Shown piece by piece: positions 1 to 64,000 of a DNA stretch of 64,000 nt; positions within the stretch are counted from its first letter, which is position 1, and every line of letters begins with the position of its first letter. Location: the NCBI GenBank assembly GCA_030323885.1, contig CM059186.1, forward strand, positions 149,518,407-149,582,406. The letters run 5' to 3'. Position numbers and translations under genes: made by a program. The DNA comes from Branchipolynoe longqiensis (Eukaryota; Annelida; Polychaeta; Phyllodocida; Polynoidae). The notes under the pieces are model-generated. The model was not told where the DNA came from. It searched no databases and worked only from the letters and a program-made list of their open reading frames with translations.

Positions 1-261
1 ACAGTACGCACAGAGGGTAGGTAGATACAACATGCATTTAGTTAATTATTTGTTTATTTGTGATATGATAAGTAGTATGTGCTATGGACAGAATAAATAC
101 AGCCTCAATAAAAAATAAATTAAAAAAAGTTTTTTTGCGTCGATTGCTAAGATCTTACCCACATGACTTCGTATCATGCATGGTTCCTAACAGAATCATC
201 TGGTTGCTTTTGCCTGTTTATTAATATTACTTCTGCTTAGTGTTTGCCTGTCTGCTCCTAC

Positions 262-376
262 CTCTTGGACCTGTCCTCGTTCATCATCCCGTCACGGTTC
301 TCCTTCATCCAGTTTGTGAGGGCGATGCGCGTGGCGTGTGAATCATACAGTAGGCTCTCAATGAGCTCGTTGTCAC
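262..376 (-). CDS. CACNA2D3: alpha2delta core exon 20, last one in the window
   Basis: 115 bases; the first two complete a cysteine. Acceptor tgtttcag/GTGACA. The segment [20 protein letters not shown] then [18 protein letters not shown] matches CDKELIQEVLFDAVVSAPIE and AYWTSLALN. The donor is taken as AAGAG/GTAGGA; a competing GACAG/GTCCAA lies eight bases earlier. The remaining C-terminal exons are beyond the window start. Confidence 0.9.
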
Positions 377-3300
377 CTGAAACAAACCCAAGACGAAAGC
401 AATAGGAGGTAGCGAAGAGGTATCCCACAGCAGCGGAGAGGAAAAGTGGAAGCGAAGTTAACAAAGCTGGTTAGCCCGATGAAAGTCTAAACATTTTCTA
501 AATCAAAAACTTATATTTATATATACTTATCATCTCCTGTTTATATATTTAGGCATAATAGCTTTGCTGACAGGTTCGGACTGTCTATATATGACCTGTC
601 ATAATAATAGTGGTCCGGCAGCGTAAACTGATTATACTGTGATACTGACTCCAACATTTATCAAGTCTGTTTTTCAATGCATTTTTCAATCTACAAACTA
701 TTGCAAAATATTCCGATAAAACACATTGGTGGGGAATGTGAACTGGTCTATAAGGGATTACAAATGGTCTATAAAGGTAAATGATGTATAGGGCCATGGG
801 CATTAATAATTATGTGATGCTGGTGATCCTTTACTTATATTAAATAGTCATTGTGTATTCTATATATAGTGTGAGAAGGGCACTATTGTTAGTGTGGAAG
901 GGGCTCAAGAGCTCTACTCACAACACCCCCCCCCCCCCCCCACTGTTAGTCACGGATCACCACACACACAGACACAACAGGGCAGTTGAGGCCAAAGCAG
1001 CCAAGGCATGGTGGTGGTGGGTAGATCACAGTTGTCATGGTGATACAGAAACATGGTCAGGTGACATGCCATATCAAGTCCAGAAACCACTATATAATAA
1101 TAAACCTGAGGGTGCAAGCTCTCTGTCTTCCTGCACACTTTTTACTCTGCCTTTCTTATACTTGCCTGTAGTGATTTCCTATTAGCCTGCCTACACAACT
1201 ACAGCTGCCAGACGACGACTTTACACTATGTTTCACTTGACTGTCCCTCCGACGATAGAACACCGACACTGTCAGGACAACATTGATCTATATAATTATA
1301 AAGAGAGGTACTACAGTCATTCACACATTAATTTGGTACCTCTCTCAGCTTCACCTTTAGGTTCTCCCTCCGTTATTTAACCCGTTGACATACTTACATC
1401 TGTCATCATACAGGTCCATTTGCTTCTTTCCGTACTCCAGGTACTTCAACAACATTTCGACAGGATCCTGTCTGGTCTCGTTTGTGTCCATTTTACAGTA
1501 ATGCCTAAAAATAATATAATTAATTATTCATGTTTTCTATGTGCGTGATACATGTGTCCAAGATACATGCCCATAAATACGCGCACCGAATATACATGCT
1601 AGTTTTTGTATAAACATTTCTCCTACTTAGAAGTGTCAGTGTAACGTCTAAGCATCCATTTGTAATTTTATGTTCGCATTATATCGCCTATCCTGGAACT
1701 TTAATTCATGTAAATTTATGTAAATATTGGATGCATATATATTTGTAATAACAATAAGGATATAATTCCCTTCCTCGCCTTTATACTCGCATAATGCGTT
1801 ATACATCATATATATATAAAGTCCTGGCTATGTATTTGCTTTTTTATATGTGTTTTCGGAATATACATGAATTAAAATAAGTTTGTTTAGGTATAACTAT
1901 AAGCTTTGATAAATAGTTGATAATCGTTCGTGCAGCTACAATTAGAGTGGATATTAGCTACCAACTGTTTGTTTTCTGTTATTTGCATAATTATATCAAT
2001 AGCTTGAGTTGGATGTATGCCTTTGTCCCGATTAAACAGGAAATAACAATTTATTTATTTTAAAATATGCAGTGAATATTGTGTTGTGAAATTGATTCAA
2101 ACAATTTAGTGTAATGGAATAGGAACATAATAATCTGTTATTCAAGCAATCTATCTGGTAAGAAATACGCCCCCTCCCAGAACATCTATTTGATATACGA
2201 TGGAGTCGTGACGTTTGATATGTTGTCTTATATTTCGGGGTATTAGCAGAGAGCGTGTATATAAACAGATGAGAGGGACAACTCTCGCGAAAATCGGTAA
2301 CACAGGCTACAGTGGCGTTCCTGGCGGTTATTGTTGAACAAGCTTTGAGTTTGACAGTACGGGCAGTGCAAAACATTTGTTTTATTCAAAATTAATAGAA
2401 ATCCAGAACCCTAACCTTGTAAATTTAATATAATCTATTCGTTGAGTATGTTTTCTATATGTGTACAAAGCGATTTGTTTCTAGATGGTGTGGTTTTAGA
2501 GATACTTCACTTTTTCTGTATGAAGATTGCTCACCGCCATTGACAATGCGTTGAGTTTGCCGTACGCGTAGTGAAAAATGTCAGTTTTATTCCAAATTAA
2601 TAGAAATCCAGAACCCTAACCATATCAATTTAATATAATCTTTTTGGTAAACATGTTTCCTATGTGTATTCCAATCAGTTTGTTTCTAGGTGTTGTAGTT
2701 TTAGAGATATTTAACGTTTTCTGTATGAAGATTGCTCACTGCCATTGACAATGCCTTGAGTTTGCCCATATGCGTAAACTGTTCAACAACCACCACTTGG
2801 AGCGCCACAGTCGGCAGCTGTTACACGGTCTAGTATGAGAGTTGTGCCTCTCATCTGTTTATATACACGCTCTCTGGTATTAGCCACAACTGTGATATTA
2901 TTATGCCATTTCCCGGCATTTTATGCATTGATCTCCTTCTGATATAAGGTTAGAGGTTGTTATGACGTAAAACACCAACACAAAACAAACATTAATTTCC
3001 AGAGTAAAATAGTTACCAGTCTGCAATCTTAACCGGACTGGTCTTGAAGGACGAAAGATCTGAAACAGAATTACAAGAAAACGATAATCACAAACATCCA
3101 TGTAATAACCGAGCGAGTGGAGTGTCAAGCCCCGGATGGAGTTCTCTGTGGTGGAGTGGTTAGAGTGTGTCGGACTTTTTTCTATGTCGGACTCCTAATC
3201 TGAAGGTTGGTGGTTCGATTCCCCATGACCCCCCACCTCTGCCAATTTGGATTTCCACTGCTGTGTATAACTTACAGCTTCAGCCAAGGCCAGTTGCTCT

Positions 3301-6300
3301 CATATCATGTCTATGTGGTGTGGGAGCTTAAAAATCCCTTGGGTCGGTAAAGGTGTAGGCCCGGGCTTTCTATCGACAAACTGTCTAATGGTGAAAACAA
3401 GTCTATTCAGACTTATCCATGATAGGCAGTATAAATCTTCAAGAAGAAGAAGAGGGGAGGAGAGGAGGAGGCACTACAGAGCTTATTACAGCCGTATTTC
3501 TCACAACAATAGATAGGGAACGGAGTGAGTGAAAATGCCACCACCTGCTGGTTTCAAACCTACCTATACACCTTCGTTGAGGTACTTATCCAGTACAGTG
3601 AATTCCCGTTGCATTGCACCCCAATTTAACGCGAATTCGGATAGAATGAGATGATTCTTTGGACACAGAATTCTTTAATTCAAAGGTAATTAAGTAAACT
3701 GAAGCCCAATTTAACGCAACCCCGCTTCTTTCACGATGATGTTGTATGGACCACAACGATCGCATTATAATATGGTTTCACTGTACGTAATACATCACAA
3801 CGACAAAAAAATACTCCATTAAAGGGAATGGAATCAAAACAAATATTGGTTTGTCCAATTGTTCATTAGTTACTCGACAACTGAATTCACTGAACATATC
3901 TATAGTTAGTATCTATCAAGGTGATCCAACCTGTACACGTTAGGTCGATAGTCAGTAGTTGACAAGGTGACTCCAACTTGTGATTCTTGAAGGCGAACAT
4001 AGGAGACAGTGGGCAAATTTGGATTCAGTTTTATGTCATGTCATGCAGAGGGCCCAAGAACTGGATGTGAAAGTTTTGCAAACAGTGTACAGGTCTATAT
4101 TATGTGCGTAATACCCCTGTCACACTACGATGTAACGAGCCAACGTGAGCCTGACGTGATCACTTTTCATCATTACGTTGCCGTACGTTTGGTTACGTTA
4201 TGATGACATCAGAATGACGTTAGACTGACGTCGAGCTACGTCACGTTACGTCGTGTTACGTCGGCGCGTGTCAAGGTTTTGAACCTGTTCAAAACTTTTG
4301 ACTTGATGCGAATGTAAGGGTTTAGGTTCGCTGTATGTTCTGTACACGTTCGGTGAATGTCAATGACGTTAAACGGACGTTAGTCAAACGTTCCTCACTA
4401 CGTTCCACTACGTTCCACTTGTTGACCCACATTAAAGCCGGTGGAAACGTCCATGCGGCGTAATGGGAACGTCAGGAGAACGTCAGGAGAACATCAGGAG
4501 AACGTACGTTCAGCGTTTCGCCAACGTTTAATGACGTAAGTAACGTAAGGCAACGTAAAGCAACGTAGTTCTGGCGATGGAATAACGTTCATAACGTTCC
4601 GTGAGCGTAATTACGTTGTCCTCTCTCGTTGAATGACGCTATCACTACGCTTTACCGCCGTTACTCTCTCGTCCACTACGCTGCATGCACGTTCAACTTG
4701 TGCCCAAATTTGCATACCACGCCGAGAAGTTCAACGTTCTTCACGTTCTCCCTATGCCGACGTCGTTACGTCGTAGTGTGACAGGGCCATAACAGTATAA
4801 AGTGGCCTGCTCTTGGGATCAGTGTGTGTATATTTACATATAGTAGTATACAGGAATGTTAGATAGCAACATGTTACAAATTAGCCTGCCTGAGGGACCA
4901 GTGTACCTGTACAGGTAGTAGTTTACAGGAATGTCAGATAGTAACAGGTCAGAAAGCGGTCTGCTCTCGGGACCAGTGTGTGTGTACAGGTAGTAGTATA
5001 CAGGAATGTGAGATAGTAACAGGACAGGTATGCAGGTATTGCAGGTATAGCAATACCTCAGGGAGTTTAATGCCCCTGCGCTGCAGAGTTGTAAACCACT
5101 GCCTTGTGGTACAGGTTCTTGACAGAACCGAAGGCTAAGGGAGCAAACCCTAAACAGAAAACCATGTCACTGTGGCAGCATTAAGGGCGGTTGATGTATG
5201 GAACTCCCAACATCTCCCGACCAGCCGTTGCAGGGACAAATAGTTTTGCGCCTGTCTTGACATGTTCTTGCCAGTGTGAAACCTTTATTTGCTCCCCGAG
5301 AGAGTGCCGCTGGGAACTTGCAAAAGTCAGCAGCACTTCAACACTTTTGCAGGCAGTAATGAAAGCAGTCTCTGTCGCATCGCGACTGACAGCATGATGA
5401 TGATGATGAACAGGACCAGTGTAGCCTATGCTTACAGGTAGTAGTCGACAGGAACGTCAGATAGTAACAGGTTACAAAGTGGCATGCCCTAGGGATCAGT
5501 GTATGTATGCAGGTAGTAGTAACAGGAATGTTCTATACTAACAGAATACAAAGCAGTCTCCTCTGGGGTTCTTCATACTGACACAGGTAGACATGGGTAT
5601 GTGTTGATTGATATATTGATTTTTGATTATTTAAGGTAATGTCTGCAAAAATGGAAATATTCGTGGTGAAAAGCTAGTGGTATTTATTCTGTCAGTCATG
5701 TCTACTATCGTATTCACATGCCTACTTTGAAACTTACCCGAAACTCTGAAATGGTTAGATTCATCTTAAATCAGAGCAAAAACCATCTCTGATGCAATTT
5801 TGAAGTGGTTAGACTGAGAGTGAAATGTAACTCGTATAGAAATTTACTTACATTGATTTCCCGAGTGTAATAGCTGCCAGTCTACAATCTGTGCTGTACA
5901 CGGTCACAATGCATGTGTATACAGGTAGTACTAGTAGCATACAGCAAATCAGGTGCATGCTTTTGAGGGTAAATGGCAGGGGTGCGGTCCTCGCGCCCTT
6001 GCTCATCTGAGGGTCCCTCCGCCCCCCCCCCCCCCCCCCCCACAGACACACACCACCCCTATAGCCCTCTCCCACATGACAGGAAGGTAGTGCTCTGCAG
6101 TTCCTTCCTGCCCCGCAATGACACTGAATCGCCGCTCATCCCCCCCCCCCCCCCCCCCCCCACCCCCCCAACGCACACACTTATGAACCAATCTCTTAAA
6201 GCTGGCAATTTTAAATTTACCTGTAGTCGCATCTAGTCGCCTTCGTCCATCAAGCCAGTTCATGCCATAACCGTCAGGTAGAGCAATGCCTAAACTGTAA

Positions 6301-9300
6301 GCAGAAAGAAAGGGACAGATGCAATAAATATGACTATGGCGCATTTGTGATCCAAACTCATGAGCAGTCAGGTGTTATCCGAATAATTATAATATATGAC
6401 ATACAAATCACTGCACACATTGGACGCAATGTCCCCATACCTGAATGGCGTGTCTTCAATACTTGTGAAAAAATAATTGTTCTCTCGTATCGACACTCGT
6501 TTCTGAAAATATAAATATAAACGGTCATGTAAATCTACTGATAACTAACTACCTCTAATACAATTTTCATGACATATGATCTACGTAACCAACCCACCCT
6601 CTGACGGTAATGGCAAGAACTAGTGTTGTGAGTAGCAGCTCACTGTGAGGTATGCTCTGTGGAAAATGCATTTCCACAACCAACAAGCCTTCTACCGGCA
6701 GTGGTAAGAACTAATGTGATTAGTGGAAAAAGTTCATTGCTAGAGACTTAACATATAAGAAGCTACTAGTGTTACAATATCGCTTAAAACCATAATCTTA
6801 CAGCTTAAATGAAAACGTCTTCCAAAATGCATGTACTCTTACTAAGTAAATGATGTTAGCACTGTAATGGTAATGTTACCCTAGTGATTGATTGATTGAT
6901 TGATAGCTACTTTATTCCTTGTCGGCAGTAGAGGCTATATTTAGTGCATGTAATGTCTTATTTTAGCATGACTTATTGTTCCCTAGTGACTTGTTTTACC
7001 CACAGTGAATTATTTGACCATATAGTGACTTATTTGACCAAATGGTAACTTATTTGACCATATAGTGACTTATGTGACCATACTGACTTATTTGACCATA
7101 ATGACTTATTGTACCACATAGTAACTCGCTTTACCATATAGTGATTTATTTGATCAGAGTGACTTTATTTCACCATTGTGACTTAATAACATACCATGTT
7201 GTCATAATGAACTTTGACTTTCATCTTGAGATCTCCGGTTTGCCGATCGATCATGCGATTTCGAAGCTGGAACACAATTGTTGATGTTTGATATATGAGA
7301 TAATGACCACTAGTGATAGATATCCAAGTACAACCATCCTTCAACTCACGTAAACTAATGTACTTATGAGTGAATAAAAGATACCATCACTTCTCAACAG
7401 AAACACTTCGATAAGCGAAGCCGCCTGACATCAACTCAATCATTGTTGTGCTATATAAATACATTACATTAAAATTATTAACGGAGTGCTGGTACTAGTA
7501 GTAGCGTATCGTCTGGCGAACACTACTATCGCCCAATCCACTGATGGCAGCGGCCTGGGCGACTTGGGTTTGTGCACAGGGAGGCAAACCCAGCGCGAGC
7601 CACCACAGAGCTGGCGTGAGCACAACATTTTATTGATGGATTATTTACCCGGTCCATAGCACATAAGTTCATGATGGAACTTGTTTTCAATGCTGAACAG
7701 CATTAGTCATTAGTTTGTGACTTATTGTCTTGCATGGTTCATTAGTAATGTGCAAGTGGATTTATCTCAGAGTTACTTAGGAGCTTCCTGGTCCCTAGTT
7801 ACCATTCTTGATGGGTAATATACTGACACTCCGAAACCCTCTAATGGCAACGTGTTCCACATTATAATGCAATGAGAATCAGGTACAAGATATAGTATTC
7901 ATACCTTGAAGTCAAAATTGGGTCTTGCAAATTTCCCAGGTTCCTGTAAATAAGCCGGTTACATTGGTTACTGTGTTTGTTATTGCTTACATGAATTCAT
8001 CCACTGACCGCATTCAAGCATGCACGCAAATGTGCATGCAATCCTATGCACATAGACATATATCATCCCTTCATATATACATAGAGATGCGCACATACAC
8101 GTACATGCACTCGCTCTTACTTACAGACATGCACATGTATACATAGCTCTGGCAAACATACACAGACATGCACTCACTCAAATATATGCTTACTTACATA
8201 CGTGCACACATACATATACACATAGAGGCACACACATACATAGACATGCACTCGCTCAAATATACACTTACTTGCAGACATGCGCATATATACATAGAGA
8301 CACACATAGACTGACATGCACTCACTCAAATATACGCTTACTTACAGACACACACATACATATACACATAGAGGTGCACACATACACAGACATACACTCA
8401 CTCAATTATATGCTTACTTACAGACACACACACATATATACATAGAGGTGCACACATACACAGACATACACTCACTCAACTATATGCTTACTTACAGACA
8501 CACACATGTGTATATACATAGAGGTGCACACATACACAGACATGCACTCACTCAATTATATGCTTACTTACAGACACACACATATATACATAGAGGTGCA
8601 CACATACACAGACATACACTCACTCAATTATATGCTTACTTACAGACACACACATGCATATATACATAGAGGTGTACACATACACAGACATACACTCGCT
8701 CAAATATACACTTACTTACAGACATGCACATATATACATAGAGGCAAACATACACAGACATGCACTCACTCAAATATACGCTTACTTACAGACACACACA
8801 TACATATATACATAGATGTGCGCACATACACATACATGCACTCACTCAAATATACACTTACTTACATATGTGCACACATACATATATACATAGACACACA
8901 CATACACAGATATACACTCACTCAAATATATGCTTACTTACAGACACGCATACATCTATACATAGATGCACACATTCACAGACATGTGCTCACTTAAAAA
9001 TAAACTCTACGCTTACTTATGGACACGCATACATACATATACATAGAGGCTCACATATACACAGATATGCACTCACTCATATATAGACTCACTTACTTAC
9101 ATATGCACACACATACATATACATAGAGGCACATACATACACAGATTTACGCTCACTCAAATATATGCTTACTTACAGACAGGCATACATTTATACATAG
9201 AGGCGCACACATACACATACATGCACTCACTCAAATATACACTTACTTACAGACATGCACATATATACATAGAGGCAAACATACACAGACATGCACTCAC

Positions 9301-12300
9301 TCAAATATACGCTTACTTACAGACACACACATACATATATACATAGAGGCGCGCACATACACAGACATGCACTTGCTCAAATATACACTTACTTATAGAC
9401 ATGCACATACATGCATACAGGCAAACATACACAGATATACACTCACTCAAATATATGCTTACTTACAGACATACATACATAGAGGCGCACACATACACAG
9501 ATATACACTCACTCAAATATACTTACTTACAGATGCGCACACATACATGTACACATGGATGCACACACATACACATACACACACATGCACACACATGCAC
9601 TCACTCAAATATACACTTACTCACATGCAAACATGGAAACACCCACACTACACCAGGGCCGTACGCTCCAGCGAGGCAAAAAAGCGCAACCTGCCGCCTG
9701 GTAATTTCAAATAATAATTATTAAAAAAAAAAAAAAAAAAAATATATATATATACATATATACATACAGATACATACATATACATATACACACATATATA
9801 TATATACATATATACATTCATATACATATACATAAACACACATATATACATACACTTATGCAGTTGCACACCTGTGCACTTACTCAGGCACTCACGCACT
9901 CATTCACGCCCTCACTAACTCACTCATGAACTCACATACCCACTGAAGCACCCACTCACGGACCCACTCACGCACCCACTCATTAACTCATTCCTCACTC
10001 ACTCACAACCCCCCTCACGCACACATTCACTCACTCATGCACTCACACTCACTAACTCACGTACCCACTCACAAACCCAAACACGTACCCACTCATGCAC
10101 TCATTCGCACACTTTTCGGTACATCGGTGTGTACATGGCTATGTAGACAGATGTAGACGTCATGCAGTGTGAATTACTCACTCGCTCTCAACACCTAACA
10201 TCTACACTCATCTAACAATGCAGAGTCGAACCTCATCTCATCTCATCGCCACTCAAGTCTAACAGATTGGCTAATCTCCAGAAACACCGAGTCATGCTTC
10301 ACGGCGCTAAAACGGAAGTATGCATTGTTTATAACGGAAGTAGCCTCCATTCGGAGGCGCAGCTCCCAGCCAACATGGCGGCGCTCTCAGATGAGTGAGC
10401 AGCGACCGGTGTTGGCTCGATGGACACGCTATGTTATATGTATTAAACTAAAATCAATGCACAAGTGACAACGTGATGCAGTAGACAAAAGAAGGAAAGA
10501 ACATGGCAATCTGGTGATTGTTTAGTAAATCTAGCATTAATATCCGACAGAAAGTAACTGAATGTGTCAAGTAAGTCCTAGATCTGTAAGTTTGTTTCTA
10601 TGTGAAAAATATGTCTGCATGATCCAAGCCCTACTTGACCTAGTTTCCGATAGGTGGTTGGCTAAGGCAATACGCACGAGGTCTGTGTGCGACAAGCCTG
10701 TGGCCACCTATAGTCACGTCTAGCACCGAGCACGGCACGTGAGTGGACAGGCATTAATCTGTAGAGCTAATGCATGGAGGTTAACAGCTAAAGCAAAGAC
10801 CCTATAATACTAAGACAGCTCACTCCCTATCTCTCCCATGGTAATGTAAATTTCGCAGTGCCACCTTGTGGTGGGTTTGATCAGCCCGGCTGCTCGTTGG
10901 TGTTTCAAATGTAAACACATACAATTATATTATACATGAAATAGGTAAGTATGAATACACATCAATATGAAATTGCTATGAACAAATAAACATCATCATC
11001 AGCATCATCATCATCATCGCCATCATCACACATCTTTCACATTCATATATACATTTATTCATATAATCTAGCAACTGTTTAACCAACAGAACAGCCAGCG
11101 CACCAAGTGGTGGGTTTGATCATTTTGATTACACAGTACAGGCTGAGTGAGCCGTCTTAGTATTATAGAGTCTTTGGCTAAAGGCAGACCGTGTAAGGTG
11201 TATGATGGCATAGCACTGCGCTCATCGGCAACATACTTTAGTCGGGCATCATCAAAACGAGGCTTGTTTCCAACATAAAGGATTACATGTATTCCGAGTT
11301 ATTCTCCACCATTCTCTGAAGCTGCGACCTAATGTGTTTACACCGGAAGTTGAGCTTGATCCCCCCCTCCGCACCGCCCCGACTATCCTTCACCACCGGC
11401 TCTTTATACCTTAAACCACCGTACACATTACACGACACACCGGAAGTACTATCTGTACAACATGTAGGCTGTGCACCGACCCCTGGCGGGCAGACAGTGA
11501 ACTAGAACCGAACAGAAGGAGCTAGGACAATGTAAGAAGTGTTGCTCCGAGTATGATGCGCATTAACAGCAATATGTACCTCTGCGAAGGAGAAATTTGA
11601 TTCCTGAAAAACAAAACAACATCGGGGATGCATGAGAGGGGTTCGTGGCCACACAACAGACGACAATGACAAAGCCGATCGGGGGACACTAGATCTAATA
11701 ATGCAGCCTCAAATTCTTCTAAACAAGTGTTTGAATGAAATTAGCACGTGTTTGTACATGTTTTTTCCGCACACTAAATATATTGTTCTATATACATGTA
11801 TTGCCAATAATATTTGCTTATCATAGCCCGGCCAGATATATCGTATATAGGTGTATATATACATATATATATGTATATATATATATATCTATGTATATGC
11901 ATATATATATATGTGTATATATATCCATATATATATGTATGTATATATATATATATACATGCATATATATCTGTATATTGCATATATATTTATATGCATA
12001 TAACAAGGACATACATATAGACATATATATAAACATATGCATGCACATCCATATATATACGTATATATGCACATAATATATGCAAATAATAGGAACATAT
12101 CTATGCACATATATGCATATAATATATCAATATATATATATCAATATAAAGCATATATATATTTATATATGTATATGTAGACATATATAAACATATATAA
12201 ACACATATGCATGTATATATATATATATATCTATATATATATATATATATGTGATGTATAATGCATTATGCGAGTATAAATGCAAGGGTAACATGATCAT

Positions 12301-13993
12301 CCTGTATTTCCTCGTGCGCTCTGGTGGCGCCCCCCCCCCCCCACACCCCCCTCCCAGGTGTCGGGTATTGCCGGGCGGGCGCCCCCTCGCGTCACACTCT
12401 GGAGGAAACATATATATATATATATATATACCTATATGCGTGAATATATATGCATATATATTATGTTCCTGTCAAGTACTATGATGTATATAAAGACCTA
12501 CTTCAAAATTGAATGGTAATTACTGCCTTTCGGGACTACACGTTGAGATGAGCTATTTGCTTTACAACATTGGATGCAGTCTGACTGAACTCCTTCCGTA
12601 GGTTCTGCCTCCTATTTCGCAAATAATTAAAGTTGCATAATCCGATGATTCTGAGTGTGAGCTAAATATATAGCAGGTTGATCATCATAGTATTAGTTTG
12701 AAGTAACGTTTATTTTGTATGGCTAATTTTAGAGATATCTGAAATGAAAACATGCCAAATTAAATTCGGTGTGCACATCTGAATGATGGACATCATAAGC
12801 TTCATTTGTGACATATTCCCTTAAATTAACTTAGTGTTATCTTCTTTACAGTAACACATGCCTACTAATGGCATCAGTGTTGAAGGTGGACATATATAGG
12901 ATAAAATCTAAGTAAGTGGTTTTGGTTAGAACATTTTATGCTTTCATCGGAGTATACAGCGTTAAGTGTTTTCCATAACCGCAAAACAGGAAGCTCAGTC
13001 AATTAGCAGTTAACGTACGATGACGTCAATTACACGTAGGCTACTGCGTTGTTGTTTTTTTCTTAAATGCACTAACCTTACAGCTTTCCGACGCTCATTA
13101 GCTAATCTCATTTGTTTGACATTAGACTGTTCCGGAACTGACGTTTAGTGTTAGGTTGCATACTATATTCCGCCTGTCTGTCAGTATCCTAATGGTGCTG
13201 TCACATTACGATGCTTCTCGAAAATCGCGTTGACGTTTGTCATTTTTTGGTGCAATGTCGGGAAACGTCAGTAAAGTTATGCGCGCGTTAGACGCGCATT
13301 GGTATTCGTTGATCTAGGGCGACGGTCGGCGGCACGCATCAGGGTATCGGCGAAGCTTTGTGCTTGCAGAAAACTTTCAACGTGCGACGACGCGCGGGTG
13401 CCAACATTATGGCGATGTTAGGGGGTCGTCAAGATATGTTAGAAGCGCGTTGGAGGTACGTATAGTTTTTTTCCACTGACGCCACGCGCATGAGGCTCGT
13501 TCCCACACGTTGCGCCAAACTTTTTTTTGTTTTTTTCCTCAGGCGTCGATATACCTTACCACAAAGTCAGCCGCACGCTACCAATATGTTGCGCTGACGC
13601 TGAAAAGTTTGACGTTTCTCGACGATTAAAAGTGATTTTGCGGGTTGGCGGCGCATTGGCGAAAAGCGTCGTAATGTGACCGCACCATAACGTTCGAGTG
13701 TTAGTGTGTGTGTCAATGTGCGTTTGTCAGTGTGTGTGCCAGTATGTATGTCAGTGTGTGTGTGGCAAGGGTGGGGGCTCACAGCAGGCCATGTGCATGG
13801 TTGTATGTCCTGAACATGTTCCCGTGTGTCTTTTTGACAGTGTCACGTGATGCAGATGTGACAGCCAATCAAAACTGCGCGATGCATGGGGCTCCTTACA
13901 CACACAATACGGGCTGAATGTTAAAAAGCCCATCCAGTGAACCGCAGGTGAAGAATGCTTATTTATATCAGCCTTAATTATGGACAGGGTGAG

Positions 13994-14030
<37 letters not shown>

Positions 14031-16040
14031 CTATCTATCTATCTATCTATCTAGCTATATCTATATATAACTATATTTAACTATCTATGTACATTTTTCT
14101 TTAAATATTCTCTATTTATATCTATATATGTATATGTATGTTTATATATATCTATCTACCTCTATATCTATGTATCTACATATCTATATTTATATGTCTA
14201 TTTATCTATATACCTATACCTATATTTATATATCTATATATCTACATATCTACATATATATAAAAAAACAGGTGTTGCTTGGGGTGCAGCTGGCAGGCAA
14301 GTGGCAAGTCCAGTGCACCTTGGGCCGGCGGGGGGCGTACGCGGACGCAGTGCCGCCCATCCCCCTGGCATCGAACCCGGGAACCACAATCGTGGTAATT
14401 AGCAGAGAAGTAGTATAGCCGGAGTCCTTCTGACTTACATCCGTATACAGAGGGTCTGTTTACGCGCTATATATCTATATTATATATAAACACATCTATG
14501 TATCTATATATATATTTAACTATCTATATACTATTTGCATATATATGCACTTATGTATATCTACATATATATATATATATATAAAGAGAGAGAGATAAAT
14601 ATATAACATATATATAAATATATAATTTTTATTGGCGATTTGCTATGAGTAGAGGTAGCTTTGTTTTTGTTTCTTACAGATTACTGGGATGGGTTTCGGT
14701 GATAGATTTAAGCGACATTAACCAATCACAGCCATTCCACACACGTGGCGCTATTGTGAGAACCAGTGTCAGTCTGAGTTTGCATTCCGTGCTTGTGAGG
14801 AGCCGGTGTTGATACATTCAAGATGCAGGTGGCATTAATGAGGCAGTGGAACAGTCGAGCCTCAGTAGAAGCACTTCAACGGTGAGATCAAAGTAAAAAT
14901 AAAAATAAAACTGTTCAAAGAAAAATGTCTATTTGTTATTGTCACTGGCATGACATTGATCACACCGCACTAGTCTCCTGAAATCTATAGTTCAAGGGAA
15001 AACCTCTCTCTAATAAACAAATAAACATAAAATTAATACTTATTACGGGTTGCACACGTAGGGAAGGTTTTTTTTTCCCCACAAGGATATAGCTCAGTTG
15101 ATTCAAGGTCATCATTAACGATGTCAAGGTCACAGAGCATACTTACATCCAACCCGTCTTCCAGCTCCACCTCCGCAAGATCGACACTGTTATAGTTCGG
15201 CTTGATCTGTTTGCCTTGCTGGAATTAGATTGTTGGTTTGTTTGTTTTATTGTTGTTTTACGTCCTAGCAACATATCGAACAGATTCATTCAGAAGCAGA
15301 TCAACACAACTCAAGCTATCCCTAAGAACAATTAAATGATGAGACTGAGTAGGGTTTTACATCCTAGCATCATCTAAGGCCTTACCACATTGACTCTCTG
15401 ACAGTACGCACTCCTGTCGGCTTGATAGTGCTGCCTAATTGAGATTCCATACTGCTAGTCCTACCTCCACGATTCCCAGGTAGTGAATCAGCCTTATGTC
15501 GATACCCATTCGCATATGGCCATCGATGTTGTTTGGATATAAAACCCCAACAAACTGTTGGGAAACAAACCTAGACACTGCACACTTTTCTCTAACATTC
15601 ATAAAACGAAACGCTGAATTTGTTTGATAAAGTCTTTCAGTTCAAATATAACATGTTGGTATCGACTAGAATTAGAAAATGCAAGTTAAATTAACTTTTA
15701 ATTATTTTTAGGTTAACATATATCCACATATAGATGCGTAGCAACATCAGGTTCCAGTGATGACGTCATCCGAAGGGGAAACTATAAATGAAGGAACATT
15801 CCACTCACCATAGGCCGGAAATCCGGATGGAAAAGGAGATAACCGTTGTTGGTTATAGCAAAGGAATATCCATTCACGCCAAGCTGGAAGGGGTCAAAGG
15901 TCAAAGGTTAGATGTCAGAATGCACCTCGAAACTACATTCGTGATTAGTTATGCGTAGAATACGCACACAAGGCTGCTATATTTATTGAATACAAAAAGA
16001 AGAAGCGGATATTGGGTCGATCATCGTTGTGCCATATACA

Positions 16041-16078
<38 letters not shown>

Positions 16079-19000
16079 CAAATTAAGATACATGTTTTGG
16101 TTTTGAAAAATAAATATTTCATCGGACCATGCAACTTTAACTTTTGCTCAATATTTCCACTGGGAGTGATAGCTAGAGTGTGCTCACGTCAGCTCGGCGG
16201 CGACTCACAGTGGGTTTGCCTGTCTGCGCGCAAACCCAAGTCACCCAGGCCACTGCCACCAGTGGAGTTGGGCGATAGTAGCATTTGGCGGATGAGCCAC
16301 TACCAGCACTCCATTAATAATATTAATATGATGTATTTGTATAGCACATATCCTCATGGAAAAGTCGAATTTTTAGACGTTTATTTTAAACTAATAATGG
16401 GAGGGTCGAGAAGTACTGTTTATGAAGGGATGAAATTCATGTTTGGTATGAGTAAAGAATTTGACCAAAAAAAGTGCTAGATTTCTGATAGTCGGTTTTT
16501 TCCTATTTTGTTGTGCCTCACTTTTCGGTGAACCACACTCCTGGCGCCACCTGGTGTCCTCTGCCTGTATTACCACTGACTCAGAACTGTCGCACCCTGT
16601 TCACATTTGTTTTGATATAAAATATATATATATCTATCTTAGATATTGGTGCATTAACAAGTGATTTGGGACAGCATATATAGAATAATCAGTGAATTTA
16701 CTACCTCCTCCTACTTTCAGAAACCCATCATAAAAGGAAGCCATTAATCAATTAGGTTAATCTCATGGCCTCAGTAGACTTGACCCTCATTCCAAGTACC
16801 TAGTCAGGTTCCAGGATGTCCAGTGGTAGTATTTATTGCTGGTAGTATAGCCTGGGTTGATATAAAGTTGCATGGAATTTTGTATTAAATAATTGTTACA
16901 GATTTGAATAAGAGTGATGTAATAATTATGTATATTATTATCCAGGAACAATCATTAGGTCAGCCCACATCACATCACATGCCAAGAAACAAATGATGGC
17001 GCAATGGTGGCATTAGTAGAAAAGAAGGTACCCAGGCTATATTTTATTTAGGTCATTCCACATCACGTGGTCATTGCGAGATGTCAATACTGGCCATAGC
17101 AAGAGGACTTTTGGAAAGCTTGTCGAAAGTATTTAGGGTTCTTTCAGCTCAAATTGCTTCAAAACTAGTCATTTTTCATCAAAATGAATCCGGACTAATG
17201 ATTAGTAGCTCATAATGATCAATTTGATATATTTATCTAAAAAATGAGACAAAAATTCAAACGCCATCGGACCATGCAACTTTAAATAAACGGTAGGCTA
17301 GAAATGTTGGCCAGCCAGAGGTTACTTTCTCAACCAATATCTATGTCTGTGTTATGTGTTACGGAGTGTCAAATAATATATATAGCATCATGCTATATAC
17401 AAACACATATGTCTATATAATAAATAACCTAAAATCAGAGGTGCTTTTAAATTTAATAAATGCTGGTTAAACTTAACTCCAGCAGATTAAAGAATGCACC
17501 TTGGAGTCAGCACTACAGCCCGAAGTGCACATCTTACCTGAACAAGATTAACTCTTTTAAAGTATTCAATAATCCTGTCTATATTTACTAATTTGGAAGA
17601 AAAAAGAGTATTTCTTACACCGGAGAATTGTTATGATTAGTAAATATCGCTTACCTTGTATCCGGGGGTGAGCTTGATTAGTTCTTTGAGAGGCACGTCG
17701 GTACCCATCACCCCCAGCAGATTGCCATCTTTTAACTGCAACATAACATGGTTCAGGAGTAGTTACTCCAGCAGCACTGTCTGAAGGCTTGTTTATAGAA
17801 ATAACCACAAGGAAGAGTTCAGACACAAAACCCTGTAAACACCAGTCAACAAACAGCTTTGCAAATTGTTCATGTTAGCATAACATGGGTAATTTGCGAC
17901 GGGGCGGAAGTGTAGGGCCTCAGCCAGGTTTCGACACTAACATCCCAACCTTCACCTGGCACTGAACTGACCTCCCCCCCCCCCCGATCCTGATATCACT
18001 GCCGACACTACCTCATGCTGCAACCTACACTTGGCCCTAGGCACTAAACTACCACCCCAATGCTGCCACCTACTGGCTCGACAGGCGGGCGGTGTCGTCA
18101 TGGACAGCTCAGAACTGCTCACTTGCCACATGGACACAAACACGCCAAGACCAGCTGACCATCAAATTGCCGCCCCCCACCCCTCAACTAACAACAGAGG
18201 GAACGCGGTAGGGTTGAGAGTACCGAGTGATTGCCTATTGTTTTATTTGATTACCTGATTATTTTCCTGATTAAATGAGAATTATACCACTTCTGTCTCA
18301 TCGTTAATTATAATCATTCTTGTGTTAATTCACAGAGCAAAGCAGCTGTGCGAATAATAATCATTCTTCTGCTAATTCGCAGAGGAAAGCAGCTCTTCGA
18401 ATAGCCCGGACCATTCGAAAATTGACATAAACATGAGAGTAAAACCTTCAGAATGTTCATTTTTGTATATACCCATGTTTTTTTGTTCACGGCTCCATAA
18501 CCATCTCATCACAAGAAAAGTGGAATTTGTGAGAATTAGAATTACCTTCAGGCAAAAATCTTTTATTTTAATTCTTCCATTTCTTTTTTATTCACGTGTA
18601 CAGGGTTTTGCGCCTGAACTCACAATCTTGGAATTTCAGGTATTAAGTTATATTATTCAAGTCCAGATGTATCATCAATCAATCAATAGTTCCGTCCTCT
18701 AGTCGAGGGTTGGATGCAATGGTTCTCCACTTGTCCCGATGGTGTGCTGTTCTGATAGACTGTGAATAATTCAAGCCTGTCCACTGTGAAATATTTGTAA
18801 ACCATGATGTTCTTGGTCTCCCTCTCCCTCTGCTGCCATTCACCTTCCCTTCCAACAATGTACAGTATATTGACCTCTGACGAATGATGTGGCCAAAATA
18901 AATAAGTTTCTTTGTCTGTATAGTGGCAAACAAGCATTTCTTATTTTTAATTTTTCTGAGAACTTCTTTGTTGGTGATCTTTGTCCATGATATTTTCATT

Positions 19001-20605
19001 AACCTTCGATAAGTCACTTCCATTAATCACCATTGCTTACTATGGGTAAATACTTGGTAGGTTCCCCTTCCTTTCCAAGGTGACTGGCCACTTACTCATC
19101 TTTGTCAGAGTATGCCCTGATGAGCCACATCATCTTGCTGTTACACCTTCAAAGCTATTGATCTTCTAACTCATCTGCTGCTCCAGTCTTCATGCACTTG
19201 AAGGGGTGACATCCCCTGACTACACCAACAAAGTTGATGTGCGCCGCACTTAGTTTAGGCCGACAGTTGAGTCGGTATGGCCACTGGTGTGCACTACCAA
19301 CTTCTGGCCTTCCCATAAATGGGACTAGCCGCACGGCAGCGGGGGTTTTAAATCAGAGTTTACCTTCTCCTAGATGAGCAGTCAGCCAAGATTGACAAGC
19401 CCCACCTGCCAGAAGCATCTGGTTTTGAGGCACCAGAGATCTGCCTTTGCCCCTTCTCCCGTCAGTAGAAACAGTTTCGCCTCGTGAAGGCCGGGAGTTG
19501 GACTTGGTTATCAGAGGCTATTTGATACGCATGCCATGAGAAAGTACTTTATAGGTAGTGAGAGCTTATCCTCACTATCACTTCCGGCAATAATAACCTT
19601 GGATCATAGGCTTCTATATTTGGGGGGGGGGAGATAATTTGCGAAATTATGTAGATTAATACACTTTAAAAGTAAAACTGAGCGCTTTCTGGGGCCACTA
19701 TATTGTATTTCCTTTTGAATTCACCCTAATTTCTCACTCTTAAATGAAGCCTACATTCTGCATTGTGGTTTTAAACACCAAACTTAGCAAGTTTTCCCTT
19801 CAAATATCTGCAGAGTTAACCCTTTAAGATAAAAGTCACTTCAAACTAAAAAAGCAAAGTCGATCATATCAATCAAAATATTGTCTAAAAAAAAAATATT
19901 TATCAGCAAAAAAGATGTTTCAGAAATTCTAAATTGGGTATGCAACTCGAATCATCGGTGTCATGGCTGAAATTACAGCAATAATATTGCCACTAACAAG
20001 TAAATAAAAACCCAAAACATTCTCAGAAAACGCGCACATAATTACCGTCTCATTTCTCCGATCAAAAACCGGCTGAGCGACGGAAGTCATCATTCGCAGG
20101 CCCTGGAGGAACAAGCGGAGGAAACGTCAGGAACAAAGTCTGTGACTAGAACGCGACGCTGAAAGCGCTGCGCAACGCCACTTTTCATGTGAGTTCTTAA
20201 AATAATGGATTTGTCAAAAAATCCACATTCGCACTAAAAGAACAAGGACAATTAACCAACAATAAGAAAACAAGAGGAGAACTCAAGGTATTATTATTTT
20301 TGTTTATGTGAGTATGAAGAGAACAAGCATAGTGATCAGATTATCAAGATAAGTAAATTTGATTGAAGATATGGGTAGCTCGATTTAAAAAGTAGAAATG
20401 GTGGTTTTATAGTGAATATCGATGTTGTTTGCGCTAACCGTTATGTCTTTTATACAACTATCCACAAGGCCTGACCAGTAGATGAATGTAGGAGTGTTAG
20501 TTATGGTGGAGCAAGCAGTGGTGGAGCGTCTGAAAGGATGAACTGTGGAAACAGTTCATAGTTAATTGGCTTCCGGATAACTATACTTATAGAATGGCTT
20601 ATGCA

Positions 20606-20661
<56 letters not shown>

Positions 20662-20766
20662 ATGTATATATATTTCAATGCCATATCTTCAACCTACCAA
20701 CCACACCACTATATGTATTGTCAGAGATAGTCTGGAATGGTGTATGGCATTGAAATATATATACAT

Positions 20767-20808
<42 letters not shown>

Positions 20809-23800
20809 GACAATACATATAGTGTTGGGTTAGTAGGTTGAAAGTAATTGTAATGTTGCTTTTGTTGTTATCCGGGTGTATCTTCTGTAAAGTAAAAAAC
20901 AACAACCCACAAACAAACTATGACAACATCTGGAGAAATCGGATGCAAACGCCAAAAGTTCTGCTTTCGGGATATATAATGACCGCTCTTTTACACAAAT
21001 ATATACCATGTAAAGTAGACATTAGAATTATACAATTGAAGCGCACCCATATATAAATATATATTCCAAACTTTCCATTTCCAACATGCAATAAACAATA
21101 CATACAGTAAGCCATTGCATTAAATTAGTGGAGCCTAATTTTAAGAAAGGCTTTTATCATGTTGTCCATCTGAACATTTCACTTGTATTTAAATGGGGAT
21201 TTCTTAGTTTGAGAACATGGCAAAACTTATCATGTTGTGCATCGCAACATTTCACTTGCATTTAAATAGGAATGTGATATTTGAGTTTCTTAGTGTGAGA
21301 ACATGGCAAAACCTTGCAGGGGGTGAGTCGATTATTCAAGCAGTGGGAAACCATTAAAAAAAATTATTATTAAATAAAATAAACTTGTCCATTAGCATTC
21401 AGCAAACATGGTCTTTGCCTCAGCAAACACGGTTCTTTCCATGCGTGTGGTGTGAAGGAATACTCCCCTTGATAGAGTAGCAGTAGCTACCTGCAGGGAA
21501 GTCGGTGCAGCAATCTCCAGGGTGTGATGGTAGACAGAAGCCATGCTCTCTGACGTGTCACAAATCAACTCGATGCACGGGGGGTGCGGGCTGAGAGGGG
21601 GTGTCAGCAATGTAGGATGGGCCTACATTCACACACTTCCAGGCAAGTAAATAAGGGGCACAGATAGCAGTCCCTCAGGTAGAAGAGGCAAATGTGTTCA
21701 TTGCATTAGGATTCATAGTTCGGTGGAGATAAAACACACAAGGAACCAACCGTAAGAAGAAGATGAGTGTGTTGGGAGTCGGATGCGGAGTATCTTTTGT
21801 TGTTGTCTCTCTCTCAGGTTAAAGCTAAGCATCATCACACACTGACACGGGTTTTGATTGGGTCCGACACATTCTATATTATATGCGAGAAGAGTCCGAA
21901 AACCAGTCCGCGAGTGCTTATTTAGTAAGGGGGCGTATGGAGAATGGGGGGACATCGATGTAAACAAATTAAACCCACAACATAAAACCCCACCGTGAGG
22001 TGCTGTAAGCAAATGTGTGAACATCTGGGAGTCAAAACACACACGCTGTCGGGCACTAAAGGGAAAGGTGAGTGCGTCCCGAGGAGCCTGCCACGGGAAC
22101 TGGCAGGTACTGGCAGGCACTGGCAGGTACTGCCAGGCACTAGCAGGCACGGACAGGCATTGCCAAGCACTAGCAGGCACTGGCAGCCACCGGCAGGCAC
22201 TGACAGGCACTGGCAGGCACTGGGAGGTACTGGCAGGCACTGGGAGGTTCTGGGAGGTACTGGCAGGCACTGGCAGGCACTGGCAGGCGCTGGCAGTTAC
22301 TGGCAGTCACTGTCAGGCACTGGCAGGCACTGGCAGGTACTGGCAGGTACTGGCAGGCACTAGCAGGCACTGATAGGCACTGGCAGGTACTGGCAGGTAC
22401 TGACAGGCACTGGCAGGCACTGGCAGGCACTGGCAGTCACTGTCAGGCACTGGGAGGTACTGCGAGGTACTGGCAGGCACTTGCAGGTGCTGACAGGTAC
22501 TGACAGGCACTGGCGAGCACTGTGAGGTGTGGCGCGCCGGGGGCAGTGTGTGGGACAGGACGGGTGAGCGGGGCACGCTGAGGGAGGTGGCAGGCAGGAA
22601 CATGGATGGCTAGCAACAGCGCAGCGCACACAATCAAACTAGAGCAGAGTAGGAACATGGAACAAGGAACAAGGTGAAAAGAGGCAAAGTCTTGGAGAAC
22701 AACGTCACGGTGCGTGGTGGGCAAACGGTGCGTAGAGTCTTTCAACAAACGATGGTGGGATTGCTGCTTAATGTGGTAAAGGGGGGGGGGGGAAGCTCGG
22801 GAGGGGTATGGGGTGTGTGTGAGTGGTGGGGTGTGTGGGGTGGGATGTGGGGGTGTGGGGGTGTGGGTGTGGAGTGGCGGTTTGTGTGCATGGGCGTATT
22901 GGTGTGAGTATGAATGTGGGTATGCGTGTGGGTGTGGGTGGAGGCTGTGGGGGTGTGGGTGTGGGTGAAGAGTGTGGGTATGAGTGTGGGTGTATGGGTG
23001 TGAGTGTGTGTTTGGGTTGGTTGTTGTTTTACGTCCTAGCAACATCTGAGGTCATATTAGGACGGGTGGGTTTGGGTGTGTGGGTGTATGGTTGTGTGTG
23101 TGAGTATGGGTCTGGGGTGTGGGTGTATTGGTGTGGGTGGGTGTATGTGTGTGTATCGGTGTGTGGATGTATGGATGTGAGAATGGGTTTGTGGATATGC
23201 GTGTGTGGTTCTGCGTGTGTGGGTGTGTGGTATGCGTGTGTGGGAGTGGGTGTAGGTATAAGGGTGTGTGTTGGGAGTAAGTGTGGAGTGTGTGATGTGT
23301 GTGCATGTGGGTGTGTGTACGTAGGGTTATAGGTGGGGGTGGGGGTATGGCAGTATGGGTGTGTGTAAGAGTGTGAGGGGCTACTGTGAGGGGCTACTGT
23401 GGTCACATGATTGGATGTTGTTGCTGCTGTTGTCACGTGTTGAGGGCCGCGCCTTACACTGCAGTGGGAGTTTACACTAAGGTGGGAATTGGTGTGAGGG
23501 AGGATGTGATATGGTGAGAGAGCACAAGGAGGTCATGTGATAAGGACACCTGGTCATGTGATGCCGGAGATACAATGGCCACATAAGTCAGTCATGTGAT
23601 GATTGGAATGCGGGTGTGTGAATAGACGCGCCGGGGTCATTTGATGGTAATGTACAAATAACAAAAATGCAGTCACGTGATGAGTGATGAGTCTGCTGAG
23701 TTAGTGAGTGGAGATACAAGGGAATAATTTGGTGGTGACGTAGCCTCCAATGGTCATGTGATGGTGGGTCTACGTGGTTACATTATTGTTTTTGGTTGTT

Positions 23801-26800
23801 GTTGTCTTGCGTCCAATCAACATCTGAGGTCATATCAGGTAAATGTTGATTAGGTGATGTAGGGATGGTGGGTGCCATGTGATAGTCTAGACAGGAGAGG
23901 TTTTGTCATGAGGATTGGGTTGGGGGGTTGGGAGTCTCTGAACAGGGTTTGGGGTTTGCGGGTTGAGATTGATTAGGTGATGTCGGGAGGGGAAGGTCAT
24001 GTGATAGTGTAGACATGAGAGGTTGTGTGATGAGGATGGGTTGGTGGGTGGGTGGGAGTTTCTGGATGGGGTTTGGGAGTTGGTGTTGGGGGTTGTGGGG
24101 TGGTGGAATGGTGGGGTTTGGGGATGCTGGAGGGAGGGGGGCATTGAGGGTGACTGAAGTGACACAGGAGCGACTGAATGGACACACGAGGCTGAGGCCG
24201 CATCAAGGTCACAGCAAGGTTACCTGGGCGTCATGCTGTAAATAGTGAGGGCCACCACCAGCAGGATCCGGAATGCAAAGAAAGGTGAACATAAAGTTAG
24301 CATTTAACAGAACGGTGGTCACCCCTCCGAACAGAACCGCACACCGACACCATTAAGTCTTCTTTTAATCCAGACACACCCAAATGATGAGAAGTTTAGA
24401 GAATCCAACTTAGGTGTTATGGCAATAAGCTTTAGGAGTGAAGCTATACACATCATTGCGTTTGTGTGTGGTTTTTCTTTTTGGTTGTTGCTTGCCATCA
24501 AAAGCATTGCATCTAAATAATACTAACATTTAGCATCAGAAAATGGTCTACAACAGAGATGATTACAGTCTACAAAGACGTAGATAATGAATGCTAGAAC
24601 AGAGTTACAAACATAGCATTGAGGTTAGGAAGCTTAAACAAATAGTTTTTCAGGGTGATATCAGGACATTGGGTGCCCCTCTCACTGTCCGTTAGTTGAA
24701 GGGTCCTAGATGTTCTGACCAGCACTGTACACTGATGTAAGGCAATATATGGGAATGCACAGCGTTATTATTTAATAATGACATGGTTAAAGTTCATGTA
24801 GAAAGGGATTCCCCATAATGCAGTAGGCGGAACTCCAAACAATGTTGACAAGGGAATATGATGAATCACCTGGATTGGAACATCACAAAAGGGTAAGCGG
24901 AACCTCAAACATGGTTACCATGGTTACAGTCATAGTCGTCAAAGGTCACTGGAAACAAGTGGCTGATATTCATGGACATGTTAGGTAACTCCAAAATAGA
25001 GCATCAATAGTACCATATGAAGCATGCACAATTTACATAAGTCATAGTTGGTCACCCGTACTGACCATTGGTAAGGATAATATTGCATAGCTGGTCGCCA
25101 TTAACAGAAACCCACGCTTGATATGAAAACACAATATTTCCATGTCAGAGTGACTGATTATCAATTCGTGGAAACAATTAAAATTGCATATTGAACAATC
25201 GAGGGAATAATAATTATTTAATTATATTACAATTGACCGCTTCGCTTTTAAAGAATAGTATCCGCAGATCAGATGGGTTAACATTCTTTTTTGATAGGAT
25301 CAGTCAGTATACATGAGATAGCGAAATAGCGAATGGTAGACAGGAAGTGTGAACACTTATTTGTCTCTCATTTTTGCTTGAGTGCAAGTAAATAAGCAAC
25401 ACAAGGAATAATTAGTAGCATGTGGTGAATAAGGGGTCAAATTTCCCTGGATCATCAGCCCATGCTTTTTCTAATCTAGTCTTGAATGAATTTATTGACT
25501 CGGCAAAAATAACATTTTGTGGGAGACTGTTCCATATATTTATGATCCTGTTTGAGAAACTGTGATGCCTTAACTTTGAAATGGCTCTGGGTTTTACTCG
25601 TTTGAGAGTATGGCCCCGACTGCCTTCTCTTTTATTCAAGGTGAAAAATTGGTTCATATCTAATTTATCAATGCATATGCATCAATAAATAGACAGACTT
25701 TTGCCAACCTGTGGCAGGCCAGCTAGTCGGTGCCTATTCCCACCCACCCCCACCCACCCCCACCCATGTTAAATTAGGTTACTCTGGCTTAGGAACAATT
25801 GGTCCACGACAGTAGTCAGTGGTGATGTCATGTGCACGATGTAGCATGCGTAAATTTTAAACGATTGTCAGAACTTTCTTGTGGAAAAGGCACCTAGGGT
25901 CACATGATACAACTATCGCGGATTGATATCAAATTAGATGACACCACACAGCACCCAAGTCTAGTTTTATATCAATCCGCGATAGGGAAGTCCTGTACCA
26001 TAATGGCGGAAATACGATGTTAATTGTCTATTACACCACTGTAATATTATGTGCCTCATTCGTTAGAAATACCAAATTTCCAATCATTTTATTTTGTATT
26101 AAATACGTCAATTGAAAGCAGACGCGGAGCACTACTTTCTTCTCCATTTCTGTTATCGCTTCTTGTCCCAATTGTCCTAAATACATGTAGTACACGTGAA
26201 ATGGTTCGAGTGCCGTTAGGTTTGTTTGTTTGTTGTTGTTTTACATCCTAGCAACATCTAAGGTCATATCAGGACGGGTACCGACTTATGACAGTGCGCA
26301 CTCATGGTGATTTTATAGTGCTGTCCCACTGGGAAACCAGGCCACCGGCACCATGACCTGATATCCCACTCAGTCACATTATCCTGACACTGAGCACACC
26401 GGTCCTTGCCCTATCCTAATAATGCCGAGCGCCTGGCTAGGAAGTGACAAGTATCAATTTTAAAGTCATTGGTTTGACTCGACCAGGGTTCGACCCCACG
26501 ATCTACCAGCACGGGAGATGGACGCTCTAACACATTCAGCCATCCGTTAGGTGAAACTGATTAATGAATGAACGCGACACCGAAATCAAAATGGCCCTCC
26601 TCAGCATCACATACGAAATACGACTTTTGATCAAATAAAAACTCCGAACCAATAGACGGGTTCCGGATTTCAGAATTGCTGGTGTAATACACTTCATAAT
26701 CATTCCAAACTCAATATGATAGTGATTCTTGTTCGAAATTTACATACGTATATTAAATAGTCTTCCGAGACTCACATTGAAGATTAAATGCATATCAGAC

Positions 26801-29556
26801 AATTTGCATAAATAGTTAGCCTATTGACTAATGTATCCTAACAGGCACTACATTTTGTCAAATCAATGTAATATATATTCAATATTTAGCGTTCGTTCAT
26901 AATACTAGTGTAATGCAATGTTCAGTGCCAAACGTGAAGGCTGTTTATTTAATTTCTTTTATTTGAGGAGCATCACCAATACCTATCTCGCATGTTGAGA
27001 ATAAGCCAGAACTGGAGGACTATTCAAAGCGTTGCTTAATACAGATGTTATGCATTGGTAAGTCTGCACTTCGTGGGGAACTAAATCTAGGGGGGAATGT
27101 CATTATATTATACACATTATTTAATGAATGGGAATATTGGAACGGTAGCCGTGAACCAGTCATTTGTTTATTGCATTGCAGACTTCAACATCGACAGCAA
27201 CTTAACCAGCATTGTAGACTGCATCATAGACTATATCAGAGACTGCGTTATAGACTATTTCATAGACTATCCTCTTGACTATAGTGTAGACCGTATAGTA
27301 GACTGCACTATAGACCACCACCGCCAGGAGAAGCCACATTCGCACCTGATTTGTACCAATTGCACTTCTCCAGGTGGATCGGTTCTTTTCGGCAGCTGTA
27401 CATGACAAGGTTTACGTAGGTGTCTATGTGGATAATAAACCAGGCTGTGCGGCCGGTATGTATATATATATATATACATATATGTATATATACCTATATA
27501 TGAATATATACATATATATCTATATATACATATATATATATATATGTATATATACCTATATATGTATATATACATATACATGTATATAGACATATATATA
27601 TATACATACATATGTATATGTATATATACATATATACACATATATATATATGTGTATATATACATATGCATATATATACATATATATATAGGTATATGTA
27701 CATATACATAATATACATATATACATATATATTATACATATTTACACATATAGACGTTACAGATATATACAGCCATGTATATATGTGTACATATGTATAT
27801 ATACATATAAATGTAGGCATGTATACATATATAATATATACATCAATATATTAATACACATATACACACATACAAACGTATATGCATATATACACATATA
27901 TATATATGCATATATACATATTCATACATAATATATCCATATATATATATACAAATATAAATATAGTTCCTAAGGGCAGTGAGACGGAAGGAAGCTGCGG
28001 GACACATGGTGGTGGGGATGGGGCCAAAGGGACAGGGTGGCAGGTGCGAGGCTGGGTGAGTTCCTGGTGTCCCTATGATGCTATGAGTCCTAGTGGTGAG
28101 CTACTCTTGTTAAACACCGAGCGTCAAGTGTTTAACAGGCGTTGTTAAACACTTGGCGAAGCACAGTAAACCTGGGGAGCTAAGGCCTCACAGTGAGGCT
28201 GTCTACGTAATACCAGTATATCTACAGCTAAGACTGCTAGTAATTAGTTACACCGGCGTCCCGACCGTGGCGCTGCGGCGGTCTGGCTACTGCTATGGCT
28301 CCCGCCATTAAACATGGCGTCTACGGTGTCCAAAGTTACCACCTGACTACCAAGTAACCCCCCCCCCCCCACACTATGTCTAGGAAGTAACAAATTGTAA
28401 GCAACGGTCATTTATTGGTCATATTTAAACCGCAATTCCTTATTAACCCATAGGGAAAAATCTTAGGAAATCTTCATATATATTATATACATTTTATATA
28501 TCATATATAATATGCATATAATATATATAATATATATAATATATGTAATATATAATATATATAACATATAGATATTATATTAAATATATGGATATGTATA
28601 TATTAAAATAGCACAGTGAAATTAACCAATCGAGATCATTGCACAGGGATTTTTCTTGACCTTAAATTCAAGCAATAAAATTCGCATAGAAAAGAAGGAA
28701 AAGGAGATGTTTTGAGAAGAGGGGACAAAAAAGTGGACAAACTTTCAAATTCGCCAATTATCAAAAATGATTATATAAGGTAAAAATATGTATATTATCA
28801 TTTCACGGAATTCATGTTTGGAACGAAAATAAATGCACACTTCCAAATGCCAAAATACATGTATTGAATACAGTGATAGTATATATGTACACACATATAT
28901 AGCATGATAATTCATTACCGAATGCTCAATTTACCCAACCAACATGCTTTCAAAAACGTCAAAAATGTAAAAAGAAACACACAAAAGTCTTCTCAACCAA
29001 CAAAGAATGCGAGGGGTAAGGATTGACTCCCAAGAAACAGTTTTATAAAATTAAAAAAAAAAATATATATATATATTAACGGACACAAAGACCGGTAGGT
29101 GGCAGGCACCGTTTTGGGATGCACATTCTTAGGCTAAAGGGTCCACAGTCTTTGGGGAGGAGTGCGCAGAGCACTGGCTTCAGACTGGAAGGCACGGGCT
29201 GCACTAGTCGTATAAAGGTGCATGGATGTACAGACACATTCTACTGTAGGTCCTACAGTTCTCCACCTTACCGTGGCAGGCTGGCGTGGCTCAGGCGCTA
29301 TGCTGTTGAACCATCTGGAAGCCTCTCTCCAGGTTAGATTGCTTAAGGGGGGGCTAAATGTTGGATAGAGGGCCTGCGGGCGGAAACGTGGCTGCCATGA
29401 GTAAGGTTAAGTACCAAGAACAGGCAGGTTTAAAAAAAAAAAGAACAAGTAACCAATGGTGAGGGAGCGTGGTACTACTAAACCACCACAAACAGGCAGA
29501 CAGACGGGAACCAACTGGCCACCATGTTCACTCAATAAAAAACACACACACACACA

Positions 29557-29588
<32 letters not shown>

Positions 29589-32500
29589 GACAGCGGGAGA
29601 GAAACAATATCAAAGTAAATAGCACAGGCTTCAAGGACATAACACTCTAGTGTGTAATAAAACTCCAGACATCTAGCCTAGGACTACTTGCAAGGGCCTG
29701 CAAGGTAACAGAAATATAAGAGGTATAATAATGAAACACAGGCTAGTATAGTAGGTAGGATGAAGGGGGACACATTGGTTGTGTGCGTGTGTGGACTGAA
29801 TTGGAGACTGACGTGAGAGGAGTACCCGTGATGGTAGTGGTGGTGGTGGTGGTGGTGGAGAGGGGAAGGGGGTTGAGGGGGATACCCCTGAAGGCAGAAG
29901 AAGAGCCGGAACGCAGGAGTAGGGGGGGGGGCGGTGAGATGGGGGCGGGGAGTGCTGGTCACCTTGTTCCCGGTAGGTGGGGAAAGTCACCTTACTCCCG
30001 CCCCTACCAGAGGGCGCTGCCGTCGCCCTCTATGTGTACACAGACGATGCCGGATACCGCGGGGACTTGTGGGGGTGGTGGTGGTGGGGGGGGCGGACAA
30101 ACCTGCGCGTCCCCGCTGGAGTCGCCCGACATGTAGACCGGTGTCCAGATGGTTCTGTTGGCCTTGGCTATGACCACCGAGTGACTGACAACGCGCACGT
30201 AGCGCTGAAAGTCATGCAACACGATATGAAGAGCAAAAAACACGCAACTTGGAGGTTTTTCATATGCGTCAGGATTTACACAAAACCGAGTCCCTTCTTT
30301 TTTTAACAACCTTTTATTTATTTTTTTATGTTTGTGTGATAATTTTGATTTTTTTCTCTTAAAAATTGTTTAATAATTAAACCAAAAATTAATCTGAATT
30401 TGTCAACTGCCAAATCTATAGAGAAATGGAATCGGTGCTCTTATCACATTGGAAACACCTGTTCTCATCTGATCAACGACGTTGAGCACCATTGAGCCTG
30501 ATCAGTCACGTGTGACGCGCGACCGCGTGGGAATGCGAGGTGCAAGAGACATCCTGATACAGGCTTATTATTATTATTAGCATCAGCCTGACAAATCGGC
30601 ACTTGATCAGTGAGTAAATTAACGTACGGACTCATTTTTCTTCTCCTGTCACATATGAAGACGAAAAGACGTAGGAAAAAGGTGAGCACGCCTTAACTAG
30701 TCGACTACTGGTGAGTGGCGGTACAGGTTTGTGTCATGACCCGGGCAGCAGCCAGGCCATGACATGCAAACAAAACTGACTGGAAACAAGACGCACATGT
30801 TTCCGGTTTGGTTAAAGGAAAAAAGACGCTAGTCCATAGGTCCTCCATGGCGCTGGTGGCGGCGGTTTGGTAATTTTTACTGGGGTTCTGTTTCCGTTGT
30901 ACCAGTCAAGCTGATATAGCAATCAATATACAGTGGAGACCGATATATGAGTCAACACAATATAGCAATATACAGTGCAGACCGATATATGAGTCAACTC
31001 AATATAGCGATATACAGTGTAGACCCACATTACAGTCGACACAATATAGTGATATACATTGCAGACCAATATACGAGTCCACTCAATATAGCGATATACA
31101 GTGTAGACCCATATAACAGTCAACACAATATAACAATATATGGTGTAGACCCATATATGAGTCAAAACAATATAGTGATATACAGTGTAGACCTGTCTAA
31201 CAGTCAACACAATATAGCAATGTACAGTGTAGACCCGCCTATCAGTCAACACAATATAGCAATATACAGTGCAGACCCATATATACGAGCCGACCCAATA
31301 TAGCGATATACAGCGTAGACCCACACACCAGTCAACACAATACAGCTCACCGGTCCCATAACATCATGAGATCAGAAGACTGTATGCAGGCAACAACAAA
31401 AGGGGTTTCACCGTCTTCGTCGCCATGGGGAGGACCTAGGGTTCAACTAAACATTCGTTGAGCGAAGGCGGAAGCAGATGTGGGCCAGAGGGCTGGCTGC
31501 TGGGCGGCGCCGGGCGTCCTGGTCCTGGAATCTCAGCCAATCACGACACACGCGGAAAGGAACGCTTTTTTTTTTTTTGGTTAAAGAAATGAACGCTTGG
31601 ATACAGGGACACAACAGTTTGATTGGCAAAAGAAGAAAGGAGTACATATTTGCCGCTATTCTCACACACAGTGTAGGAGGGGTGTGTCTTGCTTTCTTAC
31701 CGCTGCGTCTGAATATACACTCGTCCACGCAGTCGGGTAGCGACGTTTTATGACCATCGGCCGGCTGATTACATGGATGTATTCCTGGAAAGGGCAGGAG
31801 GCATTCAGCACATGGTTACGCCATGGTTATACCATGGTTACTGCATGATTACGCCATGATTACGCCATGGTTATACCATGGTTACTGCATGATTACACCA
31901 TGATTACACCATGGTTACTGCATAATAGTGCCGTGGTTAGGCCATGGTTAGGCCATGGTTACACCATGGTTACACCAGGGTTACACCATGGTTAGGCCAT
32001 TGATTATTGGCATGCTAACACCATGATTATGCCATGCTTATGGCATTATTACGCGATAATTACGCCATTGTTACTGACTTATAATGCCGTGGTTAGGCCA
32101 TGCTTAGGCCATAATTACGCCATGGTTATTTATATGCTAACACCAAGGTTATGCCATGGCTACAGCATTATTACGAAATGGTTAGGTCATGGTTAGGCCA
32201 TAGTTATAGCAGGTTATGCCATGACTACAAAATGGTTATACCCTAGCTACGACATGGTTACACCATGGCTATGACATGGTTACACCATGGCTATGAGATG
32301 GGTACACCATGGCTACACTATGAGTATACCACAGATATGCCATGATTGTACCATGACTACACCATAATTATACCATGACTGTGCCATGATTATACCATGA
32401 CTATGCCAGGATTATACCATGGCTACACGATGATTATACCATCACTATGCAATGATTATACCATGGCTATGCCATGATTATGCCACAGTTATACCATGGT

Positions 32501-34307
32501 TATGCCATGGTTATGCCATGATTATGCCATGTTCACGCCATGCTAATGCCACGGTTACTGCAGTTGGCACACGCTTACAGGCCCAGGCTTATTGCCGAAA
32601 GTGTTGATACTGACAGTTGTGGTAGGTAGGTCCCCTCTCCTCCACACGCTGGTTTTGGACTTCATTGCTAAGCGCTATTAAGGGGATCTATATATGTGTG
32701 TAGGCTAACACTACGTAGGGGGGAGGGGGTTCAGAGCTGAGTCCACTTAGAATAGGGATAGATAATCATAAAATTGTAAATAATAATGTTTGTGCATCGA
32801 CAACATTAGTGTGAAAATGAAAACAACAACAGTTTATGAGTTTGGTAGAATTGTCAACCCGATTAAATCAAATATTTAATTGAAATTAAAATTTCACCGG
32901 AGGGAGTAATTGTTGGGAGAAATGGTCGGATATGTTTTTACATCTGTGTCACAACTGAAGCCCAGATGTAGGTCAAGTCTGGCCGGATAACCCTCGCTGG
33001 ACAGGGACAGATGTGTTATCACTCCCCAATTATTGTGAGCGATAATAGAGATATTACAATTCATATATATTCAAATACATTATGTTTATAAATATATATA
33101 TATATATACATATATAGAGTATATATATATATTTACAGATATACTGTATACAGATATATACTCTATATATACATATACATATATACATATATATCAGGAA
33201 TGAAAGTGACCCATGACAAAACAAGCGGAAATTGGTGACAAGCGAATTTAAAATTGCACATACTTAAAAGGTTTTTGAGTTAGTTATTTTTGTACATAAA
33301 TGTATTAAGTTATTCATTATGATTATGTGTGCCTCGCCGAGAATATGGCCTATGCTGCCGAAACGGCGCAAAGCAACCATCAATCAATCAATCAATCGAT
33401 TATGTGTGCACATCAAGAGTCGGCAGTATCAGAATCTATTAATTTAACATATGCAGCAATAAATGCTGCACCAGCAACTGCGTACCACCCCTTGCTGTGC
33501 CGACGACCTCTCCTAGCCATACCCCATTGCCGGTATAGTGCCAAGAGCCACTGACCAGCACTAGGAGCCAGGAACAAAGAATACCGTTCAAATATAACAT
33601 TGTACTATTTAGGGCTTAGATTAAGATAAAACCTGTCAAATTATCATCCAAATATATAAGACATATCTCGTAAAAATGCAGATTTGTCAAATTTGCGGAA
33701 ATCCGCGAAATCGCTGATATATATACATATATAATCGCTGATATATATACATATATATAATCTATATATATAGATATATATCGAGATATATCGAGATATA
33801 CATATACTTATAAGTTATATACACATATATATATATATATAGATATGTTTTATATATAGACATATATATGCATACACATATATACATATAACGGGACCCG
33901 TGCTGCTTACAGCAGGTACCTTATATTCGGTCAAATGGCACTAGTGCCATACGAAATCACCAGAACTCACCAATTCCATTGCAAAATAGCTTCATACCCA
34001 CACTTGTGCAATACAAACCGAAACACATGATTGTACATACTTGGTCACGTGTCACAAGAATAAGAAGCCACCACTCCTTTCTTTCTAAAGCATTGTATTC
34101 TAATTTCAGATTAACAAACATGATGCGGGTGCACAAGGAGACTAGAGCGGCCTATTTTCTGTCGACGAATATAGCTAGAGTTTCAGTGGCTGGTAATTCT
34201 ACTTCAAGAGTATGAGTAGAAAGAGCTAATTTCTGCACAAGAGTCTTTATGATTGCAAGGCACTAACTACTCACAGAACATTGTTTCTTCCGTAGAATAT
34301 GAAGGCA

Positions 34308-34346
<39 letters not shown>

Positions 34347-37300
34347 CACACACATATATATATATATACATATACATATATATATAGATGTATATACATA
34401 TATACATAAATATACATATATATATGGCCATCATATTCTGTCTCTTTCTCTCTCTCTATATATATATATATTCTACACATATAGTTCTGTGAATGGTGGT
34501 GACATTCAATAAAAACAAATTTACTGTCAACACTTGTTAATTATTCAATCAATGAATCAAATCTTGTTATCCTGGGCCTCTGCCTCCGACTCTTTACATA
34601 CCATATTGCCAGAGTCAGCATGTATGTGTGTGCATACACAGAGGTAGCATGTATGTGTGTGCATACCAACACGCCGAGTGCACACAGGGGAGATGGATCA
34701 AACCAGGATCAGAGAGCGACGGAACATGTGAGATAACGATCTGTATCGTCGTTAGAATTGCAAGTCGGGAACTATTAACCAGCTGGTTAGGGACTAAGGT
34801 TACCAGTGGTGTACTCTGAGAACGCCGCCACAGCAGATCTTTGCCGAACTGCCTTTATATATGTATAACCAAACCTATGCTTGGAGAGTGAAAGGAAGCA
34901 CGAAAGTATCACAACACAGCTTCTGTAATTTTGTGTTTTTGTGTTTGCTATTTCTGTTTAGTTGGGTGTAGTGACTTCTGCTAAATGTTTAGATGGATAA
35001 TTACCTTACTGTTAATTTTCGTATTCAAATGCAAGTCAACTACGATACATTTCAGAATGATCAAGTTAGAACTCACTACCGAACGTATTGTATATTTTGG
35101 CGATTGGTTAACGTCTCTGAAATGATCTCCCTAATGTTGGAGGGCGTTAAGTTCAGAGTATATCACTGACCCACATCCATATCGGGCTCCTTTTGGGAAT
35201 TCTCTTAGTATTGCCAAGTTATTATCGTATGGAAACTATTCAAATTAGGTAAGCAGGTGAACACGAGATTGTAGAAATATCGTCGAATTATATTTTGAAT
35301 TGTATAAGAAGGGTAATTCATAAGGGCTATCTATTAGAATTAATTAATTATTATTATTATAATGTGGTAGGCTATATATAGCTCATATGGAAGGTTATGA
35401 CCTGGTAAAGGAGTGCACACATACCTGAACTTTCTCCTGCACATCGGCGAGAGTGCTGATAGGTGAGTAGTAACCTGGAACCAAGCAGAGCAACTCGCTG
35501 AGTAACACAAGTTAATCTATAAATAGCACAAGCAAGATGGCTTGGACTCAAAGACAATGGAAGTGGTGAGACATAGGTGGCGTCACTGGGGAATGACGAT
35601 ACATAGGTGGAGCCATCGGAGCACAGCAGTACACAGGTGGCACCACTAGATTATGGCAGTTCACATGTGATGCTTCTGGACATGATGGTTCACAGGTGCC
35701 ACCACCGGAGAATTGTAATACATAGGTGGCACCACTGAGGCATGCCGGTTCAGAGGTGGCAGCTCTGGAGCATGCAGACACATAGGTGGCGCCAATAGAG
35801 GATGTGGTTTCACAGGTGGCGTCACTGGAGGATGTGGTTTCACAGGTGGTGCCACTGGAGCATGTGGGTGCACAGGTGGTGCCACTGGAGAATGTAGGTT
35901 CACAGGTGGCGCCACTGGAGCGTGTGTGTTCACAGGTGGCACCATTAGAGCTTGTGGGTTCCCAGATGGCGCCACTAGAGTATGACGGTTTACAGGTGAT
36001 GCCATTGGAGCATGCTGGTACATAGGTGGCGCCACTGGGGCATGGCAATTCACAGGTGGTGCCACTGGCCCAACTGGAGTCAGTTAATCTAATTGGCTTT
36101 GTACCAAGTTGCAGCGGTTTCCTACACACAGTGCGGACTAGTGGTGTAGTGAGGTACACTCACATCCCAAGGTGAAATGCCACATACACAGGTAGGTATG
36201 GTCACGTTGATTGCATCACAGAGTGTGGGTTGACTAAGGGTTGGCACGCTAGCCCCAGACTGGAAGAAGTGTAGGTTTGAGTCCCACTCAATGCGCCATG
36301 CTTCCCATTTTTCCAAAGCAAACCCCATCACACTGGCAAGAGCTTGCTGGATAGGTGTCATTATTAATACTCATGTAATGCATTATGTTGCACCTAGGTT
36401 TACGAACAGCGCAGTAATTGACACTGACCACTAATTTCATGAACACTGCTAATAGGCTGGTTCGTTGATTGTTGGAATTTTACATCCTCGCAATATCCAA
36501 GGTCATATCAGGATGGGTATCAACTTGTGACAGTGCGCACTCATCTCGACTTAATAGTGCTGGCCCACTGGAAAATCAGGCTGCTGACACCATGACCCAC
36601 GCAATCACATTATCCTGACAATGAGCTAACATGTCCTATTAATGCCAGGCTAGGAAGCAACAAGTATCAATTTTATAAGTCATTGGTTTGACACGACTGG
36701 GGACCAAACTCCTGATCTCCCACATGCGAGGCATGTGCTTTACCGATTCTGCCATCGCGCCCGGTCCACTAATAGTGATAGGTGATAGTTGCCGCTCGCA
36801 TCAAGTGCTGCAGCCTCGTTTTCATATTATAGGCCTAAGTGTGCAGGGAGCATCTGAGGCTTTCTTCCCATCAGTGTTTGCAGGATGAATCCTAATAAGT
36901 ACTTGACCTTTGCTTTGATGGCTAGGATGTGCTCTCCCCTAGTACTATTATAGCTTACTACTGCGTTAATAGCCACTGGTGTAGTTTGGCTGGCAATTAT
37001 TGATTCGGCTTTCTATCGACAAAAGTGTCTAATGGTGAAAACAAGTCCATTCAGAGTTATCCATGATAGGCATTATAAATCTTCAATTCCAATAATCAAA
37101 TTTGATTTTTCGTAGAAGCTGACACATCTCCTATTATATAATGCCCCTACTCAATAGGAAATTAATAGACATCAACTGGAACACACGACAATGATTTATT
37201 TTACAGAAGACAGCTCAAATGGATTTGCCGGTTTTTGCACCTGAATCCTTCAATTGCATTAAGTGTATTTGAATTATTCTTGACAAAGAAGACACTTACC

Positions 37301-40300
37301 CTTATTGGCGCACGCCATCCACTTGACTTGCTTGGAGTCGCCAACCTCACGTCCTATTAGGTACGTGAACACGCGGACCTAGGTGGAAATACAGCGCCAG
37401 GGTCAGTCAGTCGGCAAACTAATGCTAAAGGTTACATGGTGCGATGATTATCAGATGTTTTATATCTTTCTTTTAAAGGAAAATACATTAGGTGACAGGG
37501 AAGAGTGCAATTGACCAATTTCATATGACGTCAGCACGTGTATTTAGGTCAGTGTGTGCGCTGCTTGGCTGCAGGACAACATCTGGTCACACTGCAAACT
37601 CAATGGCTATGAGCAATCTTCATAGAGAAAAGATGAAATATCTCTAAAGCCAGACCACCTAGCCACCAACCGATTGGATTACATATAGAAAACACATTAA
37701 AAGAAGCGATTATATTCAATTTATAAGGTTAGGGTTCTGCATTTCCATTAATTTTGAATAAAATCGACATATTGCACCACGCGTATCGGCAAACTCAAGG
37801 CATTGTGAATGGCCGTGAGCAATCTTAATACAGTAAAAGTTAAATATCTCTAAAACTACACCACCTAGAAACAAACTGATTGGAATACACATAGAAAACA
37901 TGTTTAACAAAAAGATTACATTAAATTTATAAGGTTAGGTTCTGAATTTCTATTAATTTTGACTAAAACTGACGTTTTGCACTGCGCGTACCGGCAAACA
38001 CAATGCATTGTCAATGGCTGTGAGCAATCTTCTTACAGAAAAGATTTAATATCTCTAAAACCACACGACCTAGACACAACCCGCTTGGAACCCATATAGA
38101 AAACATGTTTAACAAAAAGATTATATTAAATTTATATGGTTATGGTTCTGGATTTCTATTAATTTTGACTAAAACTGATGTTTTGCACTGTGCGTACAGC
38201 AAACTCAATGCATTGTCAATGGCCGTGAGCAATCTTCTTACAGAAAAGATTTAATATCTCTAAAACCACACAACCTAGACACAAACCGCTTGGAACATAT
38301 ATAGAAAACATGCTTAACAAAAAGATTATATTAAATTTATAAGGTTATGGTTCTGAATTTCTATAAATCTTTACTAAAACTAACGCTTTGCACTGCGCGT
38401 ACTGGCAAACTCAATGGCAGTGTGCCTTCGTTCTGCAGCCAAGCTGCACACGCATACACGATGTTTGTAAACATTGAAATAGGTCTATAGGCAAGAGTGA
38501 TGAAGTCACGGCCCTTCTTTGCATAACACAGATCAATGCCAGTGGTGGAGACGGCGATGTCGTCAACTTTATTGGGAAACACGAGTGCAGTAAAGTACCC
38601 CCATCTTTATTCAATGAAGATGGAACCATGAGGGATGCAGGTACAAAGGCTAGCCTAATGAAAACCCTGAAGGAGGAGACTCAAGTGACCAGTGCTGATA
38701 TTCTGCCACAAGGAGACTAGAAGATGACAGTAGTGGTTGATTCAATGCATGCCACACAGCATTGGTCCTTCAAGAAAAATGAGACATTTGGAAATATTGC
38801 TGATCGCTACAAGGAGCAGCTGCTGAAAGATGTACCTGCTGGCACACAGATCATACATTTTTGATGCGACCAATACAGTGAACACAGCTTCAAATCAGCA
38901 GAACAGCAACACAAGTATGGCCAATCCAGGCAAGCAAAGGTGTTTGAGGTCACTGAGCAGTACCAAGCCCTGACCCACAGGAATTCTTCTATGTGTCAGC
39001 TAACAAAGCAGCCCTTCTGAGTTTCTTGTGTGAGACATGGAGCAAGAGTGAACAGCTAAATCCAGAACTGTGCTCAACTAGCCTTTACTTAGGTGGAGGC
39101 TTTAATGAAGAAACCAAGAGCATGCTGGTCACTGAGGGGTCAGCCACCGACATCACTGCCTTGGAGTATACACAGCAGGAGACTAATACCAGAGTAATGC
39201 TATTTATAGTGTCCAGAATGAAGGTGTTGATAGGGTGGTCATTCATGGCAATGACACAGATATAATCATCATTTGTATCTACTATACTGCCAGCATTCTG
39301 GAAGATCTTCCTGAACTGTATGTAAGAACTGTTGCAGAGACATATCTGCCCATACACCAAATGGCTAGGACACTAGGACCTTCAAAATGTTGTGCACTTC
39401 CCTTCATCCACAGCATGAGTGGAAGGGATACGACCATCCTTCACTGGCAAAAAGACCTGATTGAACCATAGCTATACCACAGACATAACTGAGCTCAAAC
39501 ACTTTGATGAGCAATTCAGAACCTCAACCAGATCACATCAGACCTCATCAACCAGGCACGCAAACTTGACATTGCTGGGTACACTAACAGATCTGATGAC
39601 TTTGAGGACTGCGATCTTGGAAAGCTTAGAGCCTATAAATTCCTGAACAACAGGTGAACCATGCTGAAACTACTCCCACCAACAGAACACACATTCCTTC
39701 TACATCTACAGCATGCAGCTCTTGCAACTATTATAGATAGACTGCACTTGGGGCCAAGCCTCAGCTTCCCCCATTTGTGGATTATGGTTGGGCTCTGGAG
39801 GATGGTAAACTAGTTCCAGTCCTGTCAACTTAATCAGCCTGGCCACAGACAATTACAAAGGCTGTTGCATGTGGCTGCACCAAAGGCTGCAACAGGAACT
39901 GTTCCTGAGCCAGGAAGAACATGGCCTGTTACATTGGATGTCGTTGCCAGGGATCAGCCACCAAGTGCAGCTGAGTGAAATACATTGCAGCATTTAACAC
40001 CAGTGATAGTAGTGACAGCAGTGACTAAAACAGTGACAATTAACTGTATACCATCAGCTGTTCACATGGACACTTGTATTGAAGCATTTTATTAAGTGGT
40101 AGACCTGTTCATATGAATCAACATTGTGGCATATATCACTGACATGGATTTTACAAATATTTGCCTCAGCCATTTGGCTTGAATTCCAAACTGTGAAGCA
40201 CATGCAGTAGTTCATTTCTCATGTAATCTGTTCATGGTAACTAGTACCTTTCTGTACCATTATTGTTCTTACAACAACAGTACTGTGTATTGTTATTGTA

Positions 40301-43300
40301 GATTTTCTGTGTCATGGTCGCCTTAAAATAATATATTAACATATAATAAATATTAGGCCAGTACATGGTATAAAACACATCATATCACTGTGAAACCATC
40401 ATAAATAGATTCCCTGACCTTGAAAACCAGAAAAACAAAGTATTACACATAAAAATAAGATAACAATTGACGACGATATGGAGATTAAAAAATATGGCGG
40501 TCATCTTGGACACCATCTTGAATTGCACCGTTACAGTAGCCTGTTGGAAAGGTTGTCCACCTGGAAGTTTTTGCTGGGGGTCTAAGGACTCCAACAATAT
40601 ACAACAACCTTTTATAGCAGACTGTGTCTGCTTTCACAAAAAATGGGGGCTCTACCCCTGGGTAGAGCCAAATTTAATTTTGGTGTGCACATCGAGATGA
40701 TGGACATCAAAGCCTTCCTTCAGCAGTGAGAGGTTATATTAAAATGATGCAGTATTCACTATTTGCATTAATACCAGTGCCTAAGTTGGATATGTAGAAA
40801 TAAATCTGCGTAAGTGTTTTGAATTTGCAAATTTGATGCTTTCATCAGACCGTACAGCTTCAATCAATTGAGAGGAAATCAGCACTGAAAAGATTCATAA
40901 AACCAACGCTAAACAATGTCAAACTACTGTTTTTTGTTGTTGCTTGTATACTTTCATGGCACAAGCTTTGAATGAATTAAACTTAACCAGCTTCCTTTCC
41001 ATAAATGCAAATTTTAAGACACCATATGTAAATTGATACCAGCTTTGAATCAATTAAACATAACCAGCTTGCTTTCCAAAAATACTAATTTTAAGACACC
41101 ATATGCAAAATGACACCAGCTTTGAATGAATTAGACTAAAGGCCCTGCCAGACATCACCGGATTGGGGGAAACGGAAAGAAACCGAACAAAGTCCGGTTT
41201 GTATCTGTACAAGTTTTGAACATGCATAAAACTAGGAACGGATGCCACCGGATTGACGTCTATGGTTCTTGTCCGGTTTGAGTTTGTTTCATCCATTGGC
41301 TATCCATTCATGTCCATTTCATGTCCGTTTCATGTCCGTTTCATGTCCGTTTCATGTCCGTTCGTCCGGCGGCCTTTGACCCGATGTCGCAACACTTTGA
41401 CACATTTTAATACATATTGATACTTATCACCACCGAACTAGACATTTCTGTTCATTGCTCAATCTGGCATAGTGTGACAGGCACTTTAACCAGCTTGCTT
41501 TCCAAAAATACTAATTTTAAGACACCATATGCAAAATCATACCAGCTTTGAATGAATTAGACTTAACCAGCTTACTTTCCAAAAAATGCCAGGCTGACTA
41601 ATACAAAAATGATCTACACGGCTGTGAGTCATGAAGGTGCTCGCTGAATCTCGTCAGGTGGCAGCGATAACATGCTGTCCCATCTTAACCCGCATCCCAT
41701 ATAACAACACCATCCCCCACTGATGTAGTAAAGTAACAGAAGTAGTAAAGTAACAGAAGGTGCATGCGCCATATGAGTGAGTTGGTCTACTTACGTTTCG
41801 CTCGGGCCAATTGTAATGTTTGAATATGTGTTCGTAGGTCTCTGGAGCACCATCTGTGATTAACATGATAGCCCGGTTACAGAGTGTTCCTCGCCCTGTC
41901 CGGTTCATCTGTGGGATGAAAGGGGAAAAGAACCGACACAAGTCAGAACCAACATCAACAACACACAGAAGCTCTCTTAAAGGAGTCAGTAATGGTCATT
42001 TAGGGGTGAGCAATCGTTATTTAGGGGTGAGCAATTGTGATTTAGATCCATGTCAGACAGCAACAAACACCTAATTTCTTTTCATTGAAGGGGGGGGGGG
42101 GGAGTCATACAGCAACATACACCTAATTGTCTTTCCCAGGGAGGGGGGTCCGCTAAAGGAGTACATGTGAATCCCACTCACTATGCTGCTCTCCTAAACA
42201 GACATATTGAATAAAGCCCAATTGTCCATATTGCATTGGCAATATGGGTAATTCGGGGGGAGGCGGATGATCACCCTCCCCCAGCCCTACCACCCCTGCC
42301 CCCTTTCCTCCTTCACACCACTCCCCACACTCACCCTCTCCCACCCAGATGGCGCCACCACCCCCCTCCCTCTTCCCTCACTCATCCCATTTCCTCCAGA
42401 TGTCGCCACCACAACCTCCCCTCCGCTGGTTCCCCCGCTGGTGCCCCGCTGGTCCCTCCGCTGGTACCTCCCCCCCCCCCTTCCTCCCTTCAGCCTCCCC
42501 ATCCCCTCGACCACTTCTCCTCCTGCAACCACACCGACAAGACCTATTCTCACCGTCCCACCCACCCAACTACAATCGACTAGGGTTGAGGCCCGGGTCA
42601 CTTAAGACTCTAACTCACGATACATGACTTTTGCCTCGATATGACATTTGACCTTATGAACATTACTACATTGCCTTAACTTAACCTATACCACTTAATT
42701 ATCATCTACTTACCTCTATTTCACTCATTTGATACTTAACTGACTCTATGCATTACTCACTGTTCTTGTTGAATAAATTGCCATACTATGTAGTCCGCCT
42801 CCTGTCCTGAATTACATAATACATGTTTCTGGAACGCTACTTAAACTCCCTTATTAAAGGTGTTTTTTCCCATGCAGCTGATTGGTTGACTGAAAGTTGC
42901 ATGAGATATCTTTTGCAGTTTGCATTGTAGGTTAAAAACAAAGGTGGACATTTAGCAGTCTAAAATGCTAAATAAAAGCTGGTATTATGGCACTAAGAGT
43001 GGTCTCCCTTTGTGCGCATACATTATTGGATAGACCTGCTTTATGACAATATTGCAAACATGTTTTCATTCAATGCTCCCAAAATATATACCTAAAGACT
43101 CGAAAATCCGTAGTTGACCCTGCATTGGCTTAGTTTTTTAAACATTGAAACATATTTCAAGACAATTATTACAATTAATTGTTCCAGGAATATTCACCTC
43201 ACATAGGCAATATTTTATGGCAATATTTGAGTTATCCATATACAATCAACCAATCAGATATGAGAAGGTCAGCCTTTAAATTCCATTTCACTTGCCGATA

Positions 43301-46300
43301 ACTCTCTCTTCTTAAGCTCCACCAATATCATAAAGTTTCATATCAAACCCTCCTGATTTAACAATAAGATTCCAGTCGCCAGGACTCTAATTAGTCACGC
43401 TCATTAAGCTCAATTAATGTCAGATGCTCCTTATTTACATATTACATTTCAATGTCAGAAATCTCTCTAATTAAAGTTGGATAGTCCGATGGTTTTGAGT
43501 TTCTGTCATTTTCTGAGAAAAATAGATTAGGTTGATCATTGTAATCTAGCTTCTTTTAGTTTGAAGTCATTTTGATTTAAAACTTGGGCGATATTTGAAA
43601 TGTACACATGCACAAGTAACATTGGGATGCTTGTAAAAACTCTGATCGTACAGGTTTCCATCAGTAACAGGTTCTATTAAATTGACTTAGAATGGCGCTT
43701 CTATGTAACAACACATGCTTAATAAGTGCATTAGTGTCTAAGTTAGATATGTAGGTTCAAATCTAGATACATGATTTGCATTTGAAAATTGACACTTTTA
43801 TCGGACTATGCAACTTTAAGCTTTCTTTCTTAAGGTCTGACAATATCACATGTATACATAACAGACTCCCTTTTAGATAATCACATATCAGTCATCAGAA
43901 ATTGTATTATTTTCGTATATTAATCATAAAGCTTCACCAATATTCAGTTACAATGAAAACTGCCATAGATGTACATTACACTCATTAAATATAGAACAAC
44001 ACCGCCTCTGTTACATATGCCTAGTTATTGTAATGAACTCTTACCTTTGACAGTTTGTTTTCCCCTTCAGAATACTACGTAGTGATATTAAACCCTTACT
44101 GGACACTTCTGCCTAATTTTCCGCAACATGTGACTTACCATAAGCAACCTAACTAGGTCCATTCCTCTTCAATGCGGTTATTCTGAGTTCCGCTTGTCCC
44201 TCAAGAAGAACTGATGCTGTGACTCAGCATACTAGGACACAGCTTCAGGTTACATGGCAGAAGTTAGGGTTTATGCCCCTCCGAGCCCATTCCTTCACTA
44301 TATAGCTCCTATACTTTAAACCCAGTTTGCACCAATAACTACATACCTACCCCCTGATGACCAAACTTGATAACGCTGCTGCCATGCATTTATTTCTAAT
44401 GTAGATTCCTGTGAAATCATCCTACCAAATACTTTTCATTCGATAAAATACCACTTAGTTTCTCTGTATTCACCACCTGCCTCCACCTTCCAGCATGTAA
44501 GCTAAACCTGTGACGTGGCGTGCTAGTTCACAGCTTCAATCTTTCTTGAGAGACCAGCGAACATGTGCTACCAACATTTAACCCGAAGCACTTCCACCAC
44601 TACAGTCTTCACCACTGTGCATTAAGGAAACCAATGCAGTATCAATAATAAAGCCCATCTGTAATCAGTTACAGTGAGAGCAGGTTGAGATGTTTACAGA
44701 CATCTCTCAGGAACTACAAGTAGTGCCAGCAACAAAACCAGAGGTGAATACAGATATATGTATATATATATATATCTGTTCGTACATATAAATACAGGTT
44801 ACACAAAAAAAGGACATGTATTACAAACAAAGTCTTCAGCAACTCAATTCTGTCATATGTAATGATTTAAACCCACAAACGTATTCAGTTTTGCTAGTTT
44901 AGGTATCATTATGCTAAAAGCCACTGAGAAGCTACAGAAACTGACACTCAATCAAACGGCATGTACACTGAGTGATAGATAAGTGGGCTACATACAATGC
45001 ACCAGGCGGACTGTTGCTGTACAACCAGGTGCACCCTAGTAATGTGCGCAGAGTTCTCGCGCCTGGTGCACCAGGAACGTTGCTAGGTTATGCGGTGCAC
45101 GGTCCGAACGCTGTGTTGTTGTTGTCAGGTGCAGATTGCTATGGGAGGTGCTCATGGTAACTCGTGAGTGGTCACGTGACGGGAAGCCTTAGCTTCTGAG
45201 AGCAGCTCAAACGACCACAGTGCAATACAGCATCCATGCAAAGGCTCCTTTTGTCCTGTCTCCCCACTCGCCTTCCCCCTTCTACGCCATAGTGTGATCA
45301 GTGACTATAGTAGTGGGTATGGAGACTGCAAGTGGTAGAACATGAGTCAACCTCTGATAGGACATGAGTCAAATTGCAGCAGAACATGAGTCATCCAACA
45401 GCTGGACATGAGTGAGCCTTTAGCAGGATACGAATCAATTTCTTGTAGGACAGGAGTCAGCCTGCAGAAGGACATGAGTCAGCCAATAGTTGAAGATGAG
45501 TCAGGTCATATCAGGACGGGGGGTGTTTGTCAATCAGTGCAAATCGTGTTTTCAGGTTCCAAATCCCATTCTGTTAGATATAATTTATTCAGTAGATTTG
45601 TGTGTGCATGTGCGGTGTTTTCTCATGCATTTCATGCTGAATGAATGCTGACATTAGCTGAGGTGTAGGACTACAGATATGAGCAACCAATATTACCATG
45701 AGTTCATAGGGAGAGAAGGTCGGGCACTACAAGTTTTAAACACACAGATGCACGGGTTACAGCAAATAGTGTGCAGGAATAGACGCAAATATAACTACTT
45801 GTTAAATGGTTTGATTCTTTTTTGCTCCTTTTTGTTTTTGTTGTTGCGTGGAATATGCAACTGCTCTCTACTGTATATTATATCACGTTACATGAAAGAT
45901 GCACAATAATAAACCATTACAAAACCGACTGTGTCTGATTAGTCTGTACAAGTTGAATAAGTGGAGCATTAGACAAGTAATTCTGTTTGGTGAGTGCTGC
46001 ATTGGCTCTGTATGCAATCGTGGAGGTCATACATCGGTTGGGGAAAACATGTGTTATTTCCCGGGAATGTGGGCACTGATTAGAAATAGTCCCGTATTTA
46101 TATTCCCACGAGCTTTTCTACTGGAATAAAACTAAACAATTTGTGTCACCTTTTGTGGTTTGCTACATTCATTGATTAGGAAAGGAAAATTTGAGTTGCA
46201 AATAATTGGGCTTCCTCATTCCACAGCTACTTGCCCTATCCTTAGTAATGGTGGGTGCCAGGCTAAAGCGGGCATTCCTTACACGCGTTATGCGGTATGC

Positions 46301-49300
46301 GGTATGCGGTATACGGTATGCGAATGCCATGATTCCTTACACACATTATGCGGTATGCGGTATGCGGCACACGACTGGCTATATTTAAAAAATAAAAATA
46401 AACAATTATTCTCCATACTGCTCTGTATATGACCAAATATTGCATTTATATCTATGTAACTTTTTGTACGTCACATGGGGGTTCCTACCTTTATTATAAC
46501 CAAATTATAGATAAGTATTCATATTTTTGTGGCTCTGGTAGCATTTTTACCAACCCGAACCCATCCGAACCCCCACCATCACCACTAGTACCATATGTTT
46601 TTAAGTAATTGGTTTGATTTTGGCAGGTTTTGAATCCTATTGCATATGTCCATCCACAAGCAAACCCGAGCCTTTCAGTTTTCATTGCATATTTCTTTAT
46701 CAAAACATTTCAGTATTTGCTACAAAACTATATTCTCAATAACTTTGTTTAATGGAAATTGTCTCATTAGAAGGAATTAAAAGTACGCCAGTTTTAAAGT
46801 ACCACATGTGGAATTAAGCTTCTGAGGGCGCTGGTAGCATCTGATATAAAAGTAATGCATAAATACTGATATATCAGAACATCATATTACCAAGTGCTTC
46901 CCAAACCTTACATATACCTCCACGCACTGCCAGATGATATGGGAGAATCAACTGATATCCGTAACGGCTATATTAGTGCCACACCAAGTGGGTGGCAGTG
47001 TGGTTATGTGTGGGTTGGTGGCAGCCAGGTCAGTGGGTGACTGGTGAGGTGGGCATATCGTACAAACAAATTGCCAACCATTTCTTGAAAATGCCATCCA
47101 GAAATAATTGAAAATAACCCTCAGCTCAACTAGTAAAAAAAAACTAAAAAAAACTTGAGTTTGATTTTTAAAAGAAAGAAAGACAATTAATTCAATATGA
47201 AATTCTGAACACGGGAGAATTAAACAAATTCTGATCAGAAGGAGTAATGGTGAAAGAGGTGAGTGTTGACATGCTGTGTGAATGTGTGCAGGTCAGGTCT
47301 GACTAAATCTGACTGAAGCAATCCAACATAATGGTTCCTCACAACCTGGTTCCTCACAGAAGGGCTTAAAATCTACCTAAAGCTAGATAACCAGGAAAGT
47401 AACTTCCATACTCCGACAAATGCTCCCCAGCAGATCCTTGCATAACTTTCCTGCTCACATAGCCAAACATGTGTTTAGCGATTGATCAATAACGAAATGC
47501 AAACAGTGTGTAGCGTAGCTTTGCTTGTTGTGGGTTTTGTAGTTGCTTGTGATAGTGTCTTCTGTGGTTGGATGGAGATTTTAACTGTTAGTTTCGTATT
47601 CAGTTACAAATTAACAGTGAAATCTCTTCGGAACTATTGTCATGCCAAATAAAGTCACTATACAACTGAACTATGTGTATAGTTAGGGCTTGCCTCGTGT
47701 AAGTTATATGTCACTGGCTACAGACACATTGAGTGTTGTTGTTTACATAATGATTTCCTGCACATGCGCACCGGTATCGTGGTTTAAAAGCCCGGCCAGA
47801 TCGGATGCCCTGCCGTGGCTTCTGCGCATGCGCGGATTTTCGGAGGCCCTGCAAACTGCAGCATGTCGGAGTTTGAAAGCGCGGCCAGATCGGATGCCCT
47901 GCCGTGGCTTCTCGCTGAGGGGGAGGGGGGTACTTTGGTTGGCTTGCGAGGGGGGGGGGGGAGATTACTTTGGTTGGCTTGGTTACTTCAGATCTTCCTC
48001 TTCAATCCAGCATTAATATATTTTTAATAGACTCAGTGAAAGCTTTTAAATTAATTTTGCTAAAATAAATGCTCTGCATGGACATAGCATTGCTACAGCA
48101 CAAATCAATGCAGTGTTTACCCTTCGCGGGCTAGTCAGCAAACTCAGTGCATTGTCAATGGCCGTGAGCAATCTTCTTACAGAAAAAGTGAAATAACTCT
48201 AAAAAGACACCACCTAGAGACAAACCGCTTGGTAGACATATAGAAAACATATTTAACGAATAGATTATATTAGATTTATATGGTTAGGCTTCTGCATTTC
48301 TATTAATTTTGAATAAAATTGACGTCTTGCACTGTCCGTATCGACAAACTCAATCAGTCAATGCATTGTCAATGGCCGTAAGCAATCTTCATACAGAAAA
48401 TGTTAAATATCTCTAAAACTACACAACCTAGAAACAAACCGCTTGGAACACATATAGAAAACATATTAAACAAAGAGATCGTATTAAATTTATAAGGTTA
48501 GGGTTCTGCATTTCTATTAAATGTGAATAAAACCGACGTTTTGCACTGCGCGTATCGGCACACGCAAGTGGAAGCACGGGTGTTTGAAACTGGGGAGAAT
48601 TTGATGCATGCGCAGACGACGGGCTTAAAATCCGCGCATGCGCAAAAGCCATGGCAGGGCATCCGATCTGGCCGGGCTTTTAAACCACGACACCGGCTGT
48701 TTGGCAGAAGAAACTGGTAACCGTGGCTAATAGTACTACTAACTGGGTAGCAGGTAAGGTCCTGTGACACTTATTTATTTGTTCATTTATTTATTTATTC
48801 ACAATATTTTGGAAGCATTGCCTATGTATATACAATAGCAACAACACAAAGATCTGTATAGACTACATCACTGTTCCAGCGGCGCGGTGCATTGTCAGAA
48901 CAAAACAAAGCCGTGAGAAGCACATGGCACATGCTAATACACTGGGTGCAGCTATGAAATGTGCTAGTTTCAGCTCATCTCAGCTCTTGTTTGAAACATA
49001 GAATACAAACTAAAAAATATATATATAATAAATTAAGATATTAATCTTTTATCCAGCATTGCATTTACATCAATATAATCAGCACATCTTATCCCATGTG
49101 CATTTAGATTTAGACAAATCTAGGCACTCAGACTAGTGTTAGAGCCATAGCCAGAGTCAGTTTTACTTATTTTATTCATGTTTTTATTTATATCCTATGG
49201 GTAATGACATATGTAGAAATAGGAAATGAGTAGGGTTAATCAGATATTGGTTATATATTTCTTTGAAAGAAGTTTTTGTTGACACATTTTACATTTTAAT

Positions 49301-52300
49301 ATTTAGAACAAGAATTACTTCTGGCTAATCAATGGTGATGTAAACATCAGCCTGTAAAGTGACTGAAATTGTATGTTTCTTAGATCAAAATGCTTAATTA
49401 TGGAGAGTTGTGTCTTAAACATATTCATTATATTATTATATTGCATCCTTCCATCCATGTTTGTGCCAAATTGTTATGTATTTCTTTTTATTTTGAATAA
49501 AATTCCAGTTTTGCCCTATGCGTGTCGGCAAACTCAATGGCCGTACGCCTTTGCTTTGCTCCCAACGCCGTTTTCAGTGCATGCGCAGTCGGAACCGTGA
49601 TGTAGTCTATTCGCTGTGCATTCACTGCCTTTACCAGCACAACTGTTTTTGCCAAAACTGTGTTTGACCTATTTTGGCTATATTTTGGATATGAGACCAG
49701 TCAAAGATCGACGAGCTTCAGATACTGCATCCAAAAGCTTCAACTGTTGCCATGGTTACTAATCCATACAAATCTGTAGTGTATATCATCTATACACGGA
49801 ACTAACGGGATGGAGCATTGAACACTGGCATGGAAGTTAGCATACAGGCGGAAGGACCAGGGAGAAAAAGTAGGTCACGGAAGGGGAACTAGCGAGATTA
49901 TGTAGGTCACGGAAGAGGAACCATCGAGAATATGTAGGGCACGGAAGAAGGGGGGAATCAGTGAAAGAAAATGACACATGCAATGTAAGAAGGTACTGCA
50001 ATATCGTGTGACCCAAATGGAAGCTTATTAAATGAGGTCAAAGGTCACTCAGATGTACATGACATGCTCAAACTGCCATTGTCCTTACACTGCATGACAG
50101 CCAGGTGGAGACAGACACCTGGCGGTGGTTGCAGAAGGCTTGTCAGGTACTGTAGTTCTCTGTTCTAGCTGGGCATTAGCACTAACCCTAATATACCTTA
50201 TTCACGCGTGATCAACAATGGCACTTGCGCAGCCTTTGATCTCATTTCCTGGCACTCTGCTGAATTGTTAATTACATAACGGAGTGATAAATAACTGCTC
50301 ATTGGAAGCAACCAGCACTCTGGTAATGAGTATTAAGATGAATTACACTCATATATCCATGGTGTTAACTAATATACATCTTTGCAAACTCGATTAAGTG
50401 CTTCCTTAAAGCTGCATAGTCCGACGAAAACATCGAATATTTCAAAACCAAAACACTGATCTAGACGGCTAGATTTGATTCTACATATCTAATTTGGATA
50501 CCAGTGCACGTTCATTGATTAAACATTTATTTCTGCATATAATGAATACGAAATCAATGTAATATAACATAGAAATAATAAGAAATAAATTTAATGGAAC
50601 CTACATATCCAACATGGATACCATTGCACTTATTATAATATTAAGCATTTTTTAATTTCTTTTATATATATATTTTTTATTGAGGCTGTATTTATAGTGT
50701 CCATAGCATATAAGCCCGGGTACCCAGGCTTGTTTTCAATGCTGGCCAGTTGTAGTGTTGGTGTTATCTTACCACACAGAAGCTGCTGATAAGGTACTTG
50801 ATTGCATAAATAGAATACACAATCATTTCAATAAAACCTGTCACTGTTCAAGTGCATGGGCTCCAATATTCTCTATGTGCATGTCAACATTAATTAGGCC
50901 TGTTATTATTTCAAATGCACATAGCTTTAAATCCTTAATATTAAAAGTACTTCAAATAAATTAGAGTGTAATGCCTGATATATTTATCTTGACAAAATAT
51001 GACATTTACTCAAAACCATTGGACTGTGCAACTTTAAGCTATAAGGTACCCACTGGATTAGAAAAAAACACTATGAAAATCCAACATTCCTCTTATCGCT
51101 TAGAAACTGTGGAGGAGGATGCTAAGTCAATACATCATTGATACGCCATCATTTGGTTGCTGCGTGAGTTTCATTTCCCGTTGTGTGCACATGAAAAAGG
51201 TCTATTATTGCAGTTGCCTAATTCTAGCTAGGTGTGCCAAACTGCCTGTGTTCACCAGCTATGTCTAGCGTGAGTTGCGGCTGCCTCATTTTGATGACTG
51301 ACTACACAGCAGGTTTACATACCTCTCCGAGTAGCTCGAAGGCTTCCATTAGAACCAGGTCGAATTTGGCGATGTCTTTTGTGTGTAAATGCCTGATCGC
51401 CTCCTTCATCCGCTGCAAGGTCAACATCAGCAGGTCAGTAGTGAAAAGGCATTGACAGAAATTAGAAACAGAATCAATTGTGTAGTCGTTGGGTTTTTCC
51501 CAACAGGTATTTACTATGGATCAACAGGCAATTAAAATAAGCAAAACCTTTATACCCCTGTCACACTACGACGTAATGAGCCAACGTGAGCCTAACGTGG
51601 TGATATTTCGTCATTACGTTGATATACGTTGGATTACGTTATGATGACGTCATAATGACGTTAGAGTGACGTCGAGCTACGTCACATTACGTCGTGTTAC
51701 GTCAAGTTACGTCGAGGTTTTGGACATGTTCAAAAGTTTCGACGTAGGTCGAACGTAAGGGTTTACGTTCGCCGTACGTTCTGTTCACGTTCAGCGAACG
51801 TCAAGGACGTTAAACGGACGTTATTCCAACGCTCCTCACTACGTTCAACTACGTTCCACTACGTTGACCCCCATTAAACCAAGTGCAAATGCCCACGGGG
51901 CGTAATGGGAACGTCAGGACAACGTCAGGAGAACGTCAGAAAGTCAGGAGAACATGCATTCAACGTACGTTCAACGTCTCATGACGTAGCTAACGTCACG
52001 TAACGTTCTTCTGACGATGGAATAACGTTCATAACGTTCCGTCAGCGTCATTACGTTGACCTCTCTCGTCGAACGACGGTATCACTACGCTTTACCGACG
52101 TTACTCTCTCGTCCACTACGCTGCATCCACGTTCAACTTGTGCCCAAATTTGCATACTACGCCGAGAAGTTCAACGTTCTTCACGTTCTCCCTACGTTGA
52201 CGTCGTTACGTCGTAGTGTGACAGCCCCATAAGGGGTACTTCATAACATTGTAATGATTTCAACTACGAATCAACAGTCAATTAAGATGTATTTAATCAA

Positions 52301-55300
52301 CTCTGAATGGTCTCTACTATGAATCACCTAGTACCAGTCAATTAAAATAAACACTAGTTGAAGAGGCATATATACAATTTGAATGTCTCTACAATGGATC
52401 TAACAACAGTCAATTAAAAGAAACAATAGTTTAATAGGTACTGAATACAGTGTGAAAATATCTACTATGGATCAATCAACATTCAATTAACACGACAGCT
52501 AAAGAACTTAATGCAATTTGCAAGGTCTCTACTATGGATCACTAGTCAAGTAAAATAAAGAACAGTTTTTACTGATCTTTTTATTTAATAACAGTTAAAG
52601 CAGCTCTTCTATGGACCAAGTCAATTAGAATAAAAAAACAGCCTAAGAAGTTCTTCTTAAAAGTTAAAGGGTTTATTCTCTGAATAAATAGTCGATTAAA
52701 ATAACAAACAGTTCAAGAAGTTTATTATGACAGTGTAGTGGTCTGCACTGACCTCTCAGGCAAGCAGCCGCAATACCGACATAGACATGGTAGGTGCCGT
52801 GGGTTACGATGTGTTGATATCAGGGAGCCTAGGTGGTGTAATGGTTAGCACACTGGCCCAGAATGCAAAGAGATGTGGGTTCGAGTCCCGCTCTAGGCTC
52901 AATATTTCCCATTTTCATCACCCCCACGACAATAGTTTAAGCATATCTATTATGAATCACCAGTCAATTACAATAGACAATAGCTTAAGGAGCCCTTTTT
53001 AAAACTCTAAGCCAGTAGGACTTTGCCAGTAGTGCTGCACCAGTTCTTCATGGTGCCTGATAAAGAGGAATACACTACTAACCTTTTTATTATCAGCATT
53101 TGCTTGAACCAAGGTACTATTGAAGCAGTCATCGACATAGGCGGGCTTGTCTGAAAACTGTAGCCAAAAGAACCATTGCGAAAGACAATTAAAGGCAGTT
53201 GGGTTATGAACATTTGTAAACGGATCCTGAGGTTTCCACAGGAATAAAATGCAAGGAATAAATTTAGAATTCTTCAAAATGGTACAGAAATAGTATGGCA
53301 GAAAACACAAGAATTTCCCGCCGAGGCTGACACAGTGTTTAGTGAGTAAGGCGGGCGATGGTGGCGCCACTAGTCATATTAGGAAATAATTATAATATTA
53401 TAGACAACTTCCATTATTTATACTCGCATTAAAAGTAACATTTGCATTACTAATTTTTCAATTGTGACCCAGTAGTCAACCTATGACAGACCACTGGCGC
53501 CAGCTGTGTACTTCGTTCCGGTTCAGTGACCTAGCTCGCACCAATACTGTCCTCAGTTCACGATCAATGACTACTTAATAAGGCGAACTGACCAAGCAGC
53601 AAGTTAATTAAACATTTATCCAACTCCATTAACTCTTCCCCAAATTGCTTTCTCTCAGTGATATAGCTTAGAAGCTAGCAATACTACCTATTCACCAGGC
53701 AGGGGGCGCACCAGATGCCTGTTCGCCCAGTGGGACCACACTATAAAGTTGCCATGAGTGCACACTGCCACAAGTCAGTACCCGTCCTGTTCTGACCTCA
53801 TATCTCGCTAGGACACAAAATCCCAACTAACAAATAAACAGCCAGGGTTCAAATGGTGGGGTTCAAATTCCATGGGATATGGGCAGGCAACTCATTCGGC
53901 CGTCCCGTCTGTACATTCAACAGGAACAAGCAGTGAGTGCCTCCCCAAGATCTGACCCGAGACTGTAGTGTGGAATTGATCAGGTTAATTAGGTCAGCGA
54001 TTTGCCTGCTTGCCTTGATAATGTTGAAGTAGTCGTCGTCGCTAAGAGTATCGAGGATCTTCTCGACAGTCGCCTTGGCAATTTCCATCCTCAGGCCTGT
54101 CATGCTTCCACTGGCATCCAGCAAGATCACGATGTCCTTGGGTGAAGTGGCAGCTTGGATATACCTGTAACCATGGTAACATAATGATTGATTGAAGCAC
54201 CGCAGGTAATGCAGCAACACAAACAAATATATATGCTGATTTTATTAAGATGAATATGTTCTTTTTGTTTGTATGTAGAGATGTTTAATGTTATTTATTT
54301 ATTCAGTGAATACAATCTAGTATCAGCGCCGTAGCACTGGTCTTCCGGTTGTAAGATAATTATGTTCACTAATAATGCACAAATGGGATTAAGCAGACAC
54401 ATGTATCAATAATCAGTCGGTATTTGTGGGTTAATTCGCCGAGAAAAATTACGATAAAGCTACGTCTGGTTGCCATTTGTGATCTTTACTCAAGATACCT
54501 GATCTTATAAGAAGCACTGATGGTCAGTGCAGCCTTAATAAACGGAACAAATTTAGTTCCCTCATCCATAATACAGATACAGAGAAAGAGTATGGTAAAA
54601 CTGCATGTGGATGCCATTTTGGATTTCTAAATAAGGTAACTGATCTTATAAGAATCAATGATGTTCAGTGAACCTTATTAATCAGAAATGATCTAGTCCC
54701 TTGATCAACAATCATTCAGTGCTAGTAAGTCCTTTTGCACCTTAATTAAATAGAAATATCTCGAAGATAAAATGTTCTAACTATTATTATTTAATGCTTA
54801 TTTACTGTCGATAAAATTTTAGGGGGAATCAATAGTCTTTTGTCAGTTCTCTATTATTATTAAAGTTGATCTAAACTCGATTACAAACAAAGATTTCTCA
54901 GAGAAGCAGGGATGACAAAATTGACCTCATCAGATCATATATGCAGAAGGTGTTGCTTGATTAGGTACCTAGAACCCATTTCAGCCAGTGCAATTATCCC
55001 AGCCGTATTTCAAACTAAGAACATATGTGAATAGATTTTATTTGTATTACATATAATTCTAACTCACATGAAATATACAAGAGACTTCGTTGTATTAACA
55101 CTCACACACATTTGTCAATAACATATGCATCAGCAAAACGTTTTAAAATAATTTTAAAAGACTCAAAGTAAATAAAGATTGATATATTCTGTTGGGTGAC
55201 ATTCTATTTTTCAATTCAACTAAAGTTCAAGATGATGGTTGGAGAAACAAAAGGTGATGACATGTATATAAAATATATATAAATATATAACGAGAAGTTG

Positions 55301-58286
55301 GAGTTAGAAAGATTAAATAGTTCTAACGTGACCTACCAGCCTCTGGTTCTACAATCATACATGTCAATCTTTTGTTGATCATAACTTTCAGTTCGCCAAT
55401 GCGTTCCTATGAAGAAAGGGGAAAACAAACATGGAGGGTAGGGTATACATACTGCACACTGGGTGGGTACTTGCAGACATGGGGTGGGGGTAGGGGTGTA
55501 TAGTTGGGATGGAGTGATGTCTTAGTCACGTCACCTGCTGTGGAGAGGTGTTGCATTAGAAAGTGATGAGGGTGGTTTCAGTGGGGAGCCACTGAACTAA
55601 ATAGTACAGTATTGGCTATTTGGACAATATAGTAAACGCAGGGTGTTGAAGCTCGTCCGTCCACATAGGGGAATCCTCATCCACATCACCTTCTACCGAA
55701 CAACCTAATGCCATTCACTTCACCTCACCACAGATGGGACGCAACTAGTGGCAGCGGAAAGTAACCCGCGTCTGAGGAAGTAAGTGCGAGCAAGCAATCA
55801 GAAAGCGCACTACATAGGTAATGCTTCTAATTGGAAGTGAGGAGGCGATTAATAGACGCGGAGCAAGGTGCGAATAGGGAGGCTGCTCATTTGAACCACT
55901 CTTGTATAGGCTTAGTTAGAGCGGTCAATTGCTGTAACATTGGTTTCAGTTGGAATTAGGTTAAGTGGATGAAGATCGAATGGTGGAGTTTAATTGGAGG
56001 CTCTAACCACTCATGCAAATGCTTCGAGACTGTGGTCGACTGTCCTGATATCAATTTCAATGGGAATTCAGGTCAAGCGGCTTAAACCCCGGTAGCATTT
56101 TTGTTTTTTTCACTCAGCGGACTGAACCCTGCTAATTCAGTTATGTGGAAATCTGATTGGTTCTCATCATTAGCTGGGAAGAGCAATGCTTTCGGAACAG
56201 ATCCAACGATCTCACCAATTCTAATATGTCATTAAAGAGTGGTCGGAACGAGAATCAAATGAAATCACTCCACCGTTACCTGAGTCACCTTGACGCGAGA
56301 TCTAAGCGCATCAGTTTTGGGAGGCCTTAGTCATCGGACATGATCACATGACTCGCTAGGTAAATGTGCAGCTAAGAATGCACCAATTTGATTCGCTAAG
56401 CTAATCCTGAGATGGTTCGCGAAGCTAATCATGCTAATAGGTATACCCAACAGGTGTACAAGGCTTCTACAACAGACATGTGCAGAGGACATACACTACT
56501 GGATGCAGGCAGGAGAGGGGAGAGGGTGAAAAGGAAAGGTGACCACTTACCAGCCACGTGTGCGACAGTCGTACATGTCGACACCAGCACCGGGCCACTG
56601 AATGCCTGGTTAGAACAGAGAGCGCTCAGCAGGTGGCAGCACCAGGTGGTGGAGAGAAGGGGCACTCAGCGTACGGTGTGCACACATAGTATCCCAGCAT
56701 GCATTGCAAGCGTCCACCCACTTTGAGAGTTTTATATTTGACGCGTGTTACTTTTATACCATGGGTACTTTTCGCTTCGCTTTGCTTCGCTTCGCTTCAC
56801 TTCACTTCACTTCATAGAATTGCATTTGTCATTAACAGTCTTTAGAATGGAATTGCACAGCGAATAGCTAAATACTTTGGTATGTGCGCAATAAATAGCG
56901 AAAGACATGATTTTACATAATTGTCAAAAACAAAAAAGTCCTCATGAGTTGCACCACATATTAGTATACGCTGATGGTGCTGCAGCGTGAAACAACGTAT
57001 TGGTTGGTTGTTGGAGTTTTGTGTCCTGGCACCATCTAAGGTCATATCAGGACAGGCACAACGTATTAGTATACACTTATAGCTACAGGAAAAATCCCGG
57101 AAATCAGCGAAATCGCGGAGATCTTCCATCCCTGATTATTGATAGTGCACATAACTACTCTGGGTGCATCTTTTTTTTTTTTTCTTCTTTTTTTTGGTGT
57201 CCATTAGTTGTTTAAGCAGGGGAAATTTCAGTCATAGACGACTGGTCTTCCTCATTCCACTGCTGGTCGATAGAAAGCCCGAGCCTACACTTTTACCGGC
57301 CCAAGGGATTTTTAACCTCCCACACCACATAGACATGGTATGAGAGCAACCGGCCTTTGATGACGCTGTAAGTTATACACAGCGGTGGAAATCCAAATTG
57401 GCAGAGCTGGGGCACGGGGAATCGAACCGCCGACCCTCAGATTAGGAGTCTGAGCTATAAAATAGTCAGACACTCTAACCACTCCGCCACAGAGAACGCC
57501 AGGCTCGGACTGATGGCCCTGCCACCGGTCTCATCTGTCCTTAACGGACATGCGTTCTTGTCATTCACACTGAGAATCTATTTTTTTTAGTCTAGGGCAT
57601 CAATATTCCCTATGCCAGCGAATATATCATCTCAACCCACCTCTCTTGTTTGTCTATGTTGTACTGTAGCCGGCCTTTGTACATAGATATATATATTCTA
57701 TGCAAATACTTATACAAATATGTATGTATATATGTATATCTTGTATATATGTATATATTGATAATACTATAACGCATATCAAGGTATTTTGGAATATATA
57801 GTTGAGGTGGTGGCGTATTACATATTTTCTCCAGTGCCCATGCGCAATGAAACAAACAAACATGGCGCTTGTTTTTGTTAGAGCCAAATCTGGGGCCATA
57901 ACCAAACACTCTCAACCCCCTAAGGATCCACCCCCCCTCCCCCTCTCCCCCCAAATAACCCCGAGCACCCGCCGAGCACCCGCCGAGCACCCCCCACCCC
58001 CTGCGCGCTGACCTCCCAACCCCATACTGCACCCTAACCCACGCGCACATATACTGCGCATGGCTGACAGCGCTTCACGGACGAGTGACCACGGCGGACA
58101 TGCTGAGTGAGGAGGTGGCGACACAGTGAAGCAGCACGGTGAGGGCATTAGAGGGTGAAATTAGAGGGCACGGCGGACGTGTGGTGAGAGGGCAACGTCT
58201 GCGGGGCGTGCAGACAGATAGCGCCCATACACACGCACATATATATATATATATGTCTGTAATAGATCTCTACATATATCAATATC

Positions 58287-58336
<50 letters not shown>

Positions 58337-59731: not shown

Positions 59732-59764
59732 CTGAAGTCGAAGAAGGACACCAGGTTAGTTATG

Positions 59765-60430
59765 TTGCAGTGTAGAAGCTTCAGTACCACTTAATCCAGA
59801 TGGAATGTACATGTATTTAATACAGAGAGGAAAACATTATCTGGTACCACTGAACTCGGCCAGGATGTACAATTAAACTGACAAAAAATATACTATCGGA
59901 CATGGTTCAACCAGAATGTACAATTAAGCTTAGAAAAACATTATCAGACATGGCTGAACTGGACCCGAATGTACGAAGCATTATCGGACATTGTTTAACC
60001 CAGGAAGAAGATACAGGTAAGTTGAAAATACACTGTCAGACATTTTCTGAACTCAGCCAGAATTTACAATTAAGCTGAAAGAATACTGACGGACATGGCT
60101 GAACTACACCAAAATGTACAATGAAGCTGAGAAAAACTCACACAATAAAGACAACAAAACCCTTTCGGATATGGCTGAATTACTCCAGCTTGTACAATTA
60201 AGCTGAAAATACACTATCAGACCTGGCTGAACACAGCTACAATGTACAACTAAACTGAGAAAAGAATATCAGGCATGGTTTAACTGGACTAGAATCTACA
60301 ATTAACATAACAAAGCATCATTGGATATGGTTGAACTGCACCAGAATGCACAATTAAGCTGAAAAAGCCCCTGCCATCAGACATGGCTGAACTACACGAA
60401 ATTGTACAATTAAGCGGACAAAACATACTG
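59765..60430. repeat. Degenerate minisatellite of about 58-base units
   Basis: Units with ACATGGCTGAACT, CCAGAATGTACAATTAAGCT and GAAAAACAT recur about eleven times, beginning just upstream of core exon 1. Confidence 0.8.
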
Positions 60431-60434
60431 ACAT

Positions 60435-61570
60435 GACCCGATAGGGGAGGAATAGATCATTTATATTTGTCATTCGCTTTCAGATCTATGCCCATGTCCA
60501 CAACAAATGTTCAAATAACAGAAAGTAAAGGACACTATTTACTTTCTATCCGTATTTTCTATCCATTAAGCTCCAGCTTTGAAGTCATGGGAAAAAGCAA
60601 ATTTTGAAAGCATTCACTGATAGCCGCGAAGTGACGACAGGCCAGGGTACCAGGCAAGGTTGGCACAGATGTCAGCTGGAATGTCGTAAAATTAAAAATA
60701 AATAAATAAAAGTAATGAAAAAGCCATAATGGTTTCACTTTTTTCTATAGCCAAATTAAGTGCTGGGGAAGCAGAGCAGGTTCAAGAGCAGGTGCTCTTT
60801 GATAGGCATTTTATGTCTGCATTTATTTTTCACGTCCACCCCTCACACCCACAATAAAAAAGATGCCTTCCTAGGTGGTCAACGCAGATGATGATGCCAG
60901 TATAGAAAATAAAAATTGGATACTGTTTTCTCATTTGAAAAAGTGGTAATGTCGTGCTATGTATTTTATTTAGTTGAGAGTTCTCCAAATCTTTTAAAGG
61001 GACTGTAACGTGAGCAAAAGCAACTTTATTTATTCACAAGTATCATGAGCAAATACGACTAGGCATATTATGAATAGCTTGAAATAAGTTATTCCTTAGT
61101 AGTTATTTAAATCCCAACCAATGTATCAGGGTTCTTCTTGATCAAGCTGTGGCTATTAGTGTCATTAGCCCATAATAACTGTCCTCAGTCATGTAGGCTA
61201 TGACATATTACAAACTTGGAAAGTAGTATAAACCCTACTATCACTTAAATAAATTTGAAGTCTTTTGAGTATGCCTTATAACCTAATGCAAGTAAACCCT
61301 CCACTTCCCAGCGTGACGTCACCGACCTACTAATAGCCATGGGGTACTCAGACTCTAATGGTGCTGGACAGATCAGCCCCGACCTATTGGGTTCGAGCTC
61401 AAATAACCCATTCTAAGTGTGTTCTTTCATTAAGATACACAAAATAGTCATGGAAGGAATGCATGGTAAAAGACATGGCCATATTTACAAAGTGCATAGC
61501 TTGATGGTTTAGAATTGTCGTCATATTTTGTTAATAAATATATATTTCATTAAAATAGATTTTAATTTAA
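60435..61570. other. Flanking intron without recognised features
   Basis: No family exon could be matched here, although the exon before core exon 1 would lie in this direction. Confidence 0.5.
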
Positions 61571-61574
61571 GGCA

Positions 61575-61700
61575 ACTGTTATTTGTAAATATTAACTTTT
61601 GAGATATTTGAAGTGAAAACATGCTAAATTAATGTTGGCATGTGTGGAAATGCTTGAGACCATAGGCTTCAGCAGGGACAGGTTCTATGAAATTGACTTA
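61575..61700 (+). mobile_element. TTAA MITE, internal fragment
   Basis: GAAGTGAAAACATGCTAAATT and GGTTCTATGAAATTGACTTA match the middle of 43471-43818. Confidence 0.55.
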
Positions 61701-61929
61701 GTAATTTACAACATGAACAAGGAGCCCATGTTATGGAATTTTATTTGAAAGAAGTTGATATGATAGTGAGAGTGACAGTAGAGAAGTATAATTTGTGATT
61801 GATGTGAATGTTGAGGAATGTTTGACTCAGGCCCTCAACCCCACGCGTTTCAATGTTCGTTTGAAGGGTTGGGTGGGCGGCTGAGTTGAGTTGAGTTGTT
61901 GAGTTGCTCGTCTGGCTGCCGGGGTGGAA

Positions 61930-62130
61930 GTGAAGCTTGGATGCTCCTCGATTTGCGAGGAGGGGTTCATGACGTCAGAGTCTCGCAAGATGGGATTGTG
62001 ACATCAGAGTCTCGTGGGGTGGTTCTGGGCGAGACCGGTAGGGGGGCCGGTTGGAGGATTTGAACCCAGGTGGTGCCACCGTAGGGCTCCCTGTTCGCGC
62101 GCAAATTACCCATGTTGGCGAACCACCATG
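61930..62130 (-). repeat. Dispersed repeat with GACGTCAGAGTCTCG, inverted relative at 63695-63870
   Basis: TTTGCGCGCGAACAGG-type end, GGATTTGAACCCAGGTGGTG and paired GTCAGAGTCTCG units match 63695-63870 read the other way (GCGCGCAAATGAGG, GGTGGCGCCACCTGGATTCG). Confidence 0.55.
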
Positions 62131-62265
62131 AACATTCCCTTCAATGCAACAATCAATGGTTAATGAGTGCACCAGTATATAAGCTGGATATGCACTATCA
62201 AATCTAGCTAAGTGTTTTTCATTTGTCAACTTTAACTGTTCATCGGATTAGCCATCTGTTGCACG

Positions 62266-62284
62266 CCCCCCCCCCCCCCCCCCC
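62266..62284. repeat. C tract
   Basis: Run of about 19 C. Confidence 0.9.
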
Positions 62285-62894
62285 ACTGTGGCCTGATTTC
62301 ACTAGTAAGTTCACATAGTGTTTTTAGTTTTCTGTATTTGAATCTCAAACAGGCAGGGGTAATCCCCAATCCCAAAGGACGAACTGAGATGACTAATGGC
62401 CATTAACTGTCTCCGAGAACTCTCTAACCTCTACGGGTGGCTGTTGGGATGGGGAAGGTTGACGGCTGTCAAATTAAATTAACATCTGGACACACTGAGA
62501 TCAGGGGCATAGCTAGATCTTTAACGATGTGTACTCCTAATTTCGGCAGGGGTTTAGGGGGCCGCTTAAGCTTAAGCTGGCGGATTTTACACATTTTAGA
62601 CTTGAGTTTTCGACACTCCGGACTACTACATGCCTCCTCTCTCTCTCTCTTTATTATTTTTTAATTACATTTTTTGTTGACAAAACGATGTGGACGTTTT
62701 GGCATACGCGCGTACGCCTAGCTACGCCGCTGCAGCTGATATGTGGACATTTGGGGTTAGACTGTCTTCACGGCTGCACAGTTCGATGGCTGTGGAGAGT
62801 CTTTACCGACAAAGCCCACTTCACAATAATTGATAATTAAAACAGGAATCATATAAAATTGTCGCGCAATATAAGCGGAGGTGGACTTAAATAC

Positions 62895-63247
62895 TTAAAG
62901 TTGCATAGCCGATGGCTTTGAGTCTTTGTAATTTTCTGATATAAATATACAACATTGTTCGCTATAATCGTTCTTACTTTAGCTTGAAGTAACTTTGATT
63001 TTAAATGGCTAACTTTTGAGATTTTTTAAACGCAAACATGCCAAATTAATTTTGGCAAGCACACCAAAACTCCGACACTATATGCTTCTGCATGAACATC
63101 TACTATTAAATTGATTTGGTATTCCTTTCTATGTGACAGCAAATGCTTAATAAGTGTTTCGGTATTTAACTTGGATATTTTGAATAAAATCTAGGTAAGT
63201 GATTTGCTTTTGAAATGTTGATGCTTTTATCAGACTATACACATTTA
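62895..63247 (+). mobile_element. TTAA MITE, near full copy
   Basis: Begins TTAAAGTTGCATAGCCGATG and ends CTTTTATCAGACTATACACA; same inner landmarks as 43471-43818. Confidence 0.75.
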
Positions 63248-63261
63248 CAGATATATATTCT

Positions 63262-63556
63262 GTTCATTGCTAGCAATAATCTAGCTTACTTTAGATTGAA
63301 GAAACTTTTTTTTAAATGGCTAACTTTAAACTGCAAACATGCAAAATTCATTTTGTCAAGCATCTTAACACTGTGACAGCATTTATCTTCAGCAGTAACA
63401 AGTTCTATTAAATTGACTTCGTATTCCCTCCTGTACAGCAACAGATGCGTAATAAGCGCACCAGTATCTAAGCCTAGTATAGGCATATAGCATCAAATCG
63501 AGCTGAGTGCTTTGGCTTTGAAAATTTGATGCTTTCATCATCAGACTATATCCTGA
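63262..63556 (+). mobile_element. TTAA MITE, copy lacking the left end
   Basis: Begins within the family at AATCTAGCTTACTTTAGATT and runs to GATGCTTTCATCATCAGACT, directly behind the copy at 62895-63247. Confidence 0.7.
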
Positions 63557-63694
63557 CAGAGTCAAAATAATGACTTAAAAAATTATACTTGTCACTATCT
63601 AGTCTGGTGCTTAGCATAACTAGGATAGGGCAAGAAGCGATGGAATGAGGAAGACCAATTTTGTTGTCGGCAGCCAAATTTCACCCTGCTTAAT

Positions 63695-63870
63695 CAATGG
63701 TTCATGTTGGTTCACCAAGATGGGTAATTTGCGCGCAAATGAGGGACTGCTCCTGGGGTGGCGCCACCTGGATTCGAACCTGAATGCCCCGACACCCCCT
63801 GCTGGACCTCCACGGAACCACATCTTGCCACGCAAGATCTGTGACGTCACATCCGGTTGACGACGGGCCG
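63695..63870 (+). repeat. Dispersed repeat, inverted relative of 61930-62130
   Basis: TGGGTAATTTGCGCGCAAAT, GGATTCGAACCTGAATGCCC and GATCTGTGACGTCACATCCG; a B-box-like GGATTCGAACC suggests possible tRNA ancestry. Confidence 0.5.
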
Positions 63871-64000
63871 CCAAGTCCTGGATTATACCACATTGCCACC
63901 AGACGCCAGACTGACAACAACTACCGCCTTACTCCTCTCCACACACCAAGACGCCCACAGCCTCACGGCTTGTTCACCATGATGCCTTGCACCGCCAAAC

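Follow-up and report, generated by a model that had tools for sequence, protein, structure and literature searches.

Tandem-duplicated exons in the first dCache domain of an annelid alpha2delta calcium-channel subunit gene: candidate alternatives for a pocket-bearing segment

The ligand pocket of the calcium-channel alpha2delta proteins is the gabapentin/pregabalin site. In extracts of PMC9901441, the VWA domain is described as inserted into the first dCache domain, splitting the amino-acid-binding motif and leaving its Y...D part after the VWA. The same extracts report that a Phe at the position equivalent to Ala217 blocks bulky ligands in alpha2delta-3/4, that alpha2delta-3/4 proteins do not bind gabapentinoids, that one alpha2delta-1 splice variant has a lower gabapentin affinity, and that Trp or Phe alone has no effect on the surface expression of alpha2delta-1. 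Twelve residues are important for mirogabalin by Ala scan, according to an extract of PMC11308618.

In extracts of PMC9741552, ligand residues are rarely altered by human tandem-exon events, whose regions tend to avoid ligand sites, with 80.6% of the predicted ligand residues within such regions conserved. In an extract of PMC8797185, exons of Drosophila stj and CG4587 belong to a neuronal microexon programme. Among the literature matches listed, none of the titles and abstract openings describes exon duplication or mutually exclusive exons at the equivalent site of an alpha2delta gene, and the word CACNA2D does not occur in the main text of PMC9741552 or of PMC5740500; the literature was confined to open-licence papers, so this negative result is weak evidence of absence.

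Here we describe a window of 64,000 nucleotides from the polychaete Branchipolynoe longqiensis, located on contig C1 of the 1.85-Gb genome, whose minus strand holds an alpha2delta calcium-channel subunit gene of alpha2delta-3/4 type. Its sequence shows two neighboring copies of an exon, 9a and 9b, duplicated in tandem. We consider it probable that each can supply the same stretch of the first dCache domain in place of the other, and that using one rather than the other would alter the pocket that binds amino acids.

The host gene and its duplicated exons

The gene was assembled from 18 exons between 59731 and 6221, with the members of each pair counted singly, located from tblastn matches to a human probe and from their splice sites (Table 1). 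This exon set covers the window only; the C-terminal delta part and the membrane anchor lie beyond it. In a database protein search the nearest relatives of the assembled protein were annelid (Capitella 69%, Ridgeia 68%, Dimorphilus 63%); these three matches carry no subtype name, and the next are mostly named alpha-2/delta-3. The protein contains a VWA domain with the MIDAS DASGS (PF00092, 28.8 bits) and a dCache_1 amino-acid-binding motif, with YDCRTRGWY in exons 2 and 3, Y in both 9a and 9b, and D in exon 11. Exon 3 apparently uses a GC donor, AAG/GCAAGC (window 54008-54013).

At the position that carries Ala or Thr in the gabapentinoid-binding alpha2delta-1/2 proteins (Ala217 of PMC9901441, human 215 in the numbering used here), exon 1 encodes Phe, within GFF. 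Ligand sensing by this gene remains putative, as alpha2delta-3/4 proteins do not bind gabapentinoids, and small amino acids would be the likelier ligands of its pocket because that Phe occupies the position that blocks bulky ligands.

The sequence-only reading had recognized a further duplicated pair in the gene, and exons 2a and 2b are indeed present. They differ in the sequence before a common end, DMYDCRTRGW, and their motif residues are identical. Given their lengths and their passage from phase 1 to phase 2, the inclusion of both or neither would break the frame, and their exclusion is therefore frame-enforced. Database protein P0010 has a 2b-type sequence, identical at 16 of 24 residues by visual count, while sequence of the 2a type seems to be present in Capitella and P0006; P0010 appears to be transcript-like, since its 1172 amino acids lie on a 4695-base contig.

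Table 1. Features of the window gene and of the exon-9 copies in its paralogue. Positions are those of the window unless prefixed by C1.
Feature	Position	Strand	Description
Exon 1 (this numbering)	59600..59731	-	N-terminal half of dCache; Phe at the alpha2delta-3/4 bulky-ligand-blocking position
Exon 2a	56551..56605	-	55 nt, phase 1 to 2; GIQWPGAGVDMYDCRTRGW
Exon 2b	55337..55406	-	70 nt, phase 1 to 2; GTHWRTESYDQQKIDMYDCRTRGW
Exon 3	54014..54164	-	VWA, MIDAS DASGS; GC donor
Exon 8	35425..35474	-	Upstream exon common to 9a and 9b; GYYSPISTLADVQEKVQ
Exon 9a	31701..31784	-	28 codons, 84 nt, phase 0/0; ccag/GAA...GCG/gtaaga; EYIHVISRPMVIKRRYPTAWTSVYSDAA
9a codons Y-S-D	31707..31715	-	Aligned with human alpha2delta-1 Y450, D452
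TGCATG	30213..30218	-	14 nt upstream of the 9b acceptor; lead only
Exon 9b	30103..30204	-	34 codons, 102 nt, phase 0/0; tcag/CGC...CAG/gtttgt; RYVRVVSHSVVIAKANRTIWTPVYMSGDSSGDAQ
9b codons Y-M-S	30127..30135	-	Motif Tyr kept, Ser at the pocket Asp position (ungapped from Tyr)
9b donor gtttgt	30097..30102	-	5.6 bits
Exon 10	20046..20102	-	Downstream exon common to 9a and 9b; GLRMMTSVAQPVFDRRNET
Exon 11	17655..17735	-	LLGVMGTDVP; pocket Asp, equivalent of D491
Paralogue exon-9 copies	C1:88717291-88727559		RHVNLMTRPIGLGAVPPIQWTSTYTDIL, QYQSVTARALALNQSHTISWSPVHMDIFS, NYYRKMGYAMSHAKSKDITWSKVYNDAA, NYVPVLARPRALSNIKEASWTNVRYDR

Homology and divergence of exons 9a and 9b

The coordinates, strand, phase and translations given for 9a and 9b in the sequence-only reading all hold, and a recount returned the ten identities it had reported over 24 ungapped residues, VI, WT and VY among them. 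Exon 9a carries the canonical family sequence, xYxxVxSRPMVI...WTxVYxD, and 9b is a diverged copy, six residues longer, with a sequon NRT (30159-30151) and the tail MSGDSSGDAQ. Scored with a profile built from 33 distinct database segments (the segment pattern was present in 119 of 120 alpha2delta-3/4-type proteins), 9a reached 61.4 bits and 9b 38.1 bits, compared with 4.0 for the next best match in six frames of the window and 11.8 for the best of 20 shuffles; the homology of the two exons is far above chance. With a wider, database-only profile they scored 46.5 and 31.2 bits and were the only matches above 4 bits bounded by AG and GT on the strand of the gene. As in exclusive pairs, the two exons are thus neighbors, homologous and in the same phase.

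In their 24 core codons, 9a and 9b have 36 of 72 bases and 9 of 24 third positions in common, and of the ten identical residues just four are encoded by the same codon. Third positions look saturated yet coding similarity remains, so the duplication looks old and its coding content long kept. The Capitella exon shares 18 of 24 residues with 9a and 13 of 24 with 9b, with most of the latter in the ANxTIWTxVY half, in which 9a is the altered copy; the conserved RPM is lost in 9b, which has HSV in its place. The NRT sequon, which had been read as added by 9b, is real. Three of the 33 distinct segments (P0003 from Capitella, P0005 from Dimorphilus, and P0006) carry a sequon at the same place, and on this comparison the difference may reflect a loss in 9a instead of a gain in 9b.

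A targeted database search with 9b found no protein with a 9b-like segment, and no more than five candidates had words in common with it. This result, the missing RPM core and the quality of the splice donor could all be taken to mean that 9b is a fading relic, rarely or never spliced because of its weak donor, with the working protein all 9a. The donor, noted earlier as weak, is the weakest of the 17 GT donors in the gene, and the GC donor of exon 3 (4.5 bits) is the sole donor among the 18 exons to score below it. Furthermore, only P0087 from Lineus strays far from the canonical segment among the spiralian alpha2delta-3-type proteins read. We regard this explanation as unlikely, however, as the frame of 9b is open, its acceptor and donor are intact, its W/T/VY residues and ANxTIWT block are kept despite the apparent saturation of third positions, its identities to the Capitella exon are as numerous as given above, and four copies of the exon are retained in a sister gene. 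The weak donor likewise fits a low-default, regulated exon.

The exon-9 segment in the ligand pocket and in other animals

The assignment of these exons to a linker between the VWA and Cache domains proved to be wrong: the exon-9 segment belongs to the first dCache domain and includes residues of the ligand pocket. The assembled protein aligns with human alpha2delta-1 at E 2e-92, with exon 9 corresponding to residues 425-454. In this alignment three of the mirogabalin residues in the extract of PMC11308618 (Y450, D452, L454) fall in exon 9, and four (W223, Y236, R241, and W243, whose codon is split across exons 2 and 3) fall in exon 2, in the half of the pocket that precedes the VWA insertion; together the two duplicated exons cover seven of the twelve. 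Read ungapped from the Tyr, human positions 450 to 454 are Y-S-D-A-A in 9a and Y-M-S-G-D in 9b, and on this reading two of the three pocket residues of the exon differ between the copies. An Asp stands at the place of D452 in 116 of 119 alpha2delta-3/4-type proteins.

A real choice between the exons could instead tune the surface, glycosylation or partner binding of the protein through the NRT sequon and acidic tail of 9b, rather than its pocket. Both features are absent from 9a, and the tail lies where relatives vary in length, including vertebrate alpha2delta-3 entries that differ there by the presence or absence of a six-residue insert, LPQAQK. Against this, the same exon spans the three pocket residues described above, with two of them altered in 9b, and the motif Tyr itself is changed in copies of the sister gene. 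Of the alternatives we weighed, this one appears the least probable.

The sister gene is an alpha2delta-1/2-like paralogue (RRR motif) at C1:88.70-88.76 Mb. It contains four tandem copies of exon 9 between exons 8 and 10, each in phase 0/0 with AG and GT ends, where exon 10 was identified by the sequence GLGMMTTVTLPVYNRTED alone. With the database-only profile the copies scored 41.0, 33.6, 24.7, and 20.2 bits and were the sole bounded matches above 4 bits on that strand in 67 kb, and none of 200 shuffles reached 20.2 bits. In gene order, the position of the motif Tyr is occupied by Y, H, Y, and R. A second alpha2delta-3-like gene (C1:127.84 Mb) has one exon-9 copy within the 50 kb scanned. Further VWA/dCache genes occur at C7:92.56 Mb and C2:139.78 Mb, with pocket segments slightly nearer to alpha2delta-1 than to Cachd1.

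A database search with the sister gene returned 1105 proteins with E values of 1e-10 or lower, and our comparison concerns the 120 listed of these, 54 taken as spiralian (51 by name; P0123, P0134, and P0152 assumed) and 66 others. In the 55 readable proteins among the first 58 listed, the exon-9 segment is widely variable, between flanks that hardly differ. Identity was averaged over 24-residue stretches for 49 of the 54 spiralian alpha2delta-1/2 proteins, with P0133, P0135, P0171, P0178, and P0183 set aside from the alignment. Among these listed matches the mean identity of the segment was 0.34, below all 307 other stretches tested in the dCache/VWA region, for which the median was 0.66 and the minimum 0.40. 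For 14 chosen from the 66 listed non-spiralian proteins it was 0.62, with 252 of 303 stretches less conserved. In 21 chosen alpha2delta-3-type proteins it was of middling conservation, at 0.61 with 152 of 297 stretches lower, and the spiralian signal therefore concerns the sister gene. Over the whole spiralian alpha2delta-1/2 protein, 343 of 1062 stretches are less conserved than the segment, for example reference residues 604-627, so that it stands out only inside the dCache/VWA region.

Annotated isoforms of the abalone Haliotis cracherodii vary at the same place. Isoforms X4 and X5 differ in 22 of 1086 aligned columns, all within the exon-9 segment, and X2 carries two unlike copies of it one after the other. 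Among the 41 spiralian models with a single segment of up to 45 residues, Tyr and Asp stand at the canonical spacing in 18 by script (six were unscorable by script) and also, by eye, in P0123 and P0125, leaving 21 that lack one or both. Of the 66 non-spiralian proteins, 62 were extracted; Tyr and Asp were found in 58 by script, and the other four were mis-anchored and keep both by eye. The spread between species may be partly due to annotators choosing different copies. In the alpha2delta-3-type protein P0087 (Lineus longissimus isoform X3) the exon-9 segment is strongly diverged, of an ARPLAL type, and is possibly an alternative exon in a nemertean.

Use of the exon pair and comparison with known systems

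The inference of mutually exclusive use was upheld in part. Exons 9a and 9b form a tandem-duplicated pair fit for alternative use, as supported by their retained coding similarity, the four-exon paralogue and the abalone isoforms that differ only here; their mutual exclusion is putative. Frame-enforced exclusion is found in the exon 2 pair only. The lengths of 9a and 9b are both multiples of three, so double inclusion keeps the frame, and with an intron of 1496 nt between them and AG-GT ends on both, exclusion is not imposed by the frame, by crowding or by the class of the splice sites. A degenerate 11-nt tandem array (31811-32596) fills the intron before 9a until about 27 nt from its acceptor. 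The TGCATG before the 9b acceptor, which we take to be an Rbfox motif, is a lead only. The hexamer occurs 51 times in the sense orientation within the window, with a repeat at 8-10 kb contributing many of these, and it is not enriched near the exons of the gene.

These same properties, a shared phase 0, lengths divisible by three and an ample intron, would also allow 9b to be an optional cassette after 9a, adding 34 residues to the dCache segment. Of the 54 spiralian alpha2delta-1/2 models, 53 were extracted, and at least two segments stand in series in 11 of these, the abalone X2 included, which also speaks against strict exclusion. The models with two or three segments in series are P0135, P0143, P0145, P0148, P0149, P0153, P0163, P0164, P0169, P0178, and P0183, and they represent either real double inclusion or annotation joins. 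We nevertheless consider a cassette distinctly unlikely, as the other 42 models have one segment (P0124 a long single one, the remainder being the 41 described above), the 109 readable proteins among 120 of alpha2delta-3/4 type showed no second copy, and segments in series would duplicate a stretch with pocket residues.

In the model that we favor, in which 9a and 9b are alternatives for one segment, tandem exon duplication would have supplied different versions of the pocket-bearing part of dCache, and regulated splicing, with which the weak 9b donor is consistent, would pick one copy per mRNA. The choice of exon would then alter ligand binding or trafficking. More speculatively, and with considerable doubt, it is possible that spiralians possess a splice-coded repertoire of calcium-channel amino-acid pockets, built from exons duplicated on both sides of the VWA (2a/2b, 9a/9b, and the four sister copies), from which each neuron chooses. 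Some versions would be without the motif Tyr or Asp, and channel trafficking would respond to one or another extracellular amino acid, or to no amino acid at all. If the copies are used in vivo, splicing would determine the ligand sensitivity of calcium channels throughout a large clade of animals, and the natural swaps of the motif Tyr or Asp, in a protein otherwise identical, would provide a ready-made mutant series for asking how endogenous amino acids act at the pocket.

Among known proteins, alpha2delta-3 and alpha2delta-4 (CACNA2D3/4) share with the window gene the VWA with MIDAS inside dCache, the YDCRxRxWY motif and the Phe at the bulky-ligand-blocking position. In the vertebrate alpha2delta-3 entries, however, the variation apparent at this place is a small insert following the segment and no swap, whereas the window gene has two internal exon pairs. 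Splice regions A, B, and C of alpha2delta-1 likewise alter the dCache domains, although, as described in extracts of PMC9901441, they are cassette or alternative-acceptor insertions rather than homologous swaps on binding-motif residues. A mutually exclusive choice that switches ligand sensitivity, in this case to Ca2+, is found in exons 4a/4b of OGDH, a different protein in which exclusion operates through distant branch points (extract of PMC7969005); the AG-free stretches of 54 nt before 9a and 41 nt before 9b give no sign of such an arrangement. Finally, the mutually exclusive pairs of Cav alpha1 genes (CACNA1C, cacophony) described in extracts of PMC9741552 are also tandem homologous exons of the calcium-channel complex and, unlike 9a and 9b, sit in its pore subunit.
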